From: an uncultured Clostridia bacterium
Lineage (GTDB): Bacteria; Bacillota; Clostridia; TANB77; CAG-508
NCBI GenBank assembly: GCA_947627185.1
Contig: CANQVF010000002.1
Coordinates: forward strand, 62,001 to 126,000
Direction of reading: 5' to 3'
DNA: 64,000 nucleotides
The translations under genes and the position numbers were made by a program. The notes beneath the pieces were generated by a model, which was not told the DNA's origin, did no database searches, and was given only the letters and a program-made list of their open reading frames with translations. Below, piece by piece: positions 1-64,000 of this stretch (the stretch's first letter is position 1; the number at the start of each line of letters is the position of its first letter).

Positions 1-6
1 ACATAT

Positions 7-789
7 TTGAAACCGAAAGAAAATGGAATTATAGATATAAATGATTTAGAAAAAAGTATAACACGAAGTACTATCTTGATAAGTGTTATGTTTGCAAACA
101 ATGAAATTGGAACGATTCAACCAATAAAAGAAATTGGTGAAATTGCTAAAAAAAATAAAATATTTTTTCATACAGATGCAGTTCAAGCAATTGGAAATGT
201 TGATATAAATGTTAAAGAATATAATATAGATGCTTTATCTATGTCTGCTCATAAATTTTATGGACCAAAAGGAATGGGAGTTGCATATATTAATGAAAAT
301 GTACCATTCATGAGAATGCAAGATGGTGGGCATCAAGAAAGAAATAAAAGAGCGGGTACTGAAAATGTAGCTGGAATAGTTGGAACAGGAAAAGCCTTGG
401 AAATTGCAACTATGGAATTATCAAAATATAATACTCATATAAAAAAATTAAGAGATTTTTATATTTCTGAAATTATGAAAAGAATAAAATATGTAAAATT
501 AAATGGCGATTTAGAAAAAAGACTTTCTGGAAATGCAAATATATCATTTAGTGGTGTAGATGGAAGTTTATTATTAGAAGAATTGGATAAAAAAAATATA
601 TGTGCATCAAGTGGTTCAGCATGTAGTGCAGGACTTTTAAATCCATCTCATGTTTTGCTTGCAATAGGTGTTCCAAAGAATTTAGCACGAAGTAGTTTAA
701 GAATAACTTTTGGAAAAGAAAATACTTTGGAAGATACGAAATATTTAGTAGATAATATAGAAGAAATTGTAAATAGATTAAGACATTAA
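7..789 (+). CDS. Cysteine desulfurase (NifS/IscS family), 5' part probably outside the window
   Basis: HTDAVQAIG, SAHKFYGPKGMG (PLP lysine) and SSGSACSAG catalytic Cys loop; N-terminus shorter than typical, so the gene likely begins upstream. Confidence 0.9.
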   Translation: MKPKENGIIDINDLEKSITRSTILISVMFANNEIGTIQPIKEIGEIAKKNKIFFHTDAVQAIGNVDINVKEYNIDALSMSAHKFYGPKGMGVAYINENVPFMRMQDGGHQERNKRAGTENVAGIVGTGKALEIATMELSKYNTHIKKLRDFYISEIMKRIKYVKLNGDLEKRLSGNANISFSGVDGSLLLEELDKKNICASSGSACSAGLLNPSHVLLAIGVPKNLARSSLRITFGKENTLEDTKYLVDNIEEIVNRLRH

Positions 790-804
790 TTTTTAATTAA
801 AATT

Positions 805-842
805 AAAATGAACTTAAATTATAATAATTTAAGTTCATTTTT
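805..842. terminator. Bidirectional intrinsic terminator between convergent genes
   Basis: aaatgaacttaaatta-taa-taatttaagttcattttt stem-loop between + desulfurase and - SPFH gene. Confidence 0.8.
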
Positions 843-862
843 AGCATTATATTTAATAAATT

Positions 863-1801
863 TTATTCTGGTTTAGAATCTTTTTCTTTTATTTTTTTAT
901 GTTGTGGTTCTTTAACAATATCAGACATTGCACCTAAACTGCTAAGTGCTTTTGTAGCTTCAAAAGGAATAAATATTTTATTTGCTTCACCTTTTGCAAC
1001 TTCTTGTAAAGCTTCTAAAGATTTTAATTGAACTAATTTTTCATTAGGATCTGATTTTTTAATTGCCTCATAAACCATATGAATTTCTTGAGCTTTAGCA
1101 TCTGCTACTTGTTTAATTGCTTCTGCCTCACCAGTAGCTCTTCTAATTCTAGCTTCTCTATCAGCTTCTGCATCTAGTATAGCTGCTTCTTTTCTACCTT
1201 CAGCAAGAGTAATTGCAGATTGTCTTTCACCTTCAGCTTCAAGAATTAAAGCTCTTTTATTTCTTTCTGCGTTCATTTGTTTTTCCATTGCATCTTTAAT
1301 ATCAGCTGGTGGTGTAATATCTTTTATTTCAACTCTATCAATTTTACATCCCCATGCATCTGTTGCTTCATCAAGTATTGCTCTTAGTTTATCATTAATA
1401 ATATCTCTTGAACTAAATGTTTCATCTAATTCCATTTTACCAACAATATCACGAATTGTTGTTATAGATAAGTATTCAATACCTTTTTTCAAACTTTGAA
1501 TTTCATAAACAGCTTTTGCTGGATCTGTTATTTTGTAGAACACAACAGTGTCTATAGTAATTGTAACATTATCTGATGTAATAACTGCTTGAGGTGGAAT
1601 ATCCATTGTTTGTTGTTTTAGACTTACTACTGAACGAACTTGATCTAAAAATGGAACAATTATTGTAAGACCAGCATCTGCAACTTTATGAAATCTACCT
1701 AATCTTTCAATAATATAAACTTCAGATTGTTTAACAATTTTAATTGTTTTGTAAGCTACAATACAAATGATAACAAATAATACTAATAAAAAACCTCCCA
1801 T
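863..1801 (-). CDS. SPFH/Band 7 (stomatin/QmcA-like) membrane protein
   Basis: N-terminal TM, IIERLGRFHKVADAGLTIIVPFLDQV and AERNKRALILEAEGERQSAI motifs. Confidence 0.92.
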   Translation of the reverse strand: MGGFLLVLFVIICIVAYKTIKIVKQSEVYIIERLGRFHKVADAGLTIIVPFLDQVRSVVSLKQQTMDIPPQAVITSDNVTITIDTVVFYKITDPAKAVYEIQSLKKGIEYLSITTIRDIVGKMELDETFSSRDIINDKLRAILDEATDAWGCKIDRVEIKDITPPADIKDAMEKQMNAERNKRALILEAEGERQSAITLAEGRKEAAILDAEADREARIRRATGEAEAIKQVADAKAQEIHMVYEAIKKSDPNEKLVQLKSLEALQEVAKGEANKIFIPFEATKALSSLGAMSDIVKEPQHKKIKEKDSKPE

Positions 1802-1824
1802 TTTAAATAAATCCTCCTAATTTT

Positions 1825-2253
1825 TTATACTAAGGGTTTAACTATTGCTTTGACACCCTCAATTTTTTCAATAATTATTTCTGTATCTTTAGATATATAT
1901 GTGTTATCTATAGATTTTGCAGACCAAGTTTCACCATTAACTTTTATTTGACCTTTAGAGTTAATAGGATCTATATCTATAGTTACTTTACCAACTTTTC
2001 CTTCTAATGAAGCGGAATTTGTTTTAATAAAAGAATCTTTTGATGTAAATTTGTTTACAAAAGGTTTTGTGGCAAATAATAATACTGTAGATGAAATTAA
2101 AAATATTGCTGATTGTATAGCAATATTGTCTATGAAAAAGCTTGAAATCATTGCAATAAATGCACCAACAGAAAACCAAAATACAAGAAAACCTAAATTA
2201 ATAATTTCTATTACTAAAAAAATTCCTGAAAGGATAAGCCATATTTTCCACAT
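1825..2253 (-). CDS. NfeD family membrane protein
   Basis: TM helices followed by OB-fold-like GKVGKVTIDI...GQIKVNGETWSAKS; paired with SPFH gene. Confidence 0.85.
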   Translation of the reverse strand: MWKIWLILSGIFLVIEIINLGFLVFWFSVGAFIAMISSFFIDNIAIQSAIFLISSTVLLFATKPFVNKFTSKDSFIKTNSASLEGKVGKVTIDIDPINSKGQIKVNGETWSAKSIDNTYISKDTEIIIEKIEGVKAIVKPLV

Positions 2254-2464
2254 GATATACCTCCAATCTATTCTAGCAAACAGAATAATAGAATTTTTTA
2301 CATAAATATTATACTACATATTTTTCAAAAAATAAACTATTTTTTGAAAAATACTAAAAATATGTAAAAAAAAGTAGATTTTTTAAAGTTGTTATTATAT
2401 AATTTCAAACATAGAAGCAAAATAAAAATATCTTAAAGTAGTTTATGTGTGAGGAAAAATAATT

Positions 2465-3541
2465 ATGAAATCAAAAATAATTTTAATAATATCATCAATA
2501 ATAATTATATTATTATTTAGTGTTTTTCTATGGTATAGCATTAGTTTAAAATCTGTAAGTAAAGCAGAAGAAAACAATCTTATTAGAGTTGAAATTACAG
2601 AAGGAATGGGAGTGTCAGGAATAGCAAATTTATTAAAAGAAAAAAATGTTATAAGAAATGCTACAGCAATGAAAATATATGCAAAAATAAATAATATAAA
2701 TAGTTTAAAAGCTGGTAAATATGATTTCAATAATAGCGAAAACACTCAAACTATTATAGCACATATTGAAAAAGGAGAAATTGCAAATGAAGAAGCAAAG
2801 ATTACATTTATTGAAGGTAAAAATATGAGATGGATAGCTAAAACTATTGCAAAATCAACAGAAAATACAGAAGAAGATGTTTTTAATCTTTTAGAGAATG
2901 AAGAATATATAAATTCATTAATTGATAAATATTGGTTTATTACAGATGAAATAAAAGATGATAGAATTTATTATCCTCTTGAAGGGTATTTATTACCAGA
3001 TACATATATTTTTGAGAATGAAAAAGTTTCAGTAGAAGATATTTTCTCTGTAATTTTAAATTATACAGAAAAATTTTTAAATGAATACAAAGAAAAAATA
3101 GAAAATAGTAATTTAACAGTTCATCAAATTTTAACTTTAGCATCACTTGCCGAATTAGAAGGAGAATCTACGGAAGATAGAGCAGAAATAGTAGGAGTAT
3201 TTTTTAATAGAATAGCCCAAAAAATTCCTTTGGGAAGTGATGTAAGTACATATTATGCTTTTAAAGTTGATATGGGAGAAAGAAATTTAACTAAAAAAGA
3301 ATTAACTACAGAAAATCCATATAATACTAGAGGACCTAATATGGCTGGAAAAATACCAGTAGGACCTATTTGTAATCCTAGTAAATCAGCAATAGAAGCA
3401 ACTTTAAATTATAAAGAAACAGATGCATATTATTTTGTGGCAGATAAAAATAAAAAGGTATATTTTACTAAAACTGAAAAAGAACATAATAAAAAAATTC
3501 AAGAATTGAAAGATAATGATTTATGGTTTGTTTATGAATAA
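2465..3541 (+). CDS. mltG: Endolytic murein transglycosylase MltG (YceG-like)
   Basis: LEGYLLPDTYIF, LASLAELEGES, NPYNTRGPNMAGKIPVGPICNPSKSAIEA motifs. Confidence 0.93.
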   Translation: MKSKIILIISSIIIILLFSVFLWYSISLKSVSKAEENNLIRVEITEGMGVSGIANLLKEKNVIRNATAMKIYAKINNINSLKAGKYDFNNSENTQTIIAHIEKGEIANEEAKITFIEGKNMRWIAKTIAKSTENTEEDVFNLLENEEYINSLIDKYWFITDEIKDDRIYYPLEGYLLPDTYIFENEKVSVEDIFSVILNYTEKFLNEYKEKIENSNLTVHQILTLASLAELEGESTEDRAEIVGVFFNRIAQKIPLGSDVSTYYAFKVDMGERNLTKKELTTENPYNTRGPNMAGKIPVGPICNPSKSAIEATLNYKETDAYYFVADKNKKVYFTKTEKEHNKKIQELKDNDLWFVYE

Positions 3542-3573
3542 ATATAAACATATATAGTTAGGAAAGTAAGTTT

Positions 3574-5250
3574 ATGAAGCAATTTGAAAAAATAGAAAAA
3601 TATCAAAAAGCAATGCAAATAATAAAAGATGCATCTAAGGACAATTCATTTTGTATAGATGGTAATTCTGAAAAAATAGGAGATATTGAATTAAAAGATA
3701 TTACTAATATAGAATTTACATCTAATGATACAAAAGATGAATTAATACTTGTTAGAACGGATGAAAGATTTCCAGAAGAGGGTAAAGTAAAAACACCAAT
3801 TCAGGGAGGAGCTTTAGATGGAACAGGTAAAGCATATATTAATCGTAATACATCTCATTGGTGTTTGAATGGTATGGTATCAGATCACAGTATGGGAACT
3901 TTTTCAGGTAGAGATTTTGTAATTTTACAATCTTTTAAAGATTTAGAGAGTAGATTAGCTGGATTTAATGTAGTGGATACTTATTTTGAAGATGGTGTTA
4001 CATTATCTAATGATGCTATTGTTTTAGTTAGAGAAAACAGAATGAAAGATATTACAGAAGAAATGAAAAATGGTATAACAGTAATACCTTTTAAAGGAGA
4101 TGAAAGCATTGCAACAAATAAAGCATTAATTATGCTTGGAAAAAAACCTCAAAAAATAGAAACACACAGTTGGGGTTCTTTTGATACAAGTGAAAATCCA
4201 AATATGAGTAAAGTATATGAGTTGGCTCGAAAAGAAAATTATCCACAAAAAACGCATTTTTATACAATTGAAGGTGTATATACAAATGAAGCTGTTCAAA
4301 GAGACAAATATTTATTTGATATGAGAGGAAAAATAACAGATACTAGATTTGAAAATGCAAAAATTACATTGGAAGAATTAGAAAATTTATTTGAAAATTT
4401 ATATCAAAATGAGAATAGAAGTATAGATAATTTAGAAGATTTTTATGATTTTGCGGTTAAATATGGAATAAACGTAACTGACAATGGTGAATATGAAATC
4501 ATGAATGCAAATGATGCAATAAATCAAATAAAAGAGTATTCATTAGATAAAGATGATGGTTTTTGCTCTTATCGTAGAGAAGGAAAAGAGGATTTTAAAA
4601 ATCAACATCAAAAGCTTTTACATGATATAGAGGAAAATCGTAAAAAACAATTAGAAGAAGAAAAAATAAAAAAAGAACAAATAGAAAACGAAAAAAGAGA
4701 AATAGTTAAGAAAAAACAAGTAAAAGATTTATTGGCAGAGGAAAAGAAAATATTTAGTGATTTAACATATCAAACAATAGATGAAGCTAATACAGATGAA
4801 AGTCTTAATGTTACTGATTCAATGGTATTATATGCAGATGAAGATAAAGTAATGGAAATGGTTGGAAAAAGTAATCATTTTACTACAAGTGATGGATTTG
4901 AAGGTCCAGAGGTATATACAGATTTTAATAAAGAAGTAGAAAATGAAACAGTTGAACAATATTTGGAAAGATTAAGTAATTATATATCAAATACTATTAG
5001 ATTATATAATGGAGAAGATATATCTTTCGATAGAGATGGAAATATAATACAATCTAAGCAAGAGCAAAATACTGGAGCTAAAAACACTGATTTATGGATA
5101 AATAGATTTCATGGTTGGTATAGTATAATGGATAGATTACCAGAAGATGCCAAGAAGAAATTTGTTCCAGTAAGAGGTGAAATGATAAAATCAATTAGTA
5201 TTACGATGAAGGAAAAAGATATTGAAAAACATCAAGATAAAGATAAATAG
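3574..5250 (+). CDS. Hypothetical protein with coiled-coil segment
   Basis: Long ORF with ribosome-binding site; no recognised family. Confidence 0.75.
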   Translation: MKQFEKIEKYQKAMQIIKDASKDNSFCIDGNSEKIGDIELKDITNIEFTSNDTKDELILVRTDERFPEEGKVKTPIQGGALDGTGKAYINRNTSHWCLNGMVSDHSMGTFSGRDFVILQSFKDLESRLAGFNVVDTYFEDGVTLSNDAIVLVRENRMKDITEEMKNGITVIPFKGDESIATNKALIMLGKKPQKIETHSWGSFDTSENPNMSKVYELARKENYPQKTHFYTIEGVYTNEAVQRDKYLFDMRGKITDTRFENAKITLEELENLFENLYQNENRSIDNLEDFYDFAVKYGINVTDNGEYEIMNANDAINQIKEYSLDKDDGFCSYRREGKEDFKNQHQKLLHDIEENRKKQLEEEKIKKEQIENEKREIVKKKQVKDLLAEEKKIFSDLTYQTIDEANTDESLNVTDSMVLYADEDKVMEMVGKSNHFTTSDGFEGPEVYTDFNKEVENETVEQYLERLSNYISNTIRLYNGEDISFDRDGNIIQSKQEQNTGAKNTDLWINRFHGWYSIMDRLPEDAKKKFVPVRGEMIKSISITMKEKDIEKHQDKDK

Positions 5251-5268
5251 AAAAGTAGGTAATTTGTT

Positions 5269-5733
5269 ATGAAACAAGAATATATGGAAGCATTTACTGA
5301 GGTATATGAGATTTTTAATTTAATGCCAAAAGAATTATTAAATAAAATACCTATACAATTTTATGAACTTATTAAACAAAACAGAAGCATGGAATATAAA
5401 CCTAATATACAAGAGCCTTTAGAAAAGTGTAAATTAAAAAACGAAACAATAATATTATTAGGTTTAATATATAGAGATTTTTTATGCTCATCACAAGAAA
5501 GAAAAATATTACAGGAAAAAGATGAAGAAGAGTTAAAAAAAATACAAAAAGAGATTGAATTAGAAGCACGAGAAAAATATAGTATTGATAATATATTCGA
5601 AAAGAAAAACGAAACTATACAACAAGAAAATACCAAAAACTATGAAGAAAATCAGATAGCAATTATTCAAGAAAAAAAGTGGTATGAAAAAATATTTTAT
5701 ATAATAAAAAATCTTTTTAAAAAAAATAAATAA
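5269..5733 (+). CDS. Hypothetical protein, Glu/Lys-rich
   Basis: ORF 19 nt downstream of the previous gene, same strand; no recognised family. Confidence 0.65.
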   Translation: MKQEYMEAFTEVYEIFNLMPKELLNKIPIQFYELIKQNRSMEYKPNIQEPLEKCKLKNETIILLGLIYRDFLCSSQERKILQEKDEEELKKIQKEIELEAREKYSIDNIFEKKNETIQQENTKNYEENQIAIIQEKKWYEKIFYIIKNLFKKNK

Positions 5734-5751
5734 GTTAAACTCGTATAAAAC

Positions 5752-5780
5752 TTGACAATAAAACTAAAAATAAGTATAAT
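5752..5780 (+). promoter_or_regulatory. Sigma-A-type promoter of aspS T-box leader
   Basis: TTGACA-17 nt-TATAAT (5752-5757 / 5775-5780). Confidence 0.85.
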
Positions 5781-5786
5781 ATTGCA

Positions 5787-6015
5787 TTATATAAAATTGC
5801 AATGAAGATGAAAGCAGTTGAAAAACATTTTACAGAGAAAAAATGCTAAAAGCTGAGAGCATTTTTAATTAAGTTCAATTTGTGAAACACATTGGAGCAA
5901 TAAAGTTTTAATATTAAAAGTGGAAAACTACTATTAGTTTTCAAATAGGGTGGCACCGCGGAAGTTTAGCTTTCGTCCCTGTAACTTAAGTTACAGAGAT
6001 GAAAGCTTTTTTGTT
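5787..6015 (+). promoter_or_regulatory. T-box leader upstream of aspS
   Basis: Canonical T-box AGGGTGGCACCGCG at 5947-5960, followed by 18-bp terminator stem and U-tract 5968-6012; candidate specifier AAC at 5886-5888. Confidence 0.93.
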
Positions 6016-6072
6016 TGAAAAAATAAAATTGATTTTCCGTCCCTATGTAAAAATAAAAAAGGAGTGAATTTT

Positions 6073-7836
6073 ATGAAGGAGAATGTTTATAGAACATATA
6101 ATTGTTCTGAATTACGAGAAAAAAATGTAGGAGAAGAAATTAAGCTTGCAGGATGGGTAGATACAATAAGAGATTTAGGAGGAGTTTTATTTATTGATTT
6201 AAGAGATCAATATGGTATTACACAAGTTGTAATTTCTGGTGATGAAGAAAAAGTTGATTTTGCAGCTAAAATACCAGTAGAATCTACAATATCAGTTTCT
6301 GGTAAAGTTAGATTGAGAGATGAAGAAACAATAAATAAAGCTATTGAAACTGGAACAGTAGAATTATTTGCAGATAAAATTGAAATTTTAGGAAAAAGAA
6401 CAAAAGGATTACCTTTTGATATTTCAAATAATAGAAGTGTTAGAGAAGATTTAAGATTAGAATATAGATTTTTAGATTTAAGATCAAGAAAAAGTTTAGA
6501 AAATTTAAAATTAAGAGCAAAATTAATTCAATATTTAAGAAATCAAATGATAGAACAAGGATTTTTAGAAGTTCAAACACCAATTCTTACTAGTTCATCA
6601 CCAGAAGGAGCAAGAGATTACTTAGTTCCAAGTAGAATATATCCAGGAAAATTTTATGCACTTCCACAGGCACCACAGCAATTTAAACAATTACTTATGG
6701 TATCTGGAATAGATAAATATTTTCAAATAGCACCTTGTTTTAGAGATGAAGATGCTAGAGCAGACCGTTCACCAGGAGAATTCTATCAATTAGATATGGA
6801 AATGGCATTTGCAACACAAGAAGATGTTTTTGATGTAATGGAAAAGGTAATATATAATACATTTACAGAATTTTCAGAAAAAAAAGTAGCAGAATATCCA
6901 TTTCCAAGAATTCCTTATAATGAGGCAATGCTTAAATATGGAACAGATAAACCAGATTTAAGAAACCCTTTAGAAATTAAAGATGTAACAAATATTTTTG
7001 AAAAATTAGATATAAAAGTATTTAATGGAAAAATTGTAAGAACAATAACACTTCCAAATGGAGCAGAAGCTACAAGAACTTTTTATGATGAAATGGAAAG
7101 TTTTGCAATTAATGAATGTAAAGCAAAAGGTTTAGCTTGGCTTAAAGTAAATGAAGATAGGACTCTTCAAGGACCAATTGCAAAACTTATTCCAGATGAT
7201 GCTAGAGAAGAATTATTAAAGCAAACAAATACTAAAGAAGGAGATAGTATTTTCTTTATAGCAGAACATAAAGGTATTGTAGAAAAATTAGCTGGTGAAA
7301 TAAGAAAAGAAATAGGAATAAGACAAAATTTAATAGATGATAGTTCGTATAAATTTTGCTGGATCGTCGATTTTCCAATGTTTGAAATAGGAGATAATGG
7401 AAAATTAGAATTTTCACATAATCCATTTTCAATGCCACAAGGAGGAATGGAAGCTTTAACTAAAAAAGATCCTTTAGATATTTATGCATATCAATATGAT
7501 ATAGTTTGTGATGGTATAGAACTTTCTTCTGGAGCAGTTAGAAATCATGATCCAGAAATAATGGTAAAAGCATTTGAAATGGCAGGATATACAGAAGAAG
7601 AAATATTAAGAAAATTTTCTGCTTTATTTAAAGCTTTTCATTATGGAGCTCCACCACATGCTGGTATTGCACCAGGAATAGATAGAATCCTTATGTTACT
7701 TGCTGGAGAAGAAAGCATAAGAGAAGTAATTGCATTTCCAATGAATTCAAAAGCACAAGATGTGCTAATGGGGGCACCTGGAATTGTAAGTGATAGACAA
7801 TTGAATGATGTGCATATAAAATTAGATTTAAAATAA
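6073..7836 (+). CDS. aspS: Aspartyl-tRNA synthetase
   Basis: Bacterial-type class II AspRS with GAD insertion; motifs ARDYLVPSR, FRDEDARADRSPGEFYQLD, GIAPGIDRILMLL. ATG 6073 after ggagtg RBS preferred over GTG 6064. Confidence 0.96.
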   Translation: MKENVYRTYNCSELREKNVGEEIKLAGWVDTIRDLGGVLFIDLRDQYGITQVVISGDEEKVDFAAKIPVESTISVSGKVRLRDEETINKAIETGTVELFADKIEILGKRTKGLPFDISNNRSVREDLRLEYRFLDLRSRKSLENLKLRAKLIQYLRNQMIEQGFLEVQTPILTSSSPEGARDYLVPSRIYPGKFYALPQAPQQFKQLLMVSGIDKYFQIAPCFRDEDARADRSPGEFYQLDMEMAFATQEDVFDVMEKVIYNTFTEFSEKKVAEYPFPRIPYNEAMLKYGTDKPDLRNPLEIKDVTNIFEKLDIKVFNGKIVRTITLPNGAEATRTFYDEMESFAINECKAKGLAWLKVNEDRTLQGPIAKLIPDDAREELLKQTNTKEGDSIFFIAEHKGIVEKLAGEIRKEIGIRQNLIDDSSYKFCWIVDFPMFEIGDNGKLEFSHNPFSMPQGGMEALTKKDPLDIYAYQYDIVCDGIELSSGAVRNHDPEIMVKAFEMAGYTEEEILRKFSALFKAFHYGAPPHAGIAPGIDRILMLLAGEESIREVIAFPMNSKAQDVLMGAPGIVSDRQLNDVHIKLDLK

Positions 7837-7845
7837 AATTATTAT

Positions 7846-8001
7846 CTATTATCGTGTTTATATATAATTTTAATAGTGACTTGGTGTCGCAATCTTCTTT
7901 TTGAAAAAAATCATAAGAAGATTGCTCCATTCGCCCTTCGCTTTGTTTCGGCCCGTCGCTTACGCGTCACTTTATAAAATTATATATAAACACGATAATA
8001 G
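7846..8001. repeat. MITE-like palindromic element with GC-richer core
   Basis: 25-bp perfect inverted ends (7846-7870 / 7977-8001) plus gtcac/gtgac match, internal 11-bp stem (7889-7899 / 7915-7925), G+C-rich core unlike flanks. Confidence 0.75.
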
Positions 8002-8116
8002 ATTTTATTATTTGAAAAAAAATATAGTAATTTAAATAAAATAAAAACTAGTTTACAATAAACTTAAAATATTATATAATACATAAATCAATAAATTATA
8101 AAAGGGGCGTTTATAA

Positions 8117-9622
8117 ATGAGTGAAAATGAAAATAATAATGAAGTAATTCAAACAGAAGAAGATATTAACAAATTAATGCAAGTAAGAATGGATAAATTA
8201 AAAGAATTGCAAGAAAATGGAAAAGATCCATTTGAAATTACCAAATATGATAGAACAGAATTTTCTCAAGATATAAAAGATAATTATGAACAATATGAAG
8301 GAAAAGATGTTTCTGTTGCTGGAAGAATTATGGCAAAAAGAATTATGGGAAAAGCTTCTTTTTGTACAATTCAAGACAGTAAAGGTAAAATTCAAAGCTA
8401 TGTTAGTATAAATGATTTAGGAGAAGAATCTTATAAAGCTTTTAAAACGTTTGATATAGGCGATATTATAGGTTTAAAAGGATTTGTTTTTAAAACAAGA
8501 ACTGAGGAAATTTCTATTCATGCTAAAGAAGTTGTTTTACTTACAAAAGCATTAAGAGATTTACCAGAAAAATTTCATGGCTTAAAAGATATTGATTTAC
8601 GTTATAGACAAAGATATGTTGATTTAATAGTTAATCCAGAAGTTAAAGAAACATTTCTTTTAAGAAGTAAAATTTTAAGAGAAGTAAAAAATTATTTAGA
8701 TAAAGAAGAATATTTAGAAGTAGATACACCAATTTTAAATACTATAGCTGGAGGTGCTACTGCAAGACCATTTATAACTCATCATAATACTTTAGATTTG
8801 GATATGTATTTACGTATAGCAAATGAATTATATTTAAAAAGACTTATTGTTGGTGGTTTTGATAGAGTATATGAAATGGGTAGAATGTTTAGAAATGAAG
8901 GAATGGATATAAAACACAATCCTGAATTTACAAACATGGAATTATATGCAGCATATCAAGATTATAATGATATGATGAATTTAACAGAAAATATGATAAG
9001 AACAGTTAGCAAAAATGTTTTAGGAACAGCTAAAATTACTTATCAAGGAACAGATATAGATTTAGAATCTCCTTGGAGAAGAGTTACAATGATAGAAGCA
9101 ATAAAAGAAGTAACTGGTGTTGATTTTAATGATATTAATACAGATGAAGAAGCATTAAAAATTGCTAAAGAAAAAGGTGTTGAAATAGAAGAATCAAAGC
9201 AAACTAGAGGATACGTAATTAATGAATTTTTTGAAGAGTTCGTAGAAGAAACACTAATTCAACCAACATTTATATATGATTATCCTGTTGAGGTTTCACC
9301 TCTTACAAAAAGAAAACCATCAGATAAAAGATTAGTTGAAAGATTTGAAGTATTCATAGATGGTCGTGAATATGGAAATGCATATTCAGAGTTAAATGAT
9401 CCAATAGATCAAAAAGGAAGATTTTTAGATCAACTAAAACAAAGAGAAGCAGGAGATGAAGAGGCAAATATGATGGATGATGACTTTATTCAAGCTCTTG
9501 AATATGGTATGCCTCCAACAGGTGGTCTTGGAATTGGAATTGATAGATTAGTTATGTTACTTACAGATTCAGCTTCTATAAGAGATGTAATTTTATTCCC
9601 AACTATGAAACCTTTGAGCTAA
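8117..9622 (+). CDS. lysS: Lysyl-tRNA synthetase (class II)
   Basis: [47 protein letters not shown]. Confidence 0.96.
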
Positions 9623-9636
9623 TATGAGGTAATAAA

Positions 9637-10392
9637 ATGAATAAAGAAGAAATAATGCAATTGATAGAACAATATAGTAACGAATTTCAATTTATTTCTC
9701 CACAATTAAAAGAACAAGTAGTAGTTTTATGTTTACAAGAAAATATGCCTAAAGAAGAACTAGAAAAAAAGTTAACTCGAATGAGAAATATTATAGAAAA
9801 ATGTGAAGAAATAATAAGAAGAGATATTCCTAAAACAGTTACAGATAAATCAATTATTTTTATTGGGCCAATGTGTGCAGGAAAATCAACTATAAGCAAA
9901 TTGATATCGGAAAAAATTAAAATGCCTTTAATATCTTTAGATAGTAGAGAACAGTTAGCGGAATATTATAACAAAATAGGTTCTATAAATGGATTTAAAT
10001 TACAAGAACTAGCACTTGTAGGATATGTGCTTTCTGAATTAAAAGAACCTTCAATAATAAATTTTGGTGCTGGTCATTCAATACAAGAAAATTTAATTTA
10101 TAGAATGGAATTACAGAAAATGATGTCAAAATTTAAAAATGTAGTTTTAATAGAACCAAGTAGAAATCCAGAAATAAGTGAAAAAATATTAACGGAAAGA
10201 ATAAGATTAAGGGAACACTATAATGCAAATTCAAATAAAATAAAACAGAATAAGCATTTTATTAATTGTGGATACAATGAACAGTTAGCAAGTTATGTAT
10301 ATGAAACAGAGGAAAAAACTATTGGGGAATGTGTAGATGAAATTATTGGTATAGTAAGTAGAGATAGTATTGAAAATAATATAAAATTATAG
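9637..10392 (+). CDS. P-loop kinase, shikimate-kinase-like
   Basis: Walker A GPMCAGKST followed by LDSREQLAEYYNKIG and INFGAGHS. Confidence 0.65.
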   Translation: MNKEEIMQLIEQYSNEFQFISPQLKEQVVVLCLQENMPKEELEKKLTRMRNIIEKCEEIIRRDIPKTVTDKSIIFIGPMCAGKSTISKLISEKIKMPLISLDSREQLAEYYNKIGSINGFKLQELALVGYVLSELKEPSIINFGAGHSIQENLIYRMELQKMMSKFKNVVLIEPSRNPEISEKILTERIRLREHYNANSNKIKQNKHFINCGYNEQLASYVYETEEKTIGECVDEIIGIVSRDSIENNIKL

Positions 10393-10426
10393 ATTTAAAG
10401 AATATTAATTATTATTAAGAGTTAGA

Positions 10427-10472
10427 AAAAAAGACGTAATAAAAATTATAATTTTATTACGTCTTTTTTTGC
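10427..10472 (+). terminator. Intrinsic terminator
   Basis: aaagacgtaataaaa-ttataa-ttttattacgtctttttttt. Confidence 0.88.
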
Positions 10473-10509
10473 TTTTTTAAAATAAAGTAAATAAAAATTG
10501 CCAAAACAC

Positions 10510-10553
10510 TTGACATAATATGTTAACTTGTAGTAAAATGGTTATGTTAACTT
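10510..10553 (+). promoter_or_regulatory. Promoter with two direct TATGTTAACTT operator-like repeats
   Basis: TTGACA 10510-10515, TAAAAT 10534-10539 (18-nt spacer); TATGTTAACTT at 10519-10529 and 10543-10553. Confidence 0.65.
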
Positions 10554-10588
10554 CGTAATATAAGAAGAAAAAAGGAGAACCGAATAAA

Positions 10589-11563
10589 ATGAAAAAATAT
10601 CTGTTTTTGATTCTTCTGGTCTTTTGTATTACTATTGTAGTTTTAGGAAATTATGTTATGTCCGTAAGAACAACTTTAAAGGACCAGAGTTTAAATTCAA
10701 AAACAAAAGAAAGTTCAGAGATATACACAAGCAACACATTATTAGGTACAGAAGAAAAGTTAACAGATAATAAAATAAATTCAGAAAATTTAGAAGAAAA
10801 TGTTCAAAATTCAAATGAAACTTCAAATGAAGATTTGATTCAAAATTCAAGTGAAAGTTCACAAGATGTAGAAAAACAAAATTTAAATTCAAATGAAAAC
10901 TTAATTCAAAATGAAATTCCAAAAACAAATGAAAATCAAGAACAAATTTTACAAAATATTGTTCAACCATTAGAAAATGAAAAAAATGATGAAGTTGTAG
11001 ATACTAATGTGCAAAATAATAACGTATCTACTAATACTACTACTATTGCTCAACAAGTTCAACCGGTGAAATCAAATTATAGTTTTTTATTAACACCAGA
11101 AAATGTTACCGCTGATATTTTAAATTCAGCTGAAAATGAAATTGGAATATTACCACAAAATGTAGTAAATGCTTTTAATAGAGATGGCTGGAGTATTAAT
11201 ATAACTAATGATAATATAGCTTCAAAATATTTTGGAGGTAGTTATTCAAATGTAATGGGAGCAACTAAAATGGATTCAAAACAAATTATTATTCAAAATA
11301 AAAAAAGTTGCGTTCAAAGTTCAGTTGTTCATGAAATGGGACATTATATAGATTGGCATTTTAATTTTCCAAGTTTAAGTGATGAATTTTGGGAGATATA
11401 TACTCAAGAAATAGGTACATTTAAATCAAGAATTCCAAATTCATCAGCAATAAGAGATGAAATGGAATTTTTTGCTCATACTTTTTACTATTCAGTTAAA
11501 GATCCATCAAAATGTACACCTATGGCATTACAATTTGTTAGAAATTATGTAAACAATATGTAA
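10589..11563 (+). CDS. Secreted/membrane-anchored putative zinc metalloprotease (HExxH)
   Basis: N-terminal TM/signal, Asn/Glu/Ser-rich linker, then VVHEMGHYIDWH ... RDEMEFFAHTFYY. Confidence 0.75.
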   Translation: MKKYLFLILLVFCITIVVLGNYVMSVRTTLKDQSLNSKTKESSEIYTSNTLLGTEEKLTDNKINSENLEENVQNSNETSNEDLIQNSSESSQDVEKQNLNSNENLIQNEIPKTNENQEQILQNIVQPLENEKNDEVVDTNVQNNNVSTNTTTIAQQVQPVKSNYSFLLTPENVTADILNSAENEIGILPQNVVNAFNRDGWSINITNDNIASKYFGGSYSNVMGATKMDSKQIIIQNKKSCVQSSVVHEMGHYIDWHFNFPSLSDEFWEIYTQEIGTFKSRIPNSSAIRDEMEFFAHTFYYSVKDPSKCTPMALQFVRNYVNNM

Positions 11564-11583
11564 ATTATATTAAAAATATTAAA

Positions 11584-11640
11584 AAAATAAATTCAAATTA
11601 ATAGGCAAAGTCTGTCTAATAATTTGAATTTATTTTATTT
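11584..11640 (+). terminator. Intrinsic terminator
   Basis: aaataaattcaaatta ... taatttgaatttatttt followed by T-rich run. Confidence 0.7.
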
Positions 11641-11741
11641 TTTAAATCCATATAAAAACTTTAATAAAATAATTGATAATCTATAAAACAATATGATATA
11701 ATATTAAAGATTAAGTATACAAATATTTTAGGAGGAATTTA

Positions 11742-12482
11742 ATGTTTGGATATGGTGTAGATAGAAGAGTTATATATATTGTACTTGCTATTTTAATGGT
11801 ATATTCATTAATGAATATGTCATCTGATGAATGGATTCAAATAATATTAACTTTACCAGCTGTAATTATTGCAATAACTTTTCATGAATTTGCACATGCA
11901 AATGCTGCAGATAAATTAGGAGATACTACTCCTAGAAATCAAGGAAGATTAACTTTAAATCCGTTATCGCATTTAGATCCATTTGGATTTATACTTCTTA
12001 TGTTTGCACATATTGGTTATGGAAAACCTGTTCAAATAAATCCAAATAATTTTAATAGTAATAAGTCAAGAGGCTTTTGTAGTGCAATGGTTGCTCTAGC
12101 TGGTCCTCTTATGAATTTTTTTATAGCAATTATTGCATGTATAGCGATTGTTCTTTTAGATAAACTTGCAAGTATTGCATTTATGAGTAGTTTTGCAGGA
12201 CAGATTTTAGGACTATTCTTATATATGCTTATAACAATTAATATAGGTTTAGGTGTTTTTAATTTAATACCTTTGCCACCTTTAGATGGAGAAAAAATTT
12301 TTAGAAATATATTGCCTTATAGACTTCAAGAATGGTTAGACTCAAATTATCAAACTTTATATATGGTATTTTTAATTTTATGGATTTTTGGATTTTTAGG
12401 TGTAATTGTTTCACCAGTTATAAATTTAGTTAGTAATGGAATATTTTTTGTGGTAAACAATTTAATAGGTTTATTTATTTAA
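11742..12482 (+). CDS. Site-2 protease (M50) family membrane metalloprotease
   Basis: ITFHEFAHANAADKLGD (HExxH) and NLIPLPPLDGEKIF. Confidence 0.93.
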   Translation: MFGYGVDRRVIYIVLAILMVYSLMNMSSDEWIQIILTLPAVIIAITFHEFAHANAADKLGDTTPRNQGRLTLNPLSHLDPFGFILLMFAHIGYGKPVQINPNNFNSNKSRGFCSAMVALAGPLMNFFIAIIACIAIVLLDKLASIAFMSSFAGQILGLFLYMLITINIGLGVFNLIPLPPLDGEKIFRNILPYRLQEWLDSNYQTLYMVFLILWIFGFLGVIVSPVINLVSNGIFFVVNNLIGLFI

Positions 12483-12487
12483 AATAT

Positions 12488-12517
12488 TTAGGGATAACTT
12501 TTTTAAGTTATCCCTAA
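12488..12517. other. Perfect 13-bp hairpin without U-tract between M50 gene and tsaD
   Basis: ttagggataactt-tttt-aagttatccctaa. Confidence 0.7.
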
Positions 12518-12543
12518 ATGCACATAAAAGTTAGGAGATAAAA

Positions 12544-13539
12544 TTGAAAGATATATTAATAATGGGAATTGAATCTAGTTGTGATGAAACTTCTGTATCA
12601 ATTGTAAAAAATGGTAGAGAAGTTTTATCTAATGTTATTAATTCTCAAATAAAAATACATGAAGAATATGGAGGAGTTGTTCCAGAGATTGCATCAAGAT
12701 GTCATACAGAAGTAATTAATATTATAATGAAACAAGCTTTAGAGAAAGCCCAAATAACTCTAGAAAATATTGATGCTATTGCAGTTACTCAAGGACCAGG
12801 ATTAGTTGGTGCACTTCTAGTTGGTGTTTCTTATGCAAAAGGGTTAAGCTATGCAATAAATAAACCATTGGTAGCAGTAAATCATATTGAAGGACATATT
12901 GCTGGAAATTATTTAACTTATAAAGATTTAAAACCACCATTTATATGTTTAATTATATCTGGTGGACATACTCATTTAGTAAATGTGAAGTCATATAACG
13001 ATTTTGAAATACTTGGAAAAACTAAAGATGATGCAATAGGAGAAGCTTTCGATAAAGTAGCAAGAGTTGTAGGACTTGGATATCCAGGCGGACCAAAAGT
13101 AGATAATTTAGCAAAAAATGGAAAACCTAATATAAAATTACCAGTAACACATTTTGAAAATTTGGATTTTAGTTTTAGTGGAATTAAAACAGCTGTAATA
13201 AATTTAAATCATAAAAACCCTAATATTAATAAAGCTGATTTATGTGCTAGTTTTCAAACAGCTGTTACAGAAATGCTTACAACTAATGTTAGAAAAGCAG
13301 TTAAATTATATAATTCAAATAAAATTGTAATAGCAGGTGGTGTTTCTAGAAATTCTTTTATAAGAAAATCTTTTGATGATTTAGCAAAAGAGTTAAAAAT
13401 AAAAGTATATTATCCAGAACCAATTCTTTGCACAGATAATGCTGCTATGATTGCAAGTGCAGGATATTATAATTTTATAAATGGAGAAAGAGCGGATTTA
13501 ACTTTAAATGCTATTCCAAATTTGAAAATAGGCGATTAG
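12544..13539 (+). CDS. tsaD: tRNA threonylcarbamoyladenosine transferase TsaD (TTG start)
   Basis: MGIESSCDETSVSIV, VNHIEGHIAGN, ISGGHTHLV, GYPGGPKVD. Confidence 0.96.
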   Translation: MKDILIMGIESSCDETSVSIVKNGREVLSNVINSQIKIHEEYGGVVPEIASRCHTEVINIIMKQALEKAQITLENIDAIAVTQGPGLVGALLVGVSYAKGLSYAINKPLVAVNHIEGHIAGNYLTYKDLKPPFICLIISGGHTHLVNVKSYNDFEILGKTKDDAIGEAFDKVARVVGLGYPGGPKVDNLAKNGKPNIKLPVTHFENLDFSFSGIKTAVINLNHKNPNINKADLCASFQTAVTEMLTTNVRKAVKLYNSNKIVIAGGVSRNSFIRKSFDDLAKELKIKVYYPEPILCTDNAAMIASAGYYNFINGERADLTLNAIPNLKIGD

Positions 13540-13564
13540 ATATAATAAAGTAAGGAGAAAATTA

Positions 13565-14269
13565 ATGTCTATATATGTAATAGGCGATTTACATTTATCT
13601 TTTTCAGTAAATAAACCAATGGATGTTTTTGGATATAATTGGGAAAATCATGCTGAAAAAATAAAAGAAAATTGGTTAAAAAAAGTAAAAGAAAATGATA
13701 CAGTTATAATTCCAGGAGATTTTTCTTGGGCTACATATTTAGAAGAAACTTATAAAGATTTTGAATTTTTGAATTTATTACCAGGTAAAAAAATATTGTC
13801 TAAAGGAAACCATGATTATTGGTGGACAACAGTTACTAGTATGAAAAAATATTTAAAAGAAAAAAATTTTTTTAATATAGATTTTTTATATAACAATGCT
13901 TTTTTAATAGAAGATAAAATTATTGTTGGAACTAGAGGTTGGATAAATACTTGGAAATCAGATGAAAATTACAAAATATTAAAAAGAGAAAATGAAAGAC
14001 TTAAATTATCAATTGAAAAAGGAATTAATGAATTTGGAAATGGTAAAGAAATTATAAGTTTCATACATTATCCTCCTTTTTATAAAGAGAATGTAATTCC
14101 AGAAGAAATTGATTTTATTAAAACTCTTGAAAAATATGATATTAAAAAATGTTATTATGCACATCTTCATAGTGATTCACATAAAGAAGCAATAGAAGGA
14201 AAAATAAAAAATATAGATTTTAAATTAGTAAGTTCAGATTATTTAAATTTTGATTTACTAAAAATCTGA
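13565..14269 (+). CDS. Calcineurin-like metallophosphoesterase
   Basis: GDLHLS, PGDFSWA, KGNHDYWW, YAHLHSDSH. Confidence 0.88.
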   Translation: MSIYVIGDLHLSFSVNKPMDVFGYNWENHAEKIKENWLKKVKENDTVIIPGDFSWATYLEETYKDFEFLNLLPGKKILSKGNHDYWWTTVTSMKKYLKEKNFFNIDFLYNNAFLIEDKIIVGTRGWINTWKSDENYKILKRENERLKLSIEKGINEFGNGKEIISFIHYPPFYKENVIPEEIDFIKTLEKYDIKKCYYAHLHSDSHKEAIEGKIKNIDFKLVSSDYLNFDLLKI

Positions 14270-14322
14270 ATTATAAAATAATTTTCTTTTAAGGACTAGA
14301 ATTATAAGTAAAAGGAGAAAAT

Positions 14323-16137
14323 ATGCAAGATAAACAGAAAAATATTAGAAATTTTAGTATAATTGCACATATAGATCATGGAAAATCAACACTAGCAGAT
14401 AGAATTATAGAAATGACTGGTGTTCTTTCTCAAAGAGAAATGGAATCCCAAGTATTGGATAATATGGATATTGAACGTGAAAGAGGAATTACTATAAAAT
14501 CCCAAGCTGTTAAAATGAACTATACTGCAAAAAATGGGCAAACTTATGAATTTAATTTAATTGATACACCAGGACATGTTGATTTTAATTATGAAGTATC
14601 AAGAAGTTTAGCAGCATGTGAAGGTGCAATTTTAGTAGTAGATAGTACTCAAGGAGTTGAAGCTCAAACACTGGCAAATGTTTATTTAGCTTTAGATGAT
14701 AATTTAGAAATTGTTCCAGTAATAAATAAGGTAGATCTTCCAAATGCAAGACCAGATGAAGTAAAAAAAGAAATAGAAGATATTATTGGAATTCCAGCAA
14801 TGGATGCTCCATGCATTTCCGCCAAAACAGGATTAAATGTTGAAGAAGTTTTAGAAAGAATAGTTTCTGATATTCCAGCACCATCTGGAGATGCAAATGA
14901 AAAACTTCAAGCACTTATATTTGATTCATATTATGATAATTATAAAGGTGCATTAAGTTATGTAAGAATAAAAAATGGAACTGTAAAAGCAAATGATGAA
15001 ATATTATTTATGGCAACAGGAAAATCTTTTACTGTAACAGAAGTTGGATATTTTGGAGCTGGAAGTTATATACCAACAGATAAATTAGAAGCAGGAGAAG
15101 TAGGATATATTGCAGCGAGTGTAAAAACGGTTTCAGATTTACATGTTGGAGATACAATAACACTTAAAAATAATTCAGCTAATGAGCCACTTCCAGGATA
15201 TAAAAAAGCCAATTCTATGGTATATTGCGGAATGTATCCATTAGATGGCAGTGAATATGAGGCTTTAAAAGAAGCTTTAGAAAAATTAAAATTGAATGAT
15301 GCTGCATTAAATTATGAACCAGAAACTTCAGCAGCATTAGGATTTGGTTTTAGGTGTGGATTTTTAGGATTATTACATTTAGAAATTATAATAGAAAGAT
15401 TAGAAAGAGAATTTGATTTAGGACTAATTACAACAGCACCTTCAGTTATTTATCAAGTACATAAAACATCTGGTGAAGTAATAGAACTTTATAACCCTAC
15501 TGAACTTCCACCTCAAACCGAAATTAGTTTTATGGAAGAACCAATAATGAAAGCAGAAATAATGATTCCAAAAGAATTTGTTGGAAATGTTATGAAAGTT
15601 TGCCAAGATAGAAGAGGCATATATTTAGACATGAAATACTTAGATACTAATAGAGTAACTTTAGAATACGAATTACCTTTAAATGAAATAATATATGATT
15701 TTTTTGATACTATAAAATCTAAAACTAAAGGATATGCTTCAGTAGATTATGAATTTAAAGAATATAGAAGAGCAGATTTAGTAAAATTAGATTTACACAT
15801 AAATAATGAAGCAGTAGATGCTTTATCTTTTATAATTCATAAGAATTCTGCTTATGAAAGAGGCAGAAAAATGGCAGAAAAACTAAAAAAAGTTATACCA
15901 AGACAACTTTTTGAAATTCCAATACAAGCTGTTGTTGGTGGAAAAATAATAGCAAGAGAAACATTATCTGCTATGAGAAAAGATGTTTTAGCAAAATGTT
16001 ATGGTGGAGATATTACAAGGAAGAAAAAATTATTAGAAAAGCAGAAAAAAGGTAAAAAGAAAATGAGACAAATTGGTAATGTTGAAGTACCACAAGAAGC
16101 ATTTTTAGCTGTACTTAAACTAGATGATGAAGAATAA
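14323..16137 (+). CDS. lepA: Elongation factor 4 (LepA)
   Basis: [35 protein letters not shown]; full-length LepA architecture. Confidence 0.97.
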
Positions 16138-17131
16138 GTTTATAGGTAACTTAAAACCTAAATTTAAAAATAGGAATGAAAAAATGGAAAACGAAAATAG
16201 AAGAAATATGCAAAGAAGAAAAGGTGAACGTAGAGGAGAAGATAGAAGAAAAGGTTTTGATAGAAGGCAAAAGCAAATACCTTTAGAAAATGGAATAAAA
16301 AATAGACGTATTGAAAATAGACGTTCAAATCAAGAAAGAAGAATTGCTGAAAGACGTTCAAATAATGATAGGAGAAGTAGTGAAGAATCAATTGAAGAAA
16401 ATTCTTATGATGATATAGTTTTTGGAAGAAATGCTGTTTTAGAACTTTTAAAATCTGGTAAAGATATAAATAAAATATTTATAGAAACAGGTGAAAAACA
16501 TGGTTCTATAAAAGAAATTATAGGTAAAGCTAAAGAAAATAAAATTGTTTTAGTTGAAGTAGATAAACAAAAATTAGATTCAATGGCAGAAAATAATCAA
16601 GGTGTTATTGCAGTAGTTCCACCATTTAATTATTGTGAAATAGAAGATATTTTAGAATATGCTAAAGAAAAAAATGAAGATCCATTTGTTCTAATATTAG
16701 ATGGAATAGAAGATCCACATAATTTAGGTTCGATAATAAGAACAGCTGAGACTGCTGGAATTCATGGAATAATAATTCCAAAAAGAAGATGTGTTTCTGT
16801 AAATAGCACAGTTGCAAAAGTATCTACTGGTGCAGTTTCATATGTTAAAATTGCTAGAGTTAATAATTTGAATGAAACAATAAAAAAATTGAAAGATTCT
16901 GGACTTTGGATTATAGGAACAGATGGAGAAGCAAATACTTTGTATTATAATCAAGATTTAAAAGGACCTTTAGGGATAATAATAGGAAGTGAAGGATTTG
17001 GAATGAGTAAATTAGTTAAAGAAAATTCTGATATTTTAATAAAAATTCCAATGAAAGGAAAAATAACTTCTCTAAATGCATCAGTTTCTGCAGGAATTAT
17101 AATATATGAAGCTGTAAAACAAAGAATGTAA
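16124..17131 (+). CDS. rlmB: SpoU/TrmH-family 23S rRNA 2'-O-methyltransferase with Arg-rich N-terminal extension
   Basis: [51 protein letters not shown]; overlaps lepA 3' end by 14 nt; start uncertain. Confidence 0.85.
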
Positions 17132-17169
17132 TAATAAAATTATAAGAAATAAAAAAAAGAAGGAATTAA

Positions 17170-18906
17170 ATGAAAGAAACAATAAAAAATATTAGAAGAG
17201 TATATCAATACGGAAAAGAATATAGAAAAAACTTATTTGAAATGTTTTTTGCTGTAATTAGTAGTACTATTATAAATATTATTCTTCCACTATTTACAGC
17301 AAAACAAATAGTTTATTTTACATCTAATTTGTGGCAACAATTATTAATTGTTTCACTAGTTATTTTTGTTGTCCAAGCTTATATAAGTTTTGCAGCAATG
17401 TTTTTCACAAGAAGAAATAGTCAACATTTTTTGAGAGGAACAATTAAAAATCTTCAAATACGATTGGGAAAAGAAATTTTAAGAATAAATCAAAAGGACT
17501 TAGACAATACTTCTTCTGGAATATTTACTCAAAGAATGATTAATGATACAGAAAAAATGGCCAGTTTTATTGGATGGGATGGTTTAGATCATTTAAGACA
17601 TATATTTGCAAATATTGGAGCTTTATTTGCAACATTTGTTATTAATAGACAAGTATTTATATATTATTTGATGGTATCTATTATTTTAACAATTTTATAT
17701 AATAATAAAACAAAACGAAAAGGTGAAATAGATGTGCAGTTTCGTAATAAAACAGAAAAGGTTTCAAGTTTAATTAGTGAACTCATTAGAGGAGTTAGAG
17801 ACATAAAAATGTTAAATGCACAAAATAGCTTTATGGTAAAGCTAGAAGAAAATATAACAGAACAGAATGAAAAAAGATTTGAAATGGGAAAAGTTAATAG
17901 AACATATGTCTATATAATTGATACATTAAAGGCATTATTTGAATTAGGATTAATACTTTTACTAATTTACCTTATAAAAAATAATATAATAACTGTGGCT
18001 ATTGCTATTGCTCTATTTAATTATAAATCTGGAATTATGACATTAGTTATGGAACATATATCTTCTTATATGGAACTTGCCAAAAATTTTAATATTTCTT
18101 GTGATAGAGTTTTTAGTATATTGGATAATAAAACATTTACAAAAGAAACATTTGGAAAGAAACATTTAGAAGATATAAAAGGAAATTTTGAATTTAGAAA
18201 TGTTACATTTGGATATAATGAAAATAAAAAAGTATTAGATAATATGAATTTTAAAATAAATGCTTGCGAAATGGTTGGATTTGTTGGAAAAAGTGGAGTA
18301 GGAAAAACTACAATATTTAATTTGTTATGTAAAATGTATTCTGTGCAATCAGGAGAAATTTTATTAGAAAATACTAATATTAACGAATTAGATGAAGATA
18401 CAATTAGAGGAAACATGACAATAATTAGCCAAAATCCATACATTTTTAATTTAAGTATTAAAGATAATTTAAAACTAGTAAAAGAAGATTTAACAGATGA
18501 AGAAATGAGAAAAGCATGTAAGATAGCATGTTTAGATGAATTTATTGAAGAACTGCCAAATAAATATGATACGATAGTAGGAGAGGCAGGTGTAATTTTA
18601 TCTGGTGGTCAAAAACAAAGACTTGCTATAGCAAGAGCTTTTCTACAAAAAACTAAGATTATTTTGTTTGATGAGGCAACTAGTAGTTTAGATAATGAAA
18701 CACAATCAGAAATTCAAAAAGCTATAAGTAATTTAAAAAATGAATATACAATTTTAATCATTGCTCATAGATTGTCTACCATAATAAATTGCAATAAAAT
18801 TATGGTAGTAGAAGATGGTAAAATAAGTGATATTGGTACACATGAAGAATTAATTAGTAGAAATTATACATATCAAGCTTTATGCAAAACAGAATTATTA
18901 AAATAA
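17170..18906 (+). CDS. ABC transporter, fused TM and ATP-binding domains
   Basis: GKSGVGKTTIFNLL Walker A, LSGGQKQRLAIARAFL signature, IILFDEATSSLD Walker B. Confidence 0.94.
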   Translation: MKETIKNIRRVYQYGKEYRKNLFEMFFAVISSTIINIILPLFTAKQIVYFTSNLWQQLLIVSLVIFVVQAYISFAAMFFTRRNSQHFLRGTIKNLQIRLGKEILRINQKDLDNTSSGIFTQRMINDTEKMASFIGWDGLDHLRHIFANIGALFATFVINRQVFIYYLMVSIILTILYNNKTKRKGEIDVQFRNKTEKVSSLISELIRGVRDIKMLNAQNSFMVKLEENITEQNEKRFEMGKVNRTYVYIIDTLKALFELGLILLLIYLIKNNIITVAIAIALFNYKSGIMTLVMEHISSYMELAKNFNISCDRVFSILDNKTFTKETFGKKHLEDIKGNFEFRNVTFGYNENKKVLDNMNFKINACEMVGFVGKSGVGKTTIFNLLCKMYSVQSGEILLENTNINELDEDTIRGNMTIISQNPYIFNLSIKDNLKLVKEDLTDEEMRKACKIACLDEFIEELPNKYDTIVGEAGVILSGGQKQRLAIARAFLQKTKIILFDEATSSLDNETQSEIQKAISNLKNEYTILIIAHRLSTIINCNKIMVVEDGKISDIGTHEELISRNYTYQALCKTELLK

Positions 18907-18938
18907 AGAGTAAAACAAATCTTGTTTTACTCTTTTTT
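18905..18938. terminator. Intrinsic terminator between convergent genes
   Basis: aaagagtaaaacaa-atc-ttgttttactctttttt. Confidence 0.85.
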
Positions 18939-18990
18939 ATATTATTATATAATTCTAAAAAATATTAATAAAAATATATAATTGGAAAAT

Positions 18991-19923
18991 TTATATGTAT
19001 ATAATGTTAAAACATTTAAAATCATTTAAACAATTATTTTCTAAGCAACTTAAATAGATATCTAGTTCATCAATATTTTTACAAGCTCTTATAATAACTG
19101 GATTTAAATTTGTATTAAAGAACAATTCATTTGCTAAATTAATTGTTTGTAAAAAAGGTATTTTAGATTTTTTTGCTAAATTAAATGTTTCTCTAAATCT
19201 AGAAAAAGAAGCATTTTTAAACTTATTTAAAGAAATAGTAAATTTTTTATCTACAATTTCTTGCATAGATGAATACATTTCTTTATTATTTAAAAATAAT
19301 AATTCTAATTCATTTATTGAATACGGCAAAATAGCAGTTTGATTTTCAATAGATATTAATAATGTTTTATCAAGCAGGTTTTGAGTTTCAGTTTCTGGAA
19401 TGTAGCTATTTTCTTCTTTAATATTTTCTACGTTTTCATCATTTTCAAAAATTTCTTTATTTTCAAATATTATATTTTCATCTTTTTCAAAAATTGGTAT
19501 AGGCGGTAAATTTTCAGGAAATACAACTTCCATATATTTTAAAAGTGATTCCATAAAAGAATAATAAAAAATATTATCTTCAGAAATTTTTGCAAATAAT
19601 TTCATATATTTACTATTATATTCATCAAAAGAATATTGCTCATTTGAAGTTGATTTTAAAATATTTTCTAAATATTTTTTTAAATCTATGATTTCATTAA
19701 TATTTTTCTTTATATTGTCGAAACTTTTTTGAATACTATTTAAACATGAAATTAAAGAATTATCATCTTTAGGATCATTAGCATTGTAAATACCTTCAGA
19801 TATTTTTTCAAGATATAAAAGTAAAGTTTTTTTAAGTTGCCTTTGCTCATCTAAAGTATTATTTAAATTTTTTAATTCATTATTTATAATATTTTCATCC
19901 ACTGTAAATTTAGACCCAATCAT
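18991..19923 (-). CDS. Hypothetical protein, coiled-coil N-terminal half
   Basis: ORF with RBS-like ggataaaatg; no recognised family. Confidence 0.7.
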   Translation of the reverse strand: MIGSKFTVDENIINNELKNLNNTLDEQRQLKKTLLLYLEKISEGIYNANDPKDDNSLISCLNSIQKSFDNIKKNINEIIDLKKYLENILKSTSNEQYSFDEYNSKYMKLFAKISEDNIFYYSFMESLLKYMEVVFPENLPPIPIFEKDENIIFENKEIFENDENVENIKEENSYIPETETQNLLDKTLLISIENQTAILPYSINELELLFLNNKEMYSSMQEIVDKKFTISLNKFKNASFSRFRETFNLAKKSKIPFLQTINLANELFFNTNLNPVIIRACKNIDELDIYLSCLENNCLNDFKCFNIIYI

Positions 19924-20005
19924 TTTATCCTCCGTTTACAAATAAATTATATTATAAAGAAAATTAAAATACAATTATATTTTTGTAAAAAAATGTTAAT
20001 TTTGC

Positions 20006-20034
20006 TTGCAAAGAGTTTTATAAAATGTTAAAAT
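20006..20034 (+). promoter_or_regulatory. Putative pyrG promoter
   Basis: TTGCAA-17 nt-TAAAAT upstream of the leader hairpin (coordinates approximate). Confidence 0.5.
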
Positions 20035-20058
20035 ATTTACATTAGAAGACATGAATCG

Positions 20059-20108
20059 AAACAGATTTAAAAAAAAAACCCATTTTTTAAATCTGTTTTT
20101 TTATTTTT
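20059..20108 (+). terminator. Leader terminator/attenuator upstream of pyrG
   Basis: aaacagatttaaaaaa ... ttttttaaatctgttt hairpin followed by T-run, located between putative promoter and pyrG RBS. Confidence 0.75.
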
Positions 20109-20157
20109 TAGTACTTTTTGTACAGTTAAAAAATAAATTAATTTGAAAGGAGCTAAA

Positions 20158-21756
20158 ATGAGTACAAAGTATATTTTTATAACAGGAGGAGTTGTGTCAG
20201 GATTAGGAAAAGGAATAACAGCATCATCTTTAGGAAGATTACTTAAAAATAGAGGATATAAAGTAATAAATCAAAAATTTGATCCATACATTAATGTTGA
20301 TCCTGGAACAATGAGTCCTTATGAACACGGAGAAGTTTTTGTTACAGATGATGGAGCAGAAACTGATTTGGATTTAGGACATTATGAGAGATTTACAGAT
20401 GTAAATTTAACTACAAATTGTAGTGTAAGTTCAGGAAAAATATACCAAAGTGTTATAAATAAAGAAAGAAGAGGAGATTATTTAGGAAAAACAGTACAGG
20501 TAATTCCTCATGTAACAAATGAAATAAAAGAAAATATATATAGTTTTGAAGGAAAAGCAGATATTGTTATAACAGAATTAGGAGGAACCATTGGAGATAT
20601 AGAAGGATTAGCTTTTGTAGAAGCCATAAGACAAGTAGGATTAGAAAAAAATCCAGATGATGTTATATATATACATGTAACTCTTCTTCCATATATATCT
20701 GGTTCAAATGAATTGAAATCAAAACCTACTCAACACTCTGTTAAAGAATTACAATCTTTTGGAATAAAACCAGATATTTTAGTATGTAGATCAGAAACAG
20801 AAATTCCAAATGAAATCAGGCAAAAATTGGCTCTTTTCTGCAATGTTAGACCAGAATGTGTAATTCCAAATCTTACTGCTGAAAATCTTTATGCAGTACC
20901 ACTTATGTTAGAAAAACATGGTTTAGCAAGAGCTGTTTGTGAAAAATTAAAATTAGAAAACAAAGAACCTAAAAATGAAGAATGGGAAAAATTAATAGAA
21001 ACAATTAGAAACTTAAAAGGTGAAGTAAATATTGCATTAGTAGGAAAATATATGCAACTTCAAGATTCATATTTATCAGTTGCAGAAAGTTTAAGACATG
21101 GTGGATTTGCAAATGGAGTTAAAGTTAATGTTGGCTTTATAGATTCTGAAACAATAAATGAAGATACAGTTGATGATATTCTTAAAAATTATGATGGTAT
21201 TTTAGTTCCAGGTGGTTTTGGAAACAGAGGAATTGAAGGAAAAATAACAGCAATAAAATATGCAAGAGAAAATAAAATACCATTTTTAGGAATTTGTTTG
21301 GGTATGCAAATGGCAGTTGTTGAGTTTGCAAGAAATGTTTTAGGATTAAAAGATGCAAATTCAGCAGAATTTAGTGAGCAAACTAAAAATGCAGTTATAC
21401 ATATTATGGAAACACAAAAAAATGTTACTAAAAAAGGTGGTACAATGAGACTTGGAAGTTATCCTTGTACTATAAAAAAAGATACATTGGCATATAGAAT
21501 TTATGAAAAAGAGCATATAGATGAAAGACATAGACATAGATTTGAATATAATAATGATTATAAAGATGAATTTGAGAAAGCAGGACTTATTTGTTCAGGA
21601 ACATCTCCAGATGGAACTTTAGTGGAAATAGTTGAAAATATAAATCATCCATTTTTTATAGCAGGACAATTTCATCCAGAATTTAAATCAAGACCAGATA
21701 AACCAGCACCACTTTTTAAAGCATTAATAAAAGCTGCAATAGAAAACAAAAAATAA
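20158..21756 (+). CDS. pyrG: CTP synthase
   Basis: [73 protein letters not shown] at 20158 after aaaggag. Confidence 0.97.
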
Positions 21757-21879
21757 TTTATTAAAATTTTAAAATAAAAAATATTTGAGAATAAATTATA
21801 AAAAAAAATAAAATAATAAATTTGTATTAAGAAGTAAAATAAAACTGGGATAATAAAGCTTATCTCAGTTTTTGAAGGT

Positions 21880-22596
21880 ATGGCAGGAGGCATTAAAATA
21901 AAGATGAGCTTTAAGTTAATAAATTTTAATGAAGAAACAGAAGATATATTAAAATGTGATAAATTATGTAATGATATTATTTTTATGAAATATGATGTTT
22001 CTATAAATAATATTATTGAAATTACTGAAAATGAATTTATAATATTAATTTATAAAGGACAAGTATATGATTTTAAGGAAGAAGTTGGAAAATATATTGT
22101 AAAAGAAACTGATTTAGAAATAGAAAATGAATGGGAAAATTTATTTATTAGAGATGCAGGAAATAATGATTTATGTGTAATTTTTTTAAATAAAAATATC
22201 ATTAAAAATAATAAATTACTAATTAATAAAACTATAGAAAAACAAAATCAATTTAATGGTAAATTATCTAAAATTGAATTAAATATTTATATTGAATATG
22301 ATTTTAAAATAGAAAGTCCAAAAAATTTTTTAAATAAAATAATTGGTTTGAGAAAAATATATACTAAACAAGAAATAATAGAGAAAGTTAGAAAATATAT
22401 ATTAGATTCAATTGAAAAAAGAATAAATGAAGAATTAGAAGCATATAAATTAGATATAGAAAAAATATTAAATTCTACTCAAATAATTGAAGAATTTAAT
22501 GAATATGACTCTAAACTTTTAGAGTATGGTGTAAAATTAATGAATTATAGAATAACAAAATATGAAGAAATAGATAAAAAAAATAAATTTTTTTAG
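21880..22596 (+). CDS. Hypothetical protein
   Basis: ORF without recognised family; start may be 21904. Confidence 0.6.
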   Translation: MAGGIKIKMSFKLINFNEETEDILKCDKLCNDIIFMKYDVSINNIIEITENEFIILIYKGQVYDFKEEVGKYIVKETDLEIENEWENLFIRDAGNNDLCVIFLNKNIIKNNKLLINKTIEKQNQFNGKLSKIELNIYIEYDFKIESPKNFLNKIIGLRKIYTKQEIIEKVRKYILDSIEKRINEELEAYKLDIEKILNSTQIIEEFNEYDSKLLEYGVKLMNYRITKYEEIDKKNKFF

Positions 22597-22604
22597 AATA
22601 TATA

Positions 22605-22635
22605 TTGACAATTTAGTAAATAGGGTATAAATTAT
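22605..22635 (+). promoter_or_regulatory. groESL promoter
   Basis: TTGACA at 22605-22610, TATAAA-type -10 near 22626. Confidence 0.6.
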
Positions 22636-22661
22636 TAGCAGTCGAAAACAAAGACTGCTAA
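22635..22661. promoter_or_regulatory. CIRCE element (HrcA operator)
   Basis: TTAGCAGTC-N9-GACTGCTAA, perfect 9-bp inverted repeat upstream of groES. Confidence 0.95.
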
Positions 22662-22707
22662 TTTTAAATTATATTATTAATTTAAAATCAACATATATAA
22701 TTTATAA

Positions 22708-24681
<1,974 letters not shown>

Positions 24682-24746
24682 TAAAAATAAAAAATTAAAA
24701 AAATTTTAAAAAAAGTATATGCATTTTTAAAATTTATGTATATAAT

Positions 24747-24788
24747 AAAAAAAATGATTTATGTAAAAATAAATCATTTTTTTATTTA
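24747..24788 (+). terminator. Intrinsic terminator after groEL
   Basis: aaaaaatgattta ... taaatcattttttttattt. Confidence 0.8.
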
Positions 24789-24867
24789 ATAGGAAAAAAT
24801 ACTTGTTTTTCTTATAATATTTAATAAATAAAAAAATAACTTATGATAAATGGGGGATAAAGTTATC

Positions 24868-26535
24868 ATGAAAAATGAAGTAAAAAAAGTATTATTATTA
24901 ACAATCTTTTTAATTTCAACTATGTTTTCTTTTTATAATGTACAAGCATTTACAAAAGAAATTGATCCAAAAAATTATATTACAATGCCAGAAGTAATTA
25001 ATATATCACAAGATGGCATTGCCACAGGAACGATATATCTAGATCCACAAGTAAGAGATTATAAAATATTTTATCAAAGGATAGATCTTTCTGATAGTCA
25101 AGCAAATGCTATAGTGGAAAAAAATAAAAAAGTAAATGAATATATAGAAAATGTAAACAATCAAGTACAAGAAAACAATTCAGAATTAACTAAATTAAAA
25201 CAAGATTATGATGATGCTTTAAAAAATGGAGCAACAGAAGAAGAACTTTCAAAATTACAAAGTGAATATGACAAATTATATAAAGAATATACAGATTTTC
25301 ATGATAAATCTGAACAAGAATTAGAAAAATTAGAACAAGAATATTTTGATTTAATACCAGAGTATACAAGTTCTTGGACAGAAACAAAAAATGAATCTAA
25401 TAATGTAAAAATGGATATGAATGGATATGAAGGTACATTACATTTTATTTTATGGGTTAAAATAGAAAATGGAACTAATACATATTATGATTATAGTGGT
25501 TATTCTACAGAAATAAATAATTCTTCTAGTGATGACAAAAAAGATGATGACGAACCAGCAACAGGAGAATGGACAGATTTTTCAAAAGCTGTTTTTCATT
25601 TAGAAAAAAGTGGAGTTTCAAAAGCAGTTTTGGAAATATCAGGTGTTGATGTATTAAAAGATAGTAGATATGATTTATTCATAACTAATAATCCTTCTAA
25701 ACCTAACGTATCAGATGATATGGATGATATTAAAATAATTTTGTCTTATGATTCAACTTCAAAAACATTAAAATCAGCTGATTCTGAAAAATTAGCAGAA
25801 TATATTGAATCAAATCAAGATTTATATGCTACTGTATTAGAAATTAATGTATTAAATAGTAATATAGTAACATATGGTAATAAATTAGAAAGATATGCAG
25901 AATCAAAATATAGTGATGCTTTTAGCTCAACATTTATTTCTTATAGTGCAGACCAAATTGTAACAAATTTTACACATGCAAAAGTTAATAATAGAAAAAT
26001 GCAAATAAAAGTTGGAAAAATTACAGATAAATCTATTTTACAAAAGATAAAAAGTGAGGATGTATCTGGCTTTTCTGATTTATTAAAATATGCTAAGTCA
26101 AATTCAGCTATTTATGATGAAACCGTATCAGCAGATAAAGATGATTTTTATGCAATAGAATATTCTGCTGGTGATTTGGGAAAACCAGAAAATAAATTAA
26201 TTCAATTAAACGGATTAGAAAATAAAGAATATTATTACTTATATGTAAAACCAGATGATGAAAATGGAAAATACGCCTCTAATGAAGCTGTTACATTAGC
26301 ACAAGCAAGTACTTATGATAATGGTGATTGGTATTTGTTTTTCTATGGATCATCAGATTTTAATTGGGTAAATTTGGGTGGAAGTACATCAACACCAGGA
26401 GCACCTGTTGATGATACTACTGCAAAAACAATATTACCAAATACAGGTTCAAATATAATAATATTTGTAACTACAATGTTATTTGTTGGTACAGGATTAG
26501 TACTATATAAAAAGTATAAAAATTATAATTATTAA
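24868..26535 (+). CDS. Surface protein with signal peptide and C-terminal LPNTG-type sorting signal
   Basis: N-terminal hydrophobic signal; C-terminal ILPNTGSN + hydrophobic segment + KKYKNYNY. Confidence 0.82.
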   Translation: MKNEVKKVLLLTIFLISTMFSFYNVQAFTKEIDPKNYITMPEVINISQDGIATGTIYLDPQVRDYKIFYQRIDLSDSQANAIVEKNKKVNEYIENVNNQVQENNSELTKLKQDYDDALKNGATEEELSKLQSEYDKLYKEYTDFHDKSEQELEKLEQEYFDLIPEYTSSWTETKNESNNVKMDMNGYEGTLHFILWVKIENGTNTYYDYSGYSTEINNSSSDDKKDDDEPATGEWTDFSKAVFHLEKSGVSKAVLEISGVDVLKDSRYDLFITNNPSKPNVSDDMDDIKIILSYDSTSKTLKSADSEKLAEYIESNQDLYATVLEINVLNSNIVTYGNKLERYAESKYSDAFSSTFISYSADQIVTNFTHAKVNNRKMQIKVGKITDKSILQKIKSEDVSGFSDLLKYAKSNSAIYDETVSADKDDFYAIEYSAGDLGKPENKLIQLNGLENKEYYYLYVKPDDENGKYASNEAVTLAQASTYDNGDWYLFFYGSSDFNWVNLGGSTSTPGAPVDDTTAKTILPNTGSNIIIFVTTMLFVGTGLVLYKKYKNYNY

Positions 26536-26583
26536 TATTAAAAATGATAAAAAGTAAAGTAAAAAAAATAAAGAATAAAATTA

Positions 26584-26617
26584 AACCTCATAAGTTAAAA
26601 CTTATGAGGTTATTTTT
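26584..26617 (+). terminator. Intrinsic terminator
   Basis: aacctcataagt-taaa-acttatgaggttattttt. Confidence 0.88.
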
Positions 26618-26631
26618 AATTAGTTAATAGA

Positions 26632-26754
26632 TTAACAGCATCCTCTATTGCCATTATTTCCACAGCAACAGAAAAGAATTATTAAAAGAATTATTAATAA
26701 TAAGCAATCATTATCTCCTCCGAACATTCCGCAACAACCTCTGTTTTCTGGCAT
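26632..26754 (-). CDS. Unlisted 40-aa Cys/Gly-rich small membrane protein
   Basis: Read by eye on the minus strand: MPENRGCCGMFGGDNDCLLLIILLIILFCCCGNNGNRGCC; aaaggaggatttt RBS immediately upstream. Confidence 0.75.
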   Translation of the reverse strand: MPENRGCCGMFGGDNDCLLLIILLIILFCCCGNNGNRGCC

Positions 26755-27056
26755 TTTAAAATCCTCCTTTAAAAATAAAATATGTTATTATAGAAAAATC
26801 TATAATCTGCAGTAGGTATTAAAATGTAATATAACAAATTAATACTTAATAAAAACTAGAAACTAGTTATTTAAAATCTTTAGTATGTTATATACTATGA
26901 TTTTTTATAAAAAATGTTACTGAGCAAGATAAAAATAAAATTTTAAAAAAGTATACAAAAGAATTTTTTAATGATATAATTTGTTAAAATGTATAAGTAT
27001 GCAAAAGTAAAAATTATTAAATCACAAATGAACTGAAAATAGAAAGGAAGATAATA

Positions 27057-29585
27057 ATGGGAAATATAGTTTTATTAGATGATTTAACAATAAATAAAAT
27101 TGCAGCAGGTGAAGTTATAGAAAGACCAGCTTCTGTTGTAAAAGAAATGCTAGAAAATTCAATAGATGCAGGTGCTAAAAATGTAACTATTGAAGTAAAA
27201 AATGGTGGAATTTCTTTAATAAAAATAATTGATGATGGTTGTGGTATTTCAGAAGATGATATGGAAATTGCTTTTGAAAGACATGCAACAAGTAAAATAA
27301 GGAATGCAAAAGATTTAGAAGTAGTTAAAACTATGGGGTTTAGAGGAGAGGCTTTAGCAAGTATTGCAGCTATAGCTAAAGTTGAAATGATATCAAAAAA
27401 AGAAAAAGAATCTATAGCACATAGAATTGTTGTAGAAGGTGGAAAAACTTTAGAATTTACAGAAACAGCAAGATCAGTTGGAACAACAATAACTGTTCAA
27501 AATTTATTTTATAATACACCAGTTAGATATAAATTTTTAAAGAAAGATTATACAGAAGCAGGTTATATAGAAGATGTTGTAACAAGAATAGCATTAGTTA
27601 ACAGAAATGTTGCAATTAAACTTATAAGTAATGGTAAAACTGTTATACAAACAAATGGAAATGGTGATTTAAAAACAGTTATTTATAGTATATATGGAAA
27701 AGATATAGCTTCAGAAATTATAGAAGTTGATTATGAATTCGAAGGAATGAAAGTAGTAGGAGCTATTGGAAAACCAGTTATAGCAAGAGGCAATAGGGCA
27801 AATCAATTATTCTTTTTAAATGGAAGATATATTAAAGATAAAAATTTGTCCGCAGCAGCAGACCAAGCATATAAAGGAATGATACCAGTTGGAAGATATG
27901 GATTTATAGTTTTAAACTTAGAAATGGATCCTAAATTGGTAGATGTAAATGTTCATCCAGCTAAACTAGAAGTGAGATTTGAAGATGAAACTAAAGTATT
28001 TAAAGCTATTTATCATGCAATTAAATCTAATTTAGCTAAATCTGAACTTGTTGCAAATATAGAAAATTATAATGCTCAAAATATAGATAAAAATTTAATA
28101 AATAATATAAAAGAGAATGAAACATATGAAGAAGATAAGCCAAATAATGATATAAAAACAGAAAATGTTGGAGAACTAATTAATGATAAATTTATGGAAA
28201 AATATGAAAAGAAAACAGGTTTAACTGGACTTTTCAAGAAAATTTTAAAAGAACCAGATGAAACACAAGAAGAGATAAATAATAACACTTTAGAAGAAAT
28301 ATTTAAATATAGACAAAAAATAACAGATCAACCAGATTCAAATAATAAAGTATATAAAGAATTTAAAAATGATTCAGAAATATCAAATAATGGTGTAGAA
28401 GAAAAATTAATTTCTGGTGAAACTCAAGAAATAAATACAGTTAACAATTTAATAAAAGATGAAACAAAAGATATAGAAACTGCTAAAATGATTGAAAAAG
28501 AAAATACACAAATTATAGATTCAAACAATTTATTGAAAAAAGAAGAAATAGAGAAAACACAAATTTTAGATACTGCTACTGTAAAAAAATCAACACAAGA
28601 TACAGTTATTGCCACAAAAGATAAAATAGATAATTTATCAGGAAATACAATAGTTTTAGAACAAAATATTGATTCTGAAGTATCTCAAAACAAAGAAGAA
28701 ATAGATGAAAATGCAAATAATAATGATTTTTCAAAAATAGCACAACAATTATTTGAAGGAAAAGATGATATAGATAGTACACAAGCAATAGATACTTCAA
28801 AAGTTAGAGAAGCTATAAATGAGGCTAAGTTTGAAAATAATCCTGAATTTGATGAAATGTATAAAAAAACATTTGGTGTAGATTCTTTTTCAGTTAGAAA
28901 AGAAAAAGAATTAGAAGAAAAAGAGAAGGAAAAACTAGATGTTTCAAATGATTTTTCTTATGCATCAGAAAATATGAATGTTTTTGATGATAAAGAAGAA
29001 GTAGAACAAATACCATATAAATTCATAGGAATAGTATTTTCTACATATATAATAATAGAAATAAAAAATGAAATGTATATTATAGATCAACATGCTGCAC
29101 ATGAAAGAATTATGTATGAAAAAATTAAAGAAAATTATTATAGTGATAATGAAAAAGATGAACAATTTTTACTTTTACCAGATGTTATTTCTTTAACTCA
29201 TAAAGAAATGTTAATAGCAAAAGAAAATATTGAAATGTTTTCTAAAGCAGGATTTTCATTTGAAGAATTTGGAGATAACACAATAAAATTAATGTCTGTT
29301 CCTAGTATGTGTGAAAATTTAAATACAAAACAATTATTTTTAGATATTTTAGATGAAATAGATACAGTTGCAGTTACTGCACGACAAGAAAAAGAAGATA
29401 AATTTATTGCAACAGTTGCTTGTAAATCAGCTGTAAAAGCTAAAATGAAATTAGATGAAGAAGAAGTAAAGAAACTTATGGATAAATTGTTAGAATTGCC
29501 AAATCCATTTACTTGTCCACATGGTAGACCAACAGCAATAAAAATGACTAAATATGATTTGGAGAAAAAATTTAATAGGAGATAG
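27057..29585 (+). CDS. mutL: DNA mismatch repair protein MutL
   Basis: IAAGEVIERPASVVKEMLENSIDAGA, GFRGEALASIAA, endonuclease-type motif DQHAAHERIMYE, ACKSAVKA, CPHGRPT. Confidence 0.96.
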   Translation: MGNIVLLDDLTINKIAAGEVIERPASVVKEMLENSIDAGAKNVTIEVKNGGISLIKIIDDGCGISEDDMEIAFERHATSKIRNAKDLEVVKTMGFRGEALASIAAIAKVEMISKKEKESIAHRIVVEGGKTLEFTETARSVGTTITVQNLFYNTPVRYKFLKKDYTEAGYIEDVVTRIALVNRNVAIKLISNGKTVIQTNGNGDLKTVIYSIYGKDIASEIIEVDYEFEGMKVVGAIGKPVIARGNRANQLFFLNGRYIKDKNLSAAADQAYKGMIPVGRYGFIVLNLEMDPKLVDVNVHPAKLEVRFEDETKVFKAIYHAIKSNLAKSELVANIENYNAQNIDKNLINNIKENETYEEDKPNNDIKTENVGELINDKFMEKYEKKTGLTGLFKKILKEPDETQEEINNNTLEEIFKYRQKITDQPDSNNKVYKEFKNDSEISNNGVEEKLISGETQEINTVNNLIKDETKDIETAKMIEKENTQIIDSNNLLKKEEIEKTQILDTATVKKSTQDTVIATKDKIDNLSGNTIVLEQNIDSEVSQNKEEIDENANNNDFSKIAQQLFEGKDDIDSTQAIDTSKVREAINEAKFENNPEFDEMYKKTFGVDSFSVRKEKELEEKEKEKLDVSNDFSYASENMNVFDDKEEVEQIPYKFIGIVFSTYIIIEIKNEMYIIDQHAAHERIMYEKIKENYYSDNEKDEQFLLLPDVISLTHKEMLIAKENIEMFSKAGFSFEEFGDNTIKLMSVPSMCENLNTKQLFLDILDEIDTVAVTARQEKEDKFIATVACKSAVKAKMKLDEEEVKKLMDKLLELPNPFTCPHGRPTAIKMTKYDLEKKFNRR

Positions 29586-29588
29586 TAA

Positions 29589-30506
29589 ATGAAATCTAAA
29601 GTTGTAGTTATTGTTGGACCAACTGCATCTGGGAAAACTGCATTGTCAATTGAACTTGCAAAAAAAATAAATGGAGAAATTGTATCTGCAGATTCCATGC
29701 AAATATATAAAGATATGAATATAGGTACAGCAAAAGTTACAAAAGAAGAAGCACAAAATATAAAACATTATTTAATAGATTGTGTATCTCCAGAAAAAAG
29801 ATACACTGTTTCAGATTTTAAAAAAGATAGTGAAATAGCAATACAAGAAATTTTATCAAAAAATAAAATACCTATTATAGTTGGTGGTACAGGATTATAT
29901 GTTAATTCTTTGATATATGGAATTGAATATCAAGATATGAAATATGATGAAAAATATAGAAATGAATTAATGAAAAAAGCTGAAACTACAGAAGGTTTAA
30001 AAGAACTTTATAAAAAAGCAATTGAAATTGATCCAGAAGCTATGAAAAAAATAAGTGAAAATGATAAAAAAAGAATAGTTAGAATTTTAGAGATTTATAA
30101 AGCAACTGGAAAAACAAAAACAGAACAAGAAATATTATCTAAACAAACAAAAATAAAATATGATTTTAAAATTTTTGGAATAGCTTATGATAGAGAAAAA
30201 CTTTATAATAGGATAAATCAAAGAGTAGATATAATGATTGAGCAAGGGTTAGAAGATGAAGTTAGAAATTTAATTTTAAAATATTCAAAATTTCCAACAG
30301 CAATGCAAGGATTAGGATACAAAGAAGTTGTTCAATATTTTGATGGACAGTTAACAAGAGAAGAAATGATTGAGAAAATAAAACAAGAATCAAGAAGATA
30401 TGCAAAACGACAATTAACTTGGTTTAAAAGAAATGAAAATATTATTTGGCTTAATGGGGAAAACAAATTATCTGATAATATAGATATTATTATGAAGGAG
30501 TTATAG
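29589..30506 (+). CDS. miaA: tRNA dimethylallyltransferase
   Basis: VIVGPTASGKTALSIELA, SADSMQIYKDMNIGTAK, IIVGGTGLYVNSLIYG. Confidence 0.96.
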   Translation: MKSKVVVIVGPTASGKTALSIELAKKINGEIVSADSMQIYKDMNIGTAKVTKEEAQNIKHYLIDCVSPEKRYTVSDFKKDSEIAIQEILSKNKIPIIVGGTGLYVNSLIYGIEYQDMKYDEKYRNELMKKAETTEGLKELYKKAIEIDPEAMKKISENDKKRIVRILEIYKATGKTKTEQEILSKQTKIKYDFKIFGIAYDREKLYNRINQRVDIMIEQGLEDEVRNLILKYSKFPTAMQGLGYKEVVQYFDGQLTREEMIEKIKQESRRYAKRQLTWFKRNENIIWLNGENKLSDNIDIIMKEL

Positions 30507-31729
30507 TGAAAGAAACACAAGTTAGAGCTAGTAAAATTAAAATAATAATAACAGTAATTTTTATGGCAGTTGTAATTATTTTAGTTACAAATAGTACTAA
30601 AATATTTAAAAATCCAACAGATATATATGTTGTTTCAAATGGTTCTTTATCTGATGAAGAAATGTCAGAAGGATATATAATTAGAGATGAAACGGTTTTA
30701 CAAGGCGAAAATTATAAAAATGGAATGGTACAAGTTCTTTCAGATGGAGAAAGAGTTGCAAAATCTGAAATTGTTTTTAGATATTATTCTAATAGTGAAG
30801 AATCAATTTTAAATGAAATAGCAAAATTAGATGAAGAAATAAGTGAAATTATTGAAAATAGCGGAATGAATTTACCTTCAAGCGATATAATTAGTATAGA
30901 AAAACAAATAGAAACAACAGTTGATTCAATGTATGATGTAAATTATTTACAAAAAATTCAGGAGAATAAAAATAAAATTGAAGCATATATATCTAAGAAG
31001 GCACAAATTACTGGAACATTAAGTCCATCAGATTCGTATGTAAAACAATTAACAGATAAAAGAAATGAATTAGAAAAAGAAATAGAAAATGGATCTGAAA
31101 TAATGTATGCACCAATATCTGGTATGGCATCATACAGAGTTGATGGATTGGAAAATATTTTATTATCTGATAATTTTGATTATTTAAGTACAGAATTATT
31201 AAATAGTTTTGATTTAAAAGTAGGAGCTGTTGTGCCTTTAAGTAGCGAAAAAGGAAAAATTGTTAATAATTTTGAATGCTATATAGCAACACCTATTAAC
31301 TCTGAAAAGTCAATGCTAGCTAAAGTTGGGGACAAGATTACTTTAAGATTATCAAATTCTGATGAAGTGGAAGCTGAAATAGTTTATATTAAAGAAGAAA
31401 ATGAAAATAGAATAATAGTTTTTAAAATACAAGAAGATGTTTCTGAACTTATAGAATATAGAAAAATATCCTTTGATATTATTTGGTGGAAATATTCAGG
31501 TTTGAAGATAAGTAATGCATGTTTAAATGAAGAAAATAATATTTCTTATGTGGAAAAAAATGAAACAGGATTTATTGAGAAAATTCCAATTAAAGTTTTA
31601 AGACAGAATGATACTTATTCGATTGTAGAAAATTATAGTAATGATGAATTAGCACAATTAGGTTATAGTGAAGAAGAAATTGATAACATAACTAAAATAA
31701 AATTATATGATGAAATAATATTACACTAG
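30506..31729 (+). CDS. HlyD/adaptor-like membrane protein upstream of sepF
   Basis: Single N-terminal TM, coiled-coil and barrel-like segments (YIIRDETVLQGENYKNGMVQVLSDGERVAKSE); GTG start overlaps miaA stop. Confidence 0.65.
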   Translation: MKETQVRASKIKIIITVIFMAVVIILVTNSTKIFKNPTDIYVVSNGSLSDEEMSEGYIIRDETVLQGENYKNGMVQVLSDGERVAKSEIVFRYYSNSEESILNEIAKLDEEISEIIENSGMNLPSSDIISIEKQIETTVDSMYDVNYLQKIQENKNKIEAYISKKAQITGTLSPSDSYVKQLTDKRNELEKEIENGSEIMYAPISGMASYRVDGLENILLSDNFDYLSTELLNSFDLKVGAVVPLSSEKGKIVNNFECYIATPINSEKSMLAKVGDKITLRLSNSDEVEAEIVYIKEENENRIIVFKIQEDVSELIEYRKISFDIIWWKYSGLKISNACLNEENNISYVEKNETGFIEKIPIKVLRQNDTYSIVENYSNDELAQLGYSEEEIDNITKIKLYDEIILH

Positions 31730-31885
31730 TCATACAAAAATTACAAGAAAATTACAGAAAAATTATTTTTTAATAACAAATGATAAAATTGGGAAAAAAT
31801 GCTTGACTTTATGGAAAAATAGATAGATACTATATACATACTAAGCTACAAATGAAGAGAAAAAATTAGGAGGTCTTTAGAAAAA

Positions 31886-32371
31886 ATGGCAGGAACATCA
31901 TCAATAAAAAAATTAGTTGATTTTATATGGGGAGAACCAGAGGATTCTCAAGAAGAACCTGAAGAAGAAAATGTATATAGCAATGACTATGCAGAAGACT
32001 ATGATAATGAAGAAGAAAACGAAGCAGAAGAAAATGTAGGTTTCTTCAAGAAAAGAAAAAATATTGTGCAAATGCCACAAACTCAACAAATAAAAATGAA
32101 AATTGCTAAGCCAACTAATTTTGATCAGGCTAGTGAAGTAATTATGCAACTAAAAGCAAAAAATGCAGTAGTTTTAAACTTAGAATATGTAAGCAAAGAT
32201 GTTGCTAGAAGAATTGTAGATGCTGTTTGTGGTGCTGTTCAAGCTTTAGATGGAAATATGGAAAAAGTATCTAATTCTATATTTGTTGTAGCACCATATA
32301 ATTATGATATAATTAATGAAATTGCAAAAGAAAAAATCGAAAGTAAGTTCTCTACTCCATGGATAAAATAG
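31886..32371 (+). CDS. sepF: Cell division protein SepF
   Basis: Acidic linker then KPTNFDQASEVIMQLKAKNAVVLNLEYV...RRIVDAVCGAVQALDGNMEKVSNSIFVVAP. Confidence 0.93.
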   Translation: MAGTSSIKKLVDFIWGEPEDSQEEPEEENVYSNDYAEDYDNEEENEAEENVGFFKKRKNIVQMPQTQQIKMKIAKPTNFDQASEVIMQLKAKNAVVLNLEYVSKDVARRIVDAVCGAVQALDGNMEKVSNSIFVVAPYNYDIINEIAKEKIESKFSTPWIK

Positions 32372-32389
32372 CAATTAGGAGGAAAGGAA

Positions 32390-32839
32390 ATGTTAACACC
32401 TTTAGATATAGAAAACAAACGATTTTCAAAAACATTAAAAGGTTACAATGTTGATGAAGTTGATGACTTTTTGGATCAACTTACTATAGACTACGAAAAA
32501 TTATATAAAGAGAATGCAGAATTAAAAGAGCAATTAGAATTAGGAAAAAAAGATTTAGAACATTACAAAAATGTTGAACGTACTCTTCAAAACACATTAG
32601 TTATGGCACAAACAACAGCCGAAGATATAAAAACAAATGCTCAAGAAAGAGCAAGTCAAATAATAAGAGATGCTCAAAGCGAAGCAAAAAGAGCAACAGA
32701 AACAATTACACAAGAAGAATATGAAATAAGAAAAAGAACAGAAGAACTAAAAAGACAATTCGATGTTTATAAAAGAAAAATGGAAGCTTTATTATTATCT
32801 CAACTAGAATTGTTACAAGATAAAAATGATGAAGAATAA
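32390..32839 (+). CDS. DivIVA-domain protein
   Basis: MLTPLDIENKRFSKTLKGYNVDEVDDFLDQLTIDYEKLYKEN. Confidence 0.93.
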   Translation: MLTPLDIENKRFSKTLKGYNVDEVDDFLDQLTIDYEKLYKENAELKEQLELGKKDLEHYKNVERTLQNTLVMAQTTAEDIKTNAQERASQIIRDAQSEAKRATETITQEEYEIRKRTEELKRQFDVYKRKMEALLLSQLELLQDKNDEE

Positions 32840-32854
32840 TATATAAAATAATTT

Positions 32855-32881
32855 GAGTGCAAATGAAGCACTCTTTTTTTA
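32855..32881 (+). terminator. Intrinsic terminator
   Basis: gagtgc-aaatgaa-gcactcttttttt. Confidence 0.8.
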
Positions 32882-33088
32882 TTTTTATTATATATAATAT
32901 AGTAATTTTATAAAAAAGAGATATATTTAACTTATAAACATAAAAGTATTTAAAAATTTCATAAAAGTCTTGTTAAATCGAGATTACAAAAGAATTAAGT
33001 ATGTATTACAATTGTGTTAATCTTATTGACTTATGTAATTTTTGGAATAAAATATTATATATAGTATAATTGTGTACATAGGAGTTAT

Positions 33089-33649
33089 ATGAGAATAATA
33101 AGTGGTAGCTTAAGGGGAACAAAATTATTTACTTTAGAAGGTGAAAATACTAGACCAACTTTAGATAGAGTAAAAGAAGCACTTTTTAGTAAAATAAATT
33201 ATTCTTTACCAGAAGCAAAAGTGCTAGACTTATTTTCTGGTAGTGGTGCATTAGCTTTAGAATCTTTAAGTAGAGGTGCTAAAATTTCTTATTTATGTGA
33301 TTCTTCACGAGAAGCTATGAAAATAATAAAACAAAATGTTGAAAAAACTAGAACACAAGATAAAACAATTTTACTAAATTGCGATTTTGAAAAAGCATTA
33401 CAACATTTTAAAGAAAATAAAATTAAATTTGATATAGTATTTTTAGACCCACCATATAAAACAAACTTTGCTGAAATTTCTGCAAAAGAAATAATAGAAA
33501 ATGATTTGTTGGAAGAAAATGGAATTATTATTTTAGAAACAGATAATAAAGATAAAGTAATAGAAAATTTAGATTTAAGTTTACTAAAGATAAAAGATAT
33601 AAAGAAATACGGAAGAATATATCTTCTATTTTTAGGAAAGAATATATAA
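33089..33649 (+). CDS. rsmD: 16S rRNA (guanine(966)-N(2))-methyltransferase RsmD
   Basis: MRIISGSLRGTKL, RPTLDRVKEALFSKI, LDLFSGSGALALE, IVFLDPPY. Confidence 0.94.
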   Translation: MRIISGSLRGTKLFTLEGENTRPTLDRVKEALFSKINYSLPEAKVLDLFSGSGALALESLSRGAKISYLCDSSREAMKIIKQNVEKTRTQDKTILLNCDFEKALQHFKENKIKFDIVFLDPPYKTNFAEISAKEIIENDLLEENGIIILETDNKDKVIENLDLSLLKIKDIKKYGRIYLLFLGKNI

Positions 33650-33692
33650 AATTTTAAAATAATTTTGTATATTTGGAAAGGAATGAAAAAAG

Positions 33693-34172
33693 ATGGAAAT
33701 CTTTGCACTACTAGAAGCCTTGGAAGATATCTTAGAAAAAAGCAAAACATTGCCTTTTACAGAAAAGAGTATTGTTGAAAAGGATCAGTTTTTAGATATA
33801 ATTAAAGAGATAAGACTTAGATTACCAGATGAATTAAAACAAGCAAAATGGATAAAGGAAGAGCGTGAAAGAATTATTAGTGAAGCTCAAAAAGATGCTA
33901 ATGATATTGTAAAAGAAGCAGAAAATAGAATTATTTCTATGATTGATGAACATGAAATAACTAGAAAAGCTTATGATAAAAAAACAGAAATAATAGCTGA
34001 TGCAAATGAAATGTATAGAGAAATTACTCAGGGTACAAATACATATGTTGATGGAATTTTAGCTAATATTGAAAGTAGTATGATGGAATTAGGAAAAACA
34101 TTAAACAATGTAGAGATATCTGTCCAAAATGCATTAGAAACAATACAAAATAATAGAAAAGAGTTGAAATAA
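33693..34172 (+). CDS. Coiled-coil protein (ATP-synthase-subunit-like coiled-coil)
   Basis: ERERIISEAQKDANDIVKEAENRI; downstream of rsmD. Confidence 0.6.
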   Translation: MEIFALLEALEDILEKSKTLPFTEKSIVEKDQFLDIIKEIRLRLPDELKQAKWIKEERERIISEAQKDANDIVKEAENRIISMIDEHEITRKAYDKKTEIIADANEMYREITQGTNTYVDGILANIESSMMELGKTLNNVEISVQNALETIQNNRKELK

Positions 34173-34175
34173 TGA

Positions 34176-34226
34176 AGGCCAGAATCAAAATCAATTAAAA
34201 TTGATTCTGATTTTGGCTTTTATTAT
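34176..34226 (+). terminator. Intrinsic terminator
   Basis: aggccagaatcaaaatcaatt-aaaattgattctgattttggctttt. Confidence 0.75.
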
Positions 34227-34259
34227 TAAAAAGTAAATCCAATTTAGGAGGATGTAGCA

Positions 34260-36755
34260 TTGGGAAGAAAAAGAAAAACAAGTAAAGAATCAAGCAGTAG
34301 AAGAAGAAATTCAAATTTAAATATAGATTTAGCAGTAATAATATTATTTGTTGTTAGTATATTGCTGTTTATTTTAATATATGGTGAAAAAGGTGTTATA
34401 GGGGAAGTATTAAGTCCAGCTTTAGGAGGAATTATAGGTTTTATAAAATATTTAATTCCGATTGGATTTATGGCACTTGCTATTTTTACAGCAAAAGAAG
34501 ATAAAAACTATATTACATCTAAAATAATTCAATTTGCTATTTTGCTTTCTTGTTTTGCTGCAACAATGTCTATATATCAAATTTCAAAAGGAGTAATTAA
34601 TTTAGAATTAGAATTTAATAATATTATAGAAGTAGCTTATGATTTAGGTGTGAAAAATATAGGTGGAGGAACTGTAGGTGTTGTTATTGCTTTTCCACTT
34701 GTAAAATTATTAGGAATGTTTGGAGCAGCAATTACAACAGCTGGAATAGTTGCAGTATTGTTTGTTTTCACTTTTGGATTACATCCATCAGAAATTTTTG
34801 CAGATCTTTTAGATTTAATAAATGCTAGAAAAGAAAGACGTGATGAAGAAATTCTTGAAAGACGTGAACAAAGAAGAGCAAGTAGAAGAGAAAAATTAGA
34901 TAATGATGATGAAGATGAGGAAAATGATGATGATGATATTCAATTAGATTTAATGGATCACAATGGAAAACCAAAAACTTCATTATCTAGTTTTGATGAA
35001 GATGAAATAACAATTAATTTAAATAATGAAGAAGAATCAGAAGTAGAAGAAAAAGTTAAAAAAGGAAAATTAATAAATTTATTTGGAAAAAATAAAAAAA
35101 TAAGTGATCCAGATGAAATAGAAGCAAATATATATAAAGAAACAGCAAAAGCACAAGAAGAAAATTCTCGTAATAATATGGAAGATGCTTTATTCACTGT
35201 AGAAGAAGAACAAAAAGAAAGTAAAACTAAAGCAGTATTAAAATTAGAACATACAATTTCTGTAGAAGATGAAAATTATGAATATCCACCTACAAGTTTA
35301 CTCGGAAAAAGTTCTAAAAAGAGTAATAAAACTGGAGCAAAAGCATTAACAGAGAAAGCAACACAACTTCAAAGAACATTACATAGTTTTGGTGTATCTG
35401 CAAAAGTAGAAAATATTTCAGTAGGTCCAGCAATAACTAGATATGAATTAAAACCGGCAGAAGGTGTTAGAGTAAGTAAAATTGCAAACTTGGCTGATGA
35501 TATTGCTTTAAATTTAGCAGCTGAAAGTATAAGAATTGAAGCTCCAATACCTGGAAAACAAGCTGTTGGTATAGAAATACCAAATAAAGAAAAAGAATCA
35601 GTTCCTTTAAGAGATGTTATAGAAAGTGATGAATTTGAAGATAATAATTCTAAATTAACTGTTGGACTTGGAAAAGATGTTGCAGGAAGTGTAGTATTAG
35701 CAGATATTGCAAAGATGCCACATGTTTTAATAGCAGGTTCTACAGGTTCTGGTAAATCTGTGTGTATTAATACAATAATAACAAGTATAATATATAATGC
35801 AAAGCCTAGTGAAGTAAAACTTGTTATGGTTGATCCAAAAGTTGTTGAACTTTCTGTATATAATGGAATACCACATTTATTAATACCAGTAGTAACAGAT
35901 CCTAGAAAGGCAGCGGGAGCACTTGCTTGGGCTGTTCAAGAAATGGATAACAGATATAATTTATTTGCTGAAAAGGGTGTTAGAGATTTAAAAGGATATA
36001 ATAATGCAGTAGAAAATTCTTCAGAAGAAACTAGTGGAAAATTACCACAAATTGTAATTATAATAGATGAGCTTGCAGATTTAATGATGGTTGCGGCAAA
36101 AGAAGTAGAAGATTCAATTTGTAGATTAGCTCAAAAAGCTAGGGCTGCTGGAATGCATTTGGTGGTTGCAACTCAAAGACCATCAGTAGATGTTATTACA
36201 GGATTAATTAAAGCTAACATTCCTTCAAGAATAGCATTTGCCGTATCTTCACAAATAGATTCAAGAACAATTTTAGATCAAGTAGGTGCAGAAAAATTAT
36301 TAGGTAAAGGTGATATGTTATTTTATCCTGCTAGTGCATCAAAACCTATTAGAGTACAAGGTGCATTTGTTTCTGATAGTGAAGTAGAAAAAATTGTTGA
36401 TTTTATAAAATCAAATGGTGTGGCAACATATAATGAAGATATTTTAGAAGAAATAGAAAAATCAAATAAATCAGAAGGACAAATGGAAAAAGAAGCTGAA
36501 GAAGATGATACAGATCCATTATTAATGGATGCAATAGATACAGTAGTTGAAATTGGTCAAGCATCAACTTCATTTATACAAAGAAGATTCAAAGTTGGTT
36601 ATGCAAGAGCTGGAAGAATTATAGATCAAATGGAAGCAAGAGGAATTATTTCTGGTTACGAAGGTAGTAAACCAAGACAAGTATTAATTACTAAAGAGAG
36701 ATTAGAAGAACTTAAAATGTCAAAACCAGTAGAAGTGCAAGAAGAAAATGAATAA
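34260..36755 (+). CDS. ftsK: DNA translocase FtsK/SpoIIIE (TTG start)
   Basis: N-terminal TM region, [16 protein letters not shown] Walker [14 protein letters not shown]-terminal gamma domain [27 protein letters not shown]. Confidence 0.95.
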
Positions 36756-36781
36756 AATAAATGAAATAAAGGAGGACTTTT

Positions 36782-38305
36782 ATGGGATTATTTTCTAAAT
36801 TAAAAGATTATCATGTTGAATTAGAAGAAATTTTAGATAAAAAATATTTTTCATCAAACATTAAAAGTCTTCTTTTTAGTATGATTTATAAATTAGAAGT
36901 TTCCTATGAAGATTTTCAAAAAGTAAAAAAATCAGTTAGAACAAAGGAAGATTTTTTAAATGAAATTATAGAAGTAATAAGATTATATTGTGATAATATT
37001 AAAGTAGTAGAGCCTGATTCAGATCAGGCTAAATTGCTTATTAAAAACAAAGTAACAGCTCTTACAAATGAAAAAGAAAGAAGTATTTTATCATATCCAA
37101 CAGAAAATGCTTTATTATATGCAATTTCTGATATATCTCCTAAATACTTTTATATTAATGAAGAATTTCCTTTAAAAAATCTTTTACAAAATTTTCTTGT
37201 AAATGGATATGTTTTTAATAATATGGAAATTTTAAGAGATTTTAATGGTTGGTCATGGAGCAAAAGTTATGATAAAAATTTTGAATACATTGATAATTTA
37301 ATTTATCAAAACTTATTAGTAATTTTAGGTGAAAAATTTCTTTATGAATGGAGAACTTATGGTTCAACTAGAAAAGATTTTTTAGATGAAGCTAAGCAAT
37401 TTATAAAATATTTTACTAATAATGATAAATATTTAAAAAATTTATATAAAGTAGTATATCTGGCTTCAAGTGAGAAAGATAGAGAAAAAATAGATGAAAA
37501 CTTGAAAGTAAAAGCTAAAATGCTAAAAAGAATGGAAAATAAAATTAAATTCATTGAAGACTCTAAAAATAGAAAAAAGATACTTAATAAAAAACTTCAA
37601 AGAATTGATTTAGCATTAAACGAGAAAAAAATTTTATTAAAAGAATTGAAAAAAGTAAATGAAAAATTAGAAGAAGGCAAAAAAATAAAAACAGTTTCAA
37701 CTTATAGAAAAAGACTTGAAAAAGAAAGGAAAAAATATTTAGATGAAATAAATCAGTTAGATTACATTTTAATACCAGCAAATTTTTTGCATGAGAAAAA
37801 AATATTAGAAGAAACTCTTAATTTTTATAAATGTAAGGAAAGTTTTGACGAAATTTTAATTGATTGGCAAAAAGAATTTTTATATTTTTTAGATAAGAAA
37901 TTAAGTAAAATGAAAACAAGAGATGAAATAATAGACATATTATATGAAATTAGATATTATAGCAAATTAAAAATCTCAAAAGAAATTTTTGTTTCAGATA
38001 TTGAAGAAATAGAAAATTTGATTGATAAAATATTAAAAAAAGCAATAACTAAGTTATGTAAATTAGGAGCTATGAAAATTTTTAGTATGGATATCAATTT
38101 AAATTTTGAAATTATAAAGTATGCACTAGATACTGAAATTATGGAATTAGAAACAATAAAATTGGCTTTTAAAAGTGATGATGAAGGACTTATTATAAGA
38201 GTTTTCGATAAAGATGCTTTTGAAAAGCAAGGAAGAAAAAGAACAAAAATAACAAATAACCTTTTAGAAGTTAAAGAAAATAGGAAAATAAAATTATTTA
38301 ATTAG
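36782..38305 (+). CDS. Hypothetical protein with coiled-coil middle
   Basis: ORF with aaaggaggac RBS; no recognised family. Confidence 0.7.
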   Translation: MGLFSKLKDYHVELEEILDKKYFSSNIKSLLFSMIYKLEVSYEDFQKVKKSVRTKEDFLNEIIEVIRLYCDNIKVVEPDSDQAKLLIKNKVTALTNEKERSILSYPTENALLYAISDISPKYFYINEEFPLKNLLQNFLVNGYVFNNMEILRDFNGWSWSKSYDKNFEYIDNLIYQNLLVILGEKFLYEWRTYGSTRKDFLDEAKQFIKYFTNNDKYLKNLYKVVYLASSEKDREKIDENLKVKAKMLKRMENKIKFIEDSKNRKKILNKKLQRIDLALNEKKILLKELKKVNEKLEEGKKIKTVSTYRKRLEKERKKYLDEINQLDYILIPANFLHEKKILEETLNFYKCKESFDEILIDWQKEFLYFLDKKLSKMKTRDEIIDILYEIRYYSKLKISKEIFVSDIEEIENLIDKILKKAITKLCKLGAMKIFSMDINLNFEIIKYALDTEIMELETIKLAFKSDDEGLIIRVFDKDAFEKQGRKRTKITNNLLEVKENRKIKLFN

Positions 38306-38320
38306 AATTTGGAGGTAAAA

Positions 38321-39970
38321 ATGAAAATAACTTTTTTAGGAGCAGCAAGAACAGTTACTGGTTCTAATTTTTTAGTAGAAACTAATGGAAAAAAATTCCT
38401 AGTAGATTGTGGTATGTATCAGGGAAAAATAACTGATTCATTAGATAATTCAGATCCTTTTGCTTTTGATATATCAGAAATAGATTTTATGTTATTAACT
38501 CATGCTCATATAGATCACTCTGGAAGAATTCCTAAGTTATATAACGAAGGATATAGAAATCCTATATATGCTACAAAAGCAACATGTGATTTATGTGAAA
38601 TAATGCTTCCTGATAGTGGTCATATACAAGAAGTAGAAATTGAGTGGAAAAATAGAAAAAGAATGAGAGATAATAAAGAACCATTACCTCCTTTATATAC
38701 TGCTGAAGAAGCATATAAATGTTTAGAGATTTTTAAACCAGTAAATTATGATGAAATAGTAGATATTGATGATAGTATTAGTGTACGTTTTAATGATGCT
38801 GGGCATATGCTTGGCTCTGCAATTATAGAAATATGGATTACTGAAAATGGAAAAACAAAAAAATTAGTATTTACTGGAGATTTAGGAAATAATGATTTAC
38901 CACTTTTAGATTCTCCTACAATGATAAGTAATGCAGACTATCTTATAATGGAATCAACTTATGGTGGTAGATTGCATATGAGAAATGATGATAAAGCTAA
39001 AATGTTTTTAGATATTGTTTCAGAAACTTTAGATAATGGTGGAAGAGTAATAATACCATCATTTGCAGTAGGTAGAACGCAAGAAATATTATATGAGCTT
39101 GATAAATTAAAAGATGATTTAGGACAAGATGAAGATTTTGCAAGAAAATATGAAACAATAATGAATACACCTGTTTATGTTGATAGTCCTCTTGCAATTT
39201 CAGCAACTGAAGTATTTAAGAAAAATACAGAATTATTTGAAGATGAAATTCAAGAAAAAATAAAAAGAGGAGATAATCCATTAGAATTCAGAGGATTGCA
39301 ATTTACAAGAACTGCTGATGAATCAAAAGAATTAAATGAAGATACAAGACCTGCAATAATTTTATCTGCTAGTGGAATGTGTGATGTAGGAAGAATAAAA
39401 CATCATCTAAAACATAATTTATGGAATCCAAATAGCACAATTTTATTTGTAGGATATCAAGCACCAGGAACGTTAGGAAGAACTATAGTAGATGGAGCTA
39501 AAAAAGTTAAAATATTTGGAGAAGAAATAGCTGTAAATGCTAGAATAGAATATATAGAAGGATATTCAGGACATGCAGATCAAACATGGCTTTTAAATTT
39601 CATATATTCATTTACTAATCCACCTAAGCATGTATTTTTAGTTCATGGAGAGCCAGAAGGACAAGATATTTTAAAACAAAAAATAGAAGAAACAAGTGAA
39701 TGTAATGTTATAATACCAGAATTTTGTGATAGTTATGAGCTAACAGATGATAAACCAATTTTAGTTGAAACAAATAGAAAAGTTGAAAATTATAAAAATG
39801 AATTTAAACGTTTAGATTTAATTGAAAAGATTGAAGAATTAAAAGAAAATATTGCAGATATGGAAAGTGTAATAATGAATAAAAATATTGATGCACCAGA
39901 CAATGATTTACGAAGCTTAGAAGATAGAGTAAAGGATATACAGAAACAAATTAAGGATTTAATGCAATAA
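38321..39970 (+). CDS. MBL-fold RNA-processing exonuclease (beta-CASP/CPSF73-like)
   Basis: ITFLGAARTVTGSNFLVE, LTHAHIDHSGRIPKL, ESTYGGRLHM, ASGMCDVGRIKHHLK, EGYSGHADQ; start after ggaggt. Confidence 0.94.
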   Translation: MKITFLGAARTVTGSNFLVETNGKKFLVDCGMYQGKITDSLDNSDPFAFDISEIDFMLLTHAHIDHSGRIPKLYNEGYRNPIYATKATCDLCEIMLPDSGHIQEVEIEWKNRKRMRDNKEPLPPLYTAEEAYKCLEIFKPVNYDEIVDIDDSISVRFNDAGHMLGSAIIEIWITENGKTKKLVFTGDLGNNDLPLLDSPTMISNADYLIMESTYGGRLHMRNDDKAKMFLDIVSETLDNGGRVIIPSFAVGRTQEILYELDKLKDDLGQDEDFARKYETIMNTPVYVDSPLAISATEVFKKNTELFEDEIQEKIKRGDNPLEFRGLQFTRTADESKELNEDTRPAIILSASGMCDVGRIKHHLKHNLWNPNSTILFVGYQAPGTLGRTIVDGAKKVKIFGEEIAVNARIEYIEGYSGHADQTWLLNFIYSFTNPPKHVFLVHGEPEGQDILKQKIEETSECNVIIPEFCDSYELTDDKPILVETNRKVENYKNEFKRLDLIEKIEELKENIADMESVIMNKNIDAPDNDLRSLEDRVKDIQKQIKDLMQ

Positions 39971-39990
39971 TATATAAGTGGAGATAAAAA

Positions 39991-40845
39991 ATGGAAAAAA
40001 AGCAAATTAAAATAACACTAACAACATGGATAAAATTTTTTGTTGGATTTTGTATGGTAGCTGTGCTAGCGATTGTTTTAATTGCTTATAAATATTCTAC
40101 TACAAAAGATACAGTTAAGGGTTTAAATAATTCAGAAAAAGAAAATTATGAAAGTGTTAATAATATAGATGAAAATTGTCAAAATGAAAAAGATGTAAGT
40201 TATGAAAGTAATAATGATGTAACTGAAAGTTCTGAAAAAAATGGAGAAGATTTATTAAATAGAATACAAAGTGATATTCGAAATTTTGAAAAACCAATAA
40301 TATACATATACCCAGAAAAAGAAATTGAAGTAGAAGTAAAACTAGGAAGACCAGAAAATCTAACAGCAACTTATCCAAAATATAAGAATAATCAAGGTTG
40401 GAAAGTGCTTGCAAAACCAAATGGAGAGTTAACAGACTTAAAAACAGGAAGGAATTTATATGCACTTTATTGGGAAGGAAAGAAAAATAAAAACGTTGAT
40501 AATAATTTTAAAGAAGGATTTATAGTAGAAGGAGAAAACACAGCAAAATTTTTAGAAGAAAAATTATCTATATTAGGATTAAATGAAAGAGAAACAGAAG
40601 AGTTTATAATATATTGGTTACCACAAATGGAAGGTAATAAATATAATTACATAAGATTTGAAAGCAAAGAAGAAATAAATGAAAATATGCCTTTAGAAGT
40701 TAATCCAAAACCAGAAACATTAATAAGAGTAATGATGGAATGGAAAGGATTAAATGAGAAAATAGAAATAAAAGAGCAAGAATTAGAAAAAGTACAAAGA
40801 GAAGGATATACAATAGTAGAATGGGGAGGAACAGTATTAAACTGA
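39991..40845 (+). CDS. Membrane-anchored hypothetical protein, copy 1 of tandem paralog pair
   Basis: TM segment WIKFFVGFCMVAVLAIVLIAYKYS plus PIIYIYPEKEIEVEVKLGRPENLTATYPKY domain. Confidence 0.8.
   Translation: MEKKQIKITLTTWIKFFVGFCMVAVLAIVLIAYKYSTTKDTVKGLNNSEKENYESVNNIDENCQNEKDVSYESNNDVTESSEKNGEDLLNRIQSDIRNFEKPIIYIYPEKEIEVEVKLGRPENLTATYPKYKNNQGWKVLAKPNGELTDLKTGRNLYALYWEGKKNKNVDNNFKEGFIVEGENTAKFLEEKLSILGLNERETEEFIIYWLPQMEGNKYNYIRFESKEEINENMPLEVNPKPETLIRVMMEWKGLNEKIEIKEQELEKVQREGYTIVEWGGTVLN
40291..40831 (+). repeat. Direct repeat copy A, near-identical to 41718-42258
   Basis: Same sequence at offset +1427 with one visible difference (40813 a vs 42240 g). Confidence 0.9.
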
Positions 40846-40946
40846 AAAAATAAGTGTGTATTTTTTGATAGAATAAATTATAAAAAATACTTGAAAAAAC
40901 ATTATAATTAAATAACATGTGATACAGGTATAAAAAGGAGTGCAGT

Positions 40947-41366
40947 ATGAAAATATTAAAAGTAATTTTGATAATAATTTTAATATTCTTGTTTTTTAGC
41001 AATTGTTCTTTATCGTATATTTCTTATGATGAAGAAACAGAAGGGGTATTGTATGAAAAACAAATGCATTATATTATGATTAAGTCAATAATACGTGAGT
41101 TAAATAATATATTACACTTTATTATTATTATAATTGGTATAAGTATGATTTTATATACTATTTTCATAAAATTTATATTACCCAATAAGATAAAAAAAAT
41201 ACAAAATAACAATAATGAATATTCTGAAGAAAATTTAAAAAAGGTGCAATTAAAAATAGAAAATTTTAAAAATAAAGAATCTTGGTATGTTTTTAAAATA
41301 TGTATAATAATAGTGCTTTATTTTGTGACTTTTGTAATCAATCTTGTTACTAGTATGGCTAATTAG
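40947..41366 (+). CDS. Small hypothetical membrane protein with three hydrophobic segments
   Basis: Hydrophobic N-terminus, middle and C-terminal segments; RBS aaaaggagtg. Confidence 0.65.
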   Translation: MKILKVILIIILIFLFFSNCSLSYISYDEETEGVLYEKQMHYIMIKSIIRELNNILHFIIIIIGISMILYTIFIKFILPNKIKKIQNNNNEYSEENLKKVQLKIENFKNKESWYVFKICIIIVLYFVTFVINLVTSMAN

Positions 41367-41393
41367 TAAAATCATTTAAAGAGTGGAGAAAAA

Positions 41394-42272
41394 ATGGAAA
41401 ATAATTTAGAAGAAAATATGAAAAATGTTGAAGAAAAAAAAGAAAATATTGCAGAAGAAAATTTAGAAACAAAAGAAGATAGTATTGAAGAAGATTTAAA
41501 TTTAGATGATGTGTTACCAAAAAAACAAATTAAAATAACGCTAACAACATGGATAAAATTTTTTGTTGGATTTTGTATGGTAGCTGTGCTAGCGATTGTT
41601 TTAATTGCTTATAAATATTCCACTATGAAAGATACAGTTAAGGGTTTAAATAATGAAGAAAAAGAAAATTATGAAAGTGTTTCTACTCCTGCTGATATCA
41701 AGGCAGATTATTTTTATAAACCAATAATATACATATACCCAGAAAAAGAAATTGAAGTAGAAGTAAAACTAGGAAGACCAGAAAATCTAACAGCAACTTA
41801 TCCAAAATATAAGAATAATCAAGGTTGGAAAGTGCTTGCAAAACCAAATGGAGAGTTAACAGACTTAAAAACAGGAAGGAATTTATATGCACTTTATTGG
41901 GAAGGAAAGAAAAATAAAAACGTTGATAATAATTTTAAAGAAGGATTTATAGTAGAAGGAGAAAACACAGCAAAATTTTTAGAAGAAAAATTATCTATAT
42001 TAGGATTAAATGAAAGAGAAACAGAAGAGTTTATAATATATTGGTTACCACAAATGGAAGGTAATAAATATAATTACATAAGATTTGAAAGCAAAGAAGA
42101 AATAAATGAAAATATGCCTTTAGAAGTTAATCCAAAACCAGAAACATTAATAAGAGTAATGATGGAATGGAAAGGATTAAATGAGAAAATAGAAATAAAA
42201 GAGCAAGAATTAGAAAAAGTACAAAGAGAAGGATATACAGTAGTAGAATGGGGAGGAACTAAATTAAGTTAA
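41394..42272 (+). CDS. Membrane-anchored hypothetical protein, copy 2 of tandem paralog pair
   Basis: Same TM and C-terminal domain as copy 1, extra acidic N-terminus, shorter linker. Confidence 0.8.
   Translation: MENNLEENMKNVEEKKENIAEENLETKEDSIEEDLNLDDVLPKKQIKITLTTWIKFFVGFCMVAVLAIVLIAYKYSTMKDTVKGLNNEEKENYESVSTPADIKADYFYKPIIYIYPEKEIEVEVKLGRPENLTATYPKYKNNQGWKVLAKPNGELTDLKTGRNLYALYWEGKKNKNVDNNFKEGFIVEGENTAKFLEEKLSILGLNERETEEFIIYWLPQMEGNKYNYIRFESKEEINENMPLEVNPKPETLIRVMMEWKGLNEKIEIKEQELEKVQREGYTVVEWGGTKLS
41718..42258 (+). repeat. Direct repeat copy B, near-identical to 40291-40831
   Basis: See copy A. Confidence 0.9.
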
Positions 42273-42281
42273 GGAGAAAAT

Positions 42282-44183
42282 ATGAATACAAAATATTTTA
42301 ATGATGGAGTAATAGGAAATAATAAAATAAAAGCGAGTTTCACAAAAACAGGAGAAATGATAAGACTTCTTTATGGTGGAGCAGATTACAAACAGTTCTT
42401 AGATTTTTTTCATACAGGTGTAAAAATAAATGATTCTGCTTTAATTTATTTACATAATGATATAAATAATCTTTATTCACAAGAATATATAGAAAAAACT
42501 AATATTTTAAGAACAGAAATATTTAATACTTATTTTAAAACAAGAATTACACAGATTGACTTTGTTCCAATAGAAGAAAATATTTTAGTAAAAAAATATG
42601 TAATAAAAAATGAAAACAATATTGATTTAAATATAAACTTTTTGATATATTCAAAAATATTAACAAATTTAAATAATGATACAGCAGGATTTGTAAAAAA
42701 TAATGCATTAATTCAATATAATCATGATTTTTCAGTATGTACATTTTCTAAACAAAATTTGTTAAGTAAACAAGTAAATGGTGCAAACAATACAATTTCA
42801 AGTGGAATTATAAGTGGAAAAGATTATGTTGGAATGTCATCAGATTCTGCAATTAGTTATGATTTGGAAAATATTAAACCAGGAGAAGAAAAAGAATTAA
42901 TTATTTTTGTATTAGTAAATAAAAATAAAGAAAAAGATATTTTAATAAAATTAGATGATGAATTAAATAGAATAAAAAATTTAAATGTCAATAATTTAGA
43001 AGAAAATACAATTAACTTTTGGAGAAACTATGTAAAAGAGCATGATAAATTAAAAATTAATAATAAAGAATTAAGTGAGAAAATTAAACAAATTTATAAT
43101 AGAACAATTTTATTATTTCCACTTCTTATAAATGAAAAAACAGGTGGAATTTCAGCTGGAATAGAAGTAGATGAATCTAGAACTAAATGTGGTAGATATT
43201 CTTATTGTTGGCCTAGAGATGCCGTTTTTATTACAGAAGCTTTAGATATTGTAGGAATGAGTGATGAAGCAAATAAATTTTATTCTATTTTTTGCAAAAT
43301 GACTCAAAGTAAAAATGGAATGTGGGAACAAAGATTTTTTACTGATGGAAGATTAGCACCTTGTTGGGGATATCAAATAGATGAAACAGCAAGCGTAATA
43401 TTTGGTTCTTATGCTCATTATAAATTTATGAAAGACATAAATTTTTTGAAAAATAATTTAAAAATGTATGAAAACGCAATAACTTTTTTACAAAATTATA
43501 TAGATAATTTATTTGAAAATAAGGAAACAATGCCAAAAAGTTATGATTTATGGGAAGAATTTGAAGGTGTTTCTTTATACTCAATTTCAGCGATTTATGC
43601 AGCTTTTAAATCAATGACAAGAATATATGATAAATTAAAGGCTTTATATTCTGAAAATTCTACAAAATTTAAAAGTATATTAAAAAAAGAAAAAGTATTA
43701 GAAAAATATATAAAAGAAATAAAAGAATATTGCAAAAATAATTTTTATGATGAAGAAAAAAAATCATATGTTAGAAATAATGTAGATAAAAAAATAGATA
43801 TAAGTTTATTAGGAAGTATAGTTCCATTTCAAATGTTTTCAAAAGATGAAAAAGAAGTTATAAATACAATTGAAAAAATAAATATGACTATAAGAACATA
43901 TACAGGTGGCTATGTGCGTTATGAAAATGATGGATATATGGGAGGATATAATCCATGGCCTATTGCAACTTTGTGGATGGCGTGGTATTATTTAGAGGCA
44001 AATGAAAAAGATAAAGCATTAGAATTATTCAATTTTGTTACTAATTCTGCATCAAATAATGGATTTTTAGGAGAACAAGTTAATAATGATGAAATGAAAC
44101 CATCTTGGGTTATAGGTTTAACTTGGAGTCATGCAATGTATGTGTTAATATTAGATAAAATATTAAATAAAGGTTTTATTTAA
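42282..44183 (+). CDS. Glycoside hydrolase family 15 (glucoamylase-like)
   Basis: GRYSYCWPRDAVFITEALD, LWEEFEGVSLYSISAIYAAF, GYNPWPIATLWMAWYY. Confidence 0.88.
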   Translation: MNTKYFNDGVIGNNKIKASFTKTGEMIRLLYGGADYKQFLDFFHTGVKINDSALIYLHNDINNLYSQEYIEKTNILRTEIFNTYFKTRITQIDFVPIEENILVKKYVIKNENNIDLNINFLIYSKILTNLNNDTAGFVKNNALIQYNHDFSVCTFSKQNLLSKQVNGANNTISSGIISGKDYVGMSSDSAISYDLENIKPGEEKELIIFVLVNKNKEKDILIKLDDELNRIKNLNVNNLEENTINFWRNYVKEHDKLKINNKELSEKIKQIYNRTILLFPLLINEKTGGISAGIEVDESRTKCGRYSYCWPRDAVFITEALDIVGMSDEANKFYSIFCKMTQSKNGMWEQRFFTDGRLAPCWGYQIDETASVIFGSYAHYKFMKDINFLKNNLKMYENAITFLQNYIDNLFENKETMPKSYDLWEEFEGVSLYSISAIYAAFKSMTRIYDKLKALYSENSTKFKSILKKEKVLEKYIKEIKEYCKNNFYDEEKKSYVRNNVDKKIDISLLGSIVPFQMFSKDEKEVINTIEKINMTIRTYTGGYVRYENDGYMGGYNPWPIATLWMAWYYLEANEKDKALELFNFVTNSASNNGFLGEQVNNDEMKPSWVIGLTWSHAMYVLILDKILNKGFI

Positions 44184-44267
44184 TATTTGGTAAATTTTGC
44201 TGGATATATCAAAATGAATAATTAGAAAATGTTTTACTTAATAAAAAATTATAGAAAAGGAGAATTT

Positions 44268-45633
44268 ATGGCAAAAAAAGCTAGTACAGTATTTGTTTGT
44301 AACAATTGTGGATATGAATCAAGCAAATGGCTTGGAAAATGTCCAGCATGTGGCGAATGGAATTCTTTTGTAGAAGAAAAAGCAATAACTGTTACAGGTT
44401 CTTCTAAAGATAAGGCTAAATCTAAAGCAGAGGTTGTAAAATTAAATGAAGTCATAAAAAAAGACACTTTTAGAATAAAAACTGATGTTGCAGAATTAGA
44501 TAGAGTATTAGGAGGAGGATTCGTTACTGGTTCTCTTACTCTTTTACGGTGGTGAACCAGGAATTGGAAAGTCAACTTTAATACTTCAAATTTGTAATAA
44601 TATAAAAGTAGATGGAAATATTTTATATGTTTCAGGTGAAGAATCGGCAGAACAAATAAAAAGCAGAGCAGATAGACTCGGAATAAAAAAAGATAATTTG
44701 TTGTTTTTAGCTGAAACAGATATAGATAACATTGAACTTGCATTAGAAAAAACAGATGCAAAATTTGTTATTATAGATTCTATTCAAACTATATATTCAG
44801 ATGAAATTACATCAGTGGCAGGAAGTGTAAGTCAGGTAAGAGAAATAACTGCTAGAATTATGAAAATGTGCAAGCAAAAAGAAATTACAACAATTATAAT
44901 TGGACATGTTACCAAAGATGGAAACATAGCAGGTCCAAGAGTTTTAGAGCATATGGTAGATACGGTGTTATATTTAGAAGGAGAAAGATATTTTTCTTAT
45001 AGAATTTTACGTGGTGTAAAAAATAGATTTGGTTCTACAAATGAAATAGGAATGTTTGAAATGCAAAATGAAGGGTTAGTAGAAGTAAAAAATCCTTCTG
45101 AACTTCTTATTTCAGAAAGAGATGGAAATCCATCTGGTTCTGTAATTGTTGTAAGCTTGGAAGGAACAAGACCATTAGTGCTTGAACTTCAAGCATTATC
45201 TACACCAACAATTTTTGGAATGCCTAGAAGAAATGCAAGCGGTATTGATTACAATAGATTAACACTTCTTATGGCAGTTTTAGAGAAAAGGGCTGGAATG
45301 AATTTAGGTTCACAAGATGTTTATATAAATTTAGTTGGTGGAATTAAAATAAATGAACCAGCACTTGATTTAGGAATTGTTTTAGCTTCTGCTTCAAGTT
45401 TTAAAAATATTAGTATAAAAGAAGATGTAGTAGTTATTGGTGAAGTTGGTTTAACAGGAGAAATTAGAAGTGTTAATATGATTGAAAAACGTATTAAAGA
45501 AGCAGAAAAATTAGGATATAAAACTTGTATAATTCCAGAAAGTAATAAAAAACTATTGAAAGAAAATTTTAAATTAGATATAATAGGTGCGAAAAATATT
45601 ATTGATGCTATGAAATATTTAGGATTAAAATAA
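44268..45633 (+). pseudogene. radA: DNA repair protein RadA interrupted by a one-base frameshift at about 44547
   Basis: CNNCGYESSKWLGKCPACGEWN zinc finger in frame 1; GGEPGIGKSTLILQ Walker A onward in the +1 frame; removal of one base (c 44547) restores the reading frame. Confidence 0.9.
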
Positions 45634-45664
45634 TATAAAGATACATAAGATTTAGGAGGAAAAA

Positions 45665-46474
45665 ATGGGTAAAAAAATACAATTTGTTATATGGATTATT
45701 ATTATGGTAGCGGTTTTGGCATTAATAGGAGCATATGGATATTTCACATATCTTAGATTTACGGAAAAAACAACACATCCAGAAGCTACTTTTGAAATTG
45801 AAAATTATGGAACTGTGAAAATGGAATTATATCCAGAATATGCACCAAATACAGTTGCTAATTTTATAAAATTAGTAGAAAAAGGATACTATAATAATAA
45901 AGTTTTTTATGGTAAAGATGATATTTGTATATATGTTGGTAGAAATTCAGCAGGAGAAATGGAAAAGCCAAAACTAAGTTTAATAAAAGATGGAATTGAA
46001 CCAGATTCAGATGCTGATTATGAATATACAATAAAGGGAGAATTTATTGCAAACGAATTTGAACAAAACACATTAAGACATGAAAAAGGAATTGTTACAT
46101 TAATAAGAGAAAATTATTCACAATATTTATCAAATTTAAATGAGGAAAGCTATAATTCTGGATCTTCTCAATTAGGAATAATGATGAGTGATGATTCAAA
46201 AAATCTAAATGGTGCATATGCTGCATTTGCTAGAATAACAGAAGGTATGGATGTATTAGAAAAAATGTATAATGAAGCAGAAATGAAACCAGCTCCAACC
46301 GAAGAAGAAGCACAAACTGCAACAGATGACATTAATCAATTTGCAACATATCCAGTAATTACTTCTGCTACTGTTGATACACATGGAGTAAATTATGGAG
46401 ATCCAGTTGTTCAAGAAGCTTTTGATTATGAATCTTATATGTATAATTTAATGAGTTCTAATTACTCTAATTAA
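45665..46474 (+). CDS. Membrane-anchored cyclophilin-type peptidyl-prolyl isomerase
   Basis: N-terminal TM, FEIENYGTVKMELYPEYAPNTVANFIKLVEKGYYNNKVFYG. Confidence 0.85.
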   Translation: MGKKIQFVIWIIIMVAVLALIGAYGYFTYLRFTEKTTHPEATFEIENYGTVKMELYPEYAPNTVANFIKLVEKGYYNNKVFYGKDDICIYVGRNSAGEMEKPKLSLIKDGIEPDSDADYEYTIKGEFIANEFEQNTLRHEKGIVTLIRENYSQYLSNLNEESYNSGSSQLGIMMSDDSKNLNGAYAAFARITEGMDVLEKMYNEAEMKPAPTEEEAQTATDDINQFATYPVITSATVDTHGVNYGDPVVQEAFDYESYMYNLMSSNYSN

Positions 46475-46497
46475 TTAAATTATTAATAAAATATAAT

Positions 46498-46586
46498 AGG
46501 ACTTCTTTAAATGAAGTAAAACCTCTAAAGATAAAGTAATGTAATTTAAATTAGAGGTAATGTTCTTCATAAAAGATGTCCTTTTT
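46498..46586 (+). terminator. Long compound stem-loop with U-tract, probable terminator or structured RNA
   Basis: Nested complementary blocks AGGAC/GTCCT, ATGAAG/CTTCAT, ACCTCTAA/TTAGAGGT, followed by TTTTT. Confidence 0.65.
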
Positions 46587-46604
46587 ATATAAGTGAGAAA
46601 ATAT

Positions 46605-48146
46605 ATGAAAGAAAACGGAATTACTTTAATTAAATTTTTTATAATTATTTTAATTATTTTAGTACTTATTACGATTTGTGTAAGTACTATTAGTGATTCC
46701 TATAAAATATATAATTTAAAAAGATATGTATCTGAAATGACTTTAATTCAAGAAAAAATAAATCAAATTAGAAATGATTATAAAGTTTGGGAAAATTATA
46801 ATCCGAATGAAACAGGAAATTTTTATAGTTATCTTCAAAGTTTGAATTTTATAAATGCTAGTAGTGCATCTAATATATATATTGATAAATTTAATAAAAT
46901 TATTGATGATTTAAATAAAAATGATTTAAAATATTGGAACAAAAATGCAGATTCTATAATTACAAATTATTACTATTTTGATCCAGCAAGGATAGAAAAA
47001 AATTTTGGAATAAATGATTCAAATTTATATATAATAATAAATTTTTACACAGGAAATGTTATTTCTAGAGATGGAATAGAAGATGTAAAGAATAAAAAAA
47101 TTATATATAGAGGGTATGATTCTTCAATTGGAAATAAATTAGTAATAAATAATATTTATAATGATGATATTAAAACAGAAATAAAAATAATAGAAAATAG
47201 AGGACTAAAACAAACAGTAAAAATATCCTTGTTATCAGATGATATAAAGACTTTACCTAATATATCTGAAATTTATTATTTTTCAAATAAGAATGAAGAA
47301 ATTAGAAAAAAGTGTAGTATGTTACCAGATTATAGATATATTGAAACTGAAAAATCCGCATATTTTACAATAGAAACATCTGGTGAATATGAATTTATAA
47401 TCGAAGATACAAATTTTATACAATACTCAGCAATTAGAAAAAGTTTCAAATTATGTAATCCACCAATTTTAAATGATGAAATGACAGGAATATATTGGAA
47501 TGGTGATGAAGAAAAAGAAATAGAAGGAATTTACGATAGTAATTGGTATAATTATTCTGAAGATGAATTAAAAATGGCAAATGCTAAAACAACAGATGGG
47601 ATTTATTGGGTTTGGATTCCTAGATTTATTTATAGAGAAACAGAAGAAGGAACTCAATTGGAATTTGTTTATGATAAATCTAGTACACCAACTACAAATT
47701 TATTAAGCAATGTTTATAAGGTTCAAGAAGCTTTTTCAGAAAATGGAGAAATTACAGGATATTGGATAGCAAAATTTCAATCTAATAGTGAAGATAGTGT
47801 AATTATAAAACCAGGATTAACTTTAGCAATTACAGACAAAACAAGAGCTACACAAAATTCTGAAAAATATTTAAATGATAATAAATTATACTCAATCTTA
47901 CCAACTTTAAATAAATTAAATGCTATTATCATATTAGCAAATTCTTATGATATTGAAATTGTAAATGATTTAGTAAGTTATGCTGGTGGTTCTACTAATG
48001 AATTAGGATATATGGATAATGTAAAATATTCTTCTTCAAATAATATATATGGCGTTTATGATGTTATAACTTCTGAAAATGAACTTTTGCAAGAATCAAA
48101 ACCAAACGAGAAGGGAAGATTTAGACCAGTATTAATGCCAAAATAA
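46605..48146 (+). CDS. Prepilin-like surface protein
   Basis: KENGITLIKFFIIILIILVLITI class III signal-like N-terminus; YWVWIPRFIYRE motif in C-terminal half. Confidence 0.65.
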   Translation: MKENGITLIKFFIIILIILVLITICVSTISDSYKIYNLKRYVSEMTLIQEKINQIRNDYKVWENYNPNETGNFYSYLQSLNFINASSASNIYIDKFNKIIDDLNKNDLKYWNKNADSIITNYYYFDPARIEKNFGINDSNLYIIINFYTGNVISRDGIEDVKNKKIIYRGYDSSIGNKLVINNIYNDDIKTEIKIIENRGLKQTVKISLLSDDIKTLPNISEIYYFSNKNEEIRKKCSMLPDYRYIETEKSAYFTIETSGEYEFIIEDTNFIQYSAIRKSFKLCNPPILNDEMTGIYWNGDEEKEIEGIYDSNWYNYSEDELKMANAKTTDGIYWVWIPRFIYRETEEGTQLEFVYDKSSTPTTNLLSNVYKVQEAFSENGEITGYWIAKFQSNSEDSVIIKPGLTLAITDKTRATQNSEKYLNDNKLYSILPTLNKLNAIIILANSYDIEIVNDLVSYAGGSTNELGYMDNVKYSSSNNIYGVYDVITSENELLQESKPNEKGRFRPVLMPK

Positions 48147-48161
48147 AATGGAGATATAAAT

Positions 48162-50309
48162 ATGATAAAAATTCTACAAAGTAAAAAAATTAATTGTATA
48201 TTATTAGCTTTAGCTTTTTCATTTAATTTATTTGTTTTTGCACCATTAGAATTTTATTATTCTAATGTATTTGACCTATGGTTTAATATTGATTACATAT
48301 TACCATTAATAATTATAGCTGGAGTTTTTGTATTTATTAGTGTTTTACTTATAACAATTTTCACGAAAAATCGAGTACATAAAATAATATGTAAAATAGT
48401 ATTTTTATTAACTGTATCTTTATATATCCAAGGAAATTATTTGAATATAGGTTATGAAGTATTAAACGGAAATGATGTTGATTGGAATTCTATGATTTTT
48501 AAGGGAATAATAAATACAGTAATATGGATAGCTATACTAGTAATACCATTTTTTATAAAATTATTTGATGATGAAAAAATATATAGAGTTATATTTAATA
48601 TAATTTGTATGTTAATTATATTAATTCAAATTTTTACATTAATAACTGTAATATGTATAGATTATTTATCAAGTAATGCTCACAATAAAATAATAAATTC
48701 ATCTTTTTATATGGATACAAGCAATATATTTAATTTATCTAAAAATAAAAATATAGTTGTTTTCATTTCAGATACTTTTGAAGGAACTTATATGAATGAA
48801 ATATTAGAAAAATATCCAGAATTTAAAGAAAAATTAAAAGATTTTATTTATTTTGATAATACAACGACGGCATCATTAATGACTTATTCTTCTATGCCAA
48901 CATTACTAACAGGAGAACATTTACAAATTGGTAATAATTTAAAAGAAAATATGAATTATTGTTTCGAAAATACTAATTTTTATGAAACACTAAAACAAAA
49001 TGAATATGATATAGAGTTATATACTTCATTGCCTTTAATACCAACAAATGATAAAGATTTGATAAAAAATAAAATAGAAAAGAAAATGATAATAGATACT
49101 AATTCTAAAATTAAATTAACAAGTTTATTATATAAATGTGTTTTTTATAGATATATGCCACATTTTTTGAAAAGCAAATTTATAGTAGATACATCTGAAT
49201 TTAATAAAATTAATTCTACAAACGTAAATTCATTTTATATAGATACTGTTGATGATGTAGCTTTTAACAAACAATTAATTAATGAAGGAATTGAATCAAA
49301 TTCAAGTAAAAATCAATTCAAATTATATCATCTAAATGGTGTTCATACTCCTTATTATATGACTGAAAATATTGAATATGATAGAAGCAAAGAATATATT
49401 AATTTAAGTACAGATGAAAGAAGATTAAATCAAGCAGTTGGTTCTTTAAATATTTTATTGAATTATGTTGAAAATTTGAAAAAGTCTAATTTGTATGATA
49501 ATACAACAATAATATTTTTAGCAGACCATGGTTGGCAAAACAGATATTGGGTAAATTTTATGATAAAAAAAGCTAATTACAATTCTAATTTCTCTATTAA
49601 TCACGCACCAATTTCTACTGATACAGACTTATTACCAACTATTTTAAATATTGCAACAAATTCTAAAAATTATGGAAAAGATATTTTTGATTATACAGAA
49701 AATGAAAATAGAATAAGAAATGTATATAATTATGTTTTTACACGAGGAGATAATACATATAATGTTTTATCAAGGCTTACAATTACTACAAATGAAGATG
49801 CTTCTAATTATAATTCATTTTATGTTTCAGATTATGAATATATAGATTCAGAAACTAATCCTAAAAAAGAATATGAATTTAATAAAAAAATAAATATTAA
49901 TAATTCTAAAAATGCTAAATATGCAATATTAAATGGATTTTTAATGCAAAATATAAGGTCAGTAGCTAAAGGAACAAATATAGGACAAGAGGCGGATATA
50001 AAAATAAAACCTAAAAAGACAGAAGAAGATGTTACTGCTACATTCTTAATAGATAAAGTGTATTTTGATAATCAAAAAATAATATTTTCACTAGAAGATA
50101 CTGTATTATATGAAATAGAATTAAATGAAAAAGATGAAAATAGAGAAATTACTTTTACTATTCCTAAAGAATTATGGAATAAAAATGATATTTTAAATTT
50201 AAAATTAAAATTTCCTAATGCTAAATTAGGTAATGCAGAAAATTTAGGCGAAGAAACACTGTTTATGTCAATATTGTTAAAAGAGGTCAAATTTAGTAGT
50301 AATAAATAA
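48162..50309 (+). CDS. Sulfatase/alkaline-phosphatase-superfamily membrane phosphotransferase (LtaS/PptA-like)
   Basis: N-terminal TM helices, NIVVFISDTFEGTYMNEIL, TTTASLMTYSSMPTLLTGE, IIFLADHGWQ. Confidence 0.82.
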   Translation: MIKILQSKKINCILLALAFSFNLFVFAPLEFYYSNVFDLWFNIDYILPLIIIAGVFVFISVLLITIFTKNRVHKIICKIVFLLTVSLYIQGNYLNIGYEVLNGNDVDWNSMIFKGIINTVIWIAILVIPFFIKLFDDEKIYRVIFNIICMLIILIQIFTLITVICIDYLSSNAHNKIINSSFYMDTSNIFNLSKNKNIVVFISDTFEGTYMNEILEKYPEFKEKLKDFIYFDNTTTASLMTYSSMPTLLTGEHLQIGNNLKENMNYCFENTNFYETLKQNEYDIELYTSLPLIPTNDKDLIKNKIEKKMIIDTNSKIKLTSLLYKCVFYRYMPHFLKSKFIVDTSEFNKINSTNVNSFYIDTVDDVAFNKQLINEGIESNSSKNQFKLYHLNGVHTPYYMTENIEYDRSKEYINLSTDERRLNQAVGSLNILLNYVENLKKSNLYDNTTIIFLADHGWQNRYWVNFMIKKANYNSNFSINHAPISTDTDLLPTILNIATNSKNYGKDIFDYTENENRIRNVYNYVFTRGDNTYNVLSRLTITTNEDASNYNSFYVSDYEYIDSETNPKKEYEFNKKININNSKNAKYAILNGFLMQNIRSVAKGTNIGQEADIKIKPKKTEEDVTATFLIDKVYFDNQKIIFSLEDTVLYEIELNEKDENREITFTIPKELWNKNDILNLKLKFPNAKLGNAENLGEETLFMSILLKEVKFSSNK

Positions 50310-52196
50310 ATGGAGAATGAAATGAATAATATAATTAGTTTTCTAGCAGTTATAATGGGATTTTGTATGAATGCGGTATATAAAATATGTAAAAATTATG
50401 GAATTTCTCTCATAGTTTTTACTATTGTATCTAAAATTATATTATTTCCATTGAATATGATAATACAAAAAAATTCTATAAAAATGGTTAAAATGAAACC
50501 AGAGATAGAAAAACTAAAATTAAAATATAATAATAAAGAAGAGTTCATGAATGCTCAAATAGAATTGTTCGATAGGGAAAAGTATAATTCTTTTATTGGA
50601 ATTCTTCCATTATTGATTCAAATACCAATAATTTTAGGTTTAATACGTGTTATTAATATGCCAACAGCATACATACAAAATTTGGAAAATTTATATTTTT
50701 TAGGAATGGATTTATCTATAATTCCTAGTATAAATAAATATGTAATAATTCCAATTTTAGCATTAATATCTACAATTATGTTATGCTTATTTCAAAATAA
50801 ACTTAATGTATTACAAAGAGAAGAAACTTTTTTAAGTAAATTATTAACTGGAATTATTACTACTATAATTACTGTTTATTTTGTTTTACTTGTTCCAACA
50901 GGAGTAGGATTATATTGGATATATGGTAATATTTTAGGAATTATTCAATTATATATTTTAAATTGGATAATTCCACCTAAAAAATATATTAATTACAATG
51001 AAATAGAATTACTTAGAAAAAATAAAAAAGAAGAATATAAAAGAAAAAAAATAGAAGATAAAAAGTCAAAAGAATATTATAAAAAGTTTTTTGAAACAGA
51101 AAATATTAATAATATGAAATTAATATTTTATTCAGAACAGAGCGGATTTTATAAATATTTTAAGGGCATGATAGAATATATTTTAAATAATTCTAATATA
51201 ACCATACATTATATTACAAGTGATATAAATGATAAAATATTTGAAATGAAAAATCCAAGGATTGTTCCATATTTTATTGTTACTAATCAATTAATTCCAT
51301 TATTTATGAAAATAGAAGCAGATATAGTTGTTATGACAACACCAGATTTAGGAAATTTTTATTTAAAAAGATCAATTGTAAGAAAAGATGTTGAATATAT
51401 TTTTACAGATCATGGTTTAGGAAGTCAAAATTTATTATATAGACAAAATGCATTAGATTACTATGATACAATATTTGCAAAAAATTATAAACAAGAAGAA
51501 GAAATTAAAAAAATAGAGGAAATTAGAAATGTAAAGAAAAAGAAGATTGTTCAAACAGGATATTCAATGATTGATGATATGATTTTAGAATATGAAAAAG
51601 TAAAAGAATTAAAAAACGATAAAATAACAATACTTATTGCTCCGTCTTGGCAAGAAGATAATATAATGGATAGTTGTATAGATAATATCTTAGATAAATT
51701 ATTAAGTGATGATTATAGAATTATAGTAAGACCACATCCTCAATACATAAAACGAAATAAACAAAAAATTGAAAATTGGATATTAAAATATAAAGATAAA
51801 ATAAATGAAAATTTTATAATAGAACAAGATTTTTCTTCAAATGAAACAATTTATACAGCTGATTTAGTAATAACAGATTGGTCTGGAATAGGATATGAAT
51901 TTTCATTTTCGACAACTAAACCTTGTTTATTTATAAATACTGATATGAAAATTTTAAATCCAGATTATAAAGAAATAGATACTGTTCCAATGGATATAGA
52001 AGTTAGAAATATAGTAGGAAAAAGTATTGAAAAAGATGAAATAAATAATATTAAAAATATTGTTGATGAACTTATAAAAAATCAATCTCTATATATGGAA
52101 AAAAATAAACAAAACAGAGAAAAATATATTTTTAATATAGGAAAAGCAGCTGAAATAGAAGGAAAATATATTATTGATAAAATTAGAAATAAGTAG
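50310..52196 (+). CDS. YidC/Oxa1 insertase domain fused to CDP-glycerol glycerophosphotransferase-like domain
   Basis: N-term: GISLIVFTIVSKIILFPLNMIIQKNSIKMVKMKPEIEKLKLKYNN...IGILPLLIQIPIILGLIRVI; C-term: IFTDHGLGSQN, VQTGYSMIDDM, ILIAPSWQEDNIMD, IIVRPHPQY, VITDWSGIGYEFSF. Confidence 0.88.
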   Translation: MENEMNNIISFLAVIMGFCMNAVYKICKNYGISLIVFTIVSKIILFPLNMIIQKNSIKMVKMKPEIEKLKLKYNNKEEFMNAQIELFDREKYNSFIGILPLLIQIPIILGLIRVINMPTAYIQNLENLYFLGMDLSIIPSINKYVIIPILALISTIMLCLFQNKLNVLQREETFLSKLLTGIITTIITVYFVLLVPTGVGLYWIYGNILGIIQLYILNWIIPPKKYINYNEIELLRKNKKEEYKRKKIEDKKSKEYYKKFFETENINNMKLIFYSEQSGFYKYFKGMIEYILNNSNITIHYITSDINDKIFEMKNPRIVPYFIVTNQLIPLFMKIEADIVVMTTPDLGNFYLKRSIVRKDVEYIFTDHGLGSQNLLYRQNALDYYDTIFAKNYKQEEEIKKIEEIRNVKKKKIVQTGYSMIDDMILEYEKVKELKNDKITILIAPSWQEDNIMDSCIDNILDKLLSDDYRIIVRPHPQYIKRNKQKIENWILKYKDKINENFIIEQDFSSNETIYTADLVITDWSGIGYEFSFSTTKPCLFINTDMKILNPDYKEIDTVPMDIEVRNIVGKSIEKDEINNIKNIVDELIKNQSLYMEKNKQNREKYIFNIGKAAEIEGKYIIDKIRNK

Positions 52197-52232
52197 TATC
52201 ATATAAAGAATTAATAATTGGAGGATAGAATA

Positions 52233-53333
52233 TTGAAAAAATTTTTAATAATAGGATATTTTTTTTTAGTTACAATATTGATTTTAGTTAAAGAAGTATA
52301 TGGATATTTAGATCCATCAGCAATGACATATTTAATACAAATAACAGCTGCATTTTGCATAACAATTGCAACATGTTTTGGAGTGATAGTATATAAGATT
52401 AAACGTTTTTTTAAAAACAAATCAAAAGAATTAGATGATAATAAAGTGAAAAAAATTATTTCAGATTGCTTAAACATAAAAGTAACTGAAATAGAAAAAA
52501 TGGAAAAGATGAAAAAAGGAATGACAAATAATTCTTATTTTTTTGAGTATAAAAATGAGAAATATATTTTTAGAATACCAAAAGAAGGTACAGAAAAATA
52601 CATAAACAGAAAACAAGAAGAGATTGTATATAATGAATTAAAAGGGAAAAATGTATGTGATGAAGTTATATATTTAAATTCTGAAAAAGGATATAAAATT
52701 TCTAAATTTTATGAAAATGCTAGAGAATGTGATTCATTTAAAAAAGATGACATAAGTAAATGTATGCAAAAATTAAGAAAATTTCATGAACTTGAATTAT
52801 CAGTAAATCATGATTTTGATATTTTTGAAAGAATAGAATATTATGAAAGTATATGGAAAAATAAAAAACCAAGATACGATGATTATTATGAAACCAAAAA
52901 TAATGTATTAAGTTTGAAATCTGTTATAGAAAAATATGATAGAAAAAAAGTATTATGCCATATTGATGCTGTATCAGATAATTTTTTAATATTACCAAAT
53001 GATGAAGTAGTATTAGTTGATTGGGAATATGCTGGAATGCAAGATCCACACATTGACATTGCTATGTTTGCATTATATTCTATGTATAGCAAAGAACAAC
53101 TAGATACATTAATAGACCTTTATTTCACTGAAGGATGTTCTGATGAAATAAAATTAAAAATATATTGTTATATGGCGGTATGTGGATTAGTATGGAGTAA
53201 TTGGAGTGAATACAAAAGAAAATTAGGACAAGATTTAGGAGAATATGCAGTAAAACAATATGAATATGCTAAAGAATATTTTGATATTGTTCAAAAAGAA
53301 TTAAATAAGGGAGAAAATAAATGTATACAGTAA
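52233..53333 (+). CDS. Membrane-anchored choline kinase/LicA-like phosphotransferase (TTG start likely)
   Basis: N-term TM and YLDPSAMTYLIQITAA segment, then GMTNNSYFFEYKNEKYIFRIP, VLCHIDAVSDNFLI, VLVDWEYAGMQDPHIDIAMF. Confidence 0.82.
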   Translation: MKKFLIIGYFFLVTILILVKEVYGYLDPSAMTYLIQITAAFCITIATCFGVIVYKIKRFFKNKSKELDDNKVKKIISDCLNIKVTEIEKMEKMKKGMTNNSYFFEYKNEKYIFRIPKEGTEKYINRKQEEIVYNELKGKNVCDEVIYLNSEKGYKISKFYENARECDSFKKDDISKCMQKLRKFHELELSVNHDFDIFERIEYYESIWKNKKPRYDDYYETKNNVLSLKSVIEKYDRKKVLCHIDAVSDNFLILPNDEVVLVDWEYAGMQDPHIDIAMFALYSMYSKEQLDTLIDLYFTEGCSDEIKLKIYCYMAVCGLVWSNWSEYKRKLGQDLGEYAVKQYEYAKEYFDIVQKELNKGENKCIQ

Positions 53334-54034
53334 AAAGAGCAATAATATTAGCAGCAGGGAAAGGAGAAAGACTAAGACCAGTAACTCTTGAAACACCAAA
53401 ACCATTAGTAAAAATAAAGGAAAAACCAATTATAGAAACAATAATAGAAAAGTTAATAGAAAATGAAATTACGGAAATTTATATTACTGTTGGCTATAAA
53501 AAGAAAAAATTTAAGTATTTGGAGAAAAAATATAATAATATAACTTTATTAGAAAATCCTTATTATAGTAGTACAAATAATATTTCTTCATTATATATAG
53601 CTAGAAATTTTATAAAAGATTCTATTATTATAGAAGGTGACTTGATAATTAACAATAAAAATATTTTAAGAAAAAATTTTGAAAAGTCCGGATATAATGC
53701 CATTTTATCAAATAATATTACTAGTGAATGGGGATTAAAAGTAGAAAATAACACTATATTAGATTATGATAAATTAGGTGGAAAGTTTAATTATCAATTA
53801 GTTGGAATTTCAAGATGGAACGAAAAAGATGCTGAGAAACTTAAAGAACATTTAGTAATTGAATTTGAAAAAAATAAAAAATCAGATATATATTGGGATG
53901 AAATTGCTTTAGATTTATTTAAAAAAGAGTATAATTTAGGAATTTTAAAAATAAATTCAAAGGATGTTAAAGAAATAGATACATTAAAAGAATTAGTTGA
54001 AATTGATAAAAGTTATGAAAAATATCTATTATAG
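53321..54034 (+). CDS. LicC-like CTP:phosphocholine cytidylyltransferase / nucleotidyltransferase
   Basis: RAIILAAGKGERLRPVTLETPKPLVKIKEKPIIE, SLYIARNFIKDSIIIEGDLII; overlaps upstream gene by 13 nt. Confidence 0.82.
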   Translation: MYTVKRAIILAAGKGERLRPVTLETPKPLVKIKEKPIIETIIEKLIENEITEIYITVGYKKKKFKYLEKKYNNITLLENPYYSSTNNISSLYIARNFIKDSIIIEGDLIINNKNILRKNFEKSGYNAILSNNITSEWGLKVENNTILDYDKLGGKFNYQLVGISRWNEKDAEKLKEHLVIEFEKNKKSDIYWDEIALDLFKKEYNLGILKINSKDVKEIDTLKELVEIDKSYEKYLL

Positions 54035-54055
54035 TTTTATAATAGATATTTTTTT
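54019..54055 (+). terminator. Intrinsic terminator overlapping the 3' end of the LicC-like gene
   Basis: aaatatctattata-gtt-ttataatagatattttttt; stop codon TAG lies in the hairpin. Confidence 0.85.
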
Positions 54056-54066
54056 AGCTAAAATAC

Positions 54067-54095
54067 TTGACAAATAAAGCAAAATAGTGTAAAGT
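54067..54095 (+). promoter_or_regulatory. Promoter of ylxM-ffh operon
   Basis: TTGACA-17 nt-TAAAGT. Confidence 0.6.
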
Positions 54096-54126
54096 ATATT
54101 AGCATTACAAAATAAGAGGTGGTCAA

Positions 54127-54477
54127 ATGGAGAAAAATGTTAAAATAGGTATTCTACTAGATATGTATGGAAAACTATTAACAGAAAAACAAAAATGTCT
54201 TCTAGAAGACTACTATAATAATGATTTATCTTTATCAGAAATAGCAGAAAATGAAGGAATAACAAGGCAAGCTGTTAGAGATAATTTAAAAAAAGGTGAA
54301 AATAATATTTTAGAATATGAAGAAAAATTAGAATTTATGAAAAGAAATTCTTTAAAAGAGAAAAAAATAAATTCAATTATATCTAAAATAGAAAAAATCG
54401 AGAAAAATGAATTACTAGATAAAAAAACAAAAAGTGAAATTCAAAAAATAAAAAAAGAAATAAACTCTTTAATATAA
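54127..54477 (+). CDS. ylxM: YlxM/UPF0122 SRP-associated HTH protein
   Basis: LTEKQKCLLEDYYNNDLSLSEIAENEGITRQAVRDNLKKGE; directly upstream of ffh. Confidence 0.92.
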   Translation: MEKNVKIGILLDMYGKLLTEKQKCLLEDYYNNDLSLSEIAENEGITRQAVRDNLKKGENNILEYEEKLEFMKRNSLKEKKINSIISKIEKIEKNELLDKKTKSEIQKIKKEINSLI

Positions 54478-54492
54478 ATTTAGGAGGATAAA

Positions 54493-55851
54493 ATGGCTTT
54501 TGAAGGTTTATCAGCAAGATTGCAAGAAATAACTAGAAAGCTTAGAGGAAAAGCTAGAATAACTGAAGATGATTTAAAAGAAGTTTTAAGAGAAGTAAAA
54601 CTTTCTTTGTTAGAAGCAGATGTTAACTATAAAATAGTTAAAGATTTTGTTAAAACAATAGAGGAAAAAGCTCTTGGACAAAATGTTTTAAAATCACTTA
54701 CACCAGGTCAACAAGTTGTTAAAATAGTTAAAGATGAATTAGTAGCTTTACTTGGAGGAGAAGAAAGTAAAATTAATTTTACTCCAAATCCACCTACAAT
54801 AATAATGCTTGTTGGACTTCAAGGTTCTGGTAAAACAACAACAGCTGGAAAGTTAGCAAATATTATTAGAAAGCAGGGCAAAAAGCCATTATTAGTTGCA
54901 TGTGATGTTTATAGACCAGCAGCTATTAAACAGTTGCAAGTAGTTGGAAAACAATTAGACATTCCAGTTTTTGTAAATGAAAATACTAAAGATGTTAGTT
55001 TAATTGCAAAGCAAGCATTGTCAACTGCAATATCTAAATTAAATGATGTTATAATTATAGATACAGCAGGTCGTTTACAAATTGATGAAGTGTTAATGCA
55101 AGAATTAAAAGATTTAAAATCAAACGTAAAACCACATGAAATTTTGTTAGTAGTAGACTCAATGACAGGTCAAGATGCTGTTAATGTAGCAGATACATTT
55201 AATAAAGAACTTGGAATAGATGGAATCGTACTTACAAAGTTAGATGGTGATACAAGAGGTGGTGCAGCTTTATCTGTTAAGAAAATTACTGGAAGACCAA
55301 TTAAATTTGCTGCAACTGGTGAGAAATTAAGTGATATAGAAGTATTTCATCCAGAAAGAATGGCATCAAGAATTTTAGGAATGGGAGATGTACTTTCTAT
55401 TATAGAAAAAGCAGAAGAAACATTTGATATGGAAGAAGCTGCTAAATTAGAAAAAAAATTAAAAAAGCAAAATTTTGACTTAGATGATTACTTAGCTCAG
55501 CTAAGACAAATGAGAAAGATGGGTTCATTTTCATCAATTTTAAAATTAATACCAGGAATGAATAAATTAAAAGATGTTCAAATTGATGAAAAAGAATTTG
55601 TTAGAATAGAAGCAATAATTTGCTCAATGACAAAGGAAGAAAGAAGAAATCCTAAAGTTTTGAATGGAAGTAGAAGATTAAGAATTTCAAAAGGTAGTGG
55701 AACAACAGTAGAACAAATTAATAAATTCATGAAATCTTTTGAAATGACTCAAAAAATGATGAAAGATATGACATCTAATAAAGGTATGATGAAAAATTTA
55801 ATGAAAAATGTTAATATGGATGAATTAAAAAATTTTTCAGATTTTAAATAA
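54493..55851 (+). CDS. ffh: Signal recognition particle protein Ffh
   Basis: GLQGSGKTTTAGKLA, DTAGRLQID, KLDGDTRGGAALS, C-terminal M domain. Confidence 0.97.
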   Translation: MAFEGLSARLQEITRKLRGKARITEDDLKEVLREVKLSLLEADVNYKIVKDFVKTIEEKALGQNVLKSLTPGQQVVKIVKDELVALLGGEESKINFTPNPPTIIMLVGLQGSGKTTTAGKLANIIRKQGKKPLLVACDVYRPAAIKQLQVVGKQLDIPVFVNENTKDVSLIAKQALSTAISKLNDVIIIDTAGRLQIDEVLMQELKDLKSNVKPHEILLVVDSMTGQDAVNVADTFNKELGIDGIVLTKLDGDTRGGAALSVKKITGRPIKFAATGEKLSDIEVFHPERMASRILGMGDVLSIIEKAEETFDMEEAAKLEKKLKKQNFDLDDYLAQLRQMRKMGSFSSILKLIPGMNKLKDVQIDEKEFVRIEAIICSMTKEERRNPKVLNGSRRLRISKGSGTTVEQINKFMKSFEMTQKMMKDMTSNKGMMKNLMKNVNMDELKNFSDFK

Positions 55852-55987
55852 TTTTAATAAAAAAATAAAAAAAGAAAATAGTTTTAAATTAATTTAAATT
55901 AGTAAAAATTTTAGTTATTAAATTTTAATTCTACTTTAAATAAGAATTAAATTTATATATATAAAGAATATTCAGGGGGTGAATTTT

Positions 55988-56224
55988 ATGGTAAAAATAA
56001 GATTACAAAGAGTTGGAAAGAAAAAAGCTCCTTTCTACCATGTAGTAGTAGCTGATTCTAGATCACCAAGAGATGGTAAAATAATAGAGCAAATTGGAAC
56101 ATATGATCCAATGACAGATCCAGCAACAATTTCATTAGATAATGAAAAAGTTGAAAAGTGGATAAAAAATGGTGCTAAACCAACAGATACAGTAAAATCA
56201 TTAATAGAAAAAGCAGCTAAATAA
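55988..56224 (+). CDS. rpsP: 30S ribosomal protein S16
   Basis: [41 protein letters not shown]. Confidence 0.97.
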
Positions 56225-56249
56225 TCATATCCAAAAAAGAGGTGCAAAA

Positions 56250-56480
56250 ATGAAAGATATACTTGAAGTAATAATTAAAAATCTAGTAGATAATACTGAT
56301 GAAGTATCTATTACTGAAAAGACAGAAGAAAAATATATTTGCTATGAAGTAAAAGTTGCTAAAAACGATATGGGTAAAGTAATAGGAAAACAAGGTAAAA
56401 TGGCAAAAGCTATAAGAGCTATCGTAAAAGCTATTGCTGTTAAAGAAAATAAGAAAGTTAATGTTGAATTTCTTGATTAG
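56250..56480 (+). CDS. khpA: KH-domain RNA-binding protein KhpA/YlqC
   Basis: MGKVIGKQGKMAKAIRAIVKA; between rpsP and rimM. Confidence 0.94.
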   Translation: MKDILEVIIKNLVDNTDEVSITEKTEEKYICYEVKVAKNDMGKVIGKQGKMAKAIRAIVKAIAVKENKKVNVEFLD

Positions 56481-56489
56481 GTGTTAAAT

Positions 56490-56993
56490 ATGAATAAGTA
56501 TTTGGAATTAGGTCAAATAGTAAATGTTAAAGGTTTAAAAGGTGAAGTTAAAGTTAATCCTTTTACAGATGATAGTACCAAATTTGAAAGAATACCAAAA
56601 GTTTTTATAAAACAAAAAAATAATTTAACTGAATATGAAATTGAAAAAGTAGGGTATAGTAAAAATCAAGTTATAATAAAATTTAAAAATGTAAATACAG
56701 TAGAAGAAGCAGAAAAACTTAGAAATTCTTTTATTGTAATTGATAGAGAAATTTTAGGAGAGCTTCCAGAAGGTGTATATTATATAGCAGATTTAATTGG
56801 ACTTGATGTGTATACTGAAAACAATGAATATTTAGGAAAAGTTGATGATATTTATAATACTGGTAGTAATGATATTTATGTTGTAAAGGATGAACTTGGA
56901 AAACAAAAACTTTTACCTGGTATAGATGAAGTTATAAAAAAAATAGATTTAGAAGCAAACAAAATAGTTGTAAATCTAATAGAGGGACTTTAA
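56490..56993 (+). CDS. rimM: Ribosome maturation factor RimM
   Basis: LELGQIVNVKGLKGEVKVNPFTDD; PRC-barrel LGKVDDIYNTGSNDIYVV. Confidence 0.95.
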   Translation: MNKYLELGQIVNVKGLKGEVKVNPFTDDSTKFERIPKVFIKQKNNLTEYEIEKVGYSKNQVIIKFKNVNTVEEAEKLRNSFIVIDREILGELPEGVYYIADLIGLDVYTENNEYLGKVDDIYNTGSNDIYVVKDELGKQKLLPGIDEVIKKIDLEANKIVVNLIEGL

Positions 56994-56994
56994 T

Positions 56995-57708
56995 ATGAAA
57001 TTTGATGTGTTAACTTTATTTCCAGAAATGTTCGAACCAATAAAACAAAGTGTTATTGGAAGAGCTACTAAACAAAGTTTAATAGATATTAATTTAATAA
57101 ATATTAGAGATTTTTCTAAAGATAAGCATAAAAAAGTTGATGATACAGTATATGGTGGTGGAGCAGGAATGCTAATTAGACCAGATGTTGTATATGATGC
57201 ATATAAATCTATAAAAACTTCAAAATCAAAAGTTATATATTTAACTCCACAAGGAAAAAGACTTTGTCAAGAAAAAGTTGAAAAATTAGCAAAAGAAGAA
57301 CATTTAATATTATTATGTGGTCATTATGAAGGAATAGATGAAAGAGTACTTGAAAAAATTGTTGATGAAGAAATATCAATAGGTGATTATGTATTAACTG
57401 GAGGAGAAATTCCAGCAATGGTATTAATAGATGCAGTGTCTAGATATGTTGATGGAGTATTAACAGAAAGTTCAGTAGAAGAAGAAAGTTTTTCAAATGG
57501 ACTTTTAGAATATCCTCAATACACAAGACCAGAAGAATTTGAAGGAATGAAAGTTCCAGAAGTACTACAATCAGGACATCATGAAAATATAAAAAAATGG
57601 AGAAGAAAAGAATCTATAAAAACAACTTACATAAAAAGACCAGAACTTTTAGAAAAAGTTAATTTAACTGATGAAGAAAAAAGATATTTGAAAGAATTAA
57701 AAAATTAA
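56995..57708 (+). CDS. trmD: tRNA (guanine(37)-N(1))-methyltransferase TrmD
   Basis: MKFDVLTLFPEMFEP, VYGGGAGMLIRPD, LLCGHYEGIDERV, SIGDYVLTGGEIPA. Confidence 0.97.
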   Translation: MKFDVLTLFPEMFEPIKQSVIGRATKQSLIDINLINIRDFSKDKHKKVDDTVYGGGAGMLIRPDVVYDAYKSIKTSKSKVIYLTPQGKRLCQEKVEKLAKEEHLILLCGHYEGIDERVLEKIVDEEISIGDYVLTGGEIPAMVLIDAVSRYVDGVLTESSVEEESFSNGLLEYPQYTRPEEFEGMKVPEVLQSGHHENIKKWRRKESIKTTYIKRPELLEKVNLTDEEKRYLKELKN

Positions 57709-57740
57709 CAGATAAGTAACTAGAAAATAGTTAAAATTAA

Positions 57741-57772
57741 AAATAAGAAGGATAACATCCTATCCATTATTT
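57741..57772 (+). promoter_or_regulatory. Candidate L19-leader-like hairpin upstream of rplS
   Basis: aaataag-aaggat-aac-atcct-atccattattt between trmD and rplS; position and shape only. Confidence 0.35.
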
Positions 57773-57790
57773 AAAGAAGGAGGAAAGAAA

Positions 57791-58360
57791 ATGGATATTT
57801 TAAAATCTATCGAACATGAACAATTAAAAAATAAAATACCAGATTTAAAAATTGGTAATACAGTTAGAGTTCATGTAAGAATTAAAGAAGGAAACAAAGA
57901 AAGAATCCAAGTTTTCGAAGGAATTATAATAAAAAAACAAGGTGGAGGAGTAAATCAAACATTTACAGTAAGAAGAATTTCTTATGGTGTTGGTGTTGAA
58001 AAAACATTTTTAGTTCACTCTCCAATGATTGAAAAAGTAGAATTAGTTAGAGTAGGTAAAGCAAGAAGAGCTAAATTATATTATTTAAGAGATAGAGTAG
58101 GTAAAGCTGCTAAGACTAAAGAAAAAGTTGGTGCAAGAATAGAAGATAAAGAAATTGTAATTAAAGAAGAAGTTGTACCAGGGGAATCTGAAGTAGAAGA
58201 AACAGTTACAGAAGAAGCTGTTGCAGAAGCAGTTGAAGCAGAAGCAAAAATAGAAGCTGAAAAAGAAGCTAAAGCTGAAGAAACTTCTAAAGAAGAACCA
58301 GTAAAAGAAGAAGCTAAGGTAGAAGAAAAAACAGAAGAAACTAAAAAAGATAAAGAATAA
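57791..58360 (+). CDS. rplS: 50S ribosomal protein L19 with acidic Glu/Lys/Ala-rich C-terminal extension
   Basis: [38 protein letters not shown]...[14 protein letters not shown], followed by about 70 low-complexity residues. Confidence 0.96.
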
Positions 58361-58387
58361 TCTTTAGTTATTTTGTTAAAATTACTC

Positions 58388-58416
58388 TTGACAAATAGCT
58401 TTAAATCAATTATAAT
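58388..58416 (+). promoter_or_regulatory. Consensus sigma-A promoter for tRNA-Gly genes
   Basis: TTGACA-17 nt-TATAAT exact. Confidence 0.9.
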
Positions 58417-58439
58417 TTATACTTGTTAGAAGGAAAAAC

Positions 58440-58513
<74 letters not shown>

Positions 58514-58553
58514 GCAGGTATTAAATACTTGTAATTCCTTCTAACAAATATAT

Positions 58554-58627
<74 letters not shown>

Positions 58628-58667
58628 GCAAGTTTGAATACTTGTACCACATAAATTAGTCATTGTG

Positions 58668-58697
58668 CTAAAATTATTTAGTATGATGGCTTTTTTA
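58668..58697 (+). terminator. Intrinsic terminator after tRNA pair (GU-rich stem)
   Basis: agtcattgtgctaaa ... atttagtatgatggctttttt. Confidence 0.7.
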
Positions 58698-58842
58698 GTT
58701 TTATGTTTAATCTATAATTATAATTTGAAATTGAAAATTTATAAATTTGATATAATAAATAATTTTAGTAATTGAAAATAAAAGCAAAAATATGTATAAT
58801 ATAAATATAATTTAACTTTAATATTTACATTCATATTTATAT

Positions 58843-58916
<74 letters not shown>

Positions 58917-58952
58917 CAGAAGTCTTATTTTTTAGTGTTTTTAAACATTAGT

Positions 58953-59003
58953 GTGTCCCTGTATGTACTGAAAAATAAGCTTTTTTAATTTACAGAGGGA
59001 CAC
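58953..59003. other. Imperfect hairpin downstream of the tRNA-Gly cluster
   Basis: gtgtccctgta ... tacagagggacac, followed by A/T-rich run. Confidence 0.6.
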
Positions 59004-59027
59004 AAAAATTTTAAAAAATAATAAAAT

Positions 59028-59169
59028 TTGTCAACATTCTTGTCAACAGAGAAAAAAATAATTTCCACCGGAAGCCATTTTGTTGACAAAAATAAAAAAA
59101 GTCAGTAATATCAATAGGTTAAAAAAATATTATGTTACCAAATTGGTTTACAGATTAATTTGTTGACAA
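59028..59169. repeat. Four TTGTCAACA/TGTTGACAA 9-mers, candidate integrase arm sites
   Basis: TTGTCAACA at 59028-59036 and 59040-59048; TGTTGACAA at 59081-59089 and 59161-59169. Confidence 0.7.
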
Positions 59170-59280
59170 TAATAATTAATTTAAAAGAAATTAAAAATAT
59201 AATTTGATAGAAATGTTAGAGTTTAAAATAGAAATATGATATAAATAATATTATATTTTTATTGATGAAAGGAATAATTT

Positions 59281-60252
59281 ATGCAATTAGAATTTGATAC
59301 AACTATTTTTAATAGCTTTATTTATTTTAAAACAAGAATACCATATGAATTAAAATTAAACAAAGAAAAATATATGTTTGAGATTAATATAGAACTTACT
59401 GACCAATTAAAAAAAAGACAAAGAAAATTTAGAATACAAAATAAGAATTTGATTGTTAAAGATCAAGTAGTTCCTCCTTCAAATTCAAATTTTTCAGAAT
59501 TTAATATGGCTACTCAAAAATATTCTTATACTATATCAGAGTTAGATATTCAATTAGAAATATTTGAAGATGAAATTGATTGTATTAAAGATTATTTTAG
59601 TGATACTAAAAAGGGAGAGAAAATTTTATCAAGAATATTTCAGAATATATTACTTGTTTTTTCACAAATATATAATGAATCAATGGCTGGGACAGAATTT
59701 TTAAGACCAGTTGCTAGTTATTATGGACCATTTATTGCAATTTTTGTTTTAAGAGAAAATAATAATCCTAAAATGTACGGAATGAAAATTACTGTATCAT
59801 ATGTATTATCTAAAATTAATAAGCAAAAAATATTGGATTTAGATATAGTAAAAAATCAGAATTTTATGTGGAGATATTATTTTAATAAAGCAAAGCATTC
59901 ATATGATTTATTTGACAATTTAGATACTATATTATCTTCGGCAATATCCCTAGAATCATATATTGTAAATTTATTAAAAACAAAACAATTAGAAAATGAA
60001 GTTGAGGCAATAAAAAGTAAAAAAAGAAGTGTAACATTTTTTGATGAAATAAAAATTTTAGAGAAGAATACTATTATAGATAAACAATCTTCTAAAAAAA
60101 TAAAAGAATGTTTTAACAAATTGAAAAATAACAGAAATATGATTGTTCACGGAGATTTAGATTCTACTATTATTTCAAGGAAGTATGCAGAAGAAAGTAT
60201 AAATTCTTTAATTGAATTATATGAACAACTTGCAAAAGACTTTATTAATTAA
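59281..60252 (+). CDS. Hypothetical protein with HEPN-like C-terminal RNMIVH motif (element cargo)
   Basis: KLKNNRNMIVHGDLDS gives R-x4-H in a helical C-terminal region; no other recognised family. Confidence 0.6.
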   Translation: MQLEFDTTIFNSFIYFKTRIPYELKLNKEKYMFEINIELTDQLKKRQRKFRIQNKNLIVKDQVVPPSNSNFSEFNMATQKYSYTISELDIQLEIFEDEIDCIKDYFSDTKKGEKILSRIFQNILLVFSQIYNESMAGTEFLRPVASYYGPFIAIFVLRENNNPKMYGMKITVSYVLSKINKQKILDLDIVKNQNFMWRYYFNKAKHSYDLFDNLDTILSSAISLESYIVNLLKTKQLENEVEAIKSKKRSVTFFDEIKILEKNTIIDKQSSKKIKECFNKLKNNRNMIVHGDLDSTIISRKYAEESINSLIELYEQLAKDFIN

Positions 60253-60328
60253 AAATTTAATAAATATAGTGGTTTATACATAAAAAAGTCAATAATAAAA
60301 ATGGGATGTTTTCACATCCCATTTTATA

Positions 60329-61540
60329 CTATATTTCATAATCCTCAAGTAATTTTGTGTTTTTTAAAGAATTAGTATTAAAAATATCATTATTTAGGTA
60401 ATATTCATTAACTTTTTTTAATTCTTCCTCTTTATACTTATTAAATACAGTAGTATAAGTATTTAAAGTAATATTTATATCAGTATGTCCCATAAGTCTT
60501 TGAAGTGCAACGGCTCTCATACCAGATTCGATACATCTAGTTCCATAAGTATGCCTTAAAGTATGTGTTGATATATCTTGAGATATGCCAATTTTTTGAG
60601 CAATACTTTTTAATTTTCTGTTTATTGTCGAGTGAAGTACAAGACCTTCTTGAGGTGTTAGAAACAACATTTCATCTTTATTATTTAATGCAACTCTCAT
60701 TTGCTCTAAAATATATGGTAATATAAAATCAGGAATAGGAAGTTCTCTTTTTCCAGCATAAGTTTTAGTAGTTTTTCCAATACATATTTTTCCATTTTTA
60801 TCTGTCGTTAAAGTTCTACTTACAGATAAGATTTTTTTATTTAAGTCAAAATCACTATTTTTAAGTGCTAAAGCTTCGCCAACACGAAGTCCCATATAAA
60901 GTTGTATTAAAAATACATTTCTATATGGTGTATCATATAAATTTGTACTTAAAAGATAATCAGTTAATAGTTTTTGCTCTTCAACTTCCAAAGCTCTAAA
61001 AACTTTATTCTCTTTTTTACTTCGTGGTTTTATTGTTTCATACATAGGATTTTGATGTATATAGCCTTTATTTAAGCAATATTCAAAAGCATTTTTAAAT
61101 TGGAAATAAATTTTTTCAATAGATGAATTACTATAAGATTCTGCTAGAGAGTTTAAATAGTTTTGTATTTCCTCTGTAGAAATGTCATTTATATTTTTAT
61201 TTGATAAGTAGCACTTTTCAATTATTCTAAGTGTATCCATTATTCTTGCAAAGGCTCTATCAGTTATTAAATTTGAGTCTAATTTTTTTTGTAAAAGCAT
61301 TTTCATAAGTTTTATAAGAGGAATTCCGTTATTTTCAATGAAAATAGTATCATTTTTTTGTAGAAGTATTTCGTCTAAATGTTGTCTTGCAAGTTCTTGC
61401 GTTGCAAAAGATTTTCTAATTCTTTTTTCTTGACCAGTTTCTAAATCTATTAGTGAATAGGAAGCAATCCAATTTTTTCTTTCTTTATTATAATAAATAC
61501 TACCATTTCCAGGATTAGGTTTTCTTGCTATAAGAATCAC
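60329..61540 (-). CDS. Tyrosine recombinase/integrase
   Basis: YMGLRVGEALALKNSDFD, THTLRHTYGTRCIESGM, LQRLMGHTDINITLNTYTT. Confidence 0.95.
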   Translation of the reverse strand: MILIARKPNPGNGSIYYNKERKNWIASYSLIDLETGQEKRIRKSFATQELARQHLDEILLQKNDTIFIENNGIPLIKLMKMLLQKKLDSNLITDRAFARIMDTLRIIEKCYLSNKNINDISTEEIQNYLNSLAESYSNSSIEKIYFQFKNAFEYCLNKGYIHQNPMYETIKPRSKKENKVFRALEVEEQKLLTDYLLSTNLYDTPYRNVFLIQLYMGLRVGEALALKNSDFDLNKKILSVSRTLTTDKNGKICIGKTTKTYAGKRELPIPDFILPYILEQMRVALNNKDEMLFLTPQEGLVLHSTINRKLKSIAQKIGISQDISTHTLRHTYGTRCIESGMRAVALQRLMGHTDINITLNTYTTVFNKYKEEELKKVNEYYLNNDIFNTNSLKNTKLLEDYEI

Positions 61541-61543
61541 CCC

Positions 61544-61831
61544 CTAAATTCTTTTATGCAATTTCCATAAAAGATAGGAAAGCAACATTATTTTCCAAGA
61601 ACGACCAATGTTAAGTGAAGGAAAGTCATCTTGTTTAAATAATTCATAAGCTTTATTTTTTCCTATATTCAAGTCTTTGGCTACATCTTTTACAGAAATA
61701 TTCATAAAAGGATTTTCTATATTTTTCATACCATAAGAGGCAAGTAAGCTAGTTATTTCTTCAATATTTTTTTCTTCGGTATCAATTAATTCTATTTCTA
61801 AATTATCTTGTTTTAATTCTTTCATCTTCAT
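61544..61831 (-). CDS. Excisionase-like HTH DNA-binding protein
   Basis: ISVKDVAKDLNIGKNKAYELFKQDDFPSLNIGRSWKI; immediately upstream of integrase. Confidence 0.8.
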   Translation of the reverse strand: MKMKELKQDNLEIELIDTEEKNIEEITSLLASYGMKNIENPFMNISVKDVAKDLNIGKNKAYELFKQDDFPSLNIGRSWKIMLLSYLLWKLHKRI

Positions 61832-62792
61832 CTTTCTCCTTTATAATATAATCTTTTACTAATTTTTTAAGTCTATTAAGTGGAAAATCAAATAGAATAC
61901 TTACATATTCAAAAGTTTTATTCAAATAGTGTTTTAATAAGTTATTAGTGTTTTTTATTTTTGAATATTCTTGTTTTAAATTGTTGTAGTTATATTCTAA
62001 ATTTTCTATTTTTTCTAAAGTAGTATCATTTATGACTTTAATTCTAGTATATTGTTTAGCTAAGGTATTGAATTTTTTGATAACTCTACGATAATCAGTT
62101 TGTAATTCATTAAAATTATTAGTGTTAATTTCTTGTTCATATTTTATTGATTTAGCTTCAAATTGTTGTACTTCATGATTAGTTATTACTTTTAACTGCT
62201 TAATCGGAATATGCTCATTTTCGTCGTTTTTACCACGTTCTAAATTAAAACCAGACCTAGTCATATATTTGTAAAAGTTATCTTGTAAATTTTTATAACT
62301 ATTTTTTCCTTTCCAAAATTCAGAACAAGAAAGTTTATCTATTGAATTTCCATTTTTATCTTTAGTGTGAACAACAGGGAGAAATACTAAATGCATGTGT
62401 GGTGTTGTTTCATCCATGTGGACTTTTGCAGATAAAATAAATTGCTCTCCTAAATTTTTGTAGTTAGCAACAAAAGTATAGGCAGTTTTAAAAAATCTTA
62501 TTGTTTCATCAAAACCTATTTCTTCAAAAAAATCTTTATCAGAAGTAATGATATATTCACAAGCTATATTACTTGTCTTTTTTATTTGACCTTTTAATCG
62601 ATAATCATTTCTTAATTGATTAAATCTTTTTGAATATGGAGTAGGGCATGACTTAATTGAAAAGTTGTATATACTTTTACTTTTATCAATGTCTTTGTTT
62701 GAATAATTAGTATTTCTCCTTTCATTGTGTCTATAAGCTAAATTTAGAGTATTTAACTTATGCTTTGTGTTTCTAATTATTGCAAAACTCAT
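61803..62792 (-). CDS. MobV/Pre-Mob family relaxase
   Basis: SFAIIRNTKHKLNTLNLAYRHNERRN, AKVHMDETTPHMHLVFLPVV. Confidence 0.92.
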   Translation of the reverse strand: MSFAIIRNTKHKLNTLNLAYRHNERRNTNYSNKDIDKSKSIYNFSIKSCPTPYSKRFNQLRNDYRLKGQIKKTSNIACEYIITSDKDFFEEIGFDETIRFFKTAYTFVANYKNLGEQFILSAKVHMDETTPHMHLVFLPVVHTKDKNGNSIDKLSCSEFWKGKNSYKNLQDNFYKYMTRSGFNLERGKNDENEHIPIKQLKVITNHEVQQFEAKSIKYEQEINTNNFNELQTDYRRVIKKFNTLAKQYTRIKVINDTTLEKIENLEYNYNNLKQEYSKIKNTNNLLKHYLNKTFEYVSILFDFPLNRLKKLVKDYIIKEKDEDERIKTR

Positions 62793-62818
62793 TTTGTCTC
62801 CTTTCTTAAAAATATAGA

Positions 62819-62988
62819 GACTTCGAAGTCATACTTTTGCATTGAGCACTCATACTAACTAAATAACAGCACTAAAAATAAAACAACATAAAACTAATTT
62901 TTCGTGTCATTTAAGTGCTATAACATACTAGAGGACTTTTAGGGAAAGTCCTCTGTATGATTAGGGGATACCCCTAATAACCCCCTAG
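62819..62988. other. Candidate oriT/regulatory region with clustered palindromes upstream of mob
   Basis: GACTTCGAAGTC palindrome 62819-62830; AGCACT (62868) / AGTGCT (62914); agaggacttt/aaagtcctct 62930-62954; ttagggg-ata-cccctaa 62961-62977. Confidence 0.55.
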
Positions 62989-63339
62989 AGTGTTTTAATT
63001 TGGAAAAGTTCTCTATAGCGAACTTTAATTTTTCTTTAGTATTGCTTATAAGCAATTTATATGTGGTAAGAAATTCTAGAAATCTCTTTTGTTTTTCCTA
63101 ACTAGTTTAATAATACATTACATTTGGCTTGATCAGTAAGTTTATTATAAAAATCTTGATTTTATTGGATTATATTGGATTTTGTTGGAAAATTGAAAAA
63201 ATAAAAGTGTCTGCAACAGACTATTTCCAACAATTACAAGCAATATTTTTACATTTCTAGTTTATGAGATTTTATTTAATTTTAAATTTTCTTATTTACA
63301 AGTTAATGATACTATTTTTATGTCAACCAATCAAATTTG

Positions 63340-63456
63340 TCACTTTTGCATCAGACGCAAAAAAACACGGGTTTTTTAATAAAAAAGTATCGATTTTGGC
63401 ACTTTTTGCTCAAAAAAGTGTCATTTTTTACAACTTTTTGCATATGACGCAAAAAA
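63340..63456. repeat. Three related (C)ACTTTTTGC hairpin-forming repeats
   Basis: tcacttttgcatcagacgcaaaaaa, gcactttttgctcaaaaaagtgtc, aactttttgcatatgacgcaaaaaa. Confidence 0.65.
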
Positions 63457-63645
63457 TCTCTGAAAACATTGAAATACAAGGGAAATCAGACTTGAAAAAT
63501 ATATTTAATTTTTATTGTGTTAACTTGAATTATTTAAAAAATTATAATAATATATTGATGAATTATAGTTAAATAAATAGACTAACTATTTGATTTTTTA
63601 AAAAAGTGTGATATAAATAAAATATAAAAAATTTTGGGAGAAAAG

Positions 63646-64000
63646 ATGGAAAAAGTAAGACCTTTTGTAAAATGGGCTGGTGGAAAAACTCAACTTATTG
63701 GACAAATAAATAAATTTTTACCAACAGAATTGATAGATGGACAAATAAAAACATATATTGAACCATTTGTTGGTGGTGGTGCGGTACTAATTGAAGTCCT
63801 TCAAAAGTATAACATTGAATCAGCTATTGCTTTTGATATAAATGCTGATTTAATAAATTGCTATTTGGTTGTAAAAAATAATGTAGAAGAACTTATTTCT
63901 GAATTAGATAAAAAAGAGAAAAAATATAAGTCTTTAAGTGATGAAAAAAGGAAAGAATATTTTTATACAATTAGAGATGAGTATAATTCTTATGAACTAA
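63646..64000 (+). CDS. DNA adenine methylase (D12/Dam class), truncated by window end
   Basis: RPFVKWAGGKTQLIGQI and YIEPFVGGGAVLIEVL motifs; gggag RBS upstream; not in the ORF track because it runs off the window. Confidence 0.9.
   Translation, partial: MEKVRPFVKWAGGKTQLIGQINKFLPTELIDGQIKTYIEPFVGGGAVLIEVLQKYNIESAIAFDINADLINCYLVVKNNVEELISELDKKEKKYKSLSDEKRKEYFYTIRDEYNSYEL

Follow-up and report, generated by a model that had tools for sequence, protein, structure and literature searches.

Phosphocholine and phosphonate decorations influence how bacteria are recognized by their hosts. For phosphonate (Pnt) systems, the steps past activation of aminoethylphosphonate (AEP) are left open, and LicD-like transferases are mentioned (PMC6697681). 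For choline, an aromatic quaternary-amine pocket has been defined in the kinase LicA (PMC4364537). Phospho-decoration is also found on the pilins of Neisseria (PMC10434233). Lipid scrambling has been seen in vitro for YidC and in silico for every Oxa1-family insertase simulated (PMC10491306).

The window, as we call the whole stretch of DNA that was analysed, comprises 64,000 nucleotides from an uncultured Clostridia bacterium with a gut-type genome. It contains a cassette that looks like an undescribed membrane machine, one that would transfer a CTP-activated phosphorus headgroup to the cell surface without LicD; this headgroup is probably phosphocholine or phosphoethanolamine here, and often aminoethylphosphonate in the relatives. 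No literature on YidC-TagF or YidC-sulfatase fusions was found in the open-access subset.

Layout and boundaries of the locus

Five open reading frames lie on the + strand, at 46605-48146, 48162-50309, 50310-52196, 52233-53333 and 53321-54034, with successive gaps of 15, 0 and 36 nt and a 13-nt overlap between the final two. A stem-loop with a T-tract (46498-46586, + strand) is located 3' of the cyclophilin gene, and could be either a terminator or the leader of a transcript of the prepilin-like gene and the cassette (-28 kcal/mol, z = -4.9). The cassette ends in an AT-rich terminator hairpin (~54017-54055, + strand; z = -5.6), which goes undetected by a generic terminator scan because the scan requires G-C pairs. 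For neither hairpin was any shuffled sequence equally stable, and no Rfam family matched the region. The closely spaced same-strand genes, the overlapping final pair and both of these hairpins had been described in the initial annotation, and all are borne out here. The profile search that it proposed returns the Pfam families Sulfatase, 60KD_IMP, Choline_kinase and NTP_transferase for the last four proteins, in agreement with its domain assignments, and no Pfam family for the first, prepilin-like protein.

The initial annotation further treated all five genes as a single unit, which does not survive comparison with the genus. In five relatives (L146, L147, L150, L154 and L156) the prepilin-like gene is directly 5' of the ylxM-ffh pair, while in three others (L148, L149 and L152) radA-cyclophilin occupies that position and the prepilin-like gene is missing; no sulfatase, fusion, LicA or LicC gene is found between the resident genes of these genomes. 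Similarity to the genus relatives stops at the prepilin stop codon and restarts at ~54047, within the terminator tail, from where genus-conserved DNA continues into the ylxM promoter-like region. Because the prepilin-like gene stands directly before ylxM in the relatives, 48162-54034 is a four-gene cassette, rather than a five-gene unit, inserted between two resident genes (the prepilin-like gene and ylxM). In a sample spanning the family, none of the other 117 genomes has the fusion gene of the cassette, yet it is present elsewhere in the class, which points to horizontal acquisition. Plain GC content is not a strong mark of the cassette (21-23%, versus 25% for the window), and its GC3 is unremarkable. 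Viral and plasmid origins were both considered and rejected, with no relatives among viral contigs and a single weak plasmid match.

The prepilin-like gene (46605-48146, + strand) is thus a resident of the site in the genus, where its relatives are 48-70% identical, and the empty-site comparison rules it out as a cassette member. Its product had been proposed as a possible acceptor of the decoration, for which one can cite its position next to the cassette (same strand, 15-nt gap), the prepilin-like genes upstream in two other loci (L062 and L063, judged by eye) and the Neisseria pilins as a precedent (PMC10434233). Relatives without the cassette have the gene at the same position, however, and no homologue of it was found with the cassette in other taxa or with the other copies of the fusion. 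The N_methyl prepilin model PF07963 matches neither the window protein nor, at E 0.001, any protein in the whole genome. We find no support for this acceptor, and consider it very improbable.

The YidC-TagF fusion

The central protein of the cassette (50310-52196, + strand; 628 aa) consists of a YidC/Oxa1-like membrane domain (~aa 1-232; 60KD_IMP, E 1e-30) and a TagF-like GT-B domain (~aa 250-628), the latter joined on the C-terminal, cytosolic side of the former. It aligns end to end with its homologues at 39-61% identity. Of the homologues scanned, 62/62 have 60KD_IMP and 55/62 have Glyphos_transf (PF04464); the PF04464 profile finds no match to the TagF part of the window protein by itself. 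The AlphaFold model has a mean pLDDT of 92.7, and its Foldseek matches include TagF first (E 1e-11; best structural match 3l7m), the capsule polymerase 8a0c with CMP, and the five-helix core of Bacillus halodurans YidC (TM 0.79 by target length). A predicted model that matches both TagF and YidC, together with an arrangement common to 78 full-length homologues, leads us to regard the fusion as genuine.

Sequence searches gave more restricted results. A profile search of the PDB with the fusion returned YidC chains only, and a single-sequence search with the TagF domain returned only chance glutaredoxin matches; it was the fold comparison that decided the identity of this domain. The genome has one other, ordinary PF04464 copy, which hhalign aligns with the TagF domain over a 27-column stretch only, around the ITDWSG motif, and it also has a separate ordinary YidC. 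Residues H368, R474, H476, D523 and S525 of the fusion are invariant or nearly so among the homologues, and are retained in more distant relatives in which the TagF-like domain is joined to the small membrane module YIDP. Position 42, which corresponds to the insertase groove arginine by motif only, is Lys in 77/78.

The AlkP-superfamily enzyme

The first gene of the cassette (48162-50309, + strand) encodes a 715-aa membrane enzyme of the AlkP superfamily, with PF00884 above cut-off, in which N-terminal membrane helices are followed by a predicted extracellular catalytic domain. Its AlphaFold model (pLDDT 88) has fold matches that include sulfatases, PbgA/YejM, MCR-1, EptA and LtaS, and the best match in a profile search is LtaS (2w5q). 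Residues T241, D204, H395, D455, H456 and K469 are kept in 63/64 homologues, and are invariant in A4. Thr241 is the probable nucleophile and D204, D455 and H456 are probable metal ligands. The membrane domain, Thr nucleophile and acidic/His metal ligands of LtaS/EptA-type enzymes all have counterparts here (equivalence by motif). The type I sulfatase motif Cys/Ser-x-Pro-x-Arg, which gives rise to formylglycine, is absent, Thr occupying the nucleophile position in 63/64. Because Thr stands where sulfatases have Cys or Ser, sulfatase activity is less likely than that of a phospho-transferase or phosphodiesterase.

The kinase, the cytidylyltransferase and the headgroup

The third gene of the cassette (52233-53333, + strand) encodes a LicA-like choline/ethanolamine kinase (PF01633, E 1e-17) that begins with a two-helix membrane module (YLDP, ~aa 1-60). 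The kinase is the sole choline kinase in the genome, and its best PDB match is LicA (4r77, E 6e-36). The YLDP/YIDP module itself is a stand-alone protein in most relatives. The fourth gene (53321-54034, + strand; 237 aa) encodes a LicC/PntC-like CTP:phospho-headgroup cytidylyltransferase, with LicC as its best PDB match (1jyk, E 9e-32). Alignments to these two PDB entries serve as the S. pneumoniae LicA and LicC reference rows.

The two enzymes differ in what they say about the headgroup. The kinase has both the kinase motifs (T29, D176, N181, D194 and E196) and the aromatic pocket of PMC4364537 (V178, Y197, W251, W254 and Y268), with E213 replaced by Tyr, a replacement common to those Clostridia LicA relatives that are readable in frame. 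In addition, relatives of the kinase adjoin genes that resemble BCCT transporters and MttB methyltransferases (by eye). In the cytidylyltransferase the metal ligands are kept, Glu replaces Asp100 (PDB D105) of S. pneumoniae LicC, and Tyr80, Phe83 and Tyr84 are lacking; its pocket residues are identical to those of LicC-like proteins adjoining AEP transporters. In PMC6697681, Asp is linked with phosphocholine and Glu with AEP, the primary amine favoured by PntC enzymes. In a tree, the protein has a long branch and clusters with PntC-like proteins. No BCCT choline transporter and no PEP mutase were found in the window genome (95.6% complete assembly), and no licB is seen in the cassette.

On these residues we lean towards a choline-type headgroup, a choice made uncertain by the PntC-like pocket of the LicC-like protein and by the lack of a BCCT transporter. 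Phosphoethanolamine or another amine would agree with both of these, and with the tree, the PntC preference for a primary amine and the Tyr at position 213 of LicA, and yet would leave the retained quaternary-amine pocket and the BCCT- and MttB-like neighbours of its relatives unaccounted for; we judge it the less likely of the two. The choline proposed in the initial annotation fits the LicA pocket, whereas the LicC pocket has a PntC-like Glu and lacks three aromatics. Its other assignments (a sulfatase-family gene, a YidC-glycerophosphotransferase fusion, LicA- and LicC-like enzymes) all hold on the evidence given above, and its report of no LicD in the window extends to the whole genome, since a family search with PF04991 has no match there and reveals no complete licD locus elsewhere (95.6% complete assembly).

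Gene neighbourhoods and genome co-occurrence

At least 426 relatives of the fusion occur in GTDB species genomes, and the best 80 of these, together with the window and four loci from the class, gave 83 usable loci. Many of the loci are in metagenome bins, and labels such as Planctomycetia, Chloroflexota and Saccharibacteria may be binning errors. The following counts, within 5 kb of the fusion and further away, come from these 83 loci, which are phylogenetically related, and so not independent, draw on the best 80 of at least 426, and were also the source of the neighbour models. The most frequent neighbours are YIDP (59 and 0), the sulfatase (54 and 5) and a LicC/PntC-like protein (49 and 0), followed by signal peptidase I (20 and 1), PEP mutase (18 and 0), AEP transaminase (18 and 1), Ppd (17 and 1), a fusion of an NTP-transferase to a CobD-like protein (NTP-CobD; 16 and 0), an AEP-type permease (6 and 0) and LicA (5 and 0). 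In 31/83 loci, some of them on short contigs, none of the genes within 5 kb is recognised as activating. In this neighbourhood survey, of the kind proposed in the initial annotation, sulfatase and LicC-like genes recur within 5 kb of the fusion, and no homologue of the prepilin-like gene accompanies it.

The AEP enzymes beside the fusion exceed curated cut-offs (416 bits for PEP mutase, 444 for Ppd and 453 for PhnW-AepZ), and the transporter proteins are nearest to the PhnS2/PhnT2/PhnU2 AEP models, below cut-off. The CobD-like half of the NTP-CobD fusion is nearest to 6oux, a "threonine phosphate decarboxylase-like enzyme" (E 3e-50), and this similarity tentatively suggests a decarboxylated amino-acid phosphate as headgroup, for example phosphoethanolamine. 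Among 388 genomes of the class, PEP mutase is present in 10/14 with the TagF-like family versus 20/374 without, and LicA in 7/14 versus 19/374; one genus dominates these genomes, so p-values overstate their independence. LicD is absent from 23/49 other fusion genomes, about half of them carrying it, and among the LicD-free genomes are some in which the fusion adjoins genes for AEP uptake or the AEP set (L083, L065, L066, L068, L121 and L130). Surface glycans are suggested as acceptor by L053, which has glycosyltransferase and GtrA genes, and by L054, which has an ABC-2 exporter.

These associations bear on the chemistry of the TagF-like domain. Its membership of PF04464, with TagF as best fold match, would also be expected of an ordinary CDP-glycerol polymerase, with the nearness of LicC/PntC genes reflecting no more than shared glycopolymer loci. 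Against such a polymerase, CMP-X chemistry is the specific business of PEP mutase, AEP transporters and CobD-like fusions, several different routes to X recur beside the fusion, and the genome-level co-occurrence with PEP mutase is strong, which together make it improbable. That the fused domain would use a CDP-activated group, as the initial annotation proposed, gains independent support from its association with PEP mutase/Ppd/AEP-transaminase/PntC sets, and with further enzymes of CTP activation, across Clostridia.

Domain shuffling

The modules of the cassette are joined in several other ways. Two loci encode all three large domains in one reading frame, in the order sulfatase-YidC-TagF in L072 (1191 aa) and YidC-TagF-sulfatase in L122 (1420 aa), with 60KD_IMP, Glyphos_transf and Sulfatase all above gathering cut-offs in both. 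An assembly artefact is argued against because the two domain orders occur in two lineages. In distant relatives (25-29% identical), YIDP-TagF proteins of ~430 aa adjoin a YidC-sulfatase fusion of 860-922 aa, in which Pfam detects YidC in 4/4 and the sulfatase in 3/4. Loci with these unfused TagF-like proteins had been tried as a control set, and proved to contain these modules too, in a second arrangement. AlkP residues D204, T241, H395, D455, H456 and K469 are common to both arrangements. Five loci have YIDP joined to the sulfatase, much as YLDP is fused to LicA in the window. Because the YidC, TagF-like, AlkP and YIDP modules are fused to each other in shuffled combinations, we infer, by the Rosetta-stone argument, that they act together.

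Neither the YLDP module nor the domain shuffling, the phosphonate link or the cassette boundary figured in the initial annotation.

Proposed mechanism

We think it probable that the cassette is a machine for surface decoration with a CTP-activated headgroup, working without LicD and with exchangeable headgroup genes. In the scheme that we infer for its substrate, its acceptor, the direction of transfer and the movement of the headgroup by YidC, LicA would phosphorylate choline (or ethanolamine) and the LicC-like enzyme would activate the phospho-headgroup with CTP. In the known topology of YidC the C-terminal side of the last helix is cytosolic, and from this side, where the donor would be made, the TagF-like domain would transfer the headgroup phosphate from CDP-X (CDP-X or CMP-X in the relatives) to a membrane-bound acceptor. 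On a surface glycopolymer, the external AlkP enzyme would then transfer or trim the headgroup by means of Thr241. YidC, TagF, AlkP and YLDP would form one machine, served by swappable activation genes: LicA and LicC here, and elsewhere either CobD-like fusions or PntC together with AEP synthesis or uptake.

Because the TagF and AlkP domains are both physically fused to YidC, a route through the membrane is suggested. We tentatively prefer a relay in which TagF would load the headgroup (phosphocholine, phosphoethanolamine or aminoethylphosphonate) onto a lipid, the YidC groove would act as a scramblase and carry the lipid-linked headgroup across, and AlkP would move it to polymers, all within one re-fusable complex with YIDP and with the headgroup genes as cartridges. 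The relay step is hypothesized from the fusions and from the precedent of lipid scrambling by YidC.

Alternatively, with the same chemistry, YidC may be no more than an anchor, or a private insertase for its partner membrane proteins. The TagF domain would then act in the cytosol, on a lipid-linked glycan still to be exported, and AlkP would be a remodelling hydrolase, or eraser. TagF and LicD relatives do work on lipid-linked cytosolic glycans, the insertase-arginine position 42 stays positive (Lys in 77/78), signal peptidase genes in 20/83 loci (best of at least 426) hint at protein maturation, and the ABC-2 and GtrA genes of L054 and L053 are in keeping with this reading. This alternative fits most of the data and is a real, if less than probable, possibility; that several lineages have the AlkP enzyme in one protein with YidC or with YidC-TagF, however, is better explained by a joint catalytic path than by a separate eraser.

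In the relay that we prefer, a YidC domain would have a role other than that of an insertase. More generally, the cassette provides a candidate for the step after AEP activation, called enigmatic by PMC6697681, and would offer LicD-free genomes a route to surface decoration. The candidate is widespread, with at least 426 relatives that include the cultured Eubacterium uniforme ATCC 35992 and Clostridium aminobutyricum DSM 2634.

Comparison with known systems

The cassette resembles Lic-1 (LicA-LicB-LicC-LicD) in its LicA/LicC-like enzymes, which would give a CDP-activated surface headgroup, and differs in that its genome lacks LicD and a BCCT transporter, the transferase role would fall to YidC-TagF, and an AlkP partner is added. 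With Pnt (PEP mutase, Ppd, AEP transaminase and PntC; PMC6697681) the likeness lies in the many fusion loci that hold the whole AEP set and a LicC/PntC-like gene, whereas the adjacent candidate here is YidC-TagF with AlkP, and PEP mutase is absent from the window genome.

At the level of single proteins, the TagF-like domain shares the GT-B fold and conserved His, Asp and Ser with the TagF/Bcs3 CDP-alcohol polymerases (PF04464), but is fused to YidC or YIDP, has no Pfam match in the window protein alone, and is linked to CMP-headgroup genes. The fusion matches the YidC/Oxa1 profile and not LicD; it has the fold and five-helix core of YidC/Oxa1 insertases and, unlike them, YidC domains of this kind carry a transferase or sulfatase domain. 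Finally, the AlkP enzyme is like LtaS, EptA, MCR and PbgA in its combination of membrane helices and an AlkP domain, in the position of its Thr nucleophile and in its metal ligands, and is unlike them in that the module is fused to, or stands beside, YidC, TagF-like and YIDP modules.

Upstream flank of the cassette

The prepilin-like gene (46605-48146) occupies a site between the cyclophilin gene and ylxM; its presence varies across the genus, and copies among genus relatives share 48-70% identity. Further upstream, radA (44229-45633) is split into two reading frames, with the frame changing near 44547, and represents either a pseudogene or an assembly error.

Genes noted at other loci

Two loci with the YidC-TagF fusion (L120, L124) lie on contigs labelled Saccharibacteria, from 0.7 Mb genomes, provided that the binning is correct. 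The closest YidC-TagF homologue among the matches listed is followed directly by a gene (L060:11211-13145) in which three domains, an HAD phosphatase, an NTP transferase and an Asp/Glu racemase, are fused; this gene is perhaps another headgroup cartridge. In L058 (10370-17784) and L160-L164, where families were assigned by eye, HTH-LicC-LicA is accompanied by a second LicC-like gene, and an MttB-like methyltransferase, corrinoid protein or BCCT-like transporter is found nearby.

The YIDP module (for example, L052:8695-8961) is a small membrane protein with two helices and the motif AYIDPSxxTYxIQ. A Pfam search gave no family above the cut-off, and we consider the module an undescribed conserved domain.

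The 83 usable loci were drawn from the best 80 of at least 426 relatives, the window and four class loci; 20 of them (including L052, L053, L064-L071 and L139) have a signal peptidase I gene less than 5 kb away from the fusion. The signal peptidase may process the AlkP enzyme, by analogy with SpsB, which processes LtaS.
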